Origin: Polyangiaceae bacterium
GTDB taxonomy: Bacteria > Myxococcota_A > Polyangia > Polyangiales > Polyangiaceae
DNA: 64,000 bases
NCBI GenBank assembly: GCA_019637265.1
Contig: JAHBVY010000002.1
Coordinates: forward strand, 620,001-684,000
Reading direction: 5' to 3'
Under the pieces are notes generated by a model. The model was not told where the DNA came from and did not search any database. It saw only the letters and a program-made list of their open reading frames with translations. Of this stretch, positions 1-64,000 are shown piece by piece. Positions within the stretch are counted from its first letter, which is position 1; each line of letters starts with the position of its first letter. The translations under genes and the position numbers were made by a program.

Positions 1-1
1 C

Positions 2-160
2 GCCTCGCCCGCCGCAGGCGAGGCGATCGACGCGCTGATCGAGGAGCGCCTGGCGCAGGGCGCGCGCGCCAAGGAGCTCGCGAACGAGCTCGCGGAGCTG
101 AGCGGCACCTCGCGGCGCGACCTCTACCAGCGCATCTTGGAGCTGAGTCGGCGCCGCTGA
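2..160 (+). CDS. rsmI: RsmI C-terminal fragment (16S rRNA 2'-O-methyltransferase)
   Basis: The gene enters from the left edge; only the last 52 residues and the TGA are present. The tail reads as an acidic/basic helical segment with the pattern ELAELSGTSRRDLYQRILEL. This matches the C-terminal helical domain of RsmI, which methylates the 2'-OH of C1402 in 16S rRNA using SAM. The catalytic SAM-binding part lies outside the window. No neighbour overlaps it, and the next gene is convergent. The family call rests only on this tail, so other helical C-termini remain possible. Confidence 0.6.
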   Translation, partial: ASPAAGEAIDALIEERLAQGARAKELANELAELSGTSRRDLYQRILELSRRR

Positions 161-190
161 GGGCACTCAGAGCCGTGTGGCGGGCGCCTC

Positions 191-206
191 CCAGCCCCCC
201 AAACCC
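191..206 (+). repeat. Dispersed C-run element copy
   Basis: Between rsmI and the convergent lipoprotein gene is a copy of the dispersed element, here CCAGCCCCCCAAACCC. It is one of about 25 related sites in the window. Confidence 0.5.
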
Positions 207-245
207 GATCGAACAGCAGCCCCACGGACTTCTACGTTGACGTGT

Positions 246-267
246 GGGCGGCCACGGGGGGCCGCCC
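246..267. terminator. Hairpin at convergent rsmI/lipoprotein junction
   Basis: Perfect 8-bp arms GGGCGGCC and GGCCGCCC enclose the loop ACGGGG. There is no T-tract on either side. It could act as a bidirectional terminator. Read on the minus strand it begins GTAGGGGCGG, the same head as the REP-like palindromes at 5.4, 49.5 and 63.9 kb. Confidence 0.45.
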
Positions 268-290
268 CTACAAATCATACGATAGGCTGA

Positions 291-1352
291 CTAGTCGACC
301 GTCAGCACCAGGGCCGTCACCAGGGACCGCCCGGATGCCTGGGCGCAGTCCACCTTCAGGTTCAAGGCGCCGGGGGTGCGCGCTTGGTAGCCGAGCATCG
401 CGATGGCGCCGGGGTCTGCGTCGCGCTCCACGACGCGGCCCGCTGGATCCAGCAGCGCCAGGTTGATGTCGCGGCTGTCTTGGTCACCTGAGCTCAAGAT
501 GATGTGGGTGCCGGCGAAGCGGATGTTGGAGATGTCCATCGAGCCGCCGGGCGGCATCACCATGCCGTAGAGCGCCCAGTCTCCTTCCGCGTGGAAACGC
601 AGGGTGCTGCCGATGCCACGCTCGATGACGCCCTTGGAGACGTGCGCAGCGCGCCCGATGGTGCCATGCACCGAGGTGCGGAAGCGGTCCGCTGGGATGG
701 TGACGCCGCCTTCGCGCAAAGCGGCGATGGTAACGAAGGTGGCCTGAGCGTCGTCCATGGCCACGACGCTCAGCTGGTACATGCCACTGACGGTGGGCGT
801 GAAGTCCACCACCGCCTCGCCGGTTTGCGTCGGGATGGTGCGGATGGGGCTGTTCGACGGATCGCGCACCACGTAGCCGATGGAGGTGGAGCGGGCGCTC
901 GACGCGACGAAGGCGTAGTGCACGCCCGCCTGCAGGTGACGGCGCGTGTGCACCGCCTCCCCCGGCATCAAGAAGGCGCCCAGCAGCACCACGTTCTCTC
1001 CCTCGTAGCCGAAGGAGGTCTCGTCCACGATCCGCTGCGCGCCCACGAGGACTTGGTCGAGGGTGTCCGACATGTTCTTGCCGGGCATCCACTCCGACAC
1101 CGAAGAGGGGCTGCCCGCTGGCGTGGAGGCAGGCTTCGCGGTGCCGTCACCATCGAGCCGCGACAGGAGCGAGTCGACCTCGGCCACCGCCGCCTCGCTG
1201 AGGCGCGGTACGTCACCCGCTTCAGCCGACTCGGGCTTTGGATCCGGCGCAGAGGGCGCGTTGGGCGCTTGCGACGAGCCCCCGCACCCGGCCCACGCCA
1301 ACGACACACTGAGCACCCCGACCCACCAAGACCGCCCCACTACTTCGCGCAT
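291..1352 (-). CDS. Predicted lipoprotein with PPC-like beta-sandwich domains
   Basis: 353 residues starting at an ATG preceded by a GGAG Shine-Dalgarno; the open frame extends further upstream but has no signal there. A hydrophobic signal ends at Cys23 (WAGC), which suggests a lipoprotein. A short acidic/Pro-rich spacer follows. The remaining part has alternating beta-strand patterns, with segments such as SGMYQLSVVAMD and GALNLKVDC that resemble PPC (pre-peptidase C-terminal) beta-sandwich domains, probably two. No catalytic motif is seen. The gene is divergent from ffh and convergent with rsmI. The precise function is unknown; a cell-surface or periplasmic binding role is only an inference. 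Confidence 0.6.
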   Translation of the reverse strand: MREVVGRSWWVGVLSVSLAWAGCGGSSQAPNAPSAPDPKPESAEAGDVPRLSEAAVAEVDSLLSRLDGDGTAKPASTPAGSPSSVSEWMPGKNMSDTLDQVLVGAQRIVDETSFGYEGENVVLLGAFLMPGEAVHTRRHLQAGVHYAFVASSARSTSIGYVVRDPSNSPIRTIPTQTGEAVVDFTPTVSGMYQLSVVAMDDAQATFVTIAALREGGVTIPADRFRTSVHGTIGRAAHVSKGVIERGIGSTLRFHAEGDWALYGMVMPPGGSMDISNIRFAGTHIILSSGDQDSRDINLALLDPAGRVVERDADPGAIAMLGYQARTPGALNLKVDCAQASGRSLVTALVLTVD

Positions 1353-1596
1353 GGCCTCTCTCCGAGAAAAACCGCAGACAGGAGGCAGGATCGAGCAAAT
1401 GCCAGCCGGGATCAATCTTTTCCCGCAAGCCTCGATGTCGCAGGGGTCGCGGCCCTGTTCAGCGGAGCGGCACTGCTCACGGCGCAGCCTGCTCAGACGC
1501 AGGTCGTTCGGCGGCGCAGGGACCGCTGCAGCGCGTGGGCCGGCCGACGCAAGCGATTGGGCTCGAGCAGCTCGGTCGCGGCAGGGCTCGATGCCC

Positions 1597-1614
1597 GGGG
1601 TTTGGGGGTTTGGC
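1597..1614 (-). repeat. Dispersed C-run element copy
   Basis: Plus-strand GGGGTTTGGGGGTTTGGC, i.e. GCCAAACCCCCAAACCCC on the minus strand. It lies in the divergent region between the lipoprotein gene and ffh, about 80 bp upstream of the ffh start. Confidence 0.6.
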
Positions 1615-1692
1615 GAGGCCACGCCCGGCGGTTTCATGAGGCGGGCGGGAGTGATTGCGCGGCCCCGCTCCCCACACTAAAGACGGGGCGCC

Positions 1693-3303
1693 GTGTTCGA
1701 CGCGCTCAAAAAGGGATTCAAGGAAGCTCAGAACCGCCTCGCCGGGCTGGCTGAGCTGAACGAGAAGAACATCCAGGCCGCCTTGCAGGAGGTGCGCCGG
1801 TCGCTGCTCGAGGCGGACGTCGAGCTGGGGGTGGTGAAGCGCTTCCTGGCGCGCGTGGAGGAGAAGGCGCTCGGCAGCACCGTGGCCGTGCGGGTGAAGC
1901 ACAAGGGCCAGAGCCAGAGCGTCTCCGCGGGCGACCAGTTCATCAAGATTTGCCACGACGAGCTGGTGGCGATGATGGACTTCGAGGGGGAGCGCATCCG
2001 CTTCGCCCCGAGCGGCCGCACGCAGATCATGCTGGTGGGCCTCCAAGGCTCCGGTAAGACGACCAGCGCCGCCAAGCTCGCGCGCTTGCTCACGAGCGAA
2101 GGCAAGAAGCCACTGCTCGTCGCCGCGGACATGCAGCGCCCGGCCGCCGTGGAGCAGCTCAAGGTGCTCGGCGAGCAGATCGAGGTCCCCGTCTTCAATC
2201 TCCCCGGGGAGACGCCGCTCGCCATCTGCGCCGCAGCGCCGGAGGAGGCGAAGCGCCTGGGGCGCGACGTCATCATCTACGACACCGCCGGCCGCCTCGC
2301 GATCGATGAGGAGCTGATGCAGGAGCTCAGCGCCATCAAGCAGGCGGTGAGCCCGGAGAACACGTTCCTCGTCATCGACGCGATGATCGGTCAGGACGCC
2401 GTGAAGACGGCGGGCAGCTTCAACGAGCAGCTGAAGCTCTCGGGCGTGATCCTGACCAAGCTGGATGGTGACGCCCGCGGCGGCGCCGCCCTCAGCGTGA
2501 AGGAGGTGACGGGCGCGCCGGTGCTGTTCGCCGGCATGGGCGAGACCACGGACAAGCTCGAGGAGTTCCGGCCCGAGGGGATGGCCGGGCGCATCCTCGG
2601 GATGGGTGACGTCGTCGGCCTGATGAAGGACTTCGAGGAGGTCATCGACGCCAAGCAGGCCGAAGAAGACGCCGCTCGCATGATGAGCGGCGAGTTCACG
2701 CTCGAAGACTTCCTGAACCAGATCCGCACCATCCGTCAGATGGGCTCACTGAAAGATCTGGTGGAGAAGATGCCAGGCTTGGGCGGGATGGTGCCGCCCG
2801 GGGTGAACCTGGACGATGCCGAGCTGGTGCGCATCGAGGCGATCATCCAGTCGATGACGCGCACCGAGAAGGGCGACCCCAACCTGCTCATCCGCGAGCC
2901 GACTCGCGTGGGTCGCGTCGCGCGCGGCTCGGGTCAGCCGGAGCAGGGCGTGACCGAGCTGATCCAGAAGTTCCTGTTCATGCGCCAGATGATGGCGGGC
3001 ATGGGGGGCTCGGGGCTGCTCGGGAAGATCCCCGGGATGAAGAACCTCGCCATGGCGCGCAACATGCGGCGCGCGATGAAGGGTGGCGGCGGCATGCCCG
3101 GTGGCTTCCCTGGGATGCCGGGCATGGGGCTACCGGGGATGCCGGGCATGGGCCTGCCAGGGATGCCAGGGATGCCTGGCATGGGGATGCCCGGGCTGGG
3201 CGGCGCCGAGACCACGGTGCGCAAGCTGAGCAAGTCGGAGAAGAACGCGCGCAAAGGAGCGCGCAAGCGCGAGCGCACGGCGCGTAAGAAAGGGCGGAAG
3301 TGA
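1693..3303 (+). CDS. ffh: Signal recognition particle protein Ffh
   Basis: 536 residues from a GTG. Ffh is the GTPase of the bacterial SRP; it binds 4.5S RNA and signal sequences and docks with FtsY to target membrane proteins. An N-terminal helical bundle is followed by the NG GTPase domain with GLQGSGKTT at residues 116-124, DTAGR near 197 and TKLDGD near 255. The M domain begins near residue 320. Near residues 466-503 the M domain carries a tandem Gly-Met-Pro repeat (units like GMPGMGLP), and the protein ends in a strongly basic Lys/Arg tail. The repeat also makes the DNA at 3088-3200 internally repetitive. The start is supported by the conserved FDALKKGF N-terminus. Confidence 0.97.
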   Translation: MFDALKKGFKEAQNRLAGLAELNEKNIQAALQEVRRSLLEADVELGVVKRFLARVEEKALGSTVAVRVKHKGQSQSVSAGDQFIKICHDELVAMMDFEGERIRFAPSGRTQIMLVGLQGSGKTTSAAKLARLLTSEGKKPLLVAADMQRPAAVEQLKVLGEQIEVPVFNLPGETPLAICAAAPEEAKRLGRDVIIYDTAGRLAIDEELMQELSAIKQAVSPENTFLVIDAMIGQDAVKTAGSFNEQLKLSGVILTKLDGDARGGAALSVKEVTGAPVLFAGMGETTDKLEEFRPEGMAGRILGMGDVVGLMKDFEEVIDAKQAEEDAARMMSGEFTLEDFLNQIRTIRQMGSLKDLVEKMPGLGGMVPPGVNLDDAELVRIEAIIQSMTRTEKGDPNLLIREPTRVGRVARGSGQPEQGVTELIQKFLFMRQMMAGMGGSGLLGKIPGMKNLAMARNMRRAMKGGGGMPGGFPGMPGMGLPGMPGMGLPGMPGMPGMGMPGLGGAETTVRKLSKSEKNARKGARKRERTARKKGRK

Positions 3304-3318
3304 TGACCAGCCGGCGGA

Positions 3319-3335
3319 TTTTTTGGGGGTTTGGC
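3319..3335 (-). repeat. Dispersed C-run/A-run element copy
   Basis: TTTTTTGGGGGTTTGGC on the plus strand, just after the ffh stop and before the lipoprotein start. It is open in the downstream frame (would read FWGFG) but lies upstream of the likely start codon. Confidence 0.65.
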
Positions 3336-3398
3336 AGCGCAGGGTCGACGCGCGCCGCTGGGCCTTCGTCAGCTACGCTGTCTTCAGCGGGGTCGTCC

Positions 3399-3998
3399 GT
3401 GAGCTTGACCAAGTCGCTGTGGCGGGGCGGCCAGGTGGCGTGCCTGCTCGGCGCCTTGACGACCCTGAGCGCCTGCGTCGACCCATCGGAGGCGTGGCCG
3501 CAGGGCACGCCCGGCGCCGAGAACGCCGCCATGGACGCGTTCCAGGTGAGCCAAGTGCCGCCCAGCGCGACGTCCACTTACTTCGACTTCGAGAGCAAGG
3601 TGCAGCTCATCGGGTACGAGGTGAACGAGGTGGAGGCGCGCCCCGGTGGGCGCGTGCGGATCACCTGGTACTGGCGCGCGAGCGCGCCGCCGGTGGGCGA
3701 CTGGAAGCTGTTCACCCACGTCATCACCCAGCACGGTCGTCAGATCGCCCAGGTGGACGCGGCGGGGCCGCTCCGGGGCGCTGGGAGCGTCTCGAGCTGG
3801 CGCCGCGGCGCCATCTACAAAGACGAGCAGGAGTTCACGCTGCCGCCCGATGCGGAGCCTCCGTTCATCACCCTCGGCGTCGGTGTGTGGACGGACGTCT
3901 TCCGCCTGAACGTCACGAGCGGCCTGCAAGATCACATGAACCGCGCCCTGGTGGTGCGGATCCCCACGGGGCATTCGTCGCGCTCTGGGTCATGGTGA
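3399..3998 (+). CDS. Predicted lipoprotein with a beta-sandwich domain paralogous to the next gene
   Basis: 199 residues from a GTG; an earlier GTG at 3300 is in frame but would place the dispersed element inside the protein. A signal peptide ends at LSAC, so it is probably a lipoprotein. The mature part has one domain with the pattern KVQLIGYEV, RITWYWRA, KLFTHVI, AAGPLR and ITLGVGVW. The same pattern recurs in the N-terminal domain of the following protein, so the two are paralogous. The stop overlaps the next start by 7 nt, which implies one transcript. No named family is recognised with certainty; the shared domain may be a carbohydrate- or surface-binding beta-sandwich. Confidence 0.7.
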   Translation: MSLTKSLWRGGQVACLLGALTTLSACVDPSEAWPQGTPGAENAAMDAFQVSQVPPSATSTYFDFESKVQLIGYEVNEVEARPGGRVRITWYWRASAPPVGDWKLFTHVITQHGRQIAQVDAAGPLRGAGSVSSWRRGAIYKDEQEFTLPPDAEPPFITLGVGVWTDVFRLNVTSGLQDHMNRALVVRIPTGHSSRSGSW

Positions 3999-5386
3999 GC
4001 TGCGGCCGCTCCTTGACTGGTCTGTTTGCCTGTCCTTCGCGGCGTCGCTTGCTCGCGCTGCTGCTCGCGCTGCCAGCGCTGGGCTGCGTGGACCGCTCCA
4101 AGGGCGAGCGCCCGATCGACCGCGAGGCGCTCGCGGCGCACGTGCTGGACGCACCACCTCAGGACGTCGGCACGCGGCTCGGCGCCGACTTCGATGGCAA
4201 GATCGAGCTGCTCGGCGCGCGGGTGGAGCCAGCCGTCGCGCGCCCCGGCGCCACCCTCAAGCTCACGCTGTACTGGCGCGTGAAGCAGGCGCTGGGCGAA
4301 GACGGTTGGGGCCTGTTCACCCACGTGCTCGATGGCTCCGGCGAGCGGATCATGAACGTGGACAACGTCGGGCCGCTGCGGCAGCTCGATGGAGAGAGTC
4401 AGGTGCTCCCACCATCCAAGTGGCAAGCGGGCAAGGTGTACGTCGACACCCAGGAGTTCGTCGTCCCGCTGGGCCTCCGCACCAGCAAGCTCCAGCTCGC
4501 CGTGGGGATTTGGAAGGGGAGCGCGCGCCTCCCCATCAAGAGCGGCCCCAAGGACGCCCACAACCGCGCGCTGGTCGCCACCCTGAGCACCCAGGCGCCG
4601 CCCGGTGGCGCGCGCAGCGAGGTGCCGTCGATGGAGGCGCGCGCGCTCGAGCCGGGGCAGACCATCACCATCGACGGGGTGCTGAATGAGCCCGCTTGGG
4701 TCACCGCCGCGAGCAGCGGCACGTTCGTCGACGTGCGCAGCGGAGGCCCCAACACGCGCTTCCCGGTGAACGGCAGCGTGAAGCTCCTGTGGGACAACGA
4801 GCACCTCTACGTCGGCTTCGAGGTGAGCGACCCGAACGTCACCGGCGGCTTCGACCCGAAGCAAACAGACCCGCACCTTTGGACCAAGGACACCGTCGAG
4901 ATCATGATCGACCCGGACGGTGACGGGGACAACAAGGACTACTACGAGATCCAGATCAACCCGCAGAACCTGGTGTTCGATTCGCAGTTCGATGCCTACA
5001 ACCTACCCAAGGTGGAGCCGAACGGCCCGTTCGGGCATCAGGACTGGTCAGCGCGGCTGAAGAGCGCCGTCACCATCCAGGGCACGCTGGACAAACCAGA
5101 CGACAAGGACGAGGGCTACCGCGTGGAGGCGGCCATCCCCTGGGCCTCCTTCACCAAGGCCAAGCAGGCGCCGCCGCGCGACGGCGACACCTGGCGCATG
5201 AACTTCTACGCCATGCAGGACAACGGCGGCGTCGCCTGGAGCCCCATCCTCGGCCAAGGCAATTTCCACAAGGCATCTCGCTTCGGTCGCGTCACCTGGC
5301 GCGGCGGCGCGCCGCCCCAGGACACCGAGGCAGCCCCCGCACCGTCAGCCAGTGCTGCGCCCAGCGCCGCGCCGTCAGCACCATAG
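3992..5386 (+). CDS. Predicted lipoprotein with duplicated beta-domain and CBM9-like domain
   Basis: 464 residues. The signal peptide ends at Cys32 (ALGC), indicating a lipoprotein. Residues roughly 60-205 repeat the beta-domain of the upstream neighbour (KIELLGARV, KLTLYWRV, GLFTHVLD, VGPLR). Residues roughly 210-440 resemble carbohydrate-binding module family 9 / DOMON-like domains: TIDGVLNEPAW, VKLLWDNEHLYVGFEVSDP, KDTVEIMIDPDGDGDNKDYYEIQINP and YRVEAAIPW. The last 25 residues are Ala/Ser/Pro-rich and are encoded by the first copy of the 80-bp direct repeat. It is probably a surface protein binding a polysaccharide; ligand and enzyme partner are not evident. Confidence 0.75.
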   Translation: MVSCGRSLTGLFACPSRRRLLALLLALPALGCVDRSKGERPIDREALAAHVLDAPPQDVGTRLGADFDGKIELLGARVEPAVARPGATLKLTLYWRVKQALGEDGWGLFTHVLDGSGERIMNVDNVGPLRQLDGESQVLPPSKWQAGKVYVDTQEFVVPLGLRTSKLQLAVGIWKGSARLPIKSGPKDAHNRALVATLSTQAPPGGARSEVPSMEARALEPGQTITIDGVLNEPAWVTAASSGTFVDVRSGGPNTRFPVNGSVKLLWDNEHLYVGFEVSDPNVTGGFDPKQTDPHLWTKDTVEIMIDPDGDGDNKDYYEIQINPQNLVFDSQFDAYNLPKVEPNGPFGHQDWSARLKSAVTIQGTLDKPDDKDEGYRVEAAIPWASFTKAKQAPPRDGDTWRMNFYAMQDNGGVAWSPILGQGNFHKASRFGRVTWRGGAPPQDTEAAPAPSASAAPSAAPSAP

Positions 5387-5491
5387 ACGGCTGTAGGGGC
5401 GGGTTTCAAACAGCCAGCGCCGCGCCCAGCGGGCCGTCGCCCAGCGCCGCGCCGTCAGCACCGTAGACGGCTGTAGGGGCGGGTTTCAAAC
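5359..5491 (+). repeat. 80-bp-period direct repeat (two copies)
   Basis: The segment at 5359-5411 recurs at 5439-5491 with one difference (5383 A versus 5463 G). Copy 1 covers the end of the CBM9-like gene and supplies its stop codon. Both copies contain CCGTCAGCACC(A/G)TAGACGG, a small CGTC/GACG hairpin, and end in GTAGGGGCGGGTTTCAAA. Confidence 0.85.
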
Positions 5492-5497
5492 CCGCCC
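5473..5497. repeat. REP-like palindrome headed by GTAGGGGCG
   Basis: Arms GGGCGGGTTT and AAACCCGCCC flank a single C (5477-5497), a perfect 10-bp inverted repeat. The upstream copy at 5393-5410 holds only the left half. Two related copies occur at 49.5 kb. Confidence 0.8.
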
Positions 5498-5519
5498 TCA
5501 TCCTCAGCGCCGCGAGCCA

Positions 5520-5540
5520 ATCGTCAGCTTATCTGACGAT
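5520..5540. terminator. Mini-hairpin at convergent junction
   Basis: Arms ATCGTCAG and CTGACGAT (8 bp, perfect) with loop CTTAT, between the CBM9-like gene and the convergent lipoprotein gene. There is no T-tract. It belongs to the mini-hairpin family found at most convergent junctions of the window. Confidence 0.6.
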
Positions 5541-5556
5541 GGATGGCATCGCAGGG

Positions 5557-5997
5557 CTATTTCAGATCACCCAGCTTGTGGGCACGGATGAGCTCGCCTT
5601 GGGAGTCCACGCACTGGGTCATCTGCGCCTTGGCGGTGGCGAGCAGCTGCTCGGCGCGGGTGATGGACGTGGCCTGCACGCTGGGATCAGCAGTGCGCCG
5701 CGCCTCGCTGAGCGCGCCGAGCCCCTCTTGGTGCGTCGCGTACGCCAGGGCGCAGCGATCGCGCACGCCGCAGGTGTCCGGCTGACTGCAGGGGGTGGCG
5801 CGCAGCGCCGCGAGCCGGGGCGCCTTGTCCTCGTTCTTGGCCTCGCGCAGCTGATCGATGGCGCGGCTCACCACGGCCGCCTCATCACGGTGCTCTCCGC
5901 TCTTGCCGCAGCCGTAGAGCGCGGTGCCGACCAACCCCCCCCAAAAAAACCAGCGACACCTGCCTGAGGCGCGGCGCGGGGGTAGCCCGGCGCTCAT
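5557..5997 (-). CDS. Predicted small lipoprotein, unknown function
   Basis: 146 residues from an ATG. A signal-like segment RWFFWGGLVGTALYGC ends at Cys30. The hydrophobic core of this segment (FFWGG) is encoded by a copy of the dispersed C-run/A-run element, so the true start could also lie elsewhere. The mature part is helical and polar, with Cys at about 70, 76, 82 and 129 that could form disulfides. No family is recognised. It is followed downstream by the hairpin at 5520-5540. Confidence 0.6.
   Translation of the reverse strand: MSAGLPPRRASGRCRWFFWGGLVGTALYGCGKSGEHRDEAAVVSRAIDQLREAKNEDKAPRLAALRATPCSQPDTCGVRDRCALAYATHQEGLGALSEARRTADPSVQATSITRAEQLLATAKAQMTQCVDSQGELIRAHKLGDLK
5921..5949 (+). 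repeat. Extended dispersed element copy (GCGGTGCCGACCAAC form)
   Basis: The sequence begins GCGGTGCCGACCAAC, continues as a C8 run and ends in A7. It sits antisense within the signal-peptide region of the minus-strand lipoprotein gene. It links the GCGGTGCCG-headed form and the C-run/A-run form in one copy. Confidence 0.65.
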
Positions 5998-6053
5998 GCG
6001 ACCCGTCGCAGGTGCGGTGGCCTTGTACCCGTACGGAAACAATGGGCGCTGGG

Positions 6054-6590
6054 TCAGTCGACGGCCTTCGGCGGAGGCCCCATCTGGATCCGCTCGCCGA
6101 TGTAAGCGCCGATCAGGCTGAACAGCACGCCGAGCGCGCTCATGAGCACGTACATGAACGAGGGCATCGTCTTCACCGTCTGGCTGCCGAACAGCAAGAA
6201 GGCGGTGGGCATCGCCACCAAGAACGCCGCCACCACGGGCTCGATGAAGGTTTTCCCTGGGGAAATGAGCCCCACCAGCACCCCCGCGATGAACCACACC
6301 GGGACCGCCATCATCATCCCCGCCGAGCCCTCCAGGTCCACCGCCGAGACCACCATCGGGAGGCCCAGGATGAGCGCGGCGGTGAGCACCGAGGTGATGA
6401 TGAGCGAGATGCCGAACCACATCAGGCTGAAGCCATCCTGCTGGTAGCGACGCTCGAGCTCCTCCTCACGAGAGAGGCTCCGCTTCTGATCCTCCACCTT
6501 GGCGCCGCATGACACGCAGCGGTTGTTGGGCAGCGGGGTCGCGTTCTTGAAGCCGCAGGAGGAGCAGATGAGTTGCTTGGGTTGAGCCAT
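6054..6590 (-). CDS. Zinc-ribbon multi-pass membrane protein
   Basis: 178 residues. The N-terminus has two CXXC pairs (LICSSCGFKN and RCVSCGAKV), a zinc-ribbon pattern. A charged linker and about four hydrophobic segments follow (near 55-80, 90-110, 118-135 and 143-165). No transport or catalytic motif is visible. It looks like one of the common uncharacterised zinc-ribbon integral membrane proteins. Codons for ISPGK form a small TTTCCC/GGGAAA hairpin at 6252-6265, with AT-rich codon choice unlike the rest of the gene. Confidence 0.7.
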   Translation of the reverse strand: MAQPKQLICSSCGFKNATPLPNNRCVSCGAKVEDQKRSLSREEELERRYQQDGFSLMWFGISLIITSVLTAALILGLPMVVSAVDLEGSAGMMMAVPVWFIAGVLVGLISPGKTFIEPVVAAFLVAMPTAFLLFGSQTVKTMPSFMYVLMSALGVLFSLIGAYIGERIQMGPPPKAVD

Positions 6591-6674
6591 GGTGCCTCGG
6601 GCGCCGCCGACCGGCGCCGTGGAAGGAGAGCGCGGATTCGGAGCAGCGCCCTGAGGAGTAGGGTAGCCGAGAGC

Positions 6675-7370
6675 TCAGCCCTCGCCAACTGCCTGGCGGA
6701 GCGGAGAATTCAGCTTGATTGGCCGCCACACGCGATAAAGGCCGAAGCCATTGAAGGCCGCGAACGCGAAGCAGAGCCCCACGAGCGCCAGCGCCCAGCG
6801 CGTGCCCGCTGGCGACGCGCCGTCGATCAAGAGCCAAGCACCCTCGGGCTTGCGGCCGTGGTCCGCCACGATCTGCTCGAGCCCTGCGTGGCCGATGCCC
6901 GCCTCTTCGAGCGGCACCAGGCGCCCGACGAACGAGGTGGGCGGCAGGAAGTAAGGCGTGTCCATCTCCTCCGGCACGCGCACCTCCACCCACAGGTTCG
7001 GGTTCTTTTCCACCTGCACCAAGCGGTACGAATCAGAACTCAGCGGACGCATGTAGCGCAGACCGCGCGCGCTCAGGGTGCCCTCCCCTTGCACGTAGAC
7101 ATTGGCCCAGCGCGGCTCGGGGGTGAAGCGCTCGAGCGACCCGATCGACACGGGCTCCGGCGTGGCCAAGGCGTACGCCGCGTGACTCATCAGCAGCGCG
7201 CCGAGCCCGAGGCTCGCGAGCAGGGTGATGCTCATCACCGTCAGGGTGAGCCGGCGGTAGGGGCGCCGCGGCGGAGGCAGCGCCTCCAGATCGGGATCGC
7301 GCTCCCGATCGGGCTGCGCTTCCAGATCAGGCCGCGCCTTGGGAGCGGGGAGGTCAGGGTCGGAGCTCAT
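6675..7370 (-). CDS. Predicted two-TM membrane protein with periplasmic domain
   Basis: 231 residues from the ATG at 7370; a longer frame would include a copy of the dispersed element and was not chosen. The cytoplasmic N-terminus is charged, with an internal DLEAQPDRERDPDLEAL repeat. A TM segment follows (LTVMSITLLASLGLGALLM), then about 120 residues outside, and a second TM segment near the C-terminus (WALALVGLCFAFAAFNGF). The topology resembles SURF1-type proteins, but I see no diagnostic motif. It may be co-transcribed with the zinc-ribbon membrane gene just downstream on the same strand. Confidence 0.6.
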   Translation of the reverse strand: MSSDPDLPAPKARPDLEAQPDRERDPDLEALPPPRRPYRRLTLTVMSITLLASLGLGALLMSHAAYALATPEPVSIGSLERFTPEPRWANVYVQGEGTLSARGLRYMRPLSSDSYRLVQVEKNPNLWVEVRVPEEMDTPYFLPPTSFVGRLVPLEEAGIGHAGLEQIVADHGRKPEGAWLLIDGASPAGTRWALALVGLCFAFAAFNGFGLYRVWRPIKLNSPLRQAVGEG

Positions 7371-7374
7371 ACGT

Positions 7375-7390
7375 GGGTTGGGGGGTTGGG
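7375..7390 (-). repeat. Dispersed C-run element copy
   Basis: GGGTTGGGGGGTTGGG on the plus strand, 5 bp upstream of the minus-strand start at 7370, in the divergent region before thiO. Confidence 0.5.
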
Positions 7391-7535
7391 AGAGCAGCTT
7401 GCCGCATCGAGAGGCGCTCGGACAACGCTCACGGCGCTGGGTTCCCGAGCTCACCTGCGCACTTGAGCACCCCGGGAGGGCGTGCGGCGACTTTCACCTC
7501 GAATTCCCCAACCATTTCAGGCACACCAGCCCCCG

Positions 7536-8681
7536 ATGGCCGAGGAGGTGTTGATCATCGGCGGGGGCTTGCTCGGGTGCAGCGCGGCCTTCGCGCTGGC
7601 GGAGGCGGGCGCCCAGGTCACCGTGCTCGAGCGCGCGGTCCCCGGCGCCGAGGCCTCCAGCGCGGCGGCTGGGATCTTGGGCGCCCACGTGGAGCAGCAC
7701 GAGTCCGACGCGATGGAGAAGCTCGCGCAGCTGAGCCTCGCCCGATACCCCGCGTTGTCCGAGACGCTGGCCGAGCGCACCGGGATCGACGTGGAGCTCA
7801 GGCTGCACGGCAGCCTGCGCGCGGCCTACGCCGATAGTCAGCTTCGCACCCTACGCAGGAGCGCGCGCGCCGACCGGCAGCGCGGGCGCGAGGCCATCTT
7901 CCTCGCCGCGCGTGAGCTCCGCGCGGCGGAGCCCGAGCTGTCGCTCAGCGTCAAGGGCGCGGTGGAGTACCCGCGCGATGGTCGCGTGGCGCCCCGGCGC
8001 CTCCTCCGCGCCCTGCGGCTCGCGGCGCAGCGCGCTGGCGTGCGTTTCCGCACGGGAGCCAACGTTCAGCGCGTGGAGGTCTCAGGCGAGCGGGCGCAAG
8101 GCGTGCGCCTGGCGGACGGAGAGCAGCTCAGCGCCGGCTGGGTGGTGATCGCGGCGGGGGCCTGGACGCCGCTCATCGCGGGGCTCTCCATCCCGAGCGC
8201 CAGCATCGTCCCGGCGCGCGGGCAAATCCTCCAGCTCGCGTGCGCCGAGCCGCCGCTCCGGCGGGTGGTCTTCGGGCCTGACTGTTACCTGGTGCCACGC
8301 GACGACGGCCGCGTGCTGGTGGGCTCCACGCTGGAGTTCACGGGGTACGAGAAGCGCGTCACGGCGGGCGCGGTCCAGGAGCTGCTCCGCGCGGCGATCG
8401 AGCTCGTGCCGGCGCTGAGCCATGCCGAGCTGCTCGGTCATTGGTCAAACTTCCGCCCTTATACGCCCGACCACGCGCCGCTCATCGGTGAGAGCGAGAT
8501 CCAGCGGCTGGTGTTCGCGAGCGGGCACTACCGTAACGGGATCTTGCTCGCGCCGATCACCGCCGAGCTGGTCAAGCACAGCGTGCTCTGCGGCACGCCC
8601 CCCATCGATCTCAGCCCCTTCGCCCCGAGCCGTGAGAGCCTCTCCGCGTTGCCGCGCGGCAACGCCCTGGACCCCCTATGA
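7536..8681 (+). CDS. thiO: Glycine oxidase ThiO-like FAD-dependent oxidoreductase
   Basis: 381 residues from an ATG; the frame is open further upstream but the dinucleotide-binding motif starts right after this Met. VLIIGGGLLG (Gly9, Gly11, Gly14) is the FAD-binding GxGxxG. ASSAAAGILGA, GRVAPRRLLRAL, VPARGQILQL, LVPRDDGRVLVGSTLE and FRPYTPDHAPLIGE follow, in the order seen in the DAO/ThiO family. ThiO oxidises glycine to the imine used for the thiazole of thiamine. The stop overlaps the purM start by 4 nt (ATGA). No other thiamine gene is present here, so another D-amino-acid or sarcosine-type substrate is possible. Confidence 0.8.
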   Translation: MAEEVLIIGGGLLGCSAAFALAEAGAQVTVLERAVPGAEASSAAAGILGAHVEQHESDAMEKLAQLSLARYPALSETLAERTGIDVELRLHGSLRAAYADSQLRTLRRSARADRQRGREAIFLAARELRAAEPELSLSVKGAVEYPRDGRVAPRRLLRALRLAAQRAGVRFRTGANVQRVEVSGERAQGVRLADGEQLSAGWVVIAAGAWTPLIAGLSIPSASIVPARGQILQLACAEPPLRRVVFGPDCYLVPRDDGRVLVGSTLEFTGYEKRVTAGAVQELLRAAIELVPALSHAELLGHWSNFRPYTPDHAPLIGESEIQRLVFASGHYRNGILLAPITAELVKHSVLCGTPPIDLSPFAPSRESLSALPRGNALDPL

Positions 8682-9757
8682 GCGTCACCTACAAGCAGAG
8701 CGGCGTCGACATCGACGCCGCTGAAGATCTGGTCGCCCGCATCAAGCCCCTGGCCGCCGCGACGCGGGTGCCCGAGGTGGTCGACGACGTGGGCGGCTTC
8801 GCGGGCCTGGTGCGGCTCCCGAGCGACATCCCCGATCCGCTATTAGTCAGCGGAACTGATGGCGTGGGCACGAAGCTCAAGCTCGCCTTCGCCACCGGCA
8901 AGCACGACACCATCGGGCAAGACTTGGTCGCCATGTGCGTGAACGACGTCATCACCACCGGCGCGCGCCCGCTCTACTTCCTCGACTACTTCGGCTGCGG
9001 CAAGCTCGACGTCTCGGTCGCCGAGCGGGTGATCGCCGGCATCGCCGACGGCTGTAAAATAGCCGGCTGCGCGCTCATCGGCGGGGAGACGGCGGAGCTG
9101 CCAGGGATGTACGCTGACGGCGAGTACGATCTCGCGGGCTTCGCCGTGGGCGTGGTCTCCGCCTCCAAGGTGCTGGGCCCGCGCCGCGTGCAGGACGGCG
9201 ACGCCCTGATCGCCATCGCCTCGTCAGGTCTCCACTCCAATGGCTACTCGCTGGCGCGACGCGTGCTCGAGGGCGACGGCTCCTCAGCTGAGGCCGCGCC
9301 CGCCGCGGCCCGGGGTGAGCGCGGACGCGCGCTCACCGACGTCGTGCCCGCGCTGGGCGTCACCTTGGGGGAGGCGCTGCTCACGCCGACTCGCATCTAC
9401 GCCCAGGCCACGCGCGCCTTGAGTGAGGCCTTGGGCTCACAGCTCCACGCGCTGTGCCACGTCACCGGTGGAGGGCTCATCGGGAACCTACCGCGCGTGC
9501 TCCCGCGCGGCGCCATCGCCGACGTGCGGCTCGATCACGAGCGGCACCCGCTGTTCGAGCTGATCGCCAGTGATGGACCGGTGGCGGAGGAAGAGATGCG
9601 CCGCACCTTCAACCTCGGCATCGGGATGGTGGCGGTGGTCGCGGCGAGCGCCGCAGAGCGAGCGATCTCCGTGTTGAAGGGGGCTGGTGAGCACGCGTGG
9701 TCGCTCGGCGCGGTGCGGCTCGAAGGAGAGGAGCCGGCGCGGGTGGAGGTGGCATGA
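8678..9757 (+). CDS. purM: Phosphoribosylformylglycinamidine cyclo-ligase (AIR synthase)
   Basis: 359 residues. PurM converts FGAM to AIR with ATP in de novo purine synthesis. Family hallmarks are YKQSGVDIDA at the N-terminus, SGTDGVGTKLK (nucleotide loop), VNDVITTGARPLYFLDY and IGGETAELPGMY. It lies between thiO and purN with 4-nt overlaps on both sides, so the three are translationally coupled. Two short runs have rare AT-rich codons that form hairpins: CTA TTA at 8840-8845 before TCAG/CTGA, and TGT AAA ATA at 9053-9061 between GGCT and AGCC. Confidence 0.97.
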   Translation: MSVTYKQSGVDIDAAEDLVARIKPLAAATRVPEVVDDVGGFAGLVRLPSDIPDPLLVSGTDGVGTKLKLAFATGKHDTIGQDLVAMCVNDVITTGARPLYFLDYFGCGKLDVSVAERVIAGIADGCKIAGCALIGGETAELPGMYADGEYDLAGFAVGVVSASKVLGPRRVQDGDALIAIASSGLHSNGYSLARRVLEGDGSSAEAAPAAARGERGRALTDVVPALGVTLGEALLTPTRIYAQATRALSEALGSQLHALCHVTGGGLIGNLPRVLPRGAIADVRLDHERHPLFELIASDGPVAEEEMRRTFNLGIGMVAVVAASAAERAISVLKGAGEHAWSLGAVRLEGEEPARVEVA

Positions 9758-10440
9758 CGCTGCGGCTCGGCGTGCTGGTCTCGGGGCGTGGCTCGAACCT
9801 CCAAGCCATCCTCGACGCCATCTCAGCCAAGCAGCTCGACGCGCGCGTGGAGCTGGTGCTCTCGAACCGCGCCTCGGCGCCAGCGCTGGAGCGCGCGGCG
9901 CGCGCGGGGGTGAAGACGCAGGTCATCGAGCACCGTCAGTTCCCCGATCGAGAGGCGTTCGACGCGGCGTTGATTGCAGCGCTCGAGGGCGCCGGGGTGG
10001 AGTGGGTGGTGCTCGCCGGCTTCATGCGGCTGCTCACGCCGAGCTTCGTGGAGGCCTTCGCGGGGCGCATCGTCAACGTGCACCCGTCGCTGCTCCCGGC
10101 CTTCCCCGGCCTCGACGCGCAGGCTCAGGCGCTGGCTTATGGCGTCAAAGTGACCGGCTGCACGGTGCACTTCGTGGACGCCGGGATGGACACCGGCGCC
10201 ATCATCGGGCAACGCGCGCTGACCATCAGGGAAGATGACGACGTGGAGCGGCTCTCGGCGCGGCTGCTCACGGAGGAGCACGCCCTGCTCGTGGAGTGCC
10301 TGAGCCTCATCGCGGCGGGCCGCGTGAAGCTCCACGAGGCGCCTCTTGAAGTGCCACGCGAGGCGCCGCCGCGCGCCGAAACACCACCCCAAACGCTGGA
10401 CCGCGCAGGCGGCGCACGCCCACGAGTCGAGGTGACGTGA
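9754..10440 (+). CDS. purN: Phosphoribosylglycinamide formyltransferase
   Basis: 228 residues starting within the purM stop (ATGA overlap). PurN transfers formyl from 10-formyl-THF to GAR. LVSGRGSNLQAI is the phosphate-binding start, NVHPSLLPAFPG holds the catalytic Asn and His, and HFVDAGMDTGAII holds the catalytic Asp. The usual GLHAHRQAL segment is GLDAQAQAL here. A Pro/Ala/Arg-rich tail of about 30 residues extends beyond the usual end. It is coupled to the next gene by a GTGA overlap. Confidence 0.95.
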   Translation: MTLRLGVLVSGRGSNLQAILDAISAKQLDARVELVLSNRASAPALERAARAGVKTQVIEHRQFPDREAFDAALIAALEGAGVEWVVLAGFMRLLTPSFVEAFAGRIVNVHPSLLPAFPGLDAQAQALAYGVKVTGCTVHFVDAGMDTGAIIGQRALTIREDDDVERLSARLLTEEHALLVECLSLIAAGRVKLHEAPLEVPREAPPRAETPPQTLDRAGGARPRVEVT

Positions 10441-12014
10441 CCCCGACGCGCTACTACGACGTGGTCGTGCTGGGCCGCTCCATCGGCAGCCTGGCCGCCG
10501 CGGCGCTGCTCGCGCGACGCGACTTCCGGGTGCTGCTCTTGGGCCACGGCGCGCGCCCCGCCGGCTACCAGTTCGAGCACTATCAGCTCAGGCGGCGCAC
10601 CTTCACCTTGCTGGCAGGCAGCTCCCCTGTCTGGCTCCGGGTGCTGCAAGAGCTCGCGCAGGCGACCACCTTCCGGCGTCGCACGCAGCAGCTCGATCCG
10701 ATGTACGCCGTGCTGAGCCCGCGCCGGCGCTTGGAGGTGCCGCCCGAGGCCGAGCTGTTCGCGCGGGAGATCGACCGAGAGTTCCCCGAAGTGCGCCAGC
10801 TCGTCGATGAGCTGTACTCGAGCTTCGCGAGCGTCAACACGACGCTGGACACCGCCTTCGAGCGCGACGTCGCGTGGCCGCCCGGCACCTTCTGGGAGCG
10901 CTTGGAGACGGCGCGCGTCAGTCGCGAGCTACCGCTCACCCGCGGCGAGACGACGCAAGAGCTGCTCGGGAAGTTCCCAGCCAGCCACCCCTACCGCGAC
11001 GTGACCACGATCCCGGCAGGCTTCGCGACGGATCTCGCGGTGCCGGGCGAGCAGCTGCCGCCGCTGGCCTTCGCGCGGCTCTCGGGCGCGTGGACGCGCG
11101 GTGTTCAGGCGCTCGCTGGCGGTGAGGCAGAGCTCGAGAGCTTCTTCCTGGAGCGCATCCGCGCACACGGTGGTGAGTCGCGCCTCAGTCAGCGCGCCAG
11201 TCAGATCGTGATCGCGCAAGGTCGCGTGGTGGGGGTGCTGGAAGATGGCGAGGACGAGCCGGTGGGCACGAGCTCCGTGGTGTGCGACCTCTCGGGTGAA
11301 GCGGTCGCCGAGCTGACCGGTGGTGAGGGCATCACGCAGCGCGCCCAGCGCGACTGGCCGCGCCTGTCGGTGAACGCGGGGCGCTTCGTGGTGAGCCTGG
11401 TGGTGCCGAGTCGTACGCTCCCCGAACCACTGCCCACGGAGTCGTTCTTCCTTCCCGAAGAGGGCAGCACCCCGAGCCCCAGGCGCCCCGTGGTGCACGT
11501 CCAGCGCGGGCCACGGTTCACGACGGAGGACAGCCGCGAGCGAGAGCCGCTCGAGGTGCTCACCGCCGAGATGCTGCTGCCGAGCCGCGGCAGCTTGACG
11601 CTGCTCGAGGCGCGCGAGGCGGTGCTCTCCACCTTGAGGACCCACCTGCCCTTCGTCGAAGACGAAGCGCGGGTCATCGACTCGCCGCACGACGGGCTAC
11701 CCCTGTGGGAGTATCGCCAAGGCACGAGCGGCACGCGGCGCCACGAGATCGATCGCATCCACTTGCCGGGCGGCGCTGGCCCCGAGCCGATGGAGTGGCA
11801 GTGGTCGGTCGACACCCCAGGGTACCTCGAGCTCGCGGGCGAGCCGTTTCGGGGACCCATCCCCGGCACCTACCTGGTGGGGCGCACCGTCCTGCCCGCG
11901 TTGGGTCAGGAGGGCTCGCTCTTGGCCGCCTGGGGCGCGGCGCGCGCCATCACCCGTAAGGACCGCACCCGCCAAAAAATGAGGCGGCAGATGTGGAGCA
12001 AAATCGAGACATGA
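10437..12014 (+). CDS. FAD/NAD(P)-binding oxidoreductase, phytoene-desaturase-like
   Basis: 525 residues from a GTG overlapping the purN stop. The N-terminus YYDVVVLGRSIGSLAAAALLARR is a Rossmann FAD-binding fold with the first Gly of GxGxxG shifted to G-x-S-x-G. A C-terminal FAD-contact segment (GTYLVGRTVLPALGQEGSLLAAW) is typical of the phytoene desaturase / amine oxidase class. It therefore resembles carotenoid-type dehydrogenases, but no other carotenoid gene is nearby. It is last in the thiO-purM-purN operon. Substrate unknown. Confidence 0.7.
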   Translation: MTPTRYYDVVVLGRSIGSLAAAALLARRDFRVLLLGHGARPAGYQFEHYQLRRRTFTLLAGSSPVWLRVLQELAQATTFRRRTQQLDPMYAVLSPRRRLEVPPEAELFAREIDREFPEVRQLVDELYSSFASVNTTLDTAFERDVAWPPGTFWERLETARVSRELPLTRGETTQELLGKFPASHPYRDVTTIPAGFATDLAVPGEQLPPLAFARLSGAWTRGVQALAGGEAELESFFLERIRAHGGESRLSQRASQIVIAQGRVVGVLEDGEDEPVGTSSVVCDLSGEAVAELTGGEGITQRAQRDWPRLSVNAGRFVVSLVVPSRTLPEPLPTESFFLPEEGSTPSPRRPVVHVQRGPRFTTEDSREREPLEVLTAEMLLPSRGSLTLLEAREAVLSTLRTHLPFVEDEARVIDSPHDGLPLWEYRQGTSGTRRHEIDRIHLPGGAGPEPMEWQWSVDTPGYLELAGEPFRGPIPGTYLVGRTVLPALGQEGSLLAAWGAARAITRKDRTRQKMRRQMWSKIET

Positions 12015-12065
12015 GCGAAGCCCTCGTCAGTCAAGGCGAGTCGGGGTAATAGTGCGATCGTGATC

Positions 12066-13229
12066 ATGCTCCGCTTCCGCAGTCTGTTCCTGGCGCTGCT
12101 CTCCCTGATCGTGCTCCTCGGCGTCACGCTGGTCCCTGGGACCGCGGCGGCGCAGGCCAAGCCCAAGCAGAAGATCCAGGTGCTGACCGTCTACAGCAAC
12201 TCGGCCTACACCCAGGCCGAGGCGCTCAGCATCGCGCTGAAGCGCGTGGTAGACAGGTCGCGGGACTGGACCCTCGGTAAGGGCGACTTCTCACTCGAGG
12301 TGCTCACGGCGGCGCTCGGCTGTGAAGAGGTCCCTGACGCGGCCTGCCTCAAGAAGATCGCGAAGCAGGTGGACTCGGAGCGCTTCGTGTGGGGGCAGCT
12401 CGAGAAGCAGGGCACCCAGGTCACTGGCACCATCCACTTCGAGTCCCCCGAGGGCAGCAAGCAGACGTCGGTCTCTTACTCAGAGAACCTGACGGATGCC
12501 TCGGACGAGGCGCTGCTCCAGGTGGCGCAGGTGGCCTTCCTCGAGATCACCGGGGCGGCCCCGGGCAAGCTGAAGATCACGGCGGAGCACGCCCAGACCG
12601 TGATCGTGGACGATGAAGCGGCAAGGCAGCTGACGAACGGCGGCATCGAGCTCGATCTCCCTGGTGGCGAGCACCAGCTCACCTTCTCCGCGCCGGGGTA
12701 CGCCTCGGAGACGCGCACCGTGCAGGTGGTCGCGGGGCAACTGGTGGAGGTGAAGCTCTCGCTGCGTCAGGCAACGGGTGGCGGCGTGGAGGGCTCCATC
12801 GGCGCGGACACCGGGCGCGGGCTCAGCACCCGCCAGGTGATCGGCATCGGCACCATGGGCGTGGGCGCGGTGCTGCTCGCGGGCTCGGTGTACTCGGCGC
12901 TCCAGGTCAGCGGCGTGAACAATGACCAGGACTTCGATCGCTACCGCGCGTCGGTCGCTCAGGGTGAGGACGTGTGCGAGCGCGCGAAGGCCGGGCGGCG
13001 TTACCCCAGCGCTCCCGATCCTTCCGGCATCGCGGATCAATGCTCGAAGGCGAGCACCTTCCAGACGCTGCAGTGGGTGTTCGCGGGCGCCGGCGTGGTC
13101 GCGGGTGGCGTGGGCGCCTACCTGTTCTTCGGCGCGGAGGATGAGCCCGCGTCCGCGCGCCGCAAGCCGCGGATCGACACCCGCGTGGGCAGCGGTGGTG
13201 GCTACATGAGCCTCTCGCTCCCGTTCTGA
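12066..13229 (+). CDS. Exported PEGA-domain protein
   Basis: 387 residues from ATG (an in-frame GTG lies 6 bp upstream). A signal peptide (LFLALLSLIVLLGV...AAAQA) is followed by a domain with VLTVYSNSAYTQAEALSIALKR. A PEGA-like segment lies near residues 165-235 (GKLKITAEHAQTVIVDDE, GGIELDLPGGEHQLTFSAPGYASET). Two hydrophobic segments then follow (near 255-275 and 325-345). PEGA proteins are abundant in myxobacteria and usually surface- or envelope-associated. Two Cys pairs (CEEVPDAAC and C...C near 305-325) may be disulfides. Function unknown. Confidence 0.75.
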   Translation: MLRFRSLFLALLSLIVLLGVTLVPGTAAAQAKPKQKIQVLTVYSNSAYTQAEALSIALKRVVDRSRDWTLGKGDFSLEVLTAALGCEEVPDAACLKKIAKQVDSERFVWGQLEKQGTQVTGTIHFESPEGSKQTSVSYSENLTDASDEALLQVAQVAFLEITGAAPGKLKITAEHAQTVIVDDEAARQLTNGGIELDLPGGEHQLTFSAPGYASETRTVQVVAGQLVEVKLSLRQATGGGVEGSIGADTGRGLSTRQVIGIGTMGVGAVLLAGSVYSALQVSGVNNDQDFDRYRASVAQGEDVCERAKAGRRYPSAPDPSGIADQCSKASTFQTLQWVFAGAGVVAGGVGAYLFFGAEDEPASARRKPRIDTRVGSGGGYMSLSLPF

Positions 13230-13357
13230 TCGTGAGCGGCGGTGATCGTGAGCGGCGCTGACCTCGAGCGGTCCACTTCAGGATCTCGGAGCCGCCGCTC
13301 GCCCCTGAGCCGCCTCGCTGCGCTCCCGAGCTGCCCTCGTTCGCTCCCCTGATTGCC

Positions 13358-13912
13358 GTGCGCGTCATCGGTGGAAAGCTGCGCGGGCGCCCACTGCGCT
13401 CACCCCCGGGCCACACCACTCGCCCCACCGCGGCGCGAGTGCGCGAGGCGCTGTTCAGCATCCTCGGGGATCTCGACGGCTGTTCCGTGCTCGACGCCTG
13501 CGCCGGCACCGGCGCCTTGGGGATCGAAGCGCTCTCCCGCGGCGCACGCCACGTGACCTTCCTCGACGCCGATCGCAGCGCCCTCACCGCCATCGCGGGC
13601 AACCTCGAAGCGCTCGGCCTCAAAGGCGCCAGCACCCTGCTCCCCCTCAAGCTCGAGCGCGCCAGCGCGGCCCTGCGGCGCAGCGCACCGTTCGATCTCG
13701 TGCTCTGCGATCCTCCATGGCCCCACGCCGACCCGATCGCCGCCGAGCTGGTCCGCGTGCTCTCGCAAGGCCTCCTCGCCCCCGGCGCCCGCGTGGTGAT
13801 CGGCCACCGCGCGGAGCTACCCGTCCGCTGCGAGAGCGCCACGCTGGTGCTGAACGAGCGACGCCGCTGGGGCGACTCCGGACTCAGCTTCTTCGACTGG
13901 CTCGGCGAGTAG
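13358..13912 (+). CDS. rsmD: 16S rRNA (guanine966-N2)-methyltransferase
   Basis: 184 residues from a GTG. RsmD methylates G966 of 16S rRNA with SAM. The order matches the family: RVIGGKLRGRPL at the start, TRPTAARVREALFSIL, VLDACAGTGALGIEALSRGA (SAM-binding motif I), and LCDPPWPHAD, where the catalytic motif is DPPW rather than the more usual DPPY. There is no overlap with neighbours. Confidence 0.95.
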   Translation: MRVIGGKLRGRPLRSPPGHTTRPTAARVREALFSILGDLDGCSVLDACAGTGALGIEALSRGARHVTFLDADRSALTAIAGNLEALGLKGASTLLPLKLERASAALRRSAPFDLVLCDPPWPHADPIAAELVRVLSQGLLAPGARVVIGHRAELPVRCESATLVLNERRRWGDSGLSFFDWLGE

Positions 13913-13921
13913 CCCCACTGC

Positions 13922-13948
13922 GCGGTGCCGTCCAACCCAAGAAAAACC
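13922..13948 (+). repeat. Extended dispersed element copy
   Basis: Begins GCGGTGCCGTCCAACCC and continues AAGAAAAACC, 10 bp after the rsmD stop. The same head occurs at 21.5, 28.0, 57.4 and 59.3 kb. Confidence 0.7.
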
Positions 13949-14120
13949 ACGCACGCTCGAACGCAATTTTACCAAGTAGCTGAAATGACTGAGGTTTCTG
14001 CTCTCCTCGGGAGGGCTGGTGGACGTTCGCGTCAGGGTTTTGCGTTGGGTTTCTGCGAGCGGCCTTGTAGGCTTTGCGCCCCCTGCGGCGAGCGCGCACA
14101 GGGTCGTGCGAGGAGTGACT

Positions 14121-14705
14121 ATGGCTGAATCCGTCCCCCCACCACCTCCAACCAAGTCCGGCGGATCGTTCATCGCGGTCGCGCTGCTGATGCTGGTGGC
14201 GGCTGGCGGCTTGATTTACTGGAAGATGTCGAGCGGCGAGGAGGAGGCACCCAAGCCGCCTCCCCCCGCACCCGTGGCGCAGGCGCCCGCGCCCCAAATA
14301 GAGGTCGCCATCCCACCGCCACCCCCGGTGGACGCCGGCACGGACGCGGAGGCGAAGGTCGCGACCAAGACGCCGGTCAAGGGTGGCGGCGGTGGAGGCG
14401 CTTGCGCGGGTGAGTGCAAGGGCTCGGTCACGCCAGCGCTGAGCTCGGCGCTCGGCGGCCGCGCGGCGAGCGCGCGGCGCTGCTACGAGCGCATGCTGCG
14501 GACGGACTCCACGCTCTCCGGGAGCGTCACGGCGCAGGTCCGGGTAGGCCCTCAGGGGCAGGTGTGCGGCGTGAGCATCTCCAAGGATTTCGGGGGTGTC
14601 GGGGCCTCCTGCGTCGCTCCCGCGCTCCGCGCCGGCAACCTCCCGCCGCCGAACGGTGGCTGCGTGGACGTCGCGGTGCCCGTCACCTTCAAGCCCAGCG
14701 GTTGA
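14121..14705 (+). CDS. AgmX/PglI-type membrane-anchored protein
   Basis: 194 residues. The start is chosen at the ATG with AGGAG 7 nt upstream; the frame is open further upstream without support. A TM segment at residues 16-34 is followed by a Pro-rich spacer and a Gly-rich hinge. The C-terminal domain has ALGGRAASARRCYERML, GSVTAQVRVGPQGQVCGVSISKD and DVAVPVTFKP, the pattern of the AgmX/PglI C-terminal domain. That domain is TonB-like and is found in myxobacterial gliding-associated proteins. It is probably anchored in the inner membrane and spans the periplasm. Confidence 0.75.
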   Translation: MAESVPPPPPTKSGGSFIAVALLMLVAAGGLIYWKMSSGEEEAPKPPPPAPVAQAPAPQIEVAIPPPPPVDAGTDAEAKVATKTPVKGGGGGGACAGECKGSVTPALSSALGGRAASARRCYERMLRTDSTLSGSVTAQVRVGPQGQVCGVSISKDFGGVGASCVAPALRAGNLPPPNGGCVDVAVPVTFKPSG

Positions 14706-14749
14706 CAGTCATGGTAGAAATGGGGTCCCGTGATCAGGAGGTCTCAAGG

Positions 14750-15103
14750 ATGAGTGCGCTGAAGGCGAGCACGTTGAAGGCAGGTGCGCTGACGACACGC
14801 GCGCGGAGGGTTGTTCCATCGCGCGCGGTGAGCTTGCCGCTGCTGCTTGGCCTCTTGGTGCTCGCGCCGGTCGCGGGCTGCTCGGATGATGGAGTCACCG
14901 CGAAGTGCCCGGAGCCGGCGCTCTATCACATCCGCTACGACGAAGAGGACGAGGCGCGCGCGCGGGAGATCTTGGCGAGCGACGCCGGCGCCGAGGGGCT
15001 CCGCGAGCTGATCGGCGAGGCGGATCAAGATCCCGCCCTGCTCAAGCAGTTGGCCGACGAGAACTGCGTGACCGCGCCGGGCGAGATCAGCACGGGCAAC
15101 TGA
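14750..15103 (+). CDS. Small predicted lipoprotein
   Basis: 117 residues. A strong AGGAGG 8 nt upstream decides the ATG at 14750 over an earlier ATG at 14711. The n-region is basic, the hydrophobic core is LPLLLGLLVLAPVAGC, and Cys is the lipidation site. The mature part is short, acidic and helical, with two further Cys. No family recognised. It lies 44 bp after the AgmX-like gene and 4 bp before the truA start, so a shared transcript is likely. Confidence 0.65.
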   Translation: MSALKASTLKAGALTTRARRVVPSRAVSLPLLLGLLVLAPVAGCSDDGVTAKCPEPALYHIRYDEEDEARAREILASDAGAEGLRELIGEADQDPALLKQLADENCVTAPGEISTGN

Positions 15104-15107
15104 GCAG

Positions 15108-16016
15108 TTGAGCACGCTGAAGGCCACCGCGCGGGGGCTGTCCGCCGAGCCCACTGATTCGTCAGCCAATGTGACTGATGCGCCGCGCGAGGGTGTCGAC
15201 GCAGCCAGGGCGCGGCTCGAGCGGCGCGCCCACGGGGTGCTGCTCACGGTGGCCTACGACGGCCGGCTGTTCCACGGCGCCGCGCGGCAACGAGCGCTAC
15301 GCACCGTAGCCGGGGAGCTCGACGGCGCCGTCCAGGCGATGGACCCGCGCGCGACCTTGGTGAGGATTTGCAGCCGCACCGATCGCGGCGTCCACGCTCG
15401 CGCGCAGTTGGTCAGTTTCGATACGGATAAAGACATCAGCTCACGGGGTTGGCTGCTCGGGCTCTCGGAGCACCTCCCGGACGAGCTGGCGGTGGTGCAG
15501 GTCGCCAAGGTCGACGTGGGGCTCCACCCAAGCCACGTCGCGAAGCGCAAACGCTACGAGTACCTCCTCCTCACCTCACCGTCGCGAGACCCCTTCTTGG
15601 AGGGGCGCGCCTGGCGGCACTACGCGCGGCTCGACCTCGCGGTGATGCAGGCGGAGGCTCTGGACCTCCTGGGTGAGCACGATTTCGCGGCGTTCCGCGG
15701 CGCGCAAGACGAGCGGACGGAGACGGTGCGCAAGATCCTTCGCGCCGAGCTACAGCCCAGCGTGGAGGACCCGCGGCTGCTCCGCTTCGTGATCGAGGGG
15801 GACCGCTTCATGTACAACATGGTGCGGATCATCATGGGGACGCTGGTGGACGTGGGGCGTGGGCACCTCCAACCTGGCGCCATGAAGCGCGCCCTCGCCA
15901 GCAAGAGCCGCGACGACTTGGGGATGACGGCGCCGCCAGACGGCTTGTACTTGTGCGAGATCGAGCTCGCGACCGAGCAGCGTGAGGTCTGGCCCCCAAG
16001 CCATCCCAGTAGTTGA
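15108..16016 (+). CDS. truA: tRNA pseudouridine(38-40) synthase
   Basis: 302 residues if it starts at the TTG at 15108; a GTG at 15238 would give a protein beginning directly at the conserved LLTVAYDG. TruA isomerises U38-U40 in tRNA anticodon arms. RTDRGVHA contains the catalytic Asp, followed by KRKRYEYLL, GEHDFAAFRG and FMYNMVRIIMGTLVDVGRG. The N-terminal ~43 residues are not conserved-looking, and at 15161-15178 they are encoded by a TCAG/CTGA stretch of the mini-hairpin type. The downstream start is therefore a real alternative. Confidence 0.93.
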   Translation: MSTLKATARGLSAEPTDSSANVTDAPREGVDAARARLERRAHGVLLTVAYDGRLFHGAARQRALRTVAGELDGAVQAMDPRATLVRICSRTDRGVHARAQLVSFDTDKDISSRGWLLGLSEHLPDELAVVQVAKVDVGLHPSHVAKRKRYEYLLLTSPSRDPFLEGRAWRHYARLDLAVMQAEALDLLGEHDFAAFRGAQDERTETVRKILRAELQPSVEDPRLLRFVIEGDRFMYNMVRIIMGTLVDVGRGHLQPGAMKRALASKSRDDLGMTAPPDGLYLCEIELATEQREVWPPSHPSS

Positions 16017-16193
16017 GCGCTTCACGCGGCGCCATCCAACGGAGCTGCGCAGAACCTGCGTTTGGAGGCAGCAGGTGGCGGCGCGCTGCGAAGGAGTGTC
16101 GCGCCGAATCGAGCGCGAAGTCAGCGCCGCACCCAGCCCCTGCTGGTCAATCCAATCGCGCCAACAACACCGTGAAACCCGCGGGACGCTCGA

Positions 16194-16222
16194 TTGACTG
16201 AGGTGGTCCTCGCCGCTAGCTT
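16194..16222 (+). promoter_or_regulatory. Candidate sigma-70-like promoter for the sphingolipid cluster
   Basis: TTGACT at 16194-16199, 17-bp spacer, TAGCTT at 16217-16222. Transcription from here would give a leader of about 100 nt before the SPT-like ATG at 16332. The 16017-16331 gap otherwise holds no gene. Confidence 0.35.
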
Positions 16223-16331
16223 CCCCGCGACGTGCGCTGGCTGGGTGAGGTACGTGGCCTTGACCCAGTGGGGCGCTCAGCGCGCGGTGGATTCGCGCAC
16301 CGCTGAGACGTCGCGAGGAGCTTCGTTCGAC

Positions 16332-17876
16332 ATGAGCCTGAAGGACAAAGTGATACGGCAGGGTAAGAGGGTCACTTCGAACCCCGCCATGATGCGCTTC
16401 ATCTCCGACGACCGGGTGATGAAGGCCGCCGAGGGCGTGATGGACGCGCGGGGCCGCTTCGCCGCCGCGTGGGACATCTTGAAGAACGGGCACGCGCTCC
16501 CCAACGTGGACCCAGCGTTGGACGAGCTGGCCAGCGACAGCAAGCCGCAGACGAACGGCCACCGGAACGGTCACAAGAACGGCAGCGCTCGGGCGAGCGG
16601 CGGCGAGCTGGTGAAGGGCTCCTCCGATCTCGGCGAGTCGATGAAGGAGCGGGCGAGCCTCGCGAGCATCGGCGGCCGCGACGTGTTCGAGAAGGCCTAC
16701 AAGTTCACGGCCGCGGACAACGCGCGCAAGATGGGGATGTACCCCTTCTTCCGCGCGCTGGATTTCAACGACGGCCCGGAGGCGGAGATCGACGGCAAGC
16801 GCGTCGTGATGTTCGGCTCGAACAACTACTTGGGCCTGACGACGCACCCCAAGGTGCGTGAGGCGGCGAGCGCCGCGATCGATCGCTTCGGCACCAGCAT
16901 GACGGGCTCGCGCCTGGTGAACGGCTCCATGAAGCTCCACGAGGAGTTCGAGGAGAAGCTCGCCGCCTGGTTCGGGACCGAGGCCGCGCTGGTGTTCACC
17001 ACCGGTTACCAGGTGAACATCGCGACCTTGTCAGCCCTGCTGAGCAACAAGAGCAGCGTGGCGGTGATCGATCGCAACGTGCACGCCTCGCTCTACGACG
17101 GCGTGCGGCTCGGGCAGGCGGCGGGCGCGCGCATGGTGCGTTACCGCCACAACGACGCCGCCTCCCTCGACAACCACCTGAGCAAGCTCGGCGACGCGGA
17201 GGGCGCTTTGGTGGTGACGGACGGCGTGTTCAGCGCCGAGGGAGAGATCGCGCACCTCGATCAGATCGTGCCGGTGGTGAAGAAGCATGGCGCGCGGCTG
17301 TTCGTGGACGACGCCCACGCGCTCGGGGTGATTGGCCCCGGTGGGCGCGGCACCGCGGCCCACTTCGGCTTGATGGATCAGGTGGATTTGGTCGGCGGCA
17401 CCTTCTCCAAGTCACTCGCCAGCATCGGCGGGTGGCTGGTGGGGGAGCGCAAGGTGCTCGACTACGTGCGCCACTTCGCGCCCTCGTTCATGTTCGCCGC
17501 CAGCGCGGCGCCGCCCAGCGTGGCGGCGGCGATGGCCGCCTTCGACGTGATGCAAGAGGAGCCGTGGCGCATCGACAAGCTCCGCGAGAACTTCACCTAC
17601 ATGAAGACGGAGCTCGAGAAGATGGGGTTCGAGCTCGGTAAGACCGAGACCGCGGTGATCCCGATCTACATCCGCCAAGATCTGCGCACGCTGATGATGT
17701 GGCGTGATCTCTTGGAGGAGCACCAGATCTACACCAACCCCTTCATCTCCCCCGGGGTGCCCCCGAAGCACGCCATGCTGCGCACGAGCTACATGGCGAC
17801 GCACGAGCGACACCACCTGGATCGCGGCCTCGAGGCCTTCCGCAGCGTCGGGAAGAAGTACGGCGTCATTCCCTAG
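16332..17876 (+). CDS. spt: Serine palmitoyltransferase-like alpha-oxoamine synthase
   Basis: 514 residues from ATG. PLP-dependent alpha-oxoamine synthases condense an amino acid with an acyl-thioester; SPT makes 3-ketosphinganine from serine. Visible hallmarks are VMFGSNNYLGLTTHP, TGSRLVNGSMKLHEEFE, FVDDAHALGVIG and the PLP-lysine segment GTFSKSLASIGGW. About 120 extra N-terminal residues precede the fold, ending in a low-complexity Asn/Gly/His linker. The next genes are a GNAT-type bCerS-like acyltransferase and a CerR-like SDR, which favours SPT over the related KBL or BioF. No acyl carrier protein gene is adjacent. Confidence 0.82.
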   Translation: MSLKDKVIRQGKRVTSNPAMMRFISDDRVMKAAEGVMDARGRFAAAWDILKNGHALPNVDPALDELASDSKPQTNGHRNGHKNGSARASGGELVKGSSDLGESMKERASLASIGGRDVFEKAYKFTAADNARKMGMYPFFRALDFNDGPEAEIDGKRVVMFGSNNYLGLTTHPKVREAASAAIDRFGTSMTGSRLVNGSMKLHEEFEEKLAAWFGTEAALVFTTGYQVNIATLSALLSNKSSVAVIDRNVHASLYDGVRLGQAAGARMVRYRHNDAASLDNHLSKLGDAEGALVVTDGVFSAEGEIAHLDQIVPVVKKHGARLFVDDAHALGVIGPGGRGTAAHFGLMDQVDLVGGTFSKSLASIGGWLVGERKVLDYVRHFAPSFMFAASAAPPSVAAAMAAFDVMQEEPWRIDKLRENFTYMKTELEKMGFELGKTETAVIPIYIRQDLRTLMMWRDLLEEHQIYTNPFISPGVPPKHAMLRTSYMATHERHHLDRGLEAFRSVGKKYGVIP

Positions 17877-17984
17877 TCGCTTCACGGAGCGGCTCCATCG
17901 ATGGCGCGCGCTGCGCTGGTGAACGCCGCGCGAGGCCCTGAGTCCATCGGTGCGCGTCGCCTACGATGCGTAGCGCGCGGAGCG

Positions 17985-18013
17985 TTGACACGGGCGCAGG
18001 CCGGGTGTTGATT
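17985..18013 (+). promoter_or_regulatory. Candidate promoter before the ceramide-synthase-like gene
   Basis: TTGACA at 17985-17990, 17-bp spacer, TTGATT at 18008-18013. The ATG at 18023 would lie only a few bases after the expected start site, so the transcript could be nearly leaderless. Confidence 0.3.
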
Positions 18014-18022
18014 GCGCGCGGC

Positions 18023-19150
18023 ATGCCAGTCGAAATCCGTGAGATCCCCGTCGGGGGCAACCTGCGTGACTTCCTTTCGGTGGTCGACTCCATCTACCGG
18101 GACGACCCTCAGTACGTGCGCCCGCTCGACCTGGAGATCAAAGACCGGCTCAGCCGTAAGAACCCATTCTTCGAGCACGGCGAAGCGACGATCTTCACCG
18201 CTTACCGCGGCGGCAGGTGCGTGGGCCGCTGCACCGCGTCGATCGATCGGGAGCACCTGGCGCGCTACCAGGACGACACCGGCTTCTTCGGCTTCATCGA
18301 CACCGTGAACGACGCGGAGGTGGCCACGGCGCTGCTCGACAGCGCGCGGCGATGGCTCGGCGATCGCGGCATGAAGCGGATCCGTGGACCGCTCAGCCTC
18401 GCCATCAACGAAGAGATCGGCTGCTTGGTGGAGGGCTTCGACACCCCGCCGATGGTCATGATGGCTCACCACCGGCCGTATCAAGGCGAGCTGATCGAGG
18501 AGGCGGGCTTCGAGAAGGTGAAGGACCTCTACGCCTGGCGCTACGAGGTGGGCAAGGTGTCGAACCGCGCCGCCAAGGCGCGCGCCGACATCGAGGCGCT
18601 GCCCGAGGTGCGCACGCGCACGGTCGACATGAAGAACCTCGAGGGTGACATCCGCACCCTGATGGACATCTACAACGACGCTTGGAGCGACAACTGGGGC
18701 TTCGTCCCCCTCACCGAGGGTGAGCTGTCGAAGATGGCGGCGGACATGAAGCTGATCGTGATGCCCGATCTCGCGCTCATCACCGAGATCGACGGTGAGC
18801 CTTCGGCGGTGGCGCTGGCGCTCCCCAACATCAACCACATGATCGGCGACTTGAACGGCTCCCTGCTCCCGACGGGCGCGCTGAAGTTGCTCTACCGCCT
18901 CAAGGTGCGCGGCCCCAAGCAGGCGCGGCTCATCATCCTGGGCATCCGTAAGAAGTATCGCCACGTGCGGAAGTACGCCGCGCTGAGCACCTACCTCTAC
19001 GTGAAGATGAACGAGGCCGCGGCCAAGCGCGGCATCGAGTGGGGCGAGCTCTCGTGGACGCTCGAGGACAACGCGCCGGTCAACGTGGGGATCAAGTTCA
19101 TGGGTGGGAAGGTCTACAAGCGCTACCGCATGTATGAGCGCAGCATCTGA
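18023..19150 (+). CDS. GNAT-fold acyltransferase, putative bacterial ceramide synthase
   Basis: 375 residues from the ATG in MPVEIREIPVGG; an upstream in-frame ATG at 17966 is less likely because it would span the promoter candidate. The sequence has the layout of the long GNAT-like proteins encoded beside bacterial SPT: DPQYVRPLDLEIKDRL near the N-terminus, RIRGPLSLAINEEIG, a central MMAHHRPYQGELIEEAGFEKVKDLYAW-type segment, and an end at WTLEDNAPVNVGIKFMGGKVYKRYRMYE. In Caulobacter the analogous enzyme (bCerS) N-acylates the sphingoid base. The assignment rests on family resemblance and gene order, not on a resolved catalytic motif. Confidence 0.7.
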   Translation: MPVEIREIPVGGNLRDFLSVVDSIYRDDPQYVRPLDLEIKDRLSRKNPFFEHGEATIFTAYRGGRCVGRCTASIDREHLARYQDDTGFFGFIDTVNDAEVATALLDSARRWLGDRGMKRIRGPLSLAINEEIGCLVEGFDTPPMVMMAHHRPYQGELIEEAGFEKVKDLYAWRYEVGKVSNRAAKARADIEALPEVRTRTVDMKNLEGDIRTLMDIYNDAWSDNWGFVPLTEGELSKMAADMKLIVMPDLALITEIDGEPSAVALALPNINHMIGDLNGSLLPTGALKLLYRLKVRGPKQARLIILGIRKKYRHVRKYAALSTYLYVKMNEAAAKRGIEWGELSWTLEDNAPVNVGIKFMGGKVYKRYRMYERSI

Positions 19151-19156
19151 GGTGTC

Positions 19157-20143
19157 ATGAAGGTTCTCCTCACGGGTGGTTCTGGGTTCCTCGGCTCGCA
19201 CATCGCCGAGCAGCTCTCGAAGCAAGGGCACGCGGTTCACGCGCTGGTGCGCAAGACGAGCAACACGAAGCTGCTCGAGGGGCTCTCGGGCGTCACCCTG
19301 GTGGAGGGCGCCGTGAGCGACGTGGAGAGCCTGGAGCGCGCCGCGGGCGAGGTGGACGCGGTGATTCACTCTGCGGGGCTCGTGAAGGCGCGGCACCCGG
19401 AGGAGTTCCATCGGACGAACTGCGGCGGCACGGTGAACGTGCTGAACGCCGCCTTGAAGCACAAGGACCGCATCCAGCGCTTCGTGCTCGTCTCCAGCCT
19501 CGCCGCGGTGGGCCCGAGTGAGGACGGCTCACCCGTGGATCCAGATCACGCGCCAGGCCCAGTGACGCACTACGGGCGGAGCAAGCTGGCAGCGGAGCGC
19601 GCGGTGCTGACCAAGAAGGACGAGCTGCCGATCACCATCATCCGCCCGCCAGCCATCTATGGCCCGCGCGATCAAGAGATCCTCGCGTTCTACAAGGCGG
19701 TGAACGCCCGCGTGCTACCCTACATGGGCACCACGGAGAACCGCCTCAGCATGGTCTACGGGGCCGACGCCGCCGCCGCCTGTATCCTCGCGGTAACGAA
19801 GGACACGCCGAGCGGGCGCGCCTACTTCGTGGAGGACGGCCACGCCCACCGCTTCTCCGAGATGATCGAGGCCGTCGAGCAAGCCCTCGGCAAGCGCGCC
19901 TGGCTGCGCTTCCCCCTACCGCGCCCCGTGGTGGCCACCGCGGCGGTCGCGAGCGAGCTCTACGGCAAGCTGAGCGGCAAGGCGGTGATGCTCACCCGCG
20001 ACAAGCTGAACGAGCTGTTCGCGCCCAACTGGGTGTGCAGCGCGGAGACCACGCGCGCCGAGCTCGGCTGGGAGCCAGAGATGAGCTTCGAGCAAGGCGC
20101 CCGCGTCACCGCCGAGTGGTACCGCAGCGCCGGCTGGCTGTGA
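19157..20143 (+). CDS. NAD-dependent epimerase/dehydratase-family reductase (CerR-like)
   Basis: 328 residues, starting 6 bp after the previous stop. Extended SDR with MKVLLTGGSGFLGSHIAEQ (NAD(P)-binding), VIHSAGLVKA, LVSSLAAVG and the catalytic YGRSK. In bacterial ceramide pathways an SDR of this type (CerR) reduces the keto group of the sphingoid or oxidised ceramide. The position directly after the SPT- and bCerS-like genes supports that role. A nucleotide-sugar epimerase is the main alternative. Confidence 0.75.
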   Translation: MKVLLTGGSGFLGSHIAEQLSKQGHAVHALVRKTSNTKLLEGLSGVTLVEGAVSDVESLERAAGEVDAVIHSAGLVKARHPEEFHRTNCGGTVNVLNAALKHKDRIQRFVLVSSLAAVGPSEDGSPVDPDHAPGPVTHYGRSKLAAERAVLTKKDELPITIIRPPAIYGPRDQEILAFYKAVNARVLPYMGTTENRLSMVYGADAAAACILAVTKDTPSGRAYFVEDGHAHRFSEMIEAVEQALGKRAWLRFPLPRPVVATAAVASELYGKLSGKAVMLTRDKLNELFAPNWVCSAETTRAELGWEPEMSFEQGARVTAEWYRSAGWL

Positions 20144-21363
20144 TGTACCGCCGCGGCGACGAGTTCGCGCTGCGCGGCTTCGTCGCGCCGGGCTTCGAGG
20201 CGGTGCGCGCGCACCTCGCTCAGTCGCTCGAACGGGGTGAGGAGTGTGGCGTCAGTGTCGCTGTCTATCATCGCGGCCAGCTGGTGGTGGAGCTCGCCGG
20301 CGGCGTACGCGACGCCGCGCGGCAGCTGCCCTACACCCCCAGCACGCTGACGCTCGGCTTCTCGAGCACCAAGGGCGTGGTGGCGCTGTGCTTCTTGATG
20401 CTCAGGAGCCAGGGCCTCTTCGACTACGACGCGCCCGTCGCGAGCTATTGGCCCGAGTTCGGTCAAGCAGGCAAGGGCACCATGAGCGTGCGCACGCTCT
20501 TGAACCACCGCGCGGGCCTGGTGGGGCTCGACGCGCCGCTCCGCTTGGAGGAGCTCGAGCGAGACTTGGAAGGGGTGGAGGCGCGCCTCGCCGCGCAGGC
20601 ACCCAGCTGGGCACCGGGCGAGAGCCAGGGCTACCACGGCGTGACCTACGGTCTGTACGCCGGCGCGCTGTTTCGCCGCATCGCGGGGCGCTCCCTCGGC
20701 GCCTTCATCGCTAGCTCGATCCGCGAGCCGCTCGGCGCCGAGATCTACCTCGGGCTCCCACCAGAGCATGAGTCGCGCGTCGCGCGCATCGTCCCGGCGA
20801 CGACGTACGAGCGGCTGTTCAAATTCATCCCCATGGCGCTCACTGACAGCACGGAGGGCCGCGTGATCCGCTCGGTGCTGAGCGGGGCCGACACCGCCCG
20901 CGCCTTCCGCCACCCCGCGGAGCTTGGCCCACGTGGGGTCGCCAACTTCAACGCGCGGCGCACGCGCGCGCTCGAGCTGCCCTGGGTCGGCGCGCAGATG
21001 ACGGCGCGCGGCTTGGCGCGGATGTACGCAGCGCTCGCCCAAGGCGGCAGCTTGGACGGCGTGCGGCTGGTGTCACCCGAGCTCATCCCGCCGCTCTACG
21101 AGCGCCAATCCTGGTCGCCACGCGATCGCGTTTTGCAGAAGCCACTCGGCTGGAGCCAAGGCTTCCTCAAAGAGGAGGAGAGCGTGTTCAGCGCCAGCCC
21201 CGAGAGCTTCGGCCACCCCGGCGCAGGCGGCGCCCTCGGCTGGTGCGACCCCCCACGCGAGCTCGCCATCGCCTACTTGCCGAACCGCATGGCCTATCAC
21301 ATCCGCTCCCCCCGAGCGCGCGCGCTCGCCCGCGTCATCTACCAAGCCGCCGCCAAGCGGTGA
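20143..21363 (+). CDS. Class C beta-lactamase-fold esterase/hydrolase
   Basis: 406 residues; start and previous stop overlap (TGATG), so it is coupled to the ceramide set. The SxxK nucleophile motif is S74-S-T-K77 in LGFSSTKGVVAL. A Tyr-containing second motif (GYHGVTYG) and the C-terminal FGHPGAGGALGWCDP segment match family VIII carboxylesterases / EstB-like serine hydrolases. No signal peptide is seen, so it is probably cytoplasmic. Its place in the operon suggests a lipid-related substrate; this is inference. Confidence 0.8.
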   Translation: MYRRGDEFALRGFVAPGFEAVRAHLAQSLERGEECGVSVAVYHRGQLVVELAGGVRDAARQLPYTPSTLTLGFSSTKGVVALCFLMLRSQGLFDYDAPVASYWPEFGQAGKGTMSVRTLLNHRAGLVGLDAPLRLEELERDLEGVEARLAAQAPSWAPGESQGYHGVTYGLYAGALFRRIAGRSLGAFIASSIREPLGAEIYLGLPPEHESRVARIVPATTYERLFKFIPMALTDSTEGRVIRSVLSGADTARAFRHPAELGPRGVANFNARRTRALELPWVGAQMTARGLARMYAALAQGGSLDGVRLVSPELIPPLYERQSWSPRDRVLQKPLGWSQGFLKEEESVFSASPESFGHPGAGGALGWCDPPRELAIAYLPNRMAYHIRSPRARALARVIYQAAAKR

Positions 21364-21387
21364 GGCGCTGCGGCGCGCTGCGGCGTC

Positions 21388-21406
21388 AAGTCAACTAACT
21401 TGACTT
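21388..21406. terminator. Mini-hairpin downstream of the esterase gene
   Basis: Arms AAGTCAA and TTGACTT (7 bp, perfect) with loop CTAAC, 25 bp after the esterase stop. There is no T-tract. The element at 21482 follows in the same 285-bp gap. Confidence 0.55.
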
Positions 21407-21481
21407 CACCGGACTCAGGCGATGGTCAGCTCAACGAACCGTATCCGCGCTAAGCCACAGCCCGCGCGTGCTCTCGCCTTC

Positions 21482-21510
21482 TTTTTTTTGGGGGGGTTGG
21501 ACGGCACCGC
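21482..21510 (-). repeat. Extended dispersed element copy
   Basis: On the minus strand it begins GCGGTGCCGTCCAACC, extends to a C7 run and ends in A8. It is the fullest copy combining the GCGGTGCCG head with the C-run/A-run tail. It lies in the gap 21364-21648, which otherwise holds only the mini-hairpin. Confidence 0.75.
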
Positions 21511-21648
21511 GCCTCACGTCACCGCGCGACGCGCCCGCTAGCCGCTTAGAGCCGCGCTCCGACCGCCACCAAGCAGCTCCTCAGCTTGGCGCGGCTAGCC
21601 CACAGCAGCCCGTTTGTCGTCCTGCCCAAGCTGGGGCATCCTTCGAGC

Positions 21649-21885
21649 ATGCGCGAGCCCAGCTTCCAGATCCCGATCATCCGCTCCGGCGATCTCGATC
21701 TCGAGAGCCCCGAGGGGAGGACCGAGTGGGACCGCCGCGTGATGGCGCTCGCGGCCCGGCGCATCGCCGAGGAGCGCGTGCGCATGGAGCAGCTCGGCAT
21801 CATCGATGAGCACGGGGAGCTCATCTCGCGCGAGCTGCCCCCCGACATGCTCCCGGAGTCCGAGACGACCTTGGAGACGGGCTGA
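21649..21885 (+). CDS. Small acidic hypothetical protein
   Basis: 78 residues from ATG (frame open 63 bp upstream). It is highly charged and Glu/Arg-rich, with REPSFQIPIIRSGDLDLESP, then a helical segment, and ends ELPPDMLPESETTLETG. There is no signal peptide and no recognised family. The gene is convergent with the next one across a mini-hairpin. Third-position GC looks like real genes of the window. Confidence 0.45.
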   Translation: MREPSFQIPIIRSGDLDLESPEGRTEWDRRVMALAARRIAEERVRMEQLGIIDEHGELISRELPPDMLPESETTLETG

Positions 21886-21910
21886 GCACGCGTGGCCCGG
21901 CCGCGCAGCA

Positions 21911-21929
21911 TCAAGTCAGCTAAATTGAC
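21911..21929. terminator. Mini-hairpin at convergent junction
   Basis: Imperfect small hairpin: TCAA/TTGA, or alternatively GTCA/TGAC around GCTAAAT. It lies in the 50-bp gap between the small acidic protein gene and the convergent gene at 21936. No T-tract. Confidence 0.45.
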
Positions 21930-21935
21930 ATGGCC

Positions 21936-22487
21936 TCAGCTGCCGAAGCGGTAGAAGGTGGCGCCAGCGACGCTCAGGGGGGTGGGGGTGTTCTTGAGGT
22001 TTTTCCCCATGGAATCGATGGCCTCGACGTCGACGTAGAGGCCGGGGCCCCAGCCGGGGGCCTGGGCCTCGTCTTCGCCGGGGCGGGTGGCGGTGTCGGC
22101 GTAGAGGGCGCGGCGCAGGGCCTCGCTGGGGAGGCGCGGGGCGCTGTGCTGTGGCTCGGCGCCTTCGCTGGGTACCCAGCGGCTGCCTTGGCTGAGCACC
22201 GCGACGGTTCGGTAGCCTGACTCTTCTAGACGCGCGCGGGTGCGCTTCGTCCAGGCGAACGGATCGACCTGCTCGTCGCCCTCCGCCACCTCCAGGTACA
22301 CCGCGTGCCCCAGCCACAGCGGCTCACAGCCCTCCCCTGGGGGCTCCTCCGCGAGCACCTGCTCGATCAGCTCACGGAATCCGGTGAAGCGACGGGCAAA
22401 GTCGTCAGGCTCGAGATCATATTCGTCGTCCTCGATCTCGAAGTAGGAGAAGAAGAAGCCGTACGCGTTCTCGTCAGTGACATCCAT
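21936..22487 (-). CDS. Hypothetical acidic cytoplasmic protein
   Basis: 183 residues from the ATG at 22487; an in-frame TTG at 22499 is possible. The protein is rich in Asp/Glu near the N-terminus (FEIEDDEYDLEPDDFARRF) and has no signal peptide or TM segment. Later it has VDPFAWTKRTRARLEESGYRTVAVLSQGSRWVPS and LYVDVEAIDSMGKNL. No family recognised. It ends 65 bp upstream of the trpE stop region on the same strand and may share its transcript. Confidence 0.55.
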   Translation of the reverse strand: MDVTDENAYGFFFSYFEIEDDEYDLEPDDFARRFTGFRELIEQVLAEEPPGEGCEPLWLGHAVYLEVAEGDEQVDPFAWTKRTRARLEESGYRTVAVLSQGSRWVPSEGAEPQHSAPRLPSEALRRALYADTATRPGEDEAQAPGWGPGLYVDVEAIDSMGKNLKNTPTPLSVAGATFYRFGS

Positions 22488-22552
22488 GGCAGCGCCCAAA
22501 GCGCCGAGGGTTTACCGTTTGTCGCTCCGCACAAGCAACGCGCTCGAGCGCG

Positions 22553-23923
22553 TCACTCGCGGGCGGCTTGCTCGGCGGCGGCGATGGCGGCCAGCGCGGC
22601 GCGCGCTTTGTTGCGCGTCTCCAGCGCCTCGAGGCGGGGCACGCTGTCCGCCACCAGACCGGCGCCGGCCGTCACCTCGAAGCGCCCCGCGCGTTGCACC
22701 ACGGTGCGGATCGCGATCGCGAAGTCCAAGTCGGTGCCGCGCGTCACGTAGCCCACCGCGCCACCATAGGCGAAGCGAGGCCGCGGCTCGAGCTCACGGA
22801 TGAGCTGCATCGCGCGCACCTTGGGCGCGCCGCTCAGCGTACCCGCAGGGAACGTCGCGCGGAGCACGTCGAAGGGCCCCAGCCCCTCACGGAGCTCCCC
22901 CGTGACCTCACTGGCGAGGTGCATCACGTGGCTCAGGCGCTGCACCGCGAATTGAACAGGAACGCTGACTGTGCCGGGGGTCGCCACGCGCCCGACGTCA
23001 TTGCGCGCGAGGTCGATCAGCATCAGGTGCTCGGCGAGCTCCTTCGGATCGGCGCTGAGCTCGCGCGCCAGCGCCTCGTCTTCCTCCGGGCTCCTCCCGC
23101 GACGCCGCGTGCCGGCGATCGGCCGCACGGTGACGCGCCGCTCTTCGACGCGCACGAGCGTCTCCGGGCTGGCGCCGATCACCGAGACGGGCTCGGCGCC
23201 TTCGTGCGCAGGCAGCTCGAGCAGGTACATGTACGGCGCAGGCGAGAGCACGCGCAGCGCGCGGTACACGTCAAGCGCGCTCGCCGCGCGAGCCTTCACG
23301 GAGAAGGTGCGCGCCGGCACCACCTGGAACACGTCGCCCGCGCGGATGAGCTCCTTGGCGCGCAGCACGATCTGCTCGTACTCGGCGTCCGACGTATCTA
23401 CGCTGAGATCCAGCGGTAGTTTTTGGGGGTTTGGCGGCGCGATGGGCGCGAGCGCTGCCTGGCGCGTGAGCACCGCCGTCACCCGCTCCAGGTCCTCGAC
23501 GTCGTGCGCCACCAGCTCGGCGGTGTGCGTGAGGTTGTCGAACACCACCACGGTGCACTCACCGAGCAAGCGCGCGAGCACCGGCGGCTCCCCGGGCCAG
23601 GGCGGCACTTTGGTCGCGTAGTGGACGATATCGTAAGGGATCAGGCCCACATGGGCGTGAGCGAAACGCTCGGCGACGTCCACCACCTCCTCACCGCCGG
23701 TCGGCACCCGCGCCGCCAGCTGGGCGAACGGATCGCCCTCCCCTGCCCGCAAGGTCACCTGACGACGTGGGCGATAGCCGAGGATCGAATAGCGACCCCA
23801 GCGCTCACCCGGCTCCACGCTCTCGAGCAAGAAGGAGCCACCGGGGCTGTCCTGGCGGAGGATGGAGTAAGCCCCGACGGGGGTGATGCCATCGACCACC
23901 CAGGACTGCCGGTAGAGCGCCAT
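22553..23923 (-). CDS. trpE: Anthranilate synthase component I
   Basis: 456 residues from the ATG at 23923; ATGs further upstream at 23947 are possible. TrpE makes anthranilate from chorismate with ammonia supplied by TrpG. The N-terminal FLLESVEPGERWGRYSILG contains the LLES element of the tryptophan feedback site. The catalytic half has PIAGTRRRGRSPEEDEAL, HLMLIDLARNDVGRV, FPAGTLSGAPKVRAM and FAYGGAVGYV. The linker between halves contains APPNPQK, encoded by a copy of the dispersed element (23420-23435). No trpG or other trp gene is adjacent, which is unusual. Confidence 0.93.
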   Translation of the reverse strand: MALYRQSWVVDGITPVGAYSILRQDSPGGSFLLESVEPGERWGRYSILGYRPRRQVTLRAGEGDPFAQLAARVPTGGEEVVDVAERFAHAHVGLIPYDIVHYATKVPPWPGEPPVLARLLGECTVVVFDNLTHTAELVAHDVEDLERVTAVLTRQAALAPIAPPNPQKLPLDLSVDTSDAEYEQIVLRAKELIRAGDVFQVVPARTFSVKARAASALDVYRALRVLSPAPYMYLLELPAHEGAEPVSVIGASPETLVRVEERRVTVRPIAGTRRRGRSPEEDEALARELSADPKELAEHLMLIDLARNDVGRVATPGTVSVPVQFAVQRLSHVMHLASEVTGELREGLGPFDVLRATFPAGTLSGAPKVRAMQLIRELEPRPRFAYGGAVGYVTRGTDLDFAIAIRTVVQRAGRFEVTAGAGLVADSVPRLEALETRNKARAALAAIAAAEQAARE

Positions 23924-24057
23924 CCCCGCGACGTTAGCATCACGCATGAGCCAGCGAGCGCCGCACGACCTGAGGTAGAGTCTCGAGGGTGCGCGCGTCA
24001 CTACCCAACCCCCCGATCCCGATCCACCCACCGCGAAGCCCCGCGCACCGGGATCGC

Positions 24058-24693
24058 GTGAGCGTCACCTCCCCCCTCGCGAGGCCGCTCCGAGCCGCGC
24101 AGGCGCGGAAGCCAACGCCAGGGCAACGGCCCGCACGTCCGCTGCGAGTCACCTCGTCAGCGCGAGCGCTCCGCGCGCACGCGCCGCGCGCTAGATGGTT
24201 CGCTCCGCTGAGCATCCTGCTCCTCAGCGGTTTCAGCTTCGGCTGCGCTCGCTCGAGCGAGCACGCCCTCGAAGACACCGAGGGGCGGCGCTTCCAGGCA
24301 AACTGCCAGGGCGGCGCGTGTCGGCTCACGCAGACCAGCGGCACCCCCGCGCCCTCCGGGCTGCCCAGCTTGGTGTTGTCGGCGCCGGGACGCGTCGTGG
24401 CGATCTGCAACGCGCCAGCTGAGACCGACGCGCCTCGTGAGACCGCGGACTGCCGCGCGCTGGTGTGTCAGGCGGACACCGACTGCCCACCCGCCGCAGG
24501 CCAACCCGAGGGTACTTGCATCAACGGGCTGTGCATCTCCACCACCGGGGAGCTGCGGGTGGACGACGCGGTGTGGATGTGCCTCGCTGGGACGGGCCTC
24601 GGGCGCAGGCAGCCCAAACAGGTGGGCCTGTACGCCATGGCGCAGAACTGCGGGACGCCCTGCATCGTGCCCGCCGTGTGTCGACAGCCGTGA
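24058..24693 (+). CDS. Predicted Cys-rich lipoprotein
   Basis: 211 residues if it starts at the GTG at 24058; a GTG at 23989 is also open. The signal core SILLLSGFSFGC is preceded by an unusually long basic n-region, so the true start may be misplaced. The mature part has many Cys in short-spaced pairs (CQGGACRL, CQADTDCPPA, CINGLCIS, CGTPCIVPAVC), an EGF-like pattern. It is divergent from trpE. A dispersed element copy (CCCAACCCCCCGATCC, 24004-24019) lies just upstream. Function unknown. Confidence 0.55.
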   Translation: MSVTSPLARPLRAAQARKPTPGQRPARPLRVTSSARALRAHAPRARWFAPLSILLLSGFSFGCARSSEHALEDTEGRRFQANCQGGACRLTQTSGTPAPSGLPSLVLSAPGRVVAICNAPAETDAPRETADCRALVCQADTDCPPAAGQPEGTCINGLCISTTGELRVDDAVWMCLAGTGLGRRQPKQVGLYAMAQNCGTPCIVPAVCRQP

Positions 24694-24873
24694 GGTCCAT
24701 GCATGAGGTGACGCTGAACGCACGACACCCCTCGTGCTTGTCGCCGGGATGCAGCGCCCTCAGCGGACCGCAAAATCGTTGGGCTTCAGCGGGTCGCGTA
24801 CTAACCTCCGCGCCCGGCTGCCCCGCGGCCAGGCTCACCGTGGCTCCTCGGAAGCGGGTGAGCGGAGACTTTC

Positions 24874-26784
24874 ATGGCCGAACGTGAGCCCCTGCGATCC
24901 AGCGCGGCGCTAGCCGCATACCTCGAGTCCCTCTTGGAGGGGCGACGCGCCATCGTCTTTGGGGACTCGAGCTCCGACCTCGGCGAGCGGCTGCTCGAGC
25001 GCGGCGCGCGGCTGGTCCACGTGTACGACAGCGACGTCTCCCGGGTGGCGGTGGCGGCCGCCCAGAGCAGCTCGCGCGGCATCTCCTACGCGCCGCTCGG
25101 GGAGGGGGGCGCCGCGGTGCGTGACGGCGCCTTCGACGTGGCGCTGGTGGAGGACATCGGCAGCTACGCTGACGTGAGCGCGCTGCTCCGTCGCGTGAAG
25201 CGGAGCCTCGGGGCGCGCGGCGTGGCGCTGATTGCCGCGCGGAATCCTGACGTGAAGCGGACGCTGCTCACGCATCCTGGCGAGGGCAAGCTCAGCTACT
25301 ACGACCTGTACGACGCCGTGAGCGAGGTGTGGGACGAGGTGCGGATGCTGGGGCAGACGCCGTTCGTCGGTTACGCGGTGGTGGATTTCGCGCCCGCGGG
25401 CGAGCCACAGGTGTTCTTCGACAACGGCTACCTGAGCGGCAACGCCGAGGAGCCGGAGTATTTCATCGCCTTGGCGGCGGGTCAGCCGCTCATGCTCGAG
25501 GAGTTCGCGGTGGTGCAGCTGCCCGCGCACGAGGTGCTGGGGCAGCGCTCCGGGGGTCGGCAGCTGGAGGCGGCGCGCAGTCGCGAGCAGAGCGTGAGGG
25601 CGCGGCTCGCCAAGCTGGAAGAGGAGCTCGAGCGCGCGCGCGAGCACCGAGCCTCGGATGAGCAGCTGCGCGAGGTGGCGCGGCGCGAGCGCGACGCGGA
25701 GGCGGTGCTCGAAGGCGCGAAGCGCGAGGCCTTGGAGGGTAAGCGGCGCATCGCGGAGCTCGAGCGTGAGCTGGTGAAGCGCGACCGCTGGATCGGGGAG
25801 CTGGAGGCGCGCGCAGGGGCGGCCGATGAGCGCGCCGACGCGATCCAGGCTGAGCTCGACCGCACGCAGCGGAGCGCGCCGGAGTGGCGCAAGCGGGTGA
25901 CCCAGGCGGAGGAGCGCGCGGAGCGTGCAGAGCGCATCGTGAAGCAAGCCGAGCGCGAGCGCGACGAAGCGCGCGCGCAGCTGGCGAAGGCGCCGCGCGC
26001 CGAGGCCGCGAAGGTGCGCGACCCGCAGCAGGGGCAACACGCCGAACGCGAGGTGGGCCAGCTGCGCGAACAGATCGAGCGCGCTCGCGGCGAGCTGAAC
26101 ACCTTGAAGACGCGCGCCGAGCGCGCCGAGCAAGCCGAACAACGCGCCCAGGCGCGGCTCGGTGAGCTGGAGCGCACCGCGCGCGAGCTCGAGGCGAAGC
26201 TCAGGGAAGCCGAGCGCGCGGCGAAGCAAGCGCGAGCGCAGCTGGCCGAGGTGGAGCGAAGCGGCGCGAGCGAGTCGGCAGCCGAGCTGTCGCGGCTGGA
26301 GGCGCTGCTCGTGGAGCGGGGCGCCAAGGTGCGGGAGCTGGAGCGCGAGCTCTCGCGCGCAGAGCGGGTGGGCAAGCAGCTGCTCGCCGAGCTGATGACG
26401 CTGCGAGACGAGCGCACCGAAGCGGGCGCGATTGAAGGCGCGGTGACGCTGGCTGATCCGCAGCTGGTTAGCTTGGCTGCCGGAGCCACAGAAGCGGCTT
26501 CAGGCACCGCAGCCTCAGAGGCCGCAACGTCAGGAGCACCTTCGGAGGCCGCGGCGCCCTCCGAAGCGCCCTCGGCGGACCTGATGCGCCAGAACGCGCG
26601 GCTCCAGGCCGATTTGGAGGCCGCGCGCTGGTCTGTCGAGGAGCTCGAGGGGCGCCTCGCCAGCCTGGCGGCGGGGGAAGAGGCCGTCTCCCTCAGTCAG
26701 CAGCTGGCGGCGGCGCGCGCGGAGATCTTGCGCAAGGCCGTGCTCATCGCGGAGCTGAAGGCGAACCTCTCCTCCCCCCGTTGA
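24874..26784 (+). CDS. SAM-methyltransferase-like domain fused to a long coiled coil
   Basis: 636 residues from ATG. Residues ~20-165 look like a Rossmann-type methyltransferase fold: RRAIVFGDSSSDLGERLLERGARLVHVYDSD (motif I with acidic end), FDVALVEDIG and LRRVKRSLGARGVALIAARNP. From ~210 to ~500 the protein is an almost continuous coiled coil rich in Glu/Arg/Ala heptads. An Ala/Ser/Pro linker (~525-560) and a second helical segment follow. No Gly-rich GxGxG loop is clear, so the domain may bind rather than catalyse. It may be a scaffold or a polysaccharide-linked methyltransferase. Confidence 0.6.
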   Translation: MAEREPLRSSAALAAYLESLLEGRRAIVFGDSSSDLGERLLERGARLVHVYDSDVSRVAVAAAQSSSRGISYAPLGEGGAAVRDGAFDVALVEDIGSYADVSALLRRVKRSLGARGVALIAARNPDVKRTLLTHPGEGKLSYYDLYDAVSEVWDEVRMLGQTPFVGYAVVDFAPAGEPQVFFDNGYLSGNAEEPEYFIALAAGQPLMLEEFAVVQLPAHEVLGQRSGGRQLEAARSREQSVRARLAKLEEELERAREHRASDEQLREVARRERDAEAVLEGAKREALEGKRRIAELERELVKRDRWIGELEARAGAADERADAIQAELDRTQRSAPEWRKRVTQAEERAERAERIVKQAERERDEARAQLAKAPRAEAAKVRDPQQGQHAEREVGQLREQIERARGELNTLKTRAERAEQAEQRAQARLGELERTARELEAKLREAERAAKQARAQLAEVERSGASESAAELSRLEALLVERGAKVRELERELSRAERVGKQLLAELMTLRDERTEAGAIEGAVTLADPQLVSLAAGATEAASGTAASEAATSGAPSEAAAPSEAPSADLMRQNARLQADLEAARWSVEELEGRLASLAAGEEAVSLSQQLAAARAEILRKAVLIAELKANLSSPR

Positions 26785-26872
26785 CAGGCTTCAACCGAGA
26801 CTTAGCCTGGCCGCTTGCGGCCTGGGCCCCACCACTTACCTCGCCTGGTTCGGCCAGCCGAGGGCGCCCATC

Positions 26873-27925
26873 ATGAGTAAGCGCGACTATTATGAGGTCC
26901 TCGGGCTCGAGAGGACCGCGAGCGACGAGGAGATCCGCAAGGCCTACAAGAAGGCCGCCGTGCGGTTCCATCCCGATCGAAACCCTGGGGACGCCAGCGC
27001 GGAGGCCTCGTTCAAGGAGGCCACGGAGGCGTACGGCGTGCTGTCGGATGCCGGCAAGCGGCAGCGTTACGACCGCTTCGGCCACTCCGGGGTGCAGGCG
27101 TCGGACTTCGACGGCGGGAACATGGGGGACATGTTCAGCCACTTCCAGGAGATGTTCTCGGATCTCTTCGGGGGTGGGCGCTCCGGGCGGCGCGCGCCCG
27201 CGCGCGGACAGGATATCCGCGTGGAGACGGAGCTCAGCTTCGCGGAGGCCTTCACCGGCTGCAAGAAAGAGGTGAAGGTGCGCGGCGCCGCGGCCTGCGA
27301 CACCTGCGGGGGCAACGGCGCGGCGCCCGGCAGCAAGCCGGAGACGTGCCGGCACTGCGGCGGCGCCGGTCAGGTCTCCACCCAACGCGGCTTCATCATG
27401 TTCAGCACCACCTGCCCCTCGTGTCAGGGGCAGGGCCGCGTGGTCACGGAGCCGTGTAAAGACTGCTCCGGGCGCGGCGCCACGGTGAAGGAGCGCTCGG
27501 TGCTGGTCACCTTCCCGGCGGGGGTGGACTCTGGCGTGCGCCTGCGCATCAGCGGGCAGGGGATGCCTGGGCCGAACGGCGCGCCGCCGGGCGACTTGTA
27601 CGTCGACGTGGGGGTGCGAGAAGACGAGCGCTACGAGCGCGATGGAGCGGACCTCATCGTGCGCGAGGTGATCGCCTTCTCCGAGGCCGCGCTCGGCACC
27701 AAGGTGGACATCCACATGCCGGATGAGTCCGTGATCGAGGTGGATGTGCCGCACGGCACGCAGCCGGGCACCGTGCTCACGCTGCGCGGCAACGGCCTCC
27801 CGCGGCTCGATCGCCGCGCGCGGGGCGACTTGCACGTGTTCGTCAACGTGCGGGTGCCGAAGAAGCTGAGCCGCAAGGCGAAGAAGCTGCTCGCTGAGCT
27901 CGACTCTGAGATCGCCGCGAGTTAG
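26873..27925 (+). CDS. dnaJ: Chaperone protein DnaJ
   Basis: 350 residues. DnaJ stimulates DnaK ATPase and presents unfolded substrate. The J domain spans residues 1-70 with the HPD motif in RFHPDRNPG. A short Gly/Phe region follows with FGHSG and FSDLFGGG. The zinc-binding domain near 142-205 has four CXXCXGXG repeats (CDTCGGNG, CRHCGGAG, CPSCQGQG, CKDCSGRG). The C-terminal substrate domain is complete. It is slightly shorter than the ~375 residues common in the family because the G/F region is short. No dnaK or grpE is adjacent. Confidence 0.95.
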   Translation: MSKRDYYEVLGLERTASDEEIRKAYKKAAVRFHPDRNPGDASAEASFKEATEAYGVLSDAGKRQRYDRFGHSGVQASDFDGGNMGDMFSHFQEMFSDLFGGGRSGRRAPARGQDIRVETELSFAEAFTGCKKEVKVRGAAACDTCGGNGAAPGSKPETCRHCGGAGQVSTQRGFIMFSTTCPSCQGQGRVVTEPCKDCSGRGATVKERSVLVTFPAGVDSGVRLRISGQGMPGPNGAPPGDLYVDVGVREDERYERDGADLIVREVIAFSEAALGTKVDIHMPDESVIEVDVPHGTQPGTVLTLRGNGLPRLDRRARGDLHVFVNVRVPKKLSRKAKKLLAELDSEIAAS

Positions 27926-27934
27926 CGCGATGCG

Positions 27935-28160
27935 CTGACGGGCTTTGGGTGCAAGCTAGTCCAGTGACCTGACGGGCTTTAGGTGCCGCGCGAGCGCGGT
28001 GCCGTCTAACCCAATCCAAGCGAGCCGCTCCGAGGGAGCCAGGCGCAAGTTGGATCGGAAAGCTGACTTCAAGTGCAGCGCTGGAGTGGCGCTGGGGCGG
28101 TGATTCGTCAGCTCATCGAGCTGGAGTGGCGCTGAGACGGTGATTCGTCAGTTATACTGC
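27935..28160 (+). repeat. Intergenic repeat block with mini-hairpin
   Basis: In the convergent gap dnaJ/FliI-like there are two pairs of direct repeats. CTGACGGGCTTT(G/A)GGTGC occurs at 27935-27952 and 27969-27986. A 30-bp unit beginning CTGGAGTGGCGCTG occurs at 28081-28110 and 28121-28150, a period of 40 bp. Between them, at 27996-28012, is a dispersed element copy (GCGGTGCCGTCTAACCC). The last unit ends in a hairpin CAGT-TAT-ACTG (28149-28159), directly at the convergent gene's stop codon. No gene is seen here. Confidence 0.75.
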
Positions 28161-29480
28161 TCAAGTGTAGCGCGCCGCCAGCGTGCTCAGCTGACTCACC
28201 GTGGCGTCGAGCTCACGCCGCTCTTCAGGGCGCTGAGTGACGAGCTGGCGGAGATCGTCTTGCGCCGCGATGGCTCGGTCCACCAGGGGGTCACTGCCCT
28301 TGGCGTAGGCACCCAGGCTGATCAAATCACGCCGCTCCTCGTAAGCGCCGATCAGCGCGCGCAGCCGCTCGGCAGCGCTTCGATGCTCCGGCGTCACCAC
28401 CTGGGGCATCACGCGCGAGAGCGAGCTCGGCACATCGATGGCGGGGTAATGGCCGCGCGCCGCGATGCGGCGATCCATCACGATGTGACCATCCAAGATG
28501 CCGCGCACCTCGTCGGCGATGGGCTCATCCATGTCGCCACCCTCCACCAGCACGGTGTAGATGGCGGTGATCGACCCGCGGCTCCCCTGGCCGCTCCGCT
28601 CGAGCAACCGCGGCAACATCGCGAACACGCTCGGCGGGTAACCACGCCGCGCCGGCGGCTCCCCCGCTGCGAGCCCCACCTCGCGCTGCGCGCGCGCGAA
28701 GCGCGTGATGGAGTCCACGAGCAAGAGCACGCGCTGCCCTGCGTCGCGGAACGACTCCGCGATCGCCGTGGCCACCTGCGCCGCCTTGAGCCGCTCGAGC
28801 GCTGGCGCGTCGCTGGTCGCGATCACCACCACGGCGCGCCTCCGCCCCTCCTCCCCCAGCGAGTGCTCCAGAAACTCCCCCACCTCACGACCGCGCTCCC
28901 CGACCAGCGCCACCACCACCACGTCCGCCGTGGTCCCCCGCGCGATGCTGCCGAGCAGCGTGCTCTTCCCCACGCCGGATCCCGCGAACAGCCCCACCCG
29001 CTGCCCCACCCCCACCGTCATCAAGCCATCGACCACGCTCACGCCGGTTGGCAGCGGGCTGTCCACCGGGCGCCGCGACAGCGCAGGCGGCGGCGCGCAA
29101 TCGACAGGCATACGTACTAGTGGCCCCGTGAGCGGCTCACCGAGCGGGCGCCCCAAGCCATCGAGCACGCGCCCGAGCACCGAAGGACCCACCGACACCG
29201 TGAGCGGCGCGCCGAGCGACTCGACGGGATCATCCGGGCCCACGCCGTCCAGCGACCCGAGCGGCATCGCCACCACCTCACCGTCAATGAACCCGACTAT
29301 CTCCGCCATCAGCGGCGTGCCGCGTCGGCGCACCGTCACCACGTCCCCAACGCGCCCACCTGGCAGCGACGCCCTGAGCGACAGGCCCGTCACCGCGCGC
29401 ACCTTCCCGCTGGGCCTCAGCGCCGAGGCGGCCGCGAGCTGCGCTTTCAAGGCATCCAGGTCCACGAAGGGAGCGTACAC
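28161..29480 (-). CDS. FliI/SctN-type (type III secretion/flagellar) ATPase
   Basis: 439 residues from a GTG. This is the rotary-type ATPase that energises flagellar or type III export. Walker A GSGVGKST is at 167-174 in VGLFAGSGVGKSTLLGSIAR. PLPTGVSVVDGLMTVGVGQR precedes it, and Walker B is VLLLVDSITRFARAQREVGLAAGEPPARRGYPPSVFAMLPRLLERSG-like. The C-terminal HYPAIDVPSSLSRVM and FliI-like length fit the family. No other flagellar or secretion component is present within this window. Confidence 0.9.
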   Translation of the reverse strand: MYAPFVDLDALKAQLAAASALRPSGKVRAVTGLSLRASLPGGRVGDVVTVRRRGTPLMAEIVGFIDGEVVAMPLGSLDGVGPDDPVESLGAPLTVSVGPSVLGRVLDGLGRPLGEPLTGPLVRMPVDCAPPPALSRRPVDSPLPTGVSVVDGLMTVGVGQRVGLFAGSGVGKSTLLGSIARGTTADVVVVALVGERGREVGEFLEHSLGEEGRRRAVVVIATSDAPALERLKAAQVATAIAESFRDAGQRVLLLVDSITRFARAQREVGLAAGEPPARRGYPPSVFAMLPRLLERSGQGSRGSITAIYTVLVEGGDMDEPIADEVRGILDGHIVMDRRIAARGHYPAIDVPSSLSRVMPQVVTPEHRSAAERLRALIGAYEERRDLISLGAYAKGSDPLVDRAIAAQDDLRQLVTQRPEERRELDATVSQLSTLAARYT

Positions 29481-29553
29481 CAGCGCTCACGACGTCGTGA
29501 AACGCGCAGCGCCTAAAGATTTGCCCGGCCCGCGCCCGGGGTGCCACGCTGTC

Positions 29554-30180
29554 ATGCGTATGGGTAGCCGCCCCAAGCCTTCACGTCAGCGCACCTCACG
29601 TCTCTCACGGGCGCTCTGGCTCGGCGCCACCGTGGCGCTCTTCAGCGTGGGTTGTCGCGCGTCGGTGAGCGCCAAGGTGAACACCGGCGGTGACGACGAC
29701 GAGCTCGACGAATCGGTGACGCCCGTCTCCTCCACCCTCGACACCGACCCCCTGGACGTGGAGTACGCGCTGAACGGCGCCCGCCACGATCTCGGCTTGA
29801 GCGAGCAGGCCAAGAGCGCCGCGTCGACCTGCAGCTGCCTCGCGGTGAAGGTGGGCACGGCGACTGACCCTGCCTTCGAGTGGCAGGGTGGCGTGCCCCG
29901 CATCGACCCCGATCACCAGCTCGTGTTCGCGATGAGCTCCGAGGGCAAAGCCTGTGAGAAGGAGCCGGAGGATAGCCTGGGCGCTTCGTACTGGGGCTTC
30001 CGCCAAGAGGGTGAAGACATCGTGATCGTCGTGGAGAACGCGCGCTTCGGGCGCCCGCTCACGAGCGGCGCCGTGATCCCGAAGCCCACCGGCAGTGGGC
30101 GCGTCTACCTGCGCCCCGCCTCACGCGAGGTGCCTTACGGCCGCCCCGCGGACGGCAGCACCCACTGCCGCCTCGACTGA
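29554..30180 (+). CDS. Predicted lipoprotein, unknown function
   Basis: 208 residues from the first of two close ATGs (29554, 29560). A basic n-region is followed by ALWLGATVALFSVGC, with lipidation Cys. An acidic spacer (GGDDDELDES) follows, then a domain with CSCLAVKVGTATDPAFEWQGG, VFAMSSEGKACEKE and ASYWGFRQEGEDIVIVVENAR. The Cys pair CSC plus a later Cys is conserved-looking. It is divergent from the FliI-like gene. No family recognised. Confidence 0.6.
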   Translation: MRMGSRPKPSRQRTSRLSRALWLGATVALFSVGCRASVSAKVNTGGDDDELDESVTPVSSTLDTDPLDVEYALNGARHDLGLSEQAKSAASTCSCLAVKVGTATDPAFEWQGGVPRIDPDHQLVFAMSSEGKACEKEPEDSLGASYWGFRQEGEDIVIVVENARFGRPLTSGAVIPKPTGSGRVYLRPASREVPYGRPADGSTHCRLD

Positions 30181-30266
30181 GCGCTCGGCGCCCGGGGCGC
30201 TCGAGTCAGCTGCCAAGACTAGCTGGCATCTATGAGCGAGCACCGATCGTCTGAATAACTGACGAT
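30179..30266. terminator. Two or three small hairpins at convergent junction
   Basis: GAGCGC/GCGCTC pairs at 30179-30202, and TGCCA/TGGCA surrounds AGACTAGC near 30211-30228. ATCGTC (30246-30251) pairs with GACGAT (30261-30266) around TGAATAACT. All lie between the lipoprotein stop and the convergent kinase stop. No T-tract. Confidence 0.5.
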
Positions 30267-30270
30267 GAGC

Positions 30271-31326
30271 TCAGGTGAACCCGCCCGCCGCCAGCGCGTC
30301 GCGGATCTGCTCGCGGGTGCCGCGCAAACGCTCGCTGAGGTAGCGCCGCACCAGCTGCGCGAACTGCTCCTTGCTGAGCGGCTCGCACAGCTCCGCGGCG
30401 GCGAACTGGATGGCGCGCCTGAGCTCCGCCGCGGTTTGATAGCGACCCTCACGATCTCGGGAGAGCGCCTTACGGATCACCTGGGCGAGCGGCTCGGGTA
30501 CGCGGCGCGGCAAGGGGGCGTACGGCGCGCCGAGCCGCAGCTGCTCATACACCTCGATCATCGAGCCACGGTAGGGCACGCGCCCTGTTACCATACGGTA
30601 AAGAACCACCCCGGCGGCCCACACGTCCACGCGGCGATCAATCTCCCGTCGCATCGCTTGCTCCGGCGCCATGTAGGTCACCTTCCCCTTGAGCACCCCC
30701 GTCTGCGTCTGCTCCGTCAGGCGACTCACCGCCTTCGCCACCCCGAAGTCGATCAGCTTCACGTCACCCGAGGCGCTCACCAAGATGTTGGTGGGCGACG
30801 CGTCGCGATGGATCACCCCCGCGGTCTCCCCGTCGGGAGTGGTCAACTCGTGCGCCACGTGGAGGCCGAGGCAGGCCTCCCCCACCACCCGCAAGGTCGC
30901 CGCGAGGGGCAGCTCGTCACCTGCTGCCGCGATGTGCTTCATCAGCTGGCCCAGGGTGTCGCCGTCCACCCACTCGAGCGCCACGTAAGGCACCCCCTGC
31001 GCGAGCCCCACGTCGCGCACCTCGATCACGTTGGGGTGGTGGATGGCGGCGAGCAGCGACACCTCATCGAGGAACATCCGCACGAAGGCGCGGTCGGTCA
31101 CCAGCTGCGGCAAGATGGTCTTGAGCGCCACCAGCTCGGGTTGCCCACCTGAGCGGCGTCGCACGGCGGCCCACACATTGGCCATCCCGCCCGAGGCGAG
31201 CTTCGAAAGCAGCACGTACTCACCGAGCGCCACGCCCGGAGCGAGGTTCACGTTGATGGCGCTGGGAGCGCTGGTCGCGGCCTCGACCAGTCGCTCGACC
31301 CGATGGGTGATGGGGGGTTTGGCCAT
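30271..31326 (-). CDS. Soluble Ser/Thr protein kinase
   Basis: 351 residues. Hanks-type kinase with LASGGMANVW (Gly loop), Lys69 in VALK, HRD at 173-175, DFG at 193-195 and APE at 220-222. The catalytic loop reads HRDASPTN, so the usual Lys two residues after Asp is Ser, as is common in myxobacterial PknB-like kinases. A C-terminal ~70-residue helical tail follows; there is no TM segment, so it is cytoplasmic. The first residues (MAKPPI) are encoded by a copy of the dispersed element (31311-31323). No phosphatase partner is adjacent. Confidence 0.9.
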   Translation of the reverse strand: MAKPPITHRVERLVEAATSAPSAINVNLAPGVALGEYVLLSKLASGGMANVWAAVRRRSGGQPELVALKTILPQLVTDRAFVRMFLDEVSLLAAIHHPNVIEVRDVGLAQGVPYVALEWVDGDTLGQLMKHIAAAGDELPLAATLRVVGEACLGLHVAHELTTPDGETAGVIHRDASPTNILVSASGDVKLIDFGVAKAVSRLTEQTQTGVLKGKVTYMAPEQAMRREIDRRVDVWAAGVVLYRMVTGRVPYRGSMIEVYEQLRLGAPYAPLPRRVPEPLAQVIRKALSRDREGRYQTAAELRRAIQFAAAELCEPLSKEQFAQLVRRYLSERLRGTREQIRDALAAGGFT

Positions 31327-31545
31327 GCTCCAAAGCGACGACGAGGGGCCGGAAGCCTAGCGCCCGAAGGCCCCCTGCGCCTCCTGCTTCCACCAACCAG
31401 CTCGCGCTGCACCAAGCCCATACCGCCTTTCACCGCCTCTTTTGGGACCACGGCGCCTGCCCAAGGTCCTCCCAGGAGCACGCGCACGCGATCGCAGGCC
31501 GCCACCTCCAACCCGCCGGGCGACGGGCGCACTATGACACGAAGA

Positions 31546-31764
31546 TCAGCCATCCAGCGTCGCGGCGTGCTGGATGATGGCCTGTTCAACAGCCGACCAA
31601 GCGTCCTTAGTACCCTTGTTCAGTGGATGAGAGCTTCGCAGCGCGTCGACAACACGCTGCTCTGACACGACGATCACCCCTGACTTGGCTGTCATACCCA
31701 AGGCGAGGTTTCGCGCTCGTGAACAAGAAGCGAGCACCCCTCGAAACCCTGATATTTCACGCAT
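31546..31764 (-). CDS. Possible small protein in a lower-GC stretch
   Basis: 72 codons from ATG, in the 607-bp gap 31327-31933, which is clearly more AT-rich than its surroundings. The product has a patterned middle (LALGMTAKSGVIVVSEQRVVDALRSSHP) that could be a small alpha/beta fold. There is no clear Shine-Dalgarno and no recognised family. It may be a remnant of transferred DNA or non-coding. The rest of the gap shows no gene that I can support. Confidence 0.25.
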   Translation of the reverse strand: MREISGFRGVLASCSRARNLALGMTAKSGVIVVSEQRVVDALRSSHPLNKGTKDAWSAVEQAIIQHAATLDG

Positions 31765-31933
31765 AAATGCCGTGTACGACGCGCTGAGCGCGCTTGCTCG
31801 GCGCAGATGATCTCAGCAAACGAGTTGACGTTTTGCCATCGATTCGTCACCTTGCACGTCCTAGTCACCGGCCAGGCGCGCTGGGCGCCCGACTGATGGT
31901 TTCACAACTCACTCTCACCCTATGGAGTCACGA

Positions 31934-32371
31934 ATGAAGAACCGATTCTTGAGTGTTGGGGCACTGTTGGTCCTCACGAGCACGCTCAGCCTGGCTGGCT
32001 GCAGCGACGACGAGGACGACAAGAAGCCCGGTAGTGGCGGCACAGGCGCCACGGGCGCGAGCGGCGGCACGGGCGGTTCCACCGCAGGCACCGGCGGCAC
32101 GGGCGCCGTGGGTGGCACCGCGGGCACGGGCGCCGTGGGCGGCACCGCGGGTACCGGCGGCTCCACCGGCGGCACGGGCGGCTCCACCGGCGGTACTGGC
32201 GGCTCCACCGGCGGTACTGGCGGCTCCACCGGCGGCACGGGTGGCTCCACGGGTGGTACCGGCGGCTCCACCGGCGGTACGGGTGGCTCCACGGGTGGTA
32301 CCGGCGGCTCCACCGGCGGTACGGGTGGCTCCACGGGTGGCGTCGCGGGCACCAGCGGCGCTGGCGGCTGA
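31934..32371 (+). CDS. Gly/Thr/Ser-repeat lipoprotein
   Basis: 145 residues. A GGAG 6 nt upstream favours the ATG at 31934 over that at 31922. The signal core is GALLVLTSTLSLAGC with lipidation at Cys, then an acidic patch (SDDEDDKK). The remainder is a pure low-complexity tail of 7-residue units GGSTGGT, with 42-bp higher-order copies in the DNA. Such tails are common spacers in Polyangia lipoproteins, but here nothing follows the spacer. It may be a truncated surface protein or a surface brush. A perfect inverted repeat follows the stop. Confidence 0.7.
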   Translation: MKNRFLSVGALLVLTSTLSLAGCSDDEDDKKPGSGGTGATGASGGTGGSTAGTGGTGAVGGTAGTGAVGGTAGTGGSTGGTGGSTGGTGGSTGGTGGSTGGTGGSTGGTGGSTGGTGGSTGGTGGSTGGTGGSTGGVAGTSGAGG

Positions 32372-32381
32372 CGCACCCATG

Positions 32382-32416
32382 CGAGCACGGCCAACGGGAC
32401 CCGTTGGCCGTGCTCG
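32382..32416. terminator. Perfect 17-bp inverted repeat, likely terminator
   Basis: Arms CGAGCACGGCCAACGGG and CCCGTTGGCCGTGCTCG around a single A, 11 bp after the Gly-rich lipoprotein stop. It is by far the strongest palindrome of the window. No T-tract follows, so it is either an atypical terminator or a structural site. Confidence 0.6.
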
Positions 32417-32611
32417 GGAGCACCGCGAGGGTGAGGGAGAACACCTCGCTCCGCCGGCGCCCTTCCGCCGTCTGGCGGCGCTCTCGATCGACGCGCTAAA
32501 CATCAGCCTTCGTCGCCCGGCGCCGCTCACGGTAGGCTTGCGCGTCCGCGACGTGGGTGTCGGAAATCACCGCTCCCCCCGGTGTCCGTTTTGAGTCACA
32601 CTCGGGCCCTG

Positions 32612-33400
32612 ATGGAGAAGCCGGGTCCCTGGGGCATCGTCGCGCTCCTGTCGTTCAGTACAGTAGCCCGAGCGGAGGAGGTCGAGGCGAGCCGTGTGCC
32701 ACCTCCCCCGCCACCCGCCGCTGCAAAGGAGCCTCCGGTTCGCCCCCGTGGTGAGCCGCAGCGGGGCGCGCCAGCACCGCGCACTGGCTTTCAGATGGAT
32801 ATTCGCACCGGCGTGCGCTTCCCCGCCGGTGAAGCGACGGGGGAGCCCGGCGACGACCTGGCCTCGCGCTACAGCTGGCAGGTGCCCATCGCCGTTGGGC
32901 TGGGCGCCAAACTGAGCCCACGGGTCTACCTAGGGGGCTACCTGGGCTTCGCCTTCGGCGCTGAGGGTAGCGACAACCGCGTCGAGTACCTCTGCGAGGA
33001 CAATGACGTCAATTTGCAGAACGATAACGCCTGCTCCACGGTGTCGTTCGAGATCGGGGCGCAGCTCACCTACTCCTTCTCCCCAGGAGAGCGCTGGAAC
33101 CCTTGGATCAGCTACGGACTGGGTTACGAGGTCACGAGCCAATCGCTCGACATGACCCGCGACCGGCGCCGGTTGTACAGCGAGTCCACCTCCTCGCGCG
33201 GCATCACCTTCGCGAAGCTGGGCGCCGGACTCGACTACCGCGCGAAGGTCGGCGTCGGCCCCTTCGCCGAGGCCGCCATCGGACAGTTCCTCTCCAACTC
33301 GACGGTCACCTCCATCGAGAGCCGTCAGACGCACGACATCGACGACACCGCCATCCACGCCTGGATCACCGTGGGCATCCGCCTGGTGATCCAACCCTAG
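32612..33400 (+). CDS. Outer-membrane beta-barrel-like protein, copy A1
   Basis: 262 residues from the ATG at 32612; the start is chosen because the paralogue at 33980 begins with the same pattern (GPWGIVALL versus GSWGVLALL). A signal peptide ends at ARAEE. A Pro-rich spacer follows, then a domain of alternating hydrophobic strands: FQMDIRTGVRFPAG, WQVPIAVGLGAKLSPRVYLGGYLG, IGAQLTYSFSPGERWNPWISYGLGYE, FAKLGAGLDYR and VGPFAEAAIGQF. It is probably a small outer-membrane barrel. Two Cys lie in one loop. It is the first half of a duplicated cassette. Confidence 0.7.
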   Translation: MEKPGPWGIVALLSFSTVARAEEVEASRVPPPPPPAAAKEPPVRPRGEPQRGAPAPRTGFQMDIRTGVRFPAGEATGEPGDDLASRYSWQVPIAVGLGAKLSPRVYLGGYLGFAFGAEGSDNRVEYLCEDNDVNLQNDNACSTVSFEIGAQLTYSFSPGERWNPWISYGLGYEVTSQSLDMTRDRRRLYSESTSSRGITFAKLGAGLDYRAKVGVGPFAEAAIGQFLSNSTVTSIESRQTHDIDDTAIHAWITVGIRLVIQP

Positions 33401-33405
33401 GGCTC

Positions 33406-33786
33406 ATGCACTCACGCCGCTCCATAGCCAGCTTCGCTGCCCTGTGCCTGGCTGCCTTGCTCGCCTGCCAAACGGATCCAGGTGGCCCTGAGCTCGCTCG
33501 CTTCTCGGTGACGGTGCACGACAGCCAATCTCAGATCAAACAGGAGTGCCTCTACCTGCCGGTGCTGTTGGGGAGCCGTATCGAGCACGAGATCCGCGCT
33601 GGCGCTGGGTTCGTCATCCAGGTGAAGGCAACGCGCGACAGGGTCGAGCTGACCACCCGCGGCGCCTCGCCCAACGTCGACAAGCGGCTGGCCTACGAGA
33701 CACTGCGCGTAGGCTATGCAGAAGAGTTCGACCTCGACGTCCAGGGCGCGCCGTACCGACTGAACGTGTCGTCGAGCTGCCCCTGA
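33406..33786 (+). CDS. Small lipoprotein, copy B1
   Basis: 126 residues, starting 5 bp after A1. The signal is RRSIASFAALCLAALLAC with lipidation Cys. A single beta-rich domain follows: RFSVTVHDSQSQIKQECLYLPVLLGS, VIQVKATRDRVELTTRG, YAEEFDLDVQGAPYRLNVSSSC. The paralogue B2 has the same order, and two Cys (in ECxYLPVLLGS and at the C-terminus) are conserved between them, suggesting a disulfide. No named family recognised. Confidence 0.7.
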   Translation: MHSRRSIASFAALCLAALLACQTDPGGPELARFSVTVHDSQSQIKQECLYLPVLLGSRIEHEIRAGAGFVIQVKATRDRVELTTRGASPNVDKRLAYETLRVGYAEEFDLDVQGAPYRLNVSSSCP

Positions 33787-33979
33787 GCCAAACAAGGTAC
33801 GTCATCCTCACTGACGTCTGGCTCTCAGCGGATGTGGGCGCGCTTCACCCGCTCGCGACCACGATCCCCCGGCGCGCTCCGCAAGCTGAGCCAAGGTAGG
33901 GGTGATGTGCCTGGTCGCTCCAAGGCACCACATGAGATTCGTCCTCGATTGTCGTCAGGATTCAGGTAGGGTGGGACGC

Positions 33980-34843
33980 ATGAGGAGAGCGGGCTCTTGG
34001 GGCGTCCTCGCGCTGCTGTTCCTGGGCGCGGCAACGGCTCACGCGGAGGAGGCCGACGAGGCTCTTCTTGCCCCGGAGGAGGAGCCGGTCGTGCCACCGA
34101 CGGAGGACACGTCCATCGCAGAGCCGCCGAAGGAGCCTGAGCCCACCGCGCCCACGGGAGGGACGCCAATCGATCTTCAGGCTGACGAAGCGCCGGCTAC
34201 GGCTCGCGCGCCGGGCAAGAAAGCCCCCAAGCGGCCACCCAAGGCGCGTGAAGGTTTCCAGATGGATATTCGCACGGGCGCGCGCTTCCCAGCGGGGTCG
34301 GCCTCGGGCGCGCCAGGCGACTCGCTGGGCGCGCGCTACGCCTGGCAGGTGCCGCTCACCGTGGGCCTGGGCTTCAAGCTGAGCCCGCACCTCTACCTGG
34401 GCGGCTACATCGGTGGCGCTAGGGGCTCGCTGGGGAGCGATCAGCGCACCAGGCGGGCGTGCCGCCACGGCGGTGGCTGCCGAGCGACCGCTGCGGAGTT
34501 GGGCGCGCAGCTCAGCTACTCCTTCTCGCCAGCGGCGCGCTGGAACCCATGGATCAGCTACGGCCTGGGCTGGGAGCAAGTCATTCAGTCGCTGAGCACC
34601 GACGCATCGGACTTCCGAGGGTACGTCGAGGAGACCACCACTCAGGGCTTCACGTTGGCGAAGCTTGGCGTGGGGATCGATCACCGCGCCAGGGTGGGCA
34701 TCGGGCCCTTCGCGGAGGCCGCGGTAGGACAGTACTACGCCAACAAAACCCTACTGGGCGACGGCACGCTGACGAAGGAGATCGACAAGACCGCGCTCCA
34801 TGTCTGGATCACCCTTGGCGCTCGCCTCGTCATCGCGCCCTGA
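33980..34843 (+). CDS. Outer-membrane beta-barrel-like protein, copy A2
   Basis: 287 residues from ATG. Paralogue of A1: the signal ends at AHAEE, then an acidic/Pro-rich spacer longer than in A1, then the same barrel blocks (FQMDIRTGARFPAG, WQVPLTVGLGFKLSPHLYLGGYIG, LGAQLSYSFSPAARWNPWISYGLGWE, LAKLGVGIDHR, IGPFAEAAVGQYYAN). The loop with two Cys differs in sequence (RACRHGGGCR). The 193-bp gap before it has no gene. Confidence 0.7.
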   Translation: MRRAGSWGVLALLFLGAATAHAEEADEALLAPEEEPVVPPTEDTSIAEPPKEPEPTAPTGGTPIDLQADEAPATARAPGKKAPKRPPKAREGFQMDIRTGARFPAGSASGAPGDSLGARYAWQVPLTVGLGFKLSPHLYLGGYIGGARGSLGSDQRTRRACRHGGGCRATAAELGAQLSYSFSPAARWNPWISYGLGWEQVIQSLSTDASDFRGYVEETTTQGFTLAKLGVGIDHRARVGIGPFAEAAVGQYYANKTLLGDGTLTKEIDKTALHVWITLGARLVIAP

Positions 34844-34913
34844 GCAACAGCCTCTCCGCGTCGTCGTTCGACGAGACCGCCCTGAGCTTCGAGAGACCCC
34901 ACGTAGGCCAACC

Positions 34914-35300
34914 ATGAACTCACGCCGCTCCGTCTTCAGTCTCGCCGCCATATGCCTCGCTGCGCTGCTCGCTTGCAAGGAGGGCACGGACAACCCTGCG
35001 GTCTCCCGGCTCTCGGTGAAGGTGCACGGAGCCGGAGGCGAGCTCACCCGAGAGTGCGTCTACCTACCCGTGCTGCTGGGCAGCAACCTGGAGCGCACCA
35101 TCCCCTCGAGCGCAGGACTACGGATCCGCATCGAGGCGACACGCGACGAGGCGCACATCACCACCTCGGGTGCCTTCCCCAACGTCAAGCGAACGGTCAC
35201 CCAAGCGACGCTCGAGGCCGGCTACGCCGAAGAGTTCAGCCTCGATGTCCAAGGCGCGCGTTACCAGCTGAACCTAGCGTCCCAATGCGACGACGACTGA
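34914..35300 (+). CDS. Small lipoprotein, copy B2
   Basis: 128 residues from the ATG in MNSRRSVFSLAA; earlier open frame discarded because B1 starts at the equivalent Met. The signal ends at LAALLAC. The domain matches B1 block for block (RLSVKVHG, TRECVYLPVLLGS, RIRIEATRDEAHITTSG, YAEEFSLDVQGARYQLNLASQC). It is 70 bp after A2, compared with 5 bp between A1 and B1. A TCAG/CTGA mini-hairpin lies at 35313-35325. Confidence 0.7.
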   Translation: MNSRRSVFSLAAICLAALLACKEGTDNPAVSRLSVKVHGAGGELTRECVYLPVLLGSNLERTIPSSAGLRIRIEATRDEAHITTSGAFPNVKRTVTQATLEAGYAEEFSLDVQGARYQLNLASQCDDD

Positions 35301-35446
35301 GCCGCGCGCTCGTCAGGCTGACTGATGATATGGAGAGCGGCGTTGCCCCGCTCCGCAGGACACCTCCGTGTCCAGCATGGGCTCGCGGCGAGCGTTCGGT
35401 GCCGTGAGCGCTTGCGCGGCCTGGGCAACTCGGCTCTCATGAAGGC

Positions 35447-35839
35447 ATGGCCAGCAAGGGGCGCCCTTATCGTCTTTTCGAGCTCGAAGGCTTCGAGATC
35501 TTGGTGGGCCGCGGTGACGCGGAGAACGATGAGCTCAGCTTTCGCGTCGCGAGTCAGCGCGATCTGTGGCTGCACGTCGGCGGTGGGACACCGGGGAGCC
35601 ACGTGGTGGTGCGGCGTCCGGAGGGAGTCGAGGTGCCGCGTGAGGTGCTGGTGCGCGCCGCGGAGCTCGCCGCGTGGTTCTCCAAGGCGCGCCATCAGAA
35701 GCGGGTGGAGGTGCACTACTGCCTGGCGGGGCAGCTCCGGAAGCCACGCGGTGCGCCGCGAGGGCTCGTGCAGCTGACGAGCTTTCAGCGCCTGAAGGTC
35801 ACCCCGGCGCTACCCGAGGGCGAGGCGAGTGACGGCTAG
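35447..35839 (+). CDS. Stand-alone NFACT-R (DUF814) domain protein
   Basis: 130 residues. The segment FEILVGRGDAENDELSFRVASQRDLWLHVGGGTPGSHVVVRRPEG, followed by AAWFSKARHQKRVEVHYC and RKPRGAPRGLV, is the NFACT-R domain. In RqcH/FpbA this domain is thought to contact RNA or the ribosome. The large N-terminal NFACT-N and coiled-coil parts are absent, so it is a single-domain version. The catalytic or partner role of such short forms is unclear. It lies downstream of the cassette and convergent with the next gene. Confidence 0.85.
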   Translation: MASKGRPYRLFELEGFEILVGRGDAENDELSFRVASQRDLWLHVGGGTPGSHVVVRRPEGVEVPREVLVRAAELAAWFSKARHQKRVEVHYCLAGQLRKPRGAPRGLVQLTSFQRLKVTPALPEGEASDG

Positions 35840-35898
35840 AGCTGCCGTGCGTCGCGCCCGGTGCTCAGCGCGAGCGACGCTCGGCTCGTGCGCTGCTA

Positions 35899-36037
35899 GC
35901 CAACCCCCTAAAACCCATGAAAGGACGCTTTACTGACTAGTCCAGCGCTTGCTGACTGGGCGAGCGGCGACTAGTTAGCTGCGCGGCCGATGGCTCGCCT
36001 ACTGCGCAGGCTAGTCAGCTGCGCGTCCGATGGCTCC
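35899..36037 (+). repeat. Convergent-gap repeats: C-run element plus 40-bp-period direct repeat
   Basis: The element GCCAACCCCCTAAAACCC is at 35899-35916. A 27-bp unit starting CTAGT(T/C)AGCTGCGCG occurs at 35971-35997 and 36011-36037 with two differences, a period of 40 bp. The surrounding bases repeat ACTAGT/AGTCAGCT motifs. The gap 35840-36049 holds no gene and separates two convergent genes. Confidence 0.7.
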
Positions 36038-36049
36038 TCACAACGGAGG

Positions 36050-37678
36050 CTACTTCACGTTGGGCGGCACGCACACGCCATCCTTGCACTCCTCACCCGA
36101 GTCGCACTCACCGGGGCCGGTGCAAGGGCGCCTGACGATCTCGGCGACCCACTGCGCGATGTGGTTGCCGGTGGTCGGGTCTTGGAACGGCAGGCGGAAC
36201 GCGGGGTAGCCTGGATCGCCCGCTTTGCCCGGCTCGAACGCCGTCATCCACAGCTGAGTGGTGCCGGCCGGGCGGAGGCCGTAGGCGCGCGCGCTGGAGA
36301 AGGTGAAGTACATCACCGGGCGGCCGTCCTTGGTGTGCACGCCGGGCGCCCACTTGGGCCAGGAGCACCAACCGGGGGCCGAGGCGGCGGTGAGGCGGAT
36401 GGGGTTACCGCCATTTCGACTGACGACCCACAGCTCCCCGTCGACCGTGTTGGAGAATGAGTTGGTGTTGCTCGCCGAGCGATTGAACAACACCCACTGA
36501 CTGTCCGGCGAGAACGTAGGGTAGTAGTTGTTCTCCCCCTGCGACTGCACCAGCGTCGTCGCCGCGCCGAAGCCGCCGTTTTGGAAGGGGCGCACCTCGA
36601 GGGAGCCTCCGGCGATGCCAGGCTGCGCGATGATCGGCGGCTGACTGGTGCGCGCGTAGACGAGCAGTGAGCCATCGCTAGACCAGTCAGGCATGGTGCC
36701 ATTGTCCACGACCTGAGGATTGACCACGTTGCCGCTCGTGGCGTCACGCCAGCCGATGGAGACGCCGTTCGAGTACAGGAGCTGGTTGCTGTCGGGAGAG
36801 AAGGTGAAGAAGTTGGCGGAGCCCGCCACGGGGCCGCCGGTGCCCTGCACCGGCTGCCGACTGGCTACGTCGAACACGGTGTAGGGCGCGGGCGCGGGGA
36901 TGTCTTTACCCACCACCATCTTGCGGCCATTGGGCGACATCACGTGGCAACCGACGCACACCCCGGCGCCGGCTTGCTGCGGCGTCATGTAGAGCTCAGC
37001 GTTGGCGAGCGCGAAGCCGAAGTCGTAGCGCTGGATGCGCCCGCCGTCGTCCCAATAGTAAAGACCCCCGACGATGTCCTCTTCGGTGAAGCTCAGCTCG
37101 CGCGGCTCGCTCTGCCCCACGGTGCCGGGTGAGGCGCCGTCCACGCCGCGCACGCTGTAGATCACCGGCTCACGCCCGCGTGCGCCGTCCGCCAGCCGAT
37201 CCCAGAAGTTTGGGTCAGGCTGATACACGCAGCCCGAGCCGACCGGCGTGCAGCCGACGTACACCACGAACGTCAGGTTGGATGACTCGAACGTGAGCTC
37301 GAACAGGGTCTGCCCCGGGCCGGGGATGAAATGCAGCTCCAGGCTGTTCATGTTGGGCGGCGCGACGATGCCGTCCTCGGGGTACACGACCTGAGGGGCG
37401 GCCCCGACGGGCTCTCCGCCAAATTTGTCAGGTGAGCTGGCGTCTGCGCCGGGCCCGATCACCACGACGCGATCCTTGTCGGGGCCGGCGTCGCTGCCGC
37501 CGATGGGGATGAAGCCACCGGCGCCTCCGCTCGCGCCCGCGCCTCCGCTCGCGCCCGCGCCTTCAATGACCTTCGAGTCGCCTGAGTTCGCGGAGCAGGC
37601 CGCCGCTGCGGCGAGGCTCACGACGAGGAGCAGTGAGGCGTGGCTGATGCGTAGCATCCGTACGCTTTGGCCGGTCAT
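36050..37678 (-). CDS. TolB-like beta-propeller lipoprotein with one CXXCH
   Basis: 542 residues. The signal ends at LAAAAAC. A Gly/Ala spacer follows, then a beta-propeller with repeated FSPDS or SSDGS blades (FTFSPDSNQLLYSNG, DWSSDGSLLVYAR, PTFSPDSQWVLFNR). A single CVGCH in GAGVCVGCHVMSPNGRKMVVG suggests one covalent haem. The C-terminus has an EGF-like Cys cluster (CTGPGECDSGEECKDGVC). It is probably a periplasmic or surface redox-linked TolB-type protein. A mono-haem attachment embedded next to the propeller is uncommon; the motif could also be a structural zinc or disulfide site. Confidence 0.75.
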   Translation of the reverse strand: MTGQSVRMLRISHASLLLVVSLAAAAACSANSGDSKVIEGAGASGGAGASGGAGGFIPIGGSDAGPDKDRVVVIGPGADASSPDKFGGEPVGAAPQVVYPEDGIVAPPNMNSLELHFIPGPGQTLFELTFESSNLTFVVYVGCTPVGSGCVYQPDPNFWDRLADGARGREPVIYSVRGVDGASPGTVGQSEPRELSFTEEDIVGGLYYWDDGGRIQRYDFGFALANAELYMTPQQAGAGVCVGCHVMSPNGRKMVVGKDIPAPAPYTVFDVASRQPVQGTGGPVAGSANFFTFSPDSNQLLYSNGVSIGWRDATSGNVVNPQVVDNGTMPDWSSDGSLLVYARTSQPPIIAQPGIAGGSLEVRPFQNGGFGAATTLVQSQGENNYYPTFSPDSQWVLFNRSASNTNSFSNTVDGELWVVSRNGGNPIRLTAASAPGWCSWPKWAPGVHTKDGRPVMYFTFSSARAYGLRPAGTTQLWMTAFEPGKAGDPGYPAFRLPFQDPTTGNHIAQWVAEIVRRPCTGPGECDSGEECKDGVCVPPNVK

Positions 37679-37862
37679 GTGGCCGGGGTCAAGGCTGGTG
37701 CCGAGCAGTGAACGAGGGTCGTGAGCGCCGTCCAGCCAAGGGTCGGGCGGGGCGCGCTGTCCCTCGCTTCATGGATGCTGCGCTGGATCGAGGTGCTCCG
37801 CCAAAGCGCAGCAATTCCGCGCAGTTATCCGCGCTTTGCCGCACTGCGCCGTGGGAGGCCGA

Positions 37863-39512
37863 GTGAGGGTTGATGCTAGAGTCGCGGGCCAGCCTCTCGA
37901 GCGCCTCGTGACCGCCTCCCTCGATCTCCTGTTCAACACGCCCTCGCCGCGCCTCGACCTCGCGCGGGTGCGGCGGGTGGTGTCGTTCGTGTACGCCGCG
38001 GGGGACTCCGGGGGCGCGCTGGCGGAGGCGCTGGAGCAAGTCAGGTTACCTGAGAGTCGCTTCGAGCCCCACTGCTTCGAGCGCGACATCTTCCTCACGG
38101 AGGGCGCGCGGGCGCTGTTCTCGCTCCGTCACGAAGAGCCGAGCGATCCATTGCCGCTCGGCTACGCCTGCGCGGTGCTCTCACGGCCGCCGCTCGCCGC
38201 GGAGGACGCTCAGTTCAGGCGCGAGGTGCTGGGCGAGCTCATCGCCTCGCCCGAGCTCGCGCGCGAGCTGGAAGATTTGTACGCTAGGCTGACTGAGCTG
38301 AAGAAGCGCATCACGAGCTCGGATCCTTCGAACGCGTCGCAGTCGGTGCGGCGGCGCCTGGAGCTGCTCGAGGACGTGCGCGGCGTGGTGGATCAGCTCG
38401 GCGCCTTCGAGGGTTGCCGCTCGGGCCTCGCGCGGCTCGCGGCGTGGTCCGCCGCGCTGCGCGAGACGGAGGCCTACCGGCGCTTGGCGCAGGTGCTCGA
38501 CTACGAAGCGAACCTGTCGGTGATGGACCTTCGGGTGGGGGTCGGGGTGGATGGTCGCGTCCGCGGCTTCGAGGTGGTGCGCCTCACGGAGAACGCGCAG
38601 AACCGCTTCTATGTTTCACCGTTGAAACGGCTGTTCACGCGCCTCGCGCTGTGGGTGCGTGGGTACCGCGTGGGGGAGCACGAGGTGCTCTCGCGCCTGG
38701 TGGATCACGTGTTCGCGAGCTTCGAGGATGAGGTGGCGGAGCTGCTTCAGCTCGCGCTCGACGTGCGGCTCTACCTGGGTCAGCTCGCCTTTCGGGAGCG
38801 CGCCCGCGTCGCGGGGCTCCGCACCCAGGTGGCGACCATCAAGGAGGGCGCGAGCCAGTTCGAGGCGCTCTTCAACCCGCTCTTGTTGGCGAGCGGCCTG
38901 CACCCGATTCCGTGCGGCATCGAGGTAGCGGCAGGGCAGGTGACGATCGTCACCGGGCCGAACTCAGGCGGTAAGACGCGGCTGCTCCAGTCGCTCGCCT
39001 ACGCGCAGCTCCTGGCGGAGGGCGGGTGGTTGGTGCCCGCGGCGCGCGCCGAGGTGACGCTGGCCGGTGGCCTGTTCGCGTCGCTGCTCGAGGAGCCCAA
39101 CGCGGGGCAAACGGAGGGGCGGCTCGGCAGCGAGCTCCTCCGGATCCGTCGGGTGTTCGAGAACGCCTGCCCGGGCGCCCTGATCTTGCTCGACGAGCTG
39201 TGCTCCGGCACCAACCCATCGGAGGGTGAGCAACTGTTTCAGTTGGTGGTGGAGCTACTCCACGAGCTCTCACCGCGCGCGCTGGTGACGACGCACTTCT
39301 TGGATTTGGCGGAGCGCCTCGCCGCGGAGCACCACGGTGAGGAGCTGCGCTTCCTCCAAGTGGAGCTGGATGATCGCACGCTGCCGACCTTCGGCTTCAT
39401 CCCAGGCGTCGCGGTCACCTCGCTCGCGCGCGAGACGGCGGCGCGCCTGGGTGTGACGCGCGACGAGCTGCTGGGCTTGATTCGTCGCCCGCGGAAGCCT
39501 CGCTCAGCCTAA
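37863..39512 (+). CDS. MutS-family ATPase lacking the mismatch-recognition domains
   Basis: 549 residues from a GTG (in-frame TTG at 37836 also possible). The C-terminal half is the MutS ATPase: Walker A VTGPNSGGKTRLLQSL, Walker B ALILLDELCSGTNPSEGEQLF and VTTHFLDLAERL. The N-terminal half is helical (clamp/core-like) and lacks the MutS N-terminal mismatch domain. It is not MutS2 either, as no Smr domain is visible. Its stop overlaps the convergent aminotransferase stop by 4 nt. DNA binding is plausible; the role is not known. Confidence 0.85.
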   Translation: MRVDARVAGQPLERLVTASLDLLFNTPSPRLDLARVRRVVSFVYAAGDSGGALAEALEQVRLPESRFEPHCFERDIFLTEGARALFSLRHEEPSDPLPLGYACAVLSRPPLAAEDAQFRREVLGELIASPELARELEDLYARLTELKKRITSSDPSNASQSVRRRLELLEDVRGVVDQLGAFEGCRSGLARLAAWSAALRETEAYRRLAQVLDYEANLSVMDLRVGVGVDGRVRGFEVVRLTENAQNRFYVSPLKRLFTRLALWVRGYRVGEHEVLSRLVDHVFASFEDEVAELLQLALDVRLYLGQLAFRERARVAGLRTQVATIKEGASQFEALFNPLLLASGLHPIPCGIEVAAGQVTIVTGPNSGGKTRLLQSLAYAQLLAEGGWLVPAARAEVTLAGGLFASLLEEPNAGQTEGRLGSELLRIRRVFENACPGALILLDELCSGTNPSEGEQLFQLVVELLHELSPRALVTTHFLDLAERLAAEHHGEELRFLQVELDDRTLPTFGFIPGVAVTSLARETAARLGVTRDELLGLIRRPRKPRSA

Positions 39513-40687
39513 CTTACCACTCGAGCGACCGCGCGCGCGACGTACTCGAGGCTCCGCGACGTGAGGCCCGCGACGTTGATGCGCCCGGAGCTCACCAGGT
39601 ACACCCCGTGGTCCTCCGTCAGGCGCCGCGCCTCCGCGGCGCTGAGCCCGGTGTACGAGAACATGCCCTTTTGACCCAGGATGAACTCGAAGTCGCGCGC
39701 CGCGCCCGCCGCCTTCAACGCCGCAACGAAGGAGCCCCGGAGCTCCTTCAGGCGCGCTCGCATCCCGGTGACCTCCGCTTCCCAGGTCCTTCGGAGCTCG
39801 GCGTCATCCAGCACGCAGGTCACCAGCGCCGCGCCATGACGCGGCGGGTTCGAGTAGTTGGTGCGGACGGCGATCTTGAGCTGGCTCGCCACGCGCAGCG
39901 CTTCGTCCTCCGACCCGCCGACGAAGGTGAGCGCGCCCACTCGCTCGTTGTACAGGCTGAAGTTCTTCGAGAAGGAGCTCGCGATGAACATCGGCGCCCC
40001 GCGCTTGACGAAGGCGCGGAGGCCCTGGACGTCCTCCGTGAGGCCATCGCCGAAGCCCTGATAGGCCACGTCGAACAGCGTGAAGAAGCCCCGCTCGGCC
40101 TGGAGCGCCGCGAGCGCCTCCCAACCCGCTTGGTCAGGATCACAGCCGGTGGGGTTGTGGCAGCTGCCGTGGAAGAGCACCACGTCGCCGGGCGCCGCTC
40201 CACGGAGCGCCGTCAGGGCGCCCTCGATGTCCACGCCGTGTGAGGTGGCGTCATAGTAGCGGTAGCTGACTGTCTCGAGCCCCGCCGCGCGGAAAATAGC
40301 GCCGTGGTTGGCCCAGGTGGGGTCGCTGAGCCACACGCGACCGGGGCGGTGACGCGCGATGAAGTCCGCGGCGACGCGCAGCGCGCCGGTGCCGCCTGGC
40401 GCTTGCGCGGTCACGGCGCGAGCGCCGGATGCGTCGCCGAGCAAGAGCTCCCGCACCAGCTCCCCATAGCGCGGCGCGCCCAAGATGGGGAGGTAGGAGC
40501 GGTCACTGTCATTTTCCGCAAGGATTTGTTCGGCGCGACGCACCGACTGGAGCGACGGCACCTTCCCCTCATCGTCGAAGAACGCACCCACGCCGAGGTT
40601 CACCTTCTCGGGGCGTGGATCTCGACGGAACGCGTCCGTGAGGCCAAGGATGGGATCGGCGGGGGCTAGCTCGAGCTGTTCAAACAT
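39509..40687 (-). CDS. Aspartate/aromatic aminotransferase (class I)
   Basis: 392 residues from the ATG in MFEQLELAPADPILGLTDAF. PLP-dependent class I aminotransferase of the AspC/TyrB subgroup: VNLGVGAFFDDEGKVP, SDPTWANHGAIF, HGSCHNPTGCDP and the PLP-lysine segment SSFSKNFSLYNERVG. The C-terminal RINVAGL completes the active site. It transfers amino groups between aspartate or aromatic amino acids and 2-oxoglutarate. tRNA-Leu lies just upstream on the same strand. Confidence 0.95.
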   Translation of the reverse strand: MFEQLELAPADPILGLTDAFRRDPRPEKVNLGVGAFFDDEGKVPSLQSVRRAEQILAENDSDRSYLPILGAPRYGELVRELLLGDASGARAVTAQAPGGTGALRVAADFIARHRPGRVWLSDPTWANHGAIFRAAGLETVSYRYYDATSHGVDIEGALTALRGAAPGDVVLFHGSCHNPTGCDPDQAGWEALAALQAERGFFTLFDVAYQGFGDGLTEDVQGLRAFVKRGAPMFIASSFSKNFSLYNERVGALTFVGGSEDEALRVASQLKIAVRTNYSNPPRHGAALVTCVLDDAELRRTWEAEVTGMRARLKELRGSFVAALKAAGAARDFEFILGQKGMFSYTGLSAAEARRLTEDHGVYLVSSGRINVAGLTSRSLEYVARAVARVVS

Positions 40688-40753
40688 GGGGCTCCAGTGC
40701 CGCGGCGACTGGCCGAGGCGCGCTACCTTGTAACGCCGTTCGCCGTCGCGGTG

Positions 40754-40835
40754 TGCACGAGGAGGGACTCGAACCCCCACGCCTTGCGGCACCGGAACCT
40801 AAATCCGGCGCGTCTGCCAATTCCGCCACTCGTGC
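40754..40835 (-). tRNA. tRNA-Leu (UAG anticodon)
   Basis: The minus-strand RNA folds into a class II tRNA. The acceptor arms are GCACGAG and CTCGTGC with discriminator A. The anticodon stem CCGGA/TCCGG closes the loop TTTAGGT with anticodon TAG (complement of 40799-40801), and a long variable arm (TGCCGCAAGGCG) follows. The T-arm GGGGGTTCGAGTCCCTC is present. CCA is not encoded. Its sequence follows E. coli tRNA-Leu(UAG) closely. Confidence 0.95.
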
Positions 40836-40925
40836 TGAGGGGCGCAACCTAGCGCGCCGACAAGCCTAGCTCAAGGCTTCCCGGCGCACCCGCGCGGTGG
40901 CTCGGCGGGCGTCACCCGGTGCACT

Positions 40926-40944
40926 GCCAAACCCCCAAAACCCC
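40926..40944 (+). repeat. Dispersed C-run/A-run element copy
   Basis: GCCAAACCCCCAAAACCCC, preceded by CCGGTGCACT, in the 251-bp gap between the tRNA and the LysM gene. The gap 40837-41087 holds no gene that I can support. Confidence 0.7.
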
Positions 40945-41087
40945 TATCAAGCAGAGCACACGACGCGAGGGCTGGATGCCGTGCAGCATCCCGACGCCAC
41001 GCCAGCACGGCTCGCGCCTGGCAGACGCTCAGTACCCCTGACGGTAGCCGAAGGCAGCGCCTACGAGCGGGCCGCTCAGGTCCGCAG

Positions 41088-42320
41088 TCAACGCGAGGCG
41101 GTGACTTGGGCGGGCTCGCGGCTCGGCGCTTTGGGGCCGTAACCGCGCGGGGAGGACCAGCGCCGGCTCACGTGCACCTTCAGCACGTCCTTGAACAGGC
41201 CGATGTGCGCGCAGTGGTCCATCTTGTCGTTGCCGCGATAACCGCGGACGTGGAAATTCCCTCTGGAATAGCTGGCGATCCGCTCGAGGCCCATCGGGTC
41301 GGCGCCGCGTGGCCGCTCCGCCTTCGGCTTCCCCCCGAGCGCGTGGATCAGGAAGTTCGCCGTCTCCGTGGTGGAGGCGTACCCCGGCGGGATGATCGAC
41401 GAGTGCGAGACGAACATGAAGCGCTGCCGGCGCGCCGCGAGCCGCGCGAACTCCACGAACGGCTCCAGCTGCTTGCTCTTCATCGGCTCGGTGTTCGCCG
41501 AGTGGAGCCCGTCGAGCAGCACCACCGCGTCCACCTTCTGCTTGAACTCGGGGTGCCGCAAAATGGACTCGACCGCGCCGTAGCCAGCGCTCCACGCCGA
41601 GAGCCCCATTTTCCGTATGTAAACGCGCTTCTTCCCGGTGCGCTCCGCGACGCGCTTCTCCACCGAGGCCATCAGGCGCCGGAAGGCATCGGGCGAGCGG
41701 AAGGTGGACTCGTAAGGCCCGGAGCCAATGCCGAGGTCCACGCCGACCAGCACCGCGCCGTTCATCACCTTCACCCACTCTTTTCGCACCGGCTCATGCC
41801 CGTGGAAGTGGAACATCACGTCGAAGCCGCCGTTCGCGGTCACCCCGCCGCGCTCCGGCATGATCATCTGCCCCAGGCTCGGCGCGCGATCCCACCGCGT
41901 GTAGATCCCCTGGCCTGGGTCCGGCGTGTTGCACGGGTTCACGCCGCGATCCTTCGCGGACTTCTGCGTCTGGGTGGAGGCGTCCGGCTTGGCGTTGACC
42001 CAGTCCACCTTCGACTCGGCCTTCTCGGAGCCAGCCTTCCCCGAGTCCGCCTTCGACTTGCTGGGCTCAGCCTTCGCGTCGCTCTTCTTGGGGCTCGCCT
42101 TCTGCCCCGGCTCCGGGATCTCCAAGCGCTGCCCTGGTCGGATCGCCGCGCCCGACCTCAGGCCGTTCTGCGCCTCGATCGCCTTCACCGTCACGCCGTA
42201 GCGCTTGGCGATCGACCACAGCGAGTGGCCCTTCTCCACCACGTGCACCTTGGGCGCAGCGGCGAGCGGGCTCGTCACCAAGAGCCCCGTGAGCAGCAGC
42301 AGCAGTCCTCGAAGTCGCAT
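41088..42320 (-). CDS. Exported LysM domain fused to an alpha/beta-hydrolase-like domain
   Basis: 410 residues from the ATG in MRLRGLLLLL; an ATG 15 bp upstream is an alternative. A signal peptide is followed by one LysM (VHVVEKGHSLWSIAKRYGV ... GLRSGAAIRPGQRLEIP). A long Lys/Ser/Ala-rich linker leads to a C-terminal domain with FDVMFHFHGHEPVRKEW and the nucleophile elbow LSAWSAGYGAV. HPEFKQKVDAVVLLDGLHS and FVSHSSIIPPGYASTTETANFL follow. LysM should bind peptidoglycan; the hydrolase substrate is unknown. An RGNFHVRGY segment uses AT-rich codons with an ATTCC/GGAAT hairpin near 41240. Confidence 0.75.
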   Translation of the reverse strand: MRLRGLLLLLTGLLVTSPLAAAPKVHVVEKGHSLWSIAKRYGVTVKAIEAQNGLRSGAAIRPGQRLEIPEPGQKASPKKSDAKAEPSKSKADSGKAGSEKAESKVDWVNAKPDASTQTQKSAKDRGVNPCNTPDPGQGIYTRWDRAPSLGQMIMPERGGVTANGGFDVMFHFHGHEPVRKEWVKVMNGAVLVGVDLGIGSGPYESTFRSPDAFRRLMASVEKRVAERTGKKRVYIRKMGLSAWSAGYGAVESILRHPEFKQKVDAVVLLDGLHSANTEPMKSKQLEPFVEFARLAARRQRFMFVSHSSIIPPGYASTTETANFLIHALGGKPKAERPRGADPMGLERIASYSRGNFHVRGYRGNDKMDHCAHIGLFKDVLKVHVSRRWSSPRGYGPKAPSREPAQVTASR

Positions 42321-42532
42321 CACAGCTTCGCCCATGGCTCCGTCGAAGGAGCGAGGCACCCATGCCTGCCAGCTTTCGCCGGGCAGGGCCAACCTTGAGG
42401 CCATTTCGTTCACGCTTCAACCCAAGACCCTTGCTCCGCCAGACGACGGCCCAGGGTGGCGCTCGTCGCCGAAGCCAGGGCGGGCTGCTGAACGCCTGTG
42501 TGGGCGGGGGCATGCGCGCTCACTGCCAGGTC

Positions 42533-42550
42533 TTTTTTTGGGGGTTTGGC
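42533..42550 (-). repeat. Dispersed C-run/A-run element copy
   Basis: TTTTTTTGGGGGTTTGGC on the plus strand, 129 bp before the FGE-like gene, in the divergent gap 42321-42678. Apart from this element I see no gene or clear promoter in the gap. Confidence 0.65.
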
Positions 42551-42678
42551 AAGGCCGTGGCAGAGAGCAAGACTGGCCTCCTGCGCCCGGTGGCCCTTCG
42601 CTCGCGCGCTTTGGTTACGCTCTCGCGTCACCCCAGCGCACGGCGTATCAAAAACGCATCCAGCGCCCAGAGGTCCCC

Positions 42679-43551
42679 ATGCGCTCCGTCACCCCGCTCC
42701 TGTTCGCCTCGCTGCTCACCGTCGCCTGCGGCGCGCCCGCGCCCGCCGCTGAAGGCCCCGCGCCACCATCGCCCAGCCAAGCGCAGGCTCCGCCCACCGC
42801 GACCTCCGCGCCGAGCGCCGCCGAGCGAAGCGAGTGCCCCACCGGCATGCGACTCGTCGACGGCGGTCGGCTCCGCTTGGGCTCCCCCGAAGGGCAAGGC
42901 GAAGCGAACGAGCATCCGCAACGCGAGGTGCACTTGCGCCCCTTCTGCGTCGATGAGGTGCTCGTGAACCTGGGCGCCTACGCCCCGTGCGTGGAGAACG
43001 CGATCTGCGACGCCGCGCCCGAGACGGTGCTCACCGAGCGCCCGCTCTCCATCACGGAGAACGAGCGCGAGAGCGCGCTGTGCACCGCGCGCTTCGCGAA
43101 GAACCTCAAGGGCGGCGACGACCTACCCGTGAACTGCGTCAGCCACCGGGACGCTGAGCGCTTCTGCAAGTGGCGCGGCGCGCGCCTGCTGACGGAGGCG
43201 GAGTTCGAGTGGCTCGCCAGCGGCGGCGAGGATCGCCTCAAATTTCCTTGGGGAAATTCTGAGCCCGACGAGGGCCGCCTGTGCTGGCAGCAAGAGGGCG
43301 GCCCCTGCTCGGTGAAGGCGCACCCGCCGCAGGCGCTGGGGGTGCACGACATCGTCGGGAACCTCGCCGAGTGGACCAGCACGCCTCACGCCCCCTACGG
43401 CGACCCGGATTCACCCGGTGAGGCCGTCAGCGTGCGTGGCGGCAGCTGGCGCAGCCGTGAGGCGGGCGAGGTGCGCGCCAAGCGCCGCGACGCGCGCCCA
43501 CCGATCCACCGCGAGGCTGATTTAGGCTTCCGTTGCGCCCGCGACAAATAG
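42679..43551 (+). CDS. Formylglycine-generating-enzyme-like lipoprotein
   Basis: 290 residues from ATG. The signal ends at LLTVACG (lipidation Cys), with a Pro/Ala spacer to about residue 55. The FGE-sulfatase (SUMF1-like) fold begins at MRLVDGGRLRLGSPEGQGEANEHPQREV. NCVSHRDAERFCKWRGARLLTEAEFEW, FPWGNSEPDEGRLCW, VHDIVGNLAEWTS, VRGGSWRS and LGFRCARDK follow. True FGE active-site Cys pairs are not clearly present, so it is probably a non-FGE family member of the kind abundant in myxobacteria. Codons for LKFPWGNS form a perfect AATTTCC/GGAAATT hairpin (43241-43258). Confidence 0.85.
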   Translation: MRSVTPLLFASLLTVACGAPAPAAEGPAPPSPSQAQAPPTATSAPSAAERSECPTGMRLVDGGRLRLGSPEGQGEANEHPQREVHLRPFCVDEVLVNLGAYAPCVENAICDAAPETVLTERPLSITENERESALCTARFAKNLKGGDDLPVNCVSHRDAERFCKWRGARLLTEAEFEWLASGGEDRLKFPWGNSEPDEGRLCWQQEGGPCSVKAHPPQALGVHDIVGNLAEWTSTPHAPYGDPDSPGEAVSVRGGSWRSREAGEVRAKRRDARPPIHREADLGFRCARDK

Positions 43552-43689
43552 TACGCATTACGAACGAAAGGCGCCGCCACGGGTGCAGCGAGCGGTCCGA
43601 GTCACAGGCCGTTCGTCACGCCAGTCGACCGCGCATCGGGGCTATGGACAGCCATGCTGGCCAATGGCTCAACGCTCAGGATAGAAACC

Positions 43690-45387
43690 ATGACCCACGA
43701 CCCCCGCGCCAAGAGCAAGACGCTGCTCGACGGCCCCTCACGCGCGCCCGCCCGGGCGATGCTCCACGGCATCGGCTTCAGTGAAGAGGACCTGCGGCGC
43801 CCGCTCGTCGGCATCGCCACCTGCTGGACCGAGACGATGCCGTGCAACTTCAACCATCGCGAGCTGGCGGAGCACGTGAAGCGCGGCGTGCGCGCCGCGG
43901 GCGGCACCCCGATGGAGTTCAACACCATCAGCGTGAGCGATGGGGTGTCGATGGGCAGCCAGGCGATGAAGGCCTCGCTCGTCAGCCGCGAGGTGATCGC
44001 CGACAGCGTGGAGCTGATGGGCCACGGCGCCGGCTTCGACGCGATGGTCGCCATCGTGGGCTGCGACAAGACCATCCCTGGCGCCGCCTTGGGGCTCATC
44101 CGCCTGAACCTGCCGAGCCTGATCCTGTACGGCGGCTCGATCGCCCCGGGGCAGTTTCAAGGCGTCGACGTCACCATCCAGGACGTGTTCGAGGCGGTGG
44201 GGCGTCATAGCGCAGGGCACCTGACGGATGCTGAGCTCTCGGAGATCACCCAGCGCGCCTGCCCCGGCGCGGGCGCCTGCGGGGGCCAGTACACGGCGAA
44301 CACGATGGCGATGGCGATGGAGTTCTTGGGGCTCGCGGCGCTCGGGAGCGGCAGCGTGCCCGCGACGGACGCGGGCAAGGCGCAGGTCGCCGAGGAGGCG
44401 GGGCGTCAAGTGATGGCGCTGCTCGAGCAGGGCCTGCGCCCCGCGGCGCTCGTCACTCGCGCGTCGATAGCCAACGCCATCACCGCCGTCGCGGCCACCG
44501 GCGGCTCCACCAACGCGGTGCTGCACTTCCTCGCCATCGCCCGCGAAGCGGGCGTGCCGCTCGAGATCGACGACTTCCAGACCATCTCCCAGCGCACGCC
44601 GATCATCGCCGACTTGAAGCCAGGCGGGCGCTACACCGCGGTGGACCTGCATCGCGCCGGCGGCACGCGGCTCGTCGCCGCGCGGCTCGCGAGCGCCGAG
44701 CTGCTCACGGAGGCGCCCACGGTCACGGGGCGCGGCCTCATGGAGGAGGCGGCGAGCGCGAACGAAGCGCCAGGACAACAGGTGGTGGTCACCAGGGAGG
44801 CGCCGCTCAAGGCGACGGGTGGCCTCGTGATCTTGAAGGGGAACCTGGCGCCGGAGGGCGCGGTGGTGAAAATGGCGGGGCACGAGCGGGCGCAGCACCG
44901 CGGCCCCGCGCGCGTGTTCGAGTGTGAGGAAGATGCGTTCGCTGCCGTGGAGGCGCGCTCCATCGCGCCCGGTGACGTGGTGGTGATCCGGCATGAGGGG
45001 CCGCGGGGTGGCCCGGGGATGCGGGAGATGCTCGGCGTCACCGCGGCGCTGGTAGGGCAAGGCCTGGGGGAGAGCGTGGCGCTCATCACGGACGGGCGCT
45101 TCAGCGGCGCGACGCGCGGCTTGATGATCGGCCACGTGGCGCCCGAAGCGGTGAATCGCGGGCCGATCGCCGCCCTGCGTGACGGCGACGTGATCACCAT
45201 CGACGCCGATCGGAACCTATTGGAAGTGGAGCTGACGAGCGACGCGATCGCGGCGCGCCTCAGCGACTACACGCCCCCCCCGCCACGCTTCACGCGTGGG
45301 GTCTTCGCGAAGTACGCGGCGTTGGTGTCCTCTGCATCAGAGGGAGCCATCACCATGCCAAACCCCCCAAAACCCATCCAGAGCTGA
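43690..45387 (+). CDS. ilvD: Dihydroxy-acid dehydratase
   Basis: 565 residues from the ATG in [15 protein letters not shown]. IlvD dehydrates dihydroxy-acids in valine/isoleucine/leucine and pantothenate synthesis using an Fe-S cluster. The Cys ligand segments are [20 protein letters not shown] and [34 protein letters not shown] and [18 protein letters not shown] complete the family. The last ten residues ([10 protein letters not shown]) are encoded by a copy of the dispersed element (45357-45375), added after the normal C-terminus. No other ilv gene is adjacent. Confidence 0.97.
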
Positions 45388-45417
45388 GCCGATCGGCGCC
45401 CAGCGCGATCCCAACTC

Positions 45418-45560
45418 TTCGTCCGGTGTACGGACTCGGCGCTGGCTCTGGAGCCATCAGTCATCAGATAAACGGACGGCTCGGCTCTGACTCGGCATCA
45501 TTCGTCCGGTGTACGGACGGACCGACGCTGGTGCCATTATTCGTCATGTAGACGGACGAT
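45418..45560 (+). repeat. Array of four mini-hairpin units, period about 40 bp
   Basis: Units begin near 45418, 45460, 45501 and 45540. Each carries a small hairpin: CGTCCG-GTGTA-CGGAC(G) in units 1 and 3, a degenerate TCATCAGATAAACGGACGG in unit 2, and CGTC-ATGTA-GACG in unit 4. Spacers of about 20 bp share GGCGCTGG-like or GACGCTGG-like cores. The array fills the convergent gap ilvD/aguA. Confidence 0.7.
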
Positions 45561-46673
45561 TTAGCGTCGACCCGTCGTCGCGGGCTCCTGCTGGGTGCTG
45601 CAGTGGATGGTGCCGAGGCCCACCACCAGGTCGCGGCAATACACGCCCACCACCTCGTGCTTGGGCATCAGCTCGCGCAGCACACCCAGCGCCTCGGCGT
45701 CCTTGGGGTCGTTGAAGGTGGGCACCAGCACCCGCCCGTTGACGATCAGGAAGTTCGCGTAGCTCGCCGGGAGCACGTCGCCGCGGTAGCTCACCTCGGA
45801 GGGCATCGGCAGCGTGGCCACGGTGAGCGCCCGCCCGCGCGCGTCGCGCTGCCCCTTCAAACACTCGAGCGCAGCGCGGAGCGGCGCGTGATTCGGGCGC
45901 TGCCGGTTCGGCTCCTGACACAGCACCACGTGCCCCGGCGCGACGAAGCGACAGAAGTCGTCGATGTGCCCCGAGGTGTCGTCCCCCGCGATACCGTCAG
46001 GCAGCCACACCACCCGCTCGACGCCCAGCGCGTCCCTCAAGGCCTGCTCCGTCCCCTCCCGGCCGAGCCCCGGGTTACGCGAGTGCGCGCCGCGGAGCAG
46101 GCAGCGCTCCGTCGTCAGCACGGTGCCCTGCCCATCGACGTCGATGGCGCCGCCCTCGAGCACGAAGCGCTGCGCCTTCCCTGAAACGGTCACCTGGGGG
46201 AACCAATGCGCCTCGAAGCGACGCGCCACCTTCACCCCAGCGGCGTCATCCCGCAGGTGATCGCGGTAGCGCCCCCAGCCGTTGAAGGCGCACTTCACCG
46301 CGCCCACCTCGCGCGCCTTGGGCTCACCAGCGCGCGGGCTCGCGCCCTTCACCGCGCGCACCACGAAGGAGGGCAGGCTGTCCCGCGTCCAGGAGCGATT
46401 CGTATCCGCGCGGATGAATTCCACACGTGAAATATCCGCGCCCGCGGCGATGAAGTGCGCCTTGGCTACCGCCTGCTCCCGAGGCGTCGCCACCAAGAGG
46501 CGCACGCGCGCCACTTCGGTGATCAACCGCGCCAGCTCCGCGAACGTCCAGCGCACGGCGTGAAGCTTCCCTGGGAAGTCCGTCTTGTGGTGCGGCCAGG
46601 CGAGCCACACCGCCGCCTGCGGCTCCCACTCCGCGGGCATGTGGAAGCCCGCCTCGCGCGGCGTGCTCGTCAC
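45561..46673 (-). CDS. aguA: Agmatine deiminase
   Basis: 370 residues. AguA converts agmatine to N-carbamoylputrescine. PAEWEPQAAVWLAWPHHKTDFPGK starts the guanidine-modifying fold. TNRSWTRDSLPSFVV, LEGGAIDVDGQGTVLTTERCLL and DDTSGHIDDFCRFV follow, and catalytic Cys358 lies in GTIHCSTQQEP. Its start overlaps the aguB stop by 4 nt, so the two polyamine genes are coupled with aguB first. Codons near 46404-46440 contain the palindrome ATCCGCGCGGAT and a repeated ATCCGCG. Confidence 0.95.
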   Translation of the reverse strand: MTSTPREAGFHMPAEWEPQAAVWLAWPHHKTDFPGKLHAVRWTFAELARLITEVARVRLLVATPREQAVAKAHFIAAGADISRVEFIRADTNRSWTRDSLPSFVVRAVKGASPRAGEPKAREVGAVKCAFNGWGRYRDHLRDDAAGVKVARRFEAHWFPQVTVSGKAQRFVLEGGAIDVDGQGTVLTTERCLLRGAHSRNPGLGREGTEQALRDALGVERVVWLPDGIAGDDTSGHIDDFCRFVAPGHVVLCQEPNRQRPNHAPLRAALECLKGQRDARGRALTVATLPMPSEVSYRGDVLPASYANFLIVNGRVLVPTFNDPKDAEALGVLRELMPKHEVVGVYCRDLVVGLGTIHCSTQQEPATTGRR

Positions 46674-47596
46674 CGCCCACCGCGCTTCGTCAGGCTATCG
46701 TCCTGAACAGCTCGCCTCCCGAACCGCTCCGTGATCCCGCCGAAGGCGTCCACCCGCCGATCGCGCAAGAACGGCCAGTCCCGCCGCACGTGCTCGCTCT
46801 GCCCCAGATCGAGCGGGACCACCAGCACCTCCTCCCCCTCGCCCGCCTCCGCCAGCACCTCGCCCAGCGGATCACACACGAACGAGCGACCCCAGAACTG
46901 GATGCCCGCTGGCGGCTCCTCCTGCCCCACGCGGTTCACCGCCACCACGTACACTCCGTTGGCGATCGCGTGGCTGCGCTGGATCGTGCGCCACGCGTCG
47001 TGCTGCTTGGCGCCGAGCTCCGCCTTCTCCGACGGCAGCCAACCAATTGCCGTGGGGTAAAATAAGATCTCGGCGCCCGCGAGCGCCGTCAGCCGCGCGG
47101 CCTCCGGGTACCACTGGTCCCAGCACACCAGCGGCCCCACCTGCGCCTTCGCCGTCTCCACCGCCATGAAGCCGGTGTCGCCCGGCGTGAAGTAATACTT
47201 CTCGTAGAACTGCGGATCGTCAGGGATGTGCATCTTACGGTAGAGCCCCGCGATGCGACCCGCCTCGATCACCAGCAGCGTGTTGTGATAGAGCCCCGGC
47301 GCCCGGCGCTCGAACACGCTGACGAGCACCGCGATGCCGAGCTCGGCTGACAAAGCCAAGAACGGCTCGCTGCTCGGCCCTGGGATGGGCTCCGCCAAGT
47401 CGAAGCGCTCAGCCTCCACCGCCTGACAGAAGTAAGGCGACGCGAACAGCTCCTGCAGGCACACCACCTCGGCGCCCCGCTGGGCCGCCTCACGTGTCAG
47501 CTCCAAAGCACGCGCGATGTTCGCCTGCTTGTCGGCGCCGCACGCCATCTGGATCAGCCCAACCGAGACACGACGCGGGGTTTGGGGGTTTGGCAT
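46670..47596 (-). CDS. aguB: N-carbamoylputrescine amidase
   Basis: 308 residues. Nitrilase-superfamily amidase that releases putrescine from N-carbamoylputrescine. Catalytic triad: Glu49 in CLQELF, Lys121 in YRKMHIP, Cys158 in LVCWDQWYPE. GDTGFMAVET and GRSFVCDPLGEVLAE are typical for the subgroup. The first codons (MPNPQTPR) are a copy of the dispersed element (47577-47594) in frame, ahead of the conserved RVSVGLIQMACG; a slightly later start is conceivable. Confidence 0.95.
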   Translation of the reverse strand: MPNPQTPRRVSVGLIQMACGADKQANIARALELTREAAQRGAEVVCLQELFASPYFCQAVEAERFDLAEPIPGPSSEPFLALSAELGIAVLVSVFERRAPGLYHNTLLVIEAGRIAGLYRKMHIPDDPQFYEKYYFTPGDTGFMAVETAKAQVGPLVCWDQWYPEAARLTALAGAEILFYPTAIGWLPSEKAELGAKQHDAWRTIQRSHAIANGVYVVAVNRVGQEEPPAGIQFWGRSFVCDPLGEVLAEAGEGEEVLVVPLDLGQSEHVRRDWPFLRDRRVDAFGGITERFGRRAVQDDSLTKRGGR

Positions 47597-47815
47597 GGCG
47601 GCGGGAGTCTATCCGCCCGCTAACGCGCGTCCAGACGTGGAAGAAACCGCCGCTTCGAGCGAAAACCGCGAGACCCTCGAGCCACGCTGCACGTCTCAGG
47701 GAACTTCCGCGCCCTAGCCGTGACTAAGGCCCGCTCTGATAGTCTTCGCTCGGTGTGGCCTCAGCCTCGCGAGCTCATCCCCACCCGCTCACCCAACCGA
47801 ACTCTGGAGCCAGCC

Positions 47816-49513
47816 ATGACCACCCGCGCCACCAGGCCCCCTGTCACCCGTTCCAGCTTACTCGATCCACGGCGCTGCTTCAGCGCCGCGCTTCGTTCGA
47901 GCGGCGCACGCTTCAGCGCCCTGAGCCTATGCTGCCTCAGCCTCGCCTGCACCCGCGTGAGTGGCCCCTCTGAAGAAGCACAGAGCGCCCCGTCGGCGCC
48001 CCCAGCCACCAGCGTCGCGAGCGCTGCCCCCAGCGCCACCGCGGAAGCACCCCAAGGCCCCCCCACGCCACCCGCCGACATGGCGCGCGTCACCCTCCCC
48101 GCCGACCAAGCCCGCGAAGAGCCCTTGAGCGAGCCCATCACCGACGCGCCCGATCGACGCGAAGGCGATCCGTCAGGTCTCGGATCCATCGGCACCATCG
48201 GCGGGGGCGGCCTCGGCCTCAAGGGCGTTGGTGAAGGCGGCGGGGGTCGTCCTCCCGGTACGGGCACCGGCATGGGCTACGGGAGAGGGCGGGGAGCAGG
48301 CGCTGGCAGCGGGCGCATGGCAGGCAGCAAGCCGGCCCCGGCCGCGCCGCCACCCGACGGAGTCGCGCCACGCCCACGCAGGGTAGACACCTCTCAGGCG
48401 CGGGACATCCGCGCGGGCGAGTGGGACGACAACGCCAACTACCGTGACTACCTCGAGTACCAGTCGAAGGCGTCACCCAAGACGCGCATCGACGTCTCGC
48501 GACGGCGCTTCTTGGTGGTGCGCGACGCCGCCTGGAAGCCGATCCCGAACTGTGAGGTCAAGGTCACTGACGCCAGCAAAAAGTCGGTTACTCTGACTAC
48601 CATGACCAGCGGCCGCGCCATCCTGTTCCCGCGCGCGCACGACCTCGAAGGGAGCCGGCTCGAAGCGGTGGCGAGCTGCCTCGGCGCGAGCAAGCGCGTC
48701 TCGTTCGACCTGGTCGACGTGGATGGCGCCGTCGTGCTCGAGCTGCCCGTCGTCCGTCGGCTACCCGAGCGTCAGGTGTTCGACGTCGCCTTCGTGCTCG
48801 ACACCACGGGATCCATGGGTGAGGAGATCCAGGCCATGAAGAGCACGCTCGAGCAGGTGGCGCAGCTGATCTCGAAGCTCAACATCACCGCGCGCGTGGG
48901 CCTCGTGGAGTACCGCGATCGCGGCGACGAGTACCTCACGCGCACCCACCCGATGACGACCGACGTGCGCGGCTTCAGTCAACGCGTCAGCGCCATCCGG
49001 GCCAACGGTGGCGGTGACATGCCCGAGCACGTGAACGAGGGGCTGCGGGTAGCGCTCACCAAGCTCAGCTGGAGCGAGCGCTCACTCGGGCGCTTGGTGT
49101 TCCTGATCGGCGACGCGCCGCCTCAGCTCGACTACGAGCAGGACACGCCGTTCACGGATTCGACGAAGCGCGCCGCGGAGCGCGGCATCCAGCTCTACAC
49201 CATCGCGGCCTCCGGCATGGATGATCTAGGGCAAGCGGCGTGGCGTCAGATGGCGATGTTCACCGGCGGCACCAACCTGTTCATCTTGCGCGGCGGCGCG
49301 GGGCCTCAGAGCGTCGGCGCGGGTGATCCGCTCGACAGCTGCGGCGGGCGCCACACCAACTACTCCACCGGGAACCTGGCGGAGCTGATCACCGCCAAGC
49401 TGAGCCTCGCGGTGCAGCAGCTCCAGCTCGATCCGATGCGCATCGCAGGCCTCGGTCAGGACGAGAACGCCAAGCCGTGTGACCAGCGGGTGTTGTACGT
49501 CGCCACGCCGTGA
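47816..49513 (+). CDS. vWA-domain lipoprotein
   Basis: 565 residues from the ATG with GGAG upstream; a GTG at 47720 is open but unsupported. The signal ends at LCCLSLAC. A long Ser/Pro/Ala spacer and a Gly-rich region (GLGSIGTIGGGGLGLKG...) follow, a style seen in myxobacterial surface proteins. The von Willebrand A domain starts near residue 325 with VFDVAFVLDTTGSMGEEI (MIDAS DxTGS, Asp329). VGLVEYRDRGDEYLTRTHPMTTD and FLIGDAPPQLDYEQD fit the fold. It is probably a metal-dependent adhesion or assembly protein at the cell envelope. Confidence 0.85.
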   Translation: MTTRATRPPVTRSSLLDPRRCFSAALRSSGARFSALSLCCLSLACTRVSGPSEEAQSAPSAPPATSVASAAPSATAEAPQGPPTPPADMARVTLPADQAREEPLSEPITDAPDRREGDPSGLGSIGTIGGGGLGLKGVGEGGGGRPPGTGTGMGYGRGRGAGAGSGRMAGSKPAPAAPPPDGVAPRPRRVDTSQARDIRAGEWDDNANYRDYLEYQSKASPKTRIDVSRRRFLVVRDAAWKPIPNCEVKVTDASKKSVTLTTMTSGRAILFPRAHDLEGSRLEAVASCLGASKRVSFDLVDVDGAVVLELPVVRRLPERQVFDVAFVLDTTGSMGEEIQAMKSTLEQVAQLISKLNITARVGLVEYRDRGDEYLTRTHPMTTDVRGFSQRVSAIRANGGGDMPEHVNEGLRVALTKLSWSERSLGRLVFLIGDAPPQLDYEQDTPFTDSTKRAAERGIQLYTIAASGMDDLGQAAWRQMAMFTGGTNLFILRGGAGPQSVGAGDPLDSCGGRHTNYSTGNLAELITAKLSLAVQQLQLDPMRIAGLGQDENAKPCDQRVLYVATP

Positions 49514-49525
49514 GGCAGCGCTTCA

Positions 49526-49589
49526 GTAGGGGCGGTTTCAAACCCGCCCGTCATGGATCGGTAGGGGCGGGTTTCAAACCCGCCCGTCA
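49526..49589. repeat. Two REP-like palindromes, period 35 bp
   Basis: Copy 1 at 49526-49553 (GTAGGGGCGGTTTCAAAC then CCGCCCGTCA) and copy 2 at 49561-49589. Copy 2 has the full GGGCGGGTTT-C-AAACCCGCCC palindrome and copy 1 lacks one G. Both end in CCCGTCA. They lie in the 248-bp gap before the peroxidase gene, which holds nothing else that I recognise. Confidence 0.8.
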
Positions 49590-49761
49590 ATGGAGACGAG
49601 CGCTGTACTGTGAGGTAGCGCGCACACCGCGGCGTGCTGAGTGAACAGCGCACCTCACTTGCCCCTCGTCACGTGGCGCTTTCGGGTGTTGCGCGTGCGC
49701 TTGCTTCGTGGCTTGCTGTGGCCATCACGAAGAAGGCTCGGGGGGCAGCGAGGGACGACGT

Positions 49762-50892
49762 ATGAAGCGAGAGCTCACGGCGGTGTTGACGATCAGCTGT
49801 TTTGCAGCGGGGCTCATCGCCTGCGAAGAGAAACCAACCCCCCAACCCAAACCCGACACGGCCGCTACGGCGACCTCCGTCACGGCCCCCGCGGCGGGCT
49901 CTGCTTCGGCGGCGCCCGGCGCCAAGGCGGGGATCCCCACGCCCCCGAAGAACCTCGGGCCGATGAAGATCCCCGACGACAACCCGATGACCGAGGCCAA
50001 GGTGGCCCTGGGGCATCAGCTGTTCTTCGACAAGCGGCTGAGCACGGACGGCAGCCGCGCCTGCTACTCGTGCCACCAGAACGAAGACGGCACCGGTGGC
50101 CACGACCCGCTCGCGATCGGCGCGGGCGACAAGCCGCTGACGCGCCACGCGCCGGTGATGTGGAACGTGGGTTACCTGCCCAGGCACTACTGGGACGGCC
50201 GATCACCGAGCCTGGAGGCTCAGATGAAGGGCGCCTGGGCCGGCGGCAACATGGGCGTGGGTGAAGACAAATTGGCTGACAAAGCCAAGGAGATCGCCGC
50301 CATCGACGGCTACAAGAAGCAGTTCGACGAGGTGTTCGGCGAAGAGGGCGTCACCCCCGACACCATCGCCAAGGCCGTGGCGGCTTACGAGCGCACGCTC
50401 TTCTGCGCGGACACCGCCTGGGACAAATTCCAGGCCGGAAATAAGTCCGCCATGACCAGCGAGCAGCAAGCGGGTTGGAAGCTGTTCACCGGCAAGGCCG
50501 CGTGCATCTCGTGCCACGCGCCGCCCTTCTTCTCGGACGCATACGCCTCGGCGGACAGCGCCTACCACAACACGGGCGTCGGCATCGAAGGCAAGAAGAA
50601 GGAGGAGGTCGACATCGGTCGCAAGGCAGTGTCCAAGAGCGACACCGACTGGGCCGCCTTCAAGACGCCGAGCCTCCGCAACGTGGCCAAGACGGCTCCC
50701 TATTTCCACGACGGATCGGCGAAGACGCTCGAGGAGGCCGTGCGCTTCATGGCGAAGGGCGGCTTCGCGAACGAGTTCAAGGACCCGCGCATCACGGATC
50801 GTGAGCTGACCGACGCCGAGATCCAGCAGCTGGTGGCCTTCCTCGGCGCGCTGGACTGCGAGGGCAGCTTGGTGGAGCCGAAGCTGCCCTAG
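49762..50892 (+). CDS. Di-haem cytochrome c peroxidase (MauG/CcpA-type)
   Basis: 376 residues from ATG. The signal ends at AAGLIAC (lipidation possible). A Pro/Ala linker follows that includes EEKPTPQPKPD, encoded by a copy of the dispersed element (49834-49854). Two haem sites are visible: CYSCH at 101-105 and CISCH at 248-252. GHQLFFDKRLSTDG, HYWDGRSPSLEAQ and FKTPSLRNVAKTAPYFHDGSAKTLEEAV are classical for the family. It reduces peroxide in the periplasm, or acts as a MauG-like oxidase; which of the two is not decided here. Confidence 0.9.
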   Translation: MKRELTAVLTISCFAAGLIACEEKPTPQPKPDTAATATSVTAPAAGSASAAPGAKAGIPTPPKNLGPMKIPDDNPMTEAKVALGHQLFFDKRLSTDGSRACYSCHQNEDGTGGHDPLAIGAGDKPLTRHAPVMWNVGYLPRHYWDGRSPSLEAQMKGAWAGGNMGVGEDKLADKAKEIAAIDGYKKQFDEVFGEEGVTPDTIAKAVAAYERTLFCADTAWDKFQAGNKSAMTSEQQAGWKLFTGKAACISCHAPPFFSDAYASADSAYHNTGVGIEGKKKEEVDIGRKAVSKSDTDWAAFKTPSLRNVAKTAPYFHDGSAKTLEEAVRFMAKGGFANEFKDPRITDRELTDAEIQQLVAFLGALDCEGSLVEPKLP

Positions 50893-50913
50893 GCCTCACC
50901 AATCAGCCGCGCC

Positions 50914-50940
50914 CGTCGTGATGACGGTCAGTGATACTGA
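50914..50940. terminator. Two mini-hairpins after the peroxidase gene
   Basis: CGTC-GTGAT-GACG at 50914-50926 and TCAGT-GAT-ACTGA at 50928-50940, 22 bp after the stop, without a T-tract. The rest of the gap to 51437 holds a C-run element (51011-51026) and three imperfect CGGCTGGATCGA-like units (51237-51290), but no gene. Confidence 0.55.
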
Positions 50941-51437
50941 GCATCGAGCGCAGTCGACAAGCGACCTGTCTGGCCAGGAGCCTGACGAATAGCCACTGCT
51001 GCTGCTGCTCGATCGGGGGGTTTGCCTGCACCGCGCCTTCGCGCTCCGCCCCAGGTGCTGGGCGTGGGGCGCGGGGCGGCACTCCCCCGCGCGACCCTCA
51101 CCATCACTGCCCCACCCGCATGAGGATCCGCGGCTCATCCTGATGGGCCGAGGCGGCGGCGTGTTCCCATGGCAGCACAAGTTTGCAGCTTGGGTGGCGC
51201 ACGCACGCGACGTCGGCCCGCTCAGCGTCACGCTGGCGGCTGAATCGAGCCGCCCTGCAGCTGGATCGAACCTGCGGCTGGATCGATAATGGCTGAGCGC
51301 GCTCGCGTTCTCATTCGCCTGCTCCCGCGAATTCTCATGCCGCGATGCGCGTGGTAGATTCCTCGCCCCTCCACCTCCCACGTGAGGCCGCGCGAAGCGC
51401 ATCGAACAACCGCGGCCCCCGCTCCCCAGGCACTCCT

Positions 51438-52571
51438 ATGAAGCACTCGTATGGTCTCGGACTCGTCGGCTTGAGCCTGCTTTCGGTGGTCGCGTGCAGC
51501 CGCACCACCATCGACTTCTCCAACCCTGAGGGCGCCGCGGGCACCGGCGGCTCGGGCGGCGTCGGTGTCAGCGGCTCGGGCGGCATCGGTGGCTCGGGCG
51601 GCGTCGGCGGCATCTCAGGCGCAGCTGGCACCGGCGGTCAGTCGGACTGCCATCAGCAGGCGAACGATCGTTGCGACCGCTGCACCTGCGATGCGTGCCC
51701 TGAAGCTTGGGACAAGTGTCAAGACGACGAAGGCTGCCTCGCCATCGGTGAGTGCGCCGATGGCGCGGGTTGCGCCGGGGTGGAGTGCGTGGCGCCTTGC
51801 GGCGACATCATCGATCGCTACGGCGGCATCCAAGGTGAGTCGATGCGACTCTCGCTGGGGCTCGGGGTGTGCCAGGCGGCGAGCTGCACCACCGAGTGCA
51901 CGCCCGGCACCGGCGGCGCGGGTGGCTCCGGAGCCACGGGTGGTGCGGGCGGCTTCGGCGCCACGGGTGGCTTTGGCGCCACGGGTGGTTTCGGTGCCAC
52001 GGGTGGCTTCGGTGGCTCGTCCGCTGCTGGCGGCTCCGGTGGCTCGGGCGGCTCCGGCGGAGGCGGCATCATCGGCTGCATCACCTGCGTCACCCAGGAT
52101 TGTCCCGCGGCGCAGCAGTGCCTGCTCGACTCCGCGTGTCGCGACGGCGCGATTTGCGCGTTCACGCAGTGCCTCGGCGGCGGGGGCGGCTTCGACTTCA
52201 GCTGCCTGCTCGGGTGCTTCAACGGCGACTTCAACGCGGCGCTCACCGCGTTCAACGCCGTGCAGTGCGTGGTGGGTCAGTGCGGCCCCGACTGCGGCAG
52301 CATCTTGGGTGGCGGCGGCGGGCTGCCCTTCGGTGGCAGTGGCGGCGGGGGTAGCGGTGGCAGCGGCTTCTTCGGCGGCAGCGGCGGCGGGGGCGGCAGC
52401 GGCTTCTTCGGTGGTAGCGGCGGCGGGGGCGGCGGTGGGCCGTTTGGTGGCAGCGGCGGCGGCGGGCCATTTGGAGGTAGCGGCGGCGGGCCGTTCGGTG
52501 GCAGCGGCGGCGCGCCTGACGCGGGCACGCCTGGCGTCAGCGGCAACGGCGGGATCGGCGGCGCGCCGTAA
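51438..52571 (+). CDS. Gly-rich, Cys-rich lipoprotein
   Basis: 377 residues from ATG. The signal is GLVGLSLLSVVAC with lipidation Cys. The protein alternates long Gly/Ser repeats (GGSGGVGVSGSGG, GGFGATGGFGATG, GGSGGGG) with two Cys-rich islands. The first is CHQQANDRCDRCTCDACPEAWDKC-like with CAPCG; the second is CITCVTQDCPAAQQCLL ... CLLGCF. The pattern suggests a disulfide-stabilised surface protein on flexible spacers. No enzyme family recognised. The DNA at 51935-52020 and 52320-52520 is internally repetitive. Confidence 0.65.
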   Translation: MKHSYGLGLVGLSLLSVVACSRTTIDFSNPEGAAGTGGSGGVGVSGSGGIGGSGGVGGISGAAGTGGQSDCHQQANDRCDRCTCDACPEAWDKCQDDEGCLAIGECADGAGCAGVECVAPCGDIIDRYGGIQGESMRLSLGLGVCQAASCTTECTPGTGGAGGSGATGGAGGFGATGGFGATGGFGATGGFGGSSAAGGSGGSGGSGGGGIIGCITCVTQDCPAAQQCLLDSACRDGAICAFTQCLGGGGGFDFSCLLGCFNGDFNAALTAFNAVQCVVGQCGPDCGSILGGGGGLPFGGSGGGGSGGSGFFGGSGGGGGSGFFGGSGGGGGGGPFGGSGGGGPFGGSGGGPFGGSGGAPDAGTPGVSGNGGIGGAP

Positions 52572-52715
52572 CGGCGTCGCAGCAGCGCGGTGTACAGCAG
52601 CGCCAGGAGGCGCGTGGCGTAGACACCTCGTCAGGGTGACGCGCCATGGTGGTGGCATCTCGTCAGGGTAGGTCACCATCACGGCGGGTCGGCGCGAGTT
52701 TGCTAAGCTGCCCGA

Positions 52716-55700
52716 ATGGGCAGGACGAGGCTCGTGAGCTGGCTGGCGCTCGCCGTAGGCCTCAGCCTCACGGTGGACGCGAGCGCGCAGTTCAATCCCT
52801 CTGGGCGCAAGCCGCAGAAGCCCCCGAGCGGCGGCACGGCGAAGCCGAGGCCCAAGCCGAAGCCGACGCCAGACAAGCCCAACACGGAGCAGCTGATCCA
52901 GCGCTACCTGGACATCGTGCTCAAGCAACCTGGGGCGCAGTTCCCTCTCCAGCGCCTCGCGCAGCTGTACCGCGAGCGCGACGGCGACTTGGAGCAGCTC
53001 ATCAAAGAGCTCGAGAAGCTCGCCCAGGGGAGCGGCGAGCGCGGCTTCAACGCGCGCGTCGCCCTCGCTGGCGCGTATCGCCAAGACGGCCGCTTCGATC
53101 GAGCGATCGAGACCTATGAGGCCGCGATCCAAGCGCGCCCCAAGTCGCACGTCGCGCGCCTGGCGCTGGCGCACCTGCTCCAAGATCGCGGTGACAAGGC
53201 GGGCGCCTATGAGCGCTTCAAGGAGGTGCTCCCCCAGCTCAAGGACGACGCGGACATCGAGCAGACGCTCCGCACCTTGATGAGCCTGGCGCTAGACCTC
53301 GAGCGCTACGCCGACGCCGAGGCGCGCCACGCCGAGCTCGTGAAGCGCGGCAAGGGCAGCTTCTTCGTGCGCGCGGAGCTGGGGCGCGAGCTGATGCTGC
53401 GCGGAAAATACGAACGCGCGGTGAAGGAGTTCGAGCAGGTGGTGAAGCATGCGGCGGGCGATAACCGCGTGCTCGCGCCAGCGCTTCGCGATCTGGGTCA
53501 GGCCCAGGTGAAGGCCAAGCAGACCAAGCAGGCGCTGGACACGCTCACCCGCGCGCTCAGGGCCGCGGGTGAGCAAGCCGGCGTGCGCCGCGAGATCTAC
53601 GACATCATCGTCTCGGCCTACCGCGCGGAAGACAAGCTGCGCGACCTCATCGCCCTGGTGGAGAAGGAGCCCGCCCGCGACTTTTACCGCGCGAGGATGC
53701 TGGGCGCCCTGTACGAAGAGACGGGTCAGGTGGGCCTGGCCCTGAAGGCCTACCGCGAGGCGCTCACCAAGCGAAACGGCGACATCGAGACGCGGCTCAA
53801 GCTGGTGCAGCTGCTCCAGATCCAGGGCGAGCTCGAGGAGGTCATCAAGCAGTACGAGGAGCTGGTGCGCGCAGCGCCGCGCAACCCCGACTTCGTGTTC
53901 CAGCTGGCGGAGGCGCTGATCCAGCGCGGCGACCGCAAGGGCGCGCTCACGCGCCTCACTCAGCTGGAGGCGCGCTCACGCGGTGACGAAGAGACGCTGG
54001 CGGCGCTGGTCGACTTCTACGAGCGCGTGAACGAAGAGAAGCGCGCGCGCGCGGTGCTCGAGTCGCTCGCGAACCGCCCTCAAGATCCGCGTCACCTGAT
54101 CGACCTCGGCGACCGCTATTTCCAAGACGGGGACCGCGAGCGCGCCGTGCGCACCTGGAAGCGCCTGCTCACCCTGATCCCCAACAAGGCCAAGGCGCTG
54201 TTCACGCTGGGTGAGGTGTACCTGGAGCACGACATGGCGGCTGACGCGCTGGCGGCCTTGCGTGAGGCCACTCAGCTCGCGCCGAAGACGCTGGCCTACA
54301 AGAAGGGCTACGCGCTGGCGCTGGAGCGCACCGCGACCGGCACCCCAGCGCAGCGGCGCCCTCAGTACGACGCCGCGATCCAAATCTGGGAGGAGCTGCT
54401 CTCCGGTCAGCCCGCCCCGCACCTCGCGCGCGAAGCGCGTCAGCACATCGTCACCCTGTGGGCCTTATCAGATCAGCTGTCTAGTAAAGCCGCGCCCCTC
54501 GCACGCCGGCTCGCCGCCAAGCCCCCCGATCTAGAAGCTGGGCGGCTGCTCGCCGAGGTGCACTTGCGCGGTAAGCGTCACTCGGAGGCCGAGCAGGTGC
54601 TGAAGCGCGTGGTGAAGGCGGCGCCGGGCGACGCCGAGAGCTACCTGCGCCTCGAGCACGCCTTGGTGGTCCAGCGCAAGCTCCCGGAGGCGATCTCGGT
54701 GCTCGAGCGGCTCGTGAAGGTGGAGCCCAAGCGCGCGCGGGAATACTACCAACGGATGGCGGGGTACGCCGCCGAGCAGTACAAGGACGACGACGCGATC
54801 CGCTTCGCGGAGAAGGCGCTCGAGCTCTCACCGGACGACGCCGAGGGGCACCGGCGGCTGGGGGAGATGTACCGGCGACGCCAAGACAACGATCAGGCGA
54901 TTGGTCAGTTTCGCTTGGCGCTCAGCAAGAACGACCGGCTGTTCCCGGTGTACTTCCAGCTCGCGGAGCTGCTCGTCAACCGCGGGGAAATCGACGAGGC
55001 CGATCGGCTGCTGCGCCGCGTGGTGCGCGCGGCGCCCGATGAAGACCTGGTGGCTCAAGCCACGCGGCTCAGCGTGCAGCTGAACCTCGGGCGGGACAAC
55101 CTGGAGTCGCTCGAGCAGGAGCTCCTACCGGTGACGCTGGGCAACCCCGGTAAGCCCGTCTACCGGCGGCTCTTGATCGAGCTCTACAGCACCATGGCCT
55201 TCCCGCTGGTGCACCAGAGCAAGAGCAAGGACGCCGCCGAAGCGAAGCGCGCCGCGGAGGCCCTCGCGCGCATCGGCGAGCGCGCCGTCAAGCCGCTGCT
55301 AGACACCCTGGCTGACGAGCAAAGTCACCAGCAGCGCGTCGCCTTGGAGCTGCTCTCGCACATCCGCCATCGCGGCGCCGGGCCCACGCTCATCGCCTTC
55401 GCCTCGGGCACTGGAGACAGTGAGCTGCGCTCCTGGGCGATGGCCGCCGTCGCCTCGCTGCGCGATCCGTCGTTGCTCCCCAAGCTGAGCCAGGTGGTCG
55501 CGCCGGGCGGCCAAGTGCGCTCCGACGAGGCGGACCCAGTGCTGGTGAACGCCACGGCCGCGGTAGCCCAGCTCGCGGATCCCAAGGCGCGGCCGCTGCT
55601 CGTCTCACTGCTCGGGAGCGAGGCGCCCAGCGTGCGCGCGCTGGCGGCGCTGGGGCTCGGCCGGGTAGGCACGCCAACTGACGATGTGAAGCTCGCCGAG

Positions 55701-56771
55701 GTCGCCCGCAGCGTGGAGGCTGGGCCGCTCCCCCGCGCCGCCGCGGCCTTCGCGCTGGGTGAACGGCGCTCGAGCGCGCAGGTGAGCGCGCTGCTCGAGT
55801 TGGTCAGCGCGACGGATCCGCTGGTCCGCGGGCAGGCGATGTTGGCGCTCGCGCGGCTGAAGCACGCGCGCGCCCCCGAGTCGATCGCGCGCGCCTGGCT
55901 CCACCCAGGGGCGGAGGAGCGGCGGCTGGCGCGCGCCGCGGCGCTGGCGTTCAGCGGTCAGGCGCCGTCACTCGAGCGCGCGCTCTCGCAGAGCCCCGAA
56001 GCGGGCCGCCTCGACGTGCGGCAGGTGCTGATGAGCCTCGGTGAGGAGACGCCCGCGCCGAGCGCGGCCGCGAGCGCGATCGCCCTCCTGGAGCCAGCGC
56101 TCGCGCGAGAGGTGCCGAGCGCCGTGCAGAGCTCCCCGGAGCGCGCGGCGATCATCGCTGCGCTCTTGCCAAGCGACGCTTCCCGCGGCGCCCTCGGGTT
56201 CCAGCTCGATTTCACCAAGCTCCCGGCGGAGGAGCAGCGCGCATTGAACGCCGCGGTGGGGCGCATCGCGGAGGCCGCGGTGCCGGCCTTCGTCTCCCTC
56301 GCGAGCCACCCATCGCGCCCCGCGCGCCAAGCGGCGGTGAGCTACCTCGCCTCGCGGCGCGACGATCGCGCGCTCGCGGCGCTGGTGGAGCGCCTGTCGG
56401 ACACGGACAGCGTGGTTCAGCTCGCCGCGCTCAGCGGGCTCGGGCAGGTGCTCACGCGCGCTGGCGCCGGTTCGAAGGAGGCGACGCGAGCGGCGCATCA
56501 GGTAGCCGCGCTGATCGCCAAGGAGCCCTCCTGGCCGCTCCGGGCGCGCGCCGCGGAGGTGCTGGGTGAGCTCGGGCAGCGGGTGCAAGACGCCGAGGTG
56601 CGGAGCGCGCTGACGCGCGGCGCGAAGACGGACAGCGTGGCGCTGGTGCGCGAAGGCTGCCTCACGGCGCTGCTCCGCATCGACCCGAGCGCCGGCAAGC
56701 GCCTGGCGGCGGAGCTCGCAAAGAGCGACCCAGAGCCCCGCGTGCGCGCCGCAGCGGAGCGCGCCAAGTGA
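52716..56771 (+). CDS. Very large exported TPR/HEAT-repeat protein
   Basis: 1351 residues. A signal peptide (RTRLVSWLALAVGLSLTVDASAQ) is followed by a Pro/Lys-rich stretch to about residue 55. Residues ~60-850 are consecutive TPR units (for example ARVALAGAYRQDGRFDRAIETYEAAIQARPKS, LGEVYLEHDMAADALAALREA, RRLGEMYRRRQDNDQAIGQF). From about 850 to the end are HEAT-like repeats (for example VSLLGSEAPSVRALAALGLGRVGTP, VSYLASRRDDRALAALVERL). It is probably a periplasmic or outer-membrane scaffold. The stop overlaps the next gene by 4 nt. Confidence 0.85.
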   Translation: MGRTRLVSWLALAVGLSLTVDASAQFNPSGRKPQKPPSGGTAKPRPKPKPTPDKPNTEQLIQRYLDIVLKQPGAQFPLQRLAQLYRERDGDLEQLIKELEKLAQGSGERGFNARVALAGAYRQDGRFDRAIETYEAAIQARPKSHVARLALAHLLQDRGDKAGAYERFKEVLPQLKDDADIEQTLRTLMSLALDLERYADAEARHAELVKRGKGSFFVRAELGRELMLRGKYERAVKEFEQVVKHAAGDNRVLAPALRDLGQAQVKAKQTKQALDTLTRALRAAGEQAGVRREIYDIIVSAYRAEDKLRDLIALVEKEPARDFYRARMLGALYEETGQVGLALKAYREALTKRNGDIETRLKLVQLLQIQGELEEVIKQYEELVRAAPRNPDFVFQLAEALIQRGDRKGALTRLTQLEARSRGDEETLAALVDFYERVNEEKRARAVLESLANRPQDPRHLIDLGDRYFQDGDRERAVRTWKRLLTLIPNKAKALFTLGEVYLEHDMAADALAALREATQLAPKTLAYKKGYALALERTATGTPAQRRPQYDAAIQIWEELLSGQPAPHLAREARQHIVTLWALSDQLSSKAAPLARRLAAKPPDLEAGRLLAEVHLRGKRHSEAEQVLKRVVKAAPGDAESYLRLEHALVVQRKLPEAISVLERLVKVEPKRAREYYQRMAGYAAEQYKDDDAIRFAEKALELSPDDAEGHRRLGEMYRRRQDNDQAIGQFRLALSKNDRLFPVYFQLAELLVNRGEIDEADRLLRRVVRAAPDEDLVAQATRLSVQLNLGRDNLESLEQELLPVTLGNPGKPVYRRLLIELYSTMAFPLVHQSKSKDAAEAKRAAEALARIGERAVKPLLDTLADEQSHQQRVALELLSHIRHRGAGPTLIAFASGTGDSELRSWAMAAVASLRDPSLLPKLSQVVAPGGQVRSDEADPVLVNATAAVAQLADPKARPLLVSLLGSEAPSVRALAALGLGRVGTPTDDVKLAEVARSVEAGPLPRAAAAFALGERRSSAQVSALLELVSATDPLVRGQAMLALARLKHARAPESIARAWLHPGAEERRLARAAALAFSGQAPSLERALSQSPEAGRLDVRQVLMSLGEETPAPSAAASAIALLEPALAREVPSAVQSSPERAAIIAALLPSDASRGALGFQLDFTKLPAEEQRALNAAVGRIAEAAVPAFVSLASHPSRPARQAAVSYLASRRDDRALAALVERLSDTDSVVQLAALSGLGQVLTRAGAGSKEATRAAHQVAALIAKEPSWPLRARAAEVLGELGQRVQDAEVRSALTRGAKTDSVALVREGCLTALLRIDPSAGKRLAAELAKSDPEPRVRAAAERAK

Positions 56772-57346
56772 CTCGCCAAACCCCCGAGCCTGAAAGGCGA
56801 TCGAGGAGCTCACGGGGCGCTGGGGTAGCGGTGCTGTGCTCGTTGGGCGCGCTGGCGAGCTTGGCGCTCGGGTGCAGCGAGCTCGAGCGCTATGACACCA
56901 AGGCGGGGGAGGCCTACTGCGGCAACATCGTCGGCGCGGAGTTCATCCGCACGCCAGAACGTCAGGGTGGCTTCTCTCAGGAGCTCCGCGCGCGCATCAC
57001 CCTCGACGTGAACCAGCAACACGGGCCGCAGCTCGTGCTCACCACCAGCGACGTGAGCGGCCCCTGCGCGCCGCGCCCCACCTTCGACGACGCGCCGCTC
57101 GTCACGGTACCCGAGCTCTCGAGCGACCCGTTCAGCCAGCTGACCTTCGGAGACGGCCGCGACTACAACTTCGTGGGCTGGGTGGAGTCGACCTGCCGTG
57201 GTCCCGTGATGGCAGTCGTCAGCCTCATGAACGACTCCGAGCTCGAGCTACGCCTACTGAAGCCCCCCGTCGAGACCGAAGCAGGCCCCAGGCCAGCGTT
57301 CGCGCTGTTTCGCACCAAGCTCAGCACCGGCAGCTGCGGATTTTGA
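56768..57346 (+). CDS. Predicted lipoprotein downstream of the TPR/HEAT gene
   Basis: 192 residues from a GTG overlapping the previous stop (GTGA). The signal is AGVAVLCSLGALASLALGC with lipidation Cys. The first residues (MTRQTPEPER) are encoded by a dispersed element copy (56775-56790). The mature domain has KAGEAYCGNIVGAEFIRTPER and LTTSDVSGPCAPRP and ends in STGSCGF, with four Cys. Translational coupling suggests it works with the TPR/HEAT scaffold. No family recognised. Confidence 0.65.
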   Translation: MTRQTPEPERRSRSSRGAGVAVLCSLGALASLALGCSELERYDTKAGEAYCGNIVGAEFIRTPERQGGFSQELRARITLDVNQQHGPQLVLTTSDVSGPCAPRPTFDDAPLVTVPELSSDPFSQLTFGDGRDYNFVGWVESTCRGPVMAVVSLMNDSELELRLLKPPVETEAGPRPAFALFRTKLSTGSCGF

Positions 57347-57424
57347 GGGCCACAGGGGCGGTTTCCCTGGTCCGTTCGCTGGCAAACCGATCGCCGCTCG
57401 AGGCTCGCGTGCGCCTGTTGCACC

Positions 57425-57445
57425 GCGGTGCCGTCCAACCCCAAG
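57425..57445 (+). repeat. Extended dispersed element copy
   Basis: GCGGTGCCGTCCAACCC followed by CAAG, in the gap between the lipoprotein and tsaD. The 176-bp gap holds no gene. Confidence 0.65.
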
Positions 57446-57522
57446 CTCCCACCCTCGAGGCAAGCGAGGCTCGATCCCAAGCGTGAGCTTGAGCCGAACG
57501 GGGCGCGTGGTATGCGCGGGCG

Positions 57523-58596
57523 GTGCGCGTCTTGGGCATCGAGACCTCGTGTGACGAAACGGCGGCCGCGGTGGTGGCAGGCGCTGGGCTGGTGCTGAGC
57601 AACGTGATCCATAGCCAGGTGGCGCTGCACGCAGCGTACGGCGGGGTGGTGCCGGAGCTCGCCTCGCGCGATCACCTGAGGCATGGGGTGCCCGTCGTGC
57701 GCGAAGCGCTGGCGCGCGCCGGGCTGTCGTTCGCCGAGCTCGATGGCATCGCCGTGACCTGCCGACCAGGGCTCGCTGGCGCGCTCTTGGTGGGGACCCA
57801 GCTCGCCCATGGCCTCGCTTGGGCGACCGGGCTGCCGCTCGTGGGGGTGGATCACCTGGTGGGGCACCTCTCGGCGGCTTACCTCGACTTCAGTCAGGTG
57901 GGCGGACGCGCACCGGAGCGGGCGCCGGAGCTGCCGTTCATCGGGCTCATCGCCTCCGGCGGGCACACCAGCATTTACCGTGTGGATTCATTGGAGCCCG
58001 AGGGCACGCGGGAGATCGGCGGCACTCGCGACGACGCCGCGGGCGAGGCCTACGACAAGGTCGCCAAGCTGCTCGGCCTCGGCTACCCCGGCGGCCCCGT
58101 CATCGATCGCCTCGCCGCGGAGGGCGACGCGCGCGCCATCTCACTCGCCAAGCCGATGCCGCAACGCGCGTCGCTCGAGTTCAGCTTCTCCGGCCTCAAG
58201 ACCCAAGTCGCGCGCTGGGTCGACGAGCACGGCCGCCCAGGTGACGACGCCACGCTGCGCGACCTGTGCGCCGCGTTCCAAGCGCGAGTCGTGGACTCCC
58301 TGCTGTCGAAGACGTTTCGCGCGGCCCAGCGCGAGCAAGTGAGCTGCGTGGTGCTCGGCGGCGGCGTCGCCGCCAACCGCGAGCTCCGGAGCCGCGCCGA
58401 GCGCCTGGCCCGCGAACGCGGCGTGCACCTGACCTTACCGCCGCTGGAGGCTTGCACCGACAACGCCGCGATGATCGCCCTCGCGGGAGTAGCGCCGCTC
58501 CGCCGCGGCGAAGACCACCGCGGCGCCCTCCAAGTCAGCACCCAGAGCAGCCTCCCCCGCGTCACCCGCAAAGGCCGCGGTATACGCCGGGGGTAG
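57523..58596 (+). CDS. tsaD: tRNA N6-threonylcarbamoyladenosine transferase TsaD
   Basis: 357 residues from a GTG. TsaD transfers the threonylcarbamoyl group to A37 of ANN-decoding tRNAs. VLGIETSCDETAAAVV starts the ASKHA fold, and metal-binding His residues lie in DHLVGHLSAAY. ASGGHTSIY, DDAAGEAYDKVAKLLGLGYPGGP, FSGLKTQV, GGGVAANRELR and CTDNAAMIA (metal Asp) complete the family. Part of its 3' end (58454-58515) is duplicated downstream at 58688. Confidence 0.97.
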   Translation: MRVLGIETSCDETAAAVVAGAGLVLSNVIHSQVALHAAYGGVVPELASRDHLRHGVPVVREALARAGLSFAELDGIAVTCRPGLAGALLVGTQLAHGLAWATGLPLVGVDHLVGHLSAAYLDFSQVGGRAPERAPELPFIGLIASGGHTSIYRVDSLEPEGTREIGGTRDDAAGEAYDKVAKLLGLGYPGGPVIDRLAAEGDARAISLAKPMPQRASLEFSFSGLKTQVARWVDEHGRPGDDATLRDLCAAFQARVVDSLLSKTFRAAQREQVSCVVLGGGVAANRELRSRAERLARERGVHLTLPPLEACTDNAAMIALAGVAPLRRGEDHRGALQVSTQSSLPRVTRKGRGIRRG

Positions 58597-58687
58597 TCAC
58601 CTCGCGCGCGCAGCGGAGCAACCTCCAGCCGCAAGTACCGCGATTGCGCTGTCTTCAACTATCTCTTCGCCTCGCTGGGACAGTCCA

Positions 58688-58748
58688 GCACCGACAACGC
58701 CGCGATGATCGCCCTCGCCGGGTAGCGCCGCTCCGCCGCGGCGAAGAC
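58688..58748 (+). pseudogene. Duplicated fragment of the tsaD 3' end
   Basis: 61 bp nearly identical to tsaD 58454-58515. Both begin GCACCGACAACGCCGCGATG and end GCGGCGAAGAC. One base is missing in the GCGGGAGTAGCG/GCCGGGTAGCG stretch, so the copy is frameshifted. The flanks do not match. It is a remnant of a local duplication, not a functional gene. Confidence 0.75.
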
Positions 58749-58819
58749 TCACGCCAAGACGCCGCGGAAGTCTGGCGCGTGAGCTAGGCGCCAGCACCTC
58801 GCCCAGGCATGATCCGCCC

Positions 58820-59257
58820 ATGCACGAAACGCGGCTCCTGACGAAGCGCGACGCCGCTCTGGTGACGCGGCTACGGCGCATCTGTGAGGCCTTGCCTGAA
58901 GCCAATGAGCGCATCTCTCACGGGGAGCCCACTTGGTTCGCAGGTCGCGGCAAGGTCTTCGCCATGCTCGACAACCACCACCACGGCGCAGACCACCTCG
59001 CCGTCTGGCTGCCCCTCCCCTTCGGCGCGCAAGACGACCTCGTCTCGCTCGACCCCGCGCGCTTCTTCGTGCCTCCCTACGTCGGCGGCAAGGGTTGGGT
59101 CGGCGTCCGCCTCGACGCCAAGACCGATTGGGACTTCGTCGCCGAGCTGGTGCACGACGCCTTCCGCCACGTCGCCACCAAGACCTTGATCGCCCGCCTG
59201 ACGAACACGACTGCCCAAGTGAAGAAGGAGCGTTCCGCGAGCACAAGGCAGCCTTGA
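58820..59257 (+). CDS. MmcQ/YjbR-family protein
   Basis: 145 residues from ATG. The pattern ALPEANERISHGEPTWFAGRGKVFAML, then LAVWLPLPFGAQDDLVSLDPARFFVPPYVGGKGWVGVRL and WDFVAELVHDAFRHVA, is that of the YjbR/MmcQ (DUF419) fold, a small DNA-binding-like or regulatory fold of unknown function. There is no signal peptide or TM. It is convergent with the toxin gene. Confidence 0.85.
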   Translation: MHETRLLTKRDAALVTRLRRICEALPEANERISHGEPTWFAGRGKVFAMLDNHHHGADHLAVWLPLPFGAQDDLVSLDPARFFVPPYVGGKGWVGVRLDAKTDWDFVAELVHDAFRHVATKTLIARLTNTTAQVKKERSASTRQP

Positions 59258-59284
59258 TTCGCATCGCTCACGACGCCGGCAGCC

Positions 59285-59310
59285 GCGGTGCCGTCTAACC
59301 TCCCCCGATC
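59285..59310 (+). repeat. Extended dispersed element copy
   Basis: GCGGTGCCGTCTAACC followed by TCCCCCGATC, in the short convergent gap before the mazF stop. Confidence 0.6.
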
Positions 59311-59343
59311 TCGCGAGGGAAGTCGTTGGTGGAGTCTGACGCG

Positions 59344-59697
59344 CTAGCGCCCGAGCACGAGATCCAGACCAGCGAATAGCGCTTCGATCCGCCTACGTGA
59401 GACGCGCCCGACGAGCTCAGCCAGCTGAGTGCGATCGATGGGGCTCACGTGGGAGACGACGGCAACCGAGTCCCTTGGCAGCCTCGTCTCACGCGCGGGG
59501 AGCAGTACATTGCCAGGGACATCCGCGTGGCGAAGCGTGGTGGTCAGTGGAACGGCCAAGACCGTACGCAGAGCGCTGTCGTTGAATGCATTCGACTGCA
59601 CGACGACGACCGGGCGCCGAAACCCTGGCGCCGATCCGATGGGTTCCCCGAGGTCAGCCCACCAGACATCGCCCTGCGCTACCTGAACGTCAGCCAT
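59344..59697 (-). CDS. mazF: MazF/PemK-type endoribonuclease toxin
   Basis: 117 residues. QGDVWWADLGEPIGSAPGFRRPVVVVQSNAFN is the conserved MazF start, with the Arg/Pro groove. VPLTTTLRHADVPGNVLLPA and DSVAVVSHVSPIDRTQL follow. The family cleaves single-stranded mRNA at short motifs. The start overlaps the antitoxin stop by 8 nt, so the antitoxin is translated first. Confidence 0.9.
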   Translation of the reverse strand: MADVQVAQGDVWWADLGEPIGSAPGFRRPVVVVQSNAFNDSALRTVLAVPLTTTLRHADVPGNVLLPARETRLPRDSVAVVSHVSPIDRTQLAELVGRVSRRRIEALFAGLDLVLGR

Positions 59698-59938
59698 CCT
59701 CCCACTCAGTGTTGGCGAGCACCTGGCGACTGCTGACGCGCACGAAGGACGTGGTGTCCGGCTGACCCACCTCGGCCAGCACCTCGTTGATGCGACGGGT
59801 CACCTCATCCTCGTCGTAGCGGGCGACGTACTGCGCGATGGCCTCCTGGTAGAGCTCGCTGCGGTTTTTATTGAGCCGCTTGGCGAGGTGCTCCGCCTGG
59901 CGAAAGAGCGCGTCCGGGAGCGAGATGGCCGTCTTCAT
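59690..59938 (-). CDS. Ribbon-helix-helix antitoxin paired with MazF
   Basis: 82 residues from ATG. MKTAISLPDALFRQAEHLAKRLNKNRSELYQEAIAQYVARY is the RHH (CopG/MetJ-like) DNA-binding pattern. A flexible C-terminal tail (TTSFVRVSSRQVLANTEWEDG) would contact the toxin. RHH antitoxins usually repress their own promoter; the pseudo-palindrome GGTTATACC directly upstream could be an operator. The LNKN codons (AAT AAA AAC) are AT-rich. Confidence 0.88.
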   Translation of the reverse strand: MKTAISLPDALFRQAEHLAKRLNKNRSELYQEAIAQYVARYDEDEVTRRINEVLAEVGQPDTTSFVRVSSRQVLANTEWEDG

Positions 59939-59944
59939 ACCTGT

Positions 59945-59972
59945 GGTATAACCGAGCCCTCGCCCTTGTCGA
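59945..59972 (-). promoter_or_regulatory. Candidate promoter/operator for the toxin-antitoxin operon
   Basis: On the minus strand TCGACA (59967-59972), 16-bp spacer, TATACC (59945-59950), ending 6 bp before the antitoxin ATG at 59938. The -10 box lies inside GGTTATACC, which may be a repressor site. The transcript would be nearly leaderless. Confidence 0.4.
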
Positions 59973-59992
59973 GCGCTGGGGGTGAACGACTC

Positions 59993-60010
59993 GATCGGGG
60001 GGTTAGACGG
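59993..60010 (-). repeat. Dispersed element copy
   Basis: GATCGGGGGGTTAGACGG on the plus strand, in the divergent gap between the toxin-antitoxin pair and the DUF362 gene. A further C-run copy is at 60129-60150, before the DUF362 start. Confidence 0.55.
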
Positions 60011-60164
60011 GTAGTCATTACTCCACGGCGCACGGCCGCGTCGTGCCGGCGCCCGACACCACCCTCTGGTTCGTGTCACACTGTCGGCCCGGGCTGAGCC
60101 CGACTTGGGGGAGCGCCACAGGGCGTGGCTCCCCCACCCCCCAACCCACCGAGGAGGTCGGCCG

Positions 60165-61259
60165 ATGACTGAGATGAAGCGTTCAATCACGCAAGATGGT
60201 GGAGGCGGCAACGGGCTCGGGCGGCGTGCCTTCCTTGGCGCGGGGGCAGCGCTCGCGAGCAGCAGCTTGGTGCGCCCGGCGTTCGCGTCGGACGAATGGG
60301 TCGCCAAGCCGCCGGATGGCTTCAAGCCCAAGACCTACGACGCGCGGGTGGTGAAGGCCGAGAAGACAGGCGCCCTGAGCGATATCATGCAGACGAACCA
60401 GCTCTGGCCGAAGCCGGAGATCGCCCGCACCATGCTCGAGCGAGCGCTCACCAAGCTGACGGGCAAGTCGACCATCGCGGAGTCGCTCGGCCGCTTCATC
60501 CACAAAGATGACGTGGTGGCGGTGAAGGTGAACGGCATCGCGGGCCAGAACGGCGGCACCATGGCGGTGAACCTGGAGCTCATCCTCCCGGTGCTGGAGG
60601 GGCTGATTGAGCTGGGGGTGCCGGCGGAGAAGATCACGGTGTTCGAGCAGTTCGGCACCTACCTGATCGGGACGCGCGTCCACATCAAGGGGCGCAACCT
60701 GCCGAAGGGCGTGAAGGTGGGCATCCACGGCAACGCGGACGCCAAGATGAAGGCCATCCCGGTGTTCGAGAAGGTGCAGACCCGCTACGTGCGTTTCCTC
60801 ACGGAAGCGACCGCGGTGATCGACATGACGCAGTTCAAAGATCACGGCATCTGTGGCTTCACCGGCTGCCTGAAGAACCTGAGCCACGGCACCATCATCA
60901 ACCCCGAGAAGCACCACGCGCACAACGCGAACCCGCAGATCGCGGTGCTGTACGCGCACCCCATCGTCACCAGTCGCGTGCGCCTCCACATCGTGGACGG
61001 CTTCAAGATCATCTACGACCAAGGTCCGCTGGATAAGAACCCGAAGCGGCGCATCCTCCACGGCGCGGTGTACGTGGGCACCGATCCGGTCGCCATGGAC
61101 ACCATCGGCGTCAAGGTGATCGACGACGCGCGGCGTGAGAACGGGCTGAAGTCGCTCGCCGACTCCAAGCGTGAGGCAGCCTACCTGACGAAAGCCGCGG
61201 AGCTGAAGCTCGGCGAGCACCGGCTGGACAACATCAAGCTCCGCACCGTGAAGGTCTGA
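60165..61259 (+). CDS. Tat-exported DUF362-family protein
   Basis: 364 residues; GAGGAGG 8 nt upstream decides this ATG over the longer frame. A twin-arginine signal (GRRAFLGAGAALASSSLVRPAFA) is present. The domain has DVVAVKVNGIAGQNGGTMAVNLELILPVLEGL, KITVFEQF, AVIDMTQFKDHGICGFTGCLKNLSHG and GTDPVAMDTIGVKVID, the pattern of DUF362. This family is often linked to iron-sulfur or redox proteins, but no ferredoxin-like CxxCxxC cluster is visible here. Exported folded; substrate unknown. Confidence 0.85.
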   Translation: MTEMKRSITQDGGGGNGLGRRAFLGAGAALASSSLVRPAFASDEWVAKPPDGFKPKTYDARVVKAEKTGALSDIMQTNQLWPKPEIARTMLERALTKLTGKSTIAESLGRFIHKDDVVAVKVNGIAGQNGGTMAVNLELILPVLEGLIELGVPAEKITVFEQFGTYLIGTRVHIKGRNLPKGVKVGIHGNADAKMKAIPVFEKVQTRYVRFLTEATAVIDMTQFKDHGICGFTGCLKNLSHGTIINPEKHHAHNANPQIAVLYAHPIVTSRVRLHIVDGFKIIYDQGPLDKNPKRRILHGAVYVGTDPVAMDTIGVKVIDDARRENGLKSLADSKREAAYLTKAAELKLGEHRLDNIKLRTVKV

Positions 61260-61474
61260 GCCACGCAGCCTGGCGCGCCGCGCGATCGACTCGAGTCGCG
61301 CTGGCGCTCCAGGAGGCGCGCGACGCGTACCCGGGGCCTCGAGACGCACGTCGGGTAGCCGCTCCGCTGCCACCCGAAGCGGTGCTGCCGCTCGAGGGCG
61401 GGCCGCGTGCTCCGACGACGCGGTGGAGATCGGCGGGGATAGCGCCCGCGACCGATCTGAAGTAACTCCGGCGC

Positions 61475-62308
61475 GTGGCTCAGAGCATCTTCGCGCCGGG
61501 CTTGTTTCAAGGGCAAACCGCGCTCATCACGGGTGGGGGTACCGGCATTGGGCTCGCGGCGGCGCTCGAGCTCACGAGCCTGGGCGCGACCGTCGCCATC
61601 GGGAGCCGCAAGCAAGAGAACGTGGACGCCGGGCTCGCGGCGCTCAGGGCCCTGGGCCTCGCGGAGCCGCTGGGGCAGGTGCTCGACATCCGCGACGCGG
61701 ACGCTTGCCAAGCCTTCGCGAAGGACGTGCTGGCGAAGACAGGGCGCATCGACGTGCTGGTGAACAACGCCGGCGGTCAGTTCCCCTGCCCAGCAGAGCA
61801 GCTGTCGCCACGCGGCTTCGAGGCGGTGATCCGGAACAACCTGATCGGCCTCTTCAACATGACGCAGGCGGTGGCCAACGCCGCGATGATCCCCGCGCGG
61901 CGCGGGCGCATCGTGAACGTGATCGCCGACGTGTACCGCGGCTTCCCCGGGATGGCGCACACCGGCGCGGCGCGCGCGGGGGTAGACAACCTGACGAAGT
62001 CGCTCGCCGTGGAGTGGGCGCGCCACGGCATCCGCGTGAACGCCTGCGCGCCGGGCACCATCCGCTCGAGCGGCACCACCCAGTACGGTGAGGCCACGCT
62101 CGAGCTGTCGCGCGCGGCGACGCCCGTGAAGCGCCTGGGCACCGTGGAGGAGGTGTCGCGGGTGATCGTGTTCCTCGCCAGCGCGGCGAACGATTTCGTC
62201 ACTGGCTCGACCTATTACATCGACGGCGGCGGCTCGCTGTGGGGCGACGTGTGGCCAATTGAAGAGCCCCAGGGCGAGCGGGCAGAAGAGCCGAGCGGAG
62301 CCGAGTGA
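61475..62308 (+). CDS. SDR oxidoreductase resembling enoyl-CoA/dienoyl-CoA reductases
   Basis: 277 residues from a GTG. TALITGGGTGIGLAAALEL is the NADPH loop and NNAGGQF the second motif. The active-site stretch reads GMAHTGAARAGVDNLTKSLAVEWARHGIRVNACAPG. The usual YxxxK Tyr is Asp here (VDNLTK), as in 2,4-dienoyl-CoA-reductase-type SDRs, where another residue takes its place. The overall match is best to PECR (peroxisomal trans-2-enoyl-CoA reductase)-like proteins. It is probably involved in fatty acyl-CoA reduction; it ends 11 bp before the next gene. Confidence 0.8.
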   Translation: MAQSIFAPGLFQGQTALITGGGTGIGLAAALELTSLGATVAIGSRKQENVDAGLAALRALGLAEPLGQVLDIRDADACQAFAKDVLAKTGRIDVLVNNAGGQFPCPAEQLSPRGFEAVIRNNLIGLFNMTQAVANAAMIPARRGRIVNVIADVYRGFPGMAHTGAARAGVDNLTKSLAVEWARHGIRVNACAPGTIRSSGTTQYGEATLELSRAATPVKRLGTVEEVSRVIVFLASAANDFVTGSTYYIDGGGSLWGDVWPIEEPQGERAEEPSGAE

Positions 62309-62319
62309 GGGGCTAGTCG

Positions 62320-64000
62320 GTGGCGACGGATCCAGAGGAGCGACGTGGCGACGAGGCCACGCCACCCGCGAGCGGGGAGGCGCCTGAGCTAGCGGCGGCC
62401 AATACCGCCGCTGCAGCGCCTGGCGCGGCGGCGCCTGGCACGCAAGTCAGTGAAACTGATGTAATCAACGCCACCACGACATCAGGCGCTGCAGCGCCTG
62501 CCAAAGTCAGTGAAACTGATGTAGTCGACACCGCCGCGGCGCCTGGCGCCGAAGCCAGTAAACCCGATGTAACCAGCGCGACGCCAGCCGCCACACCTGA
62601 ATTGCCGCGCGGCAATCTACTGAAGCGCGGCGCGCGGCGGGTGAAGGCTTACTTCACCGAGCAAGATCCGACGTTCTTCAACGCGCTGCTCCCCGCCTTG
62701 ATCATCGTAGCGCTGGTGTACACGCGGAGCCCCGCTACCAACTGCATCTTCGACGAGCAAGAGGCGCTGCTCGCCAACCCCTACGTGAACGGCGATCACC
62801 TCTTGTGGCGCGACGCCTTCAAGCGCGACTTCTGGGGTCTACCGCCAACGGGCAGCATCGGCTCCTACCGGCCAATCCCGAATTTGATTTGGCGCGCGCT
62901 GTGGCGCCTGCGCGAGCACCCGTGGCTCCCGCACTGGGTGGGCCTGATGCTCCACGCGGTGAACGCGGCGCTGGTGTCGCGCCTGGCGCTCGCCATCGCG
63001 CCGAAGAACCGCGCCTTCGCGTGGCTCGCCGGGCTGACCTTCATCAGCAGCGCGGTGCTCACGGAGGCGGTGACGGGGGTGGTCGGCATCGCCGATGTGC
63101 TCGGCGGCATGGGGGTGCTGCTCGCGTTGCTCGCGCTGCGCCTGCCGGCGTACCTGATGCCGCTCGGGGTGTTCGCGGCGCTGCTCTTCGGTTTGTTCTC
63201 GAAGGAGAGCGTGATCGTGGCGGTGCCGCTGACCGCCTGGGCCGCGCTGGTGCTCGCCCCCGCGCTGCATCCATCGCACCCGAGGCGCTGGCTCCGCGCG
63301 CTGCTCGCGCTCGGCTCAGCGGCCGCGGCGCTCGTGCTCTACACCGAGCTCCGCCGGCGCTGGTTCCCCGTCGCGCTGCCACCCGAGCTCACGGAGCCGC
63401 TGCCCGAAGGCGCCCCCCTCGCGAAGCGGCTGCTCCACGACTTCATGCGCTGGTTCGCCCAGCCGCGGCTCCCCACGGATCCGATCAACAACCCGCTGGT
63501 GAACGCGGAGACGCCCGATCGCATCGCGGGCGCGCTGCGCGTCTACGCGCGCGGCCTCGGCCAAACGCTCCTCCCCGTCACCCTCTCCGGCGACTACAGC
63601 TTCCCGCAAGAGCCCATCCCCACCAGTCGCTTCACGCTACCGACCCTCCTGGGCGGCCTCGCGATGTTCGTCGCCCCGCTGGTGGGCGCCTGCGCGTGGA
63701 TCGCCTCCTGGCTACGCGAGCGCCGCGAGCGCCGCGCGTCAACAGCGGACCTGTCCATTGCAGCGCCCAGCGCCACGACGCCAAGCCCCACGACGCAAGC
63801 TGCGCTCAGCAACGTAGAAGCCGAATCAAAAATCCACGAGGAAATTCAGAGCCTTGAGGACCGTTCCGTAGCGCCCAGCGCCGCGACGAGCCTTGAGGAT
63901 AGCTCCGTAGCGCCCAGCGCCATGACGAGCCCTGAGGATAGCTCCGTAGGGGCGCAGCAAGCTGCGCCCCGTTCATCGTGGTGGGCGCGACGGGCACCAC
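62320..64000 (+). CDS. TMTC-like multi-pass membrane protein, 3' end outside window
   Basis: At least 560 codons from a GTG with AGGGG upstream; open to the right edge. A poorly structured N-terminus (~100 residues, Ala/Thr/Pro-rich with three QVSETDV-like repeats) precedes a first TM. Then come FDEQEALLANPYVNGDHLLWRDAF, RDFWGLPPTGSIGSYRPIPNLIWR, HWVGLMLHAVNAALVSRL, AVLTEAVTGVVGIADVLG and FGLFSKESVI. These are the TMTC-type signatures of GT-C O-mannosyltransferase-like membrane proteins. After the last TM a linker of 13-residue repeats (SLEDRSVAPSAAT-like) runs to the window end, where TPRs might follow. Confidence 0.75.
   Translation, partial: MATDPEERRGDEATPPASGEAPELAAANTAAAAPGAAAPGTQVSETDVINATTTSGAAAPAKVSETDVVDTAAAPGAEASKPDVTSATPAATPELPRGNLLKRGARRVKAYFTEQDPTFFNALLPALIIVALVYTRSPATNCIFDEQEALLANPYVNGDHLLWRDAFKRDFWGLPPTGSIGSYRPIPNLIWRALWRLREHPWLPHWVGLMLHAVNAALVSRLALAIAPKNRAFAWLAGLTFISSAVLTEAVTGVVGIADVLGGMGVLLALLALRLPAYLMPLGVFAALLFGLFSKESVIVAVPLTAWAALVLAPALHPSHPRRWLRALLALGSAAAALVLYTELRRRWFPVALPPELTEPLPEGAPLAKRLLHDFMRWFAQPRLPTDPINNPLVNAETPDRIAGALRVYARGLGQTLLPVTLSGDYSFPQEPIPTSRFTLPTLLGGLAMFVAPLVGACAWIASWLRERRERRASTADLSIAAPSATTPSPTTQAALSNVEAESKIHEEIQSLEDRSVAPSAATSLEDSSVAPSAMTSPEDSSVGAQQAAPRSSWWARRAP
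62443..62571 (+). repeat. In-frame repeats in the TMTC-like N-terminus
   Basis: Units starting at 62443, 62503 and 62551. The first two share GTCAGTGAAACTGATGTA and are 60 bp apart; the third is degenerate. The hairpin TCAGT-GAA-ACTGA and the palindrome GGCGCTGCAGCGCC (62485-62498) lie inside. Confidence 0.75.
63852..63970 (+). repeat. 39-bp tandem repeat ending in a GTAGGGGCG palindrome
   Basis: Units at 63852-63890, 63891-63929 and a partial third from 63930. They contain GTAGCGCCCAGCGCC. The third runs into GGGGCGCAGC-AA-GCTGCGCCCC (63949-63970), a perfect 10-bp palindrome with the GTAGGGGCG head. Confidence 0.8.

Follow-up and report, generated by a model that had tools for sequence, protein, structure and literature searches.

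A tandemly duplicated gene pair for a predicted outer-membrane barrel and a putative lipoprotein in a Polyangiaceae genome

The window analysed here, a stretch of 64,000 nucleotides from a Polyangiaceae bacterium (GCA_019637265.1, contig JAHBVY010000002.1), contains two successive gene pairs, each consisting of a gene for a putative outer-membrane barrel (A) followed by one for a small putative lipoprotein (B). These comprise:

32612–33400, forward strand: A1, barrel gene, intact ORF; signal-peptide-like start, proline-rich tail of about 35 residues and predicted 8-stranded barrel core from 32774
32993–33034, forward strand: loop L2 of A1, CEDNDVNLQNDNAC, Cys-flanked and acidic, with a calcium-site-like motif
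33406–33786, forward strand: B1, putative lipoprotein, intact ORF; putative lipid Cys at 33466 and two further, invariant Cys at 33547 and 33778
33980–34843, forward strand: A2, second barrel gene, intact ORF; proline- and acid-rich tail of about 70 residues
34460–34480, forward strand: loop L2 of A2, CRHGGGC; in alignments the acidic insert is gone and both Cys are present
34914–35300, forward strand: B2, second putative lipoprotein, intact ORF; putative lipid Cys at 34974, invariant Cys at 35055 and 35286

The proposal of an earlier note on this DNA that the A-B cassette was duplicated in tandem stands, as do the coordinates which it gave. A1 and A2 share 57% identity over 218 residues [2e-73], B1 and B2 53% [9e-40], and the blocks of DNA repeated between the cassettes lie in similar register, at offsets of 1443–1508 bp, far above chance. 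The copies differ in the length of the intergenic gap (5 bases between A1 and B1, 70 between A2 and B2) and in their N-terminal tails. The search for further cassettes which the note had recommended found none elsewhere in the 5.7 Mb genome: no additional copy of A was matched, and the remaining matches to B were at chance level (E 0.02 or worse).

Directly upstream of A1 lies a lipoprotein-like ORF (31922–32371, forward strand) composed mostly of about 13 or more copies of a 21-bp repeat, the unit of which specifies seven residues rich in Gly, Thr and Ser; it has no Pfam match. Directly downstream of B2 is a gene for a stand-alone NFACT-R domain protein of 130 residues (35447–35839, forward strand), and at 37836–39512 (forward strand) one for a MutS domain V ATPase in which the mismatch-binding domain was not recognised. 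On the reverse strand, 28161–29480 encodes a rotary ATPase of the FliI/SctN type whose C-terminal domain is that of T3SS ATPases; no flagellar or T3SS genes were recognised near it in 18000–40800, a region that was mostly skimmed.

Both its AlphaFold2 model and the structural matches of that model place A among the 8-stranded outer-membrane barrels of the OmpA/OprF/NspA type, with a proline-rich N-terminal tail. The model of A1, derived from four sequences, has eight strands (pLDDT 78) and superimposes on 8-stranded barrels with Z scores of 14–16 over 131–181 residues, among them OprF (Z 16.0, rmsd 2.0 over 133 residues), NspA (Z 16.0), OmpA (Z 14–16) and OmpW (Z 14–15). A sequence search of the PDB with the A profile gave no match. 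By its Pfam scores A appears to sit at the edge of a known family, PF13505 [OMP_b-brl], which has a gathering cut-off of 28.7 bits: full-length A1 scored 24.3 bits and its core exactly 28.7 bits [1.7e-6]. Eight of the ten A members matched this family at E up to 1, the best of them at 5.5e-8; full-length A2 was not among the matches listed. The predicted fold is like that of the OprF/OmpA N-terminal domain, NspA and OmpW (PF13505). Unlike the OprF/OmpA-type barrels, however, A is without a C-terminal peptidoglycan-binding domain and possesses the proline-rich tail, a Cys-flanked acidic loop and a coupled lipoprotein gene. Two other assignments were rejected. As autotransporter beta-domains (PF03797) A1 and A2 scored 18.3 and 14 bits against a gathering cut-off of 26, and the predicted barrel has eight strands, not twelve; to BamG (NCBIfam NF053685) A1 alone was matched, at a chance-like 15.7 bits against an equivalog cut-off of 250.

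B begins with a hydrophobic stretch leading through a small residue to a lipobox-like Cys, after which come about 105 residues with two more Cys. Across ten aligned homologues all three Cys are invariant, as expected from the conserved Cys described in the earlier note, and the alignment yields the motif C-x2-[LFV]-P-[VL]-L-x-G-[SG]. Taken with the eight strands modelled for A, this agrees with the original reading of the cassette as a beta-barrel plus a small lipoprotein. The statement that neither family could be recognised holds for B, which matched no family in Pfam or NCBIfam, but not entirely for A, given its apparent place near the edge of PF13505. The PDB likewise gave no sequence match to the B profile. 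The AlphaFold2 model of the mature part of B1 (pLDDT 90) is almost all beta. Its nearest solved folds are DUF1312 structures and NusG domain II (Z 6–7 over 76–86 residues; for 4obi Z 7.0, rmsd 2.6 over 82 residues), and as Z scores below 8 may reflect a common arrangement alone, the resemblance is suggestive only. A NusG domain II or DUF1312 sequence match was absent from all ten B members in Pfam (E up to 10) and in the PDB, and the DUF1312 proteins listed are from Gram-positive bacteria whereas B is myxobacterial. Foldseek with the B model returned nothing below E 0.07; its top matches, which were neurexin LNS domains, superimposed poorly and were taken as chance. In B2 the residue at +2 after the putative lipid Cys is Lys; of 12 M. 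xanthus lipoproteins of the inner membrane, 8 have Lys at this position (PMC3222651).

Run against 317 genomes of the class, the B profile recovered ten genuine genes; they lie in nine genomes, every one of which belongs to the window's family, and 377 genomes across the phylum added no more. The relatives are mostly draft assemblies, and the genome search scores only the best first-look candidates, so that strongly diverged B genes could have escaped it. One extra match [G060:C22:83115, 8.5e-4] fell inside a larger unrelated protein without the Cys pattern and was discarded. Every one of the ten B genes lies directly 3' of an A gene of a single clade, and every one of the ten genes of that clade precedes a B gene. 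The note had supposed that A and B are likely partners and had named homologues lying mostly apart as the observation that would speak against it; what was found is exclusive adjacency in both directions. The B-linked A genes are well separated by the A profile (E < 1e-78, the next barrels appearing only from E 5e-53) and form a clade with support of 100/96, within which A1 and A2 are sisters (100/98). No B gene occurs near A homologues outside the clade (E 5e-53 and weaker) in the loci examined, nor did a lipobox scan directly 3' of more distant A homologues reveal a consistent unrecognised lipoprotein partner. Genome G147 (locus L041), for example, has four A-type barrels, one of them with a B gene. 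In each of the eight loci with a single cassette, the stop codon of A and the start codon of B share a 4-base overlap, which reads ATGA (GTGA in L104) and implies translational coupling. When the surrounding 14–18 kb were compared among nine loci, no genes other than A and B proved to be shared, except in two congener pairs with general synteny. A search of genome contigs with a four-row A alignment found two loci, both already in the set; the contigs named came from metagenome assemblies, one of Myxococcales and one of Polyangiaceae. The partnership is thus well supported genomically, and from its distribution A-B would appear to be a compact, dedicated barrel-lipoprotein pair, found in this analysis only in one myxobacterial family.

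The loop bearing two Cys is L2, the second long loop of the barrel, which including both Cys measures 14 residues in A1 and 7 in A2. The two Cys, which probably form a disulfide, are widespread in the wider barrel family, where they mostly have 2–7 residues between them in the approximately 40 outgroups listed. In the B-linked clade they are separated by 11–12 residues rich in Asp and Asn, an acidic insert which is confined to B-linked A proteins and absent from the outgroup barrels. The strict form C-x-D-x-[DN]-x-[DN]-x3-[DE]-x2-C is present in six of the ten members, A1 included; three of the nine acid-loop homologues (L011, L042 and L043) fit loosely, and A2 does not fit at all. The earlier description of diverged Cys-containing loops was therefore correct in that L2 differs between the copies, but it is the acidic stretch, and not the two Cys, that diverged. 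A1 and five homologues have acidic residues or Asn at positions 1, 3, 5 and 9, the ligand positions of a DxDx[DN] calcium loop, and the resemblance to dockerin/EF-hand-like calcium loops suggests that L2 may bind calcium; in the A1 model the loop is of low confidence (pLDDT about 55–64). The strict motif has one match in the 5.7 Mb genome, which is L2 of A1, and 43 sites in 108 genomes of the family versus 3 for a reversed control, six of the 43 being in A-B cassettes and 37 elsewhere.

Since A1 and A2 are sisters inside the B-linked clade, the simplest account is that the acidic insert disappeared from A2 once the cassette had been duplicated. L2 of A1 is 52–56% identical to that of other genera and 24% identical to that of A2, and is thus closer across genera than between the copies, the opposite of what one would expect of a generally hypervariable recognition loop. 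Copy 2 evolved faster in both the barrel and the lipoprotein. Even when the loop columns are left out, A2 has a longer branch than A1 (0.51 vs 0.20; 59 of 60 bootstraps), and B2 has a longer one than B1 (0.66 vs 0.32; 47 of 51 bootstraps). Simple relative-rate counts, each made against a single outgroup, mostly fall short of significance, with a lean toward a faster copy 2 for A. The dN/dS ratio is about 0.5 for A and B, which places both under some constraint, and the synonymous distance is about 0.8. Copy 2 is an old duplicate under some constraint.

We consider the odds to be somewhat in favour, at roughly 55%, of A and B forming a dedicated two-component barrel-lipoprotein assembly which was duplicated, and of which copy 2 lost the acidic loop and evolved faster. 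A would be an 8-stranded barrel with its second extracellular loop held by the Cys pair, and the acidic DxDx[DN]xxx[DE] motif in this loop of most homologues would likely bind a divalent cation, for example calcium. B would be a lipoprotein of small size and all-beta structure that probably contains a single internal disulfide. In most relatives its synthesis would be translationally coupled to that of A, and it would likely bind to the barrel. A barrel this narrow leaves no room for a wide pore, and for that reason the pair would most likely be a surface or envelope binding or sensing module and not a transporter, the acidic loop serving as its cation-dependent element. Following the tandem duplication copy 1 would retain the ancestral loop, and copy 2 would have kept the barrel-lipoprotein scaffold with a surface function that changed or relaxed.

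Alternatively, B may be a periplasmic-side partner, such as a plug or chaperone, which assembles or stabilises the A barrel, the acidic loop then being unrelated to B. LptD-LptE is a barrel with a dedicated assembly partner, and the strict co-occurrence and gene overlap would be equally expected of such a factor. We are nevertheless doubtful of this role, since genomes with the pair also hold close paralogues of A that manage without B, for instance the three others in G147; the acidic insert and B are also limited together to one clade, although descent from one common ancestor would account for that as well.

A further proposal, made in the earlier note, was that the duplication and loop divergence reflect diversification of ligand or self-recognition, with hypervariable loops conferring ligand or kin specificity. 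Identity mapped on the model is indeed lower in the presumed outer loops of A1 and A2 (23 of 64 residues, 36%) than in the strands (83 of 126, 66%; Fisher p 1e-4), but faster loops than strands are normal for any barrel. Moreover, L2 is conserved across genera with only copy 2 departing, all of copy 2 is faster, dN/dS is below 1 and a single genome has two copies, all of which makes this explanation very unlikely. TraA-like kin recognition was also considered and dropped, nothing in the sequence pointing that way. Were copy 2 redundant, in decay and eventually to be lost, one might expect its faster evolution, its missing acidic loop and the opening of the tight A-B junction into a gap. Both of its frames are intact, however, the structural Cys and barrel motifs are retained, dN/dS is as low as stated above, and the high synonymous distance indicates that copy 2 is long persistent; we hold this fate to be quite unlikely.

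Under the reading of a dedicated, duplicated assembly, the RcsF/OMP complex offers a works-like parallel in which a small lipoprotein and an outer-membrane barrel may be compared with A-B in surface sensing (PMC4942254). The partners of RcsF are several general OMPs whose genes lie elsewhere (PMC4942254), whereas B always adjoins its own barrel gene; characteristic of RcsF/OMP is a lipoprotein threaded through the barrel, with a periplasmic signalling domain. BamG-BamH of the Bacteroidota BAM complex (PMC12611786) could similarly be likened to A-B as an OMP which docks a surface lipoprotein, but the barrel of BamG is FadL-like and binds BamA (PMC12611786), and the score of A1 against the BamG family was, as given above, far below the cut-off. 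The resemblance to both systems is one of architecture, and membership in either is not supported.

One might go further and suppose that a cation-switched, Cys-stapled barrel loop is read by its own translationally coupled lipoprotein, which would make A-B a self-sufficient device for sensing calcium or the surface across the outer membrane, of a previously undescribed family, with a calcium-independent paralogous pair in the window's genome. We regard this as unlikely. Our best reading is of a new family of barrel-lipoprotein pairs in which copy 2 shed one surface feature and diverged. Such pairs are a recurring design for outer-membrane machines and sensors, the best known being from enterobacteria and Bacteroidota. 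The tandem copies described here constitute a natural experiment: on one and the same scaffold, copy 1 has the acidic loop and copy 2 lacks it, so that what the loop does is directly testable.
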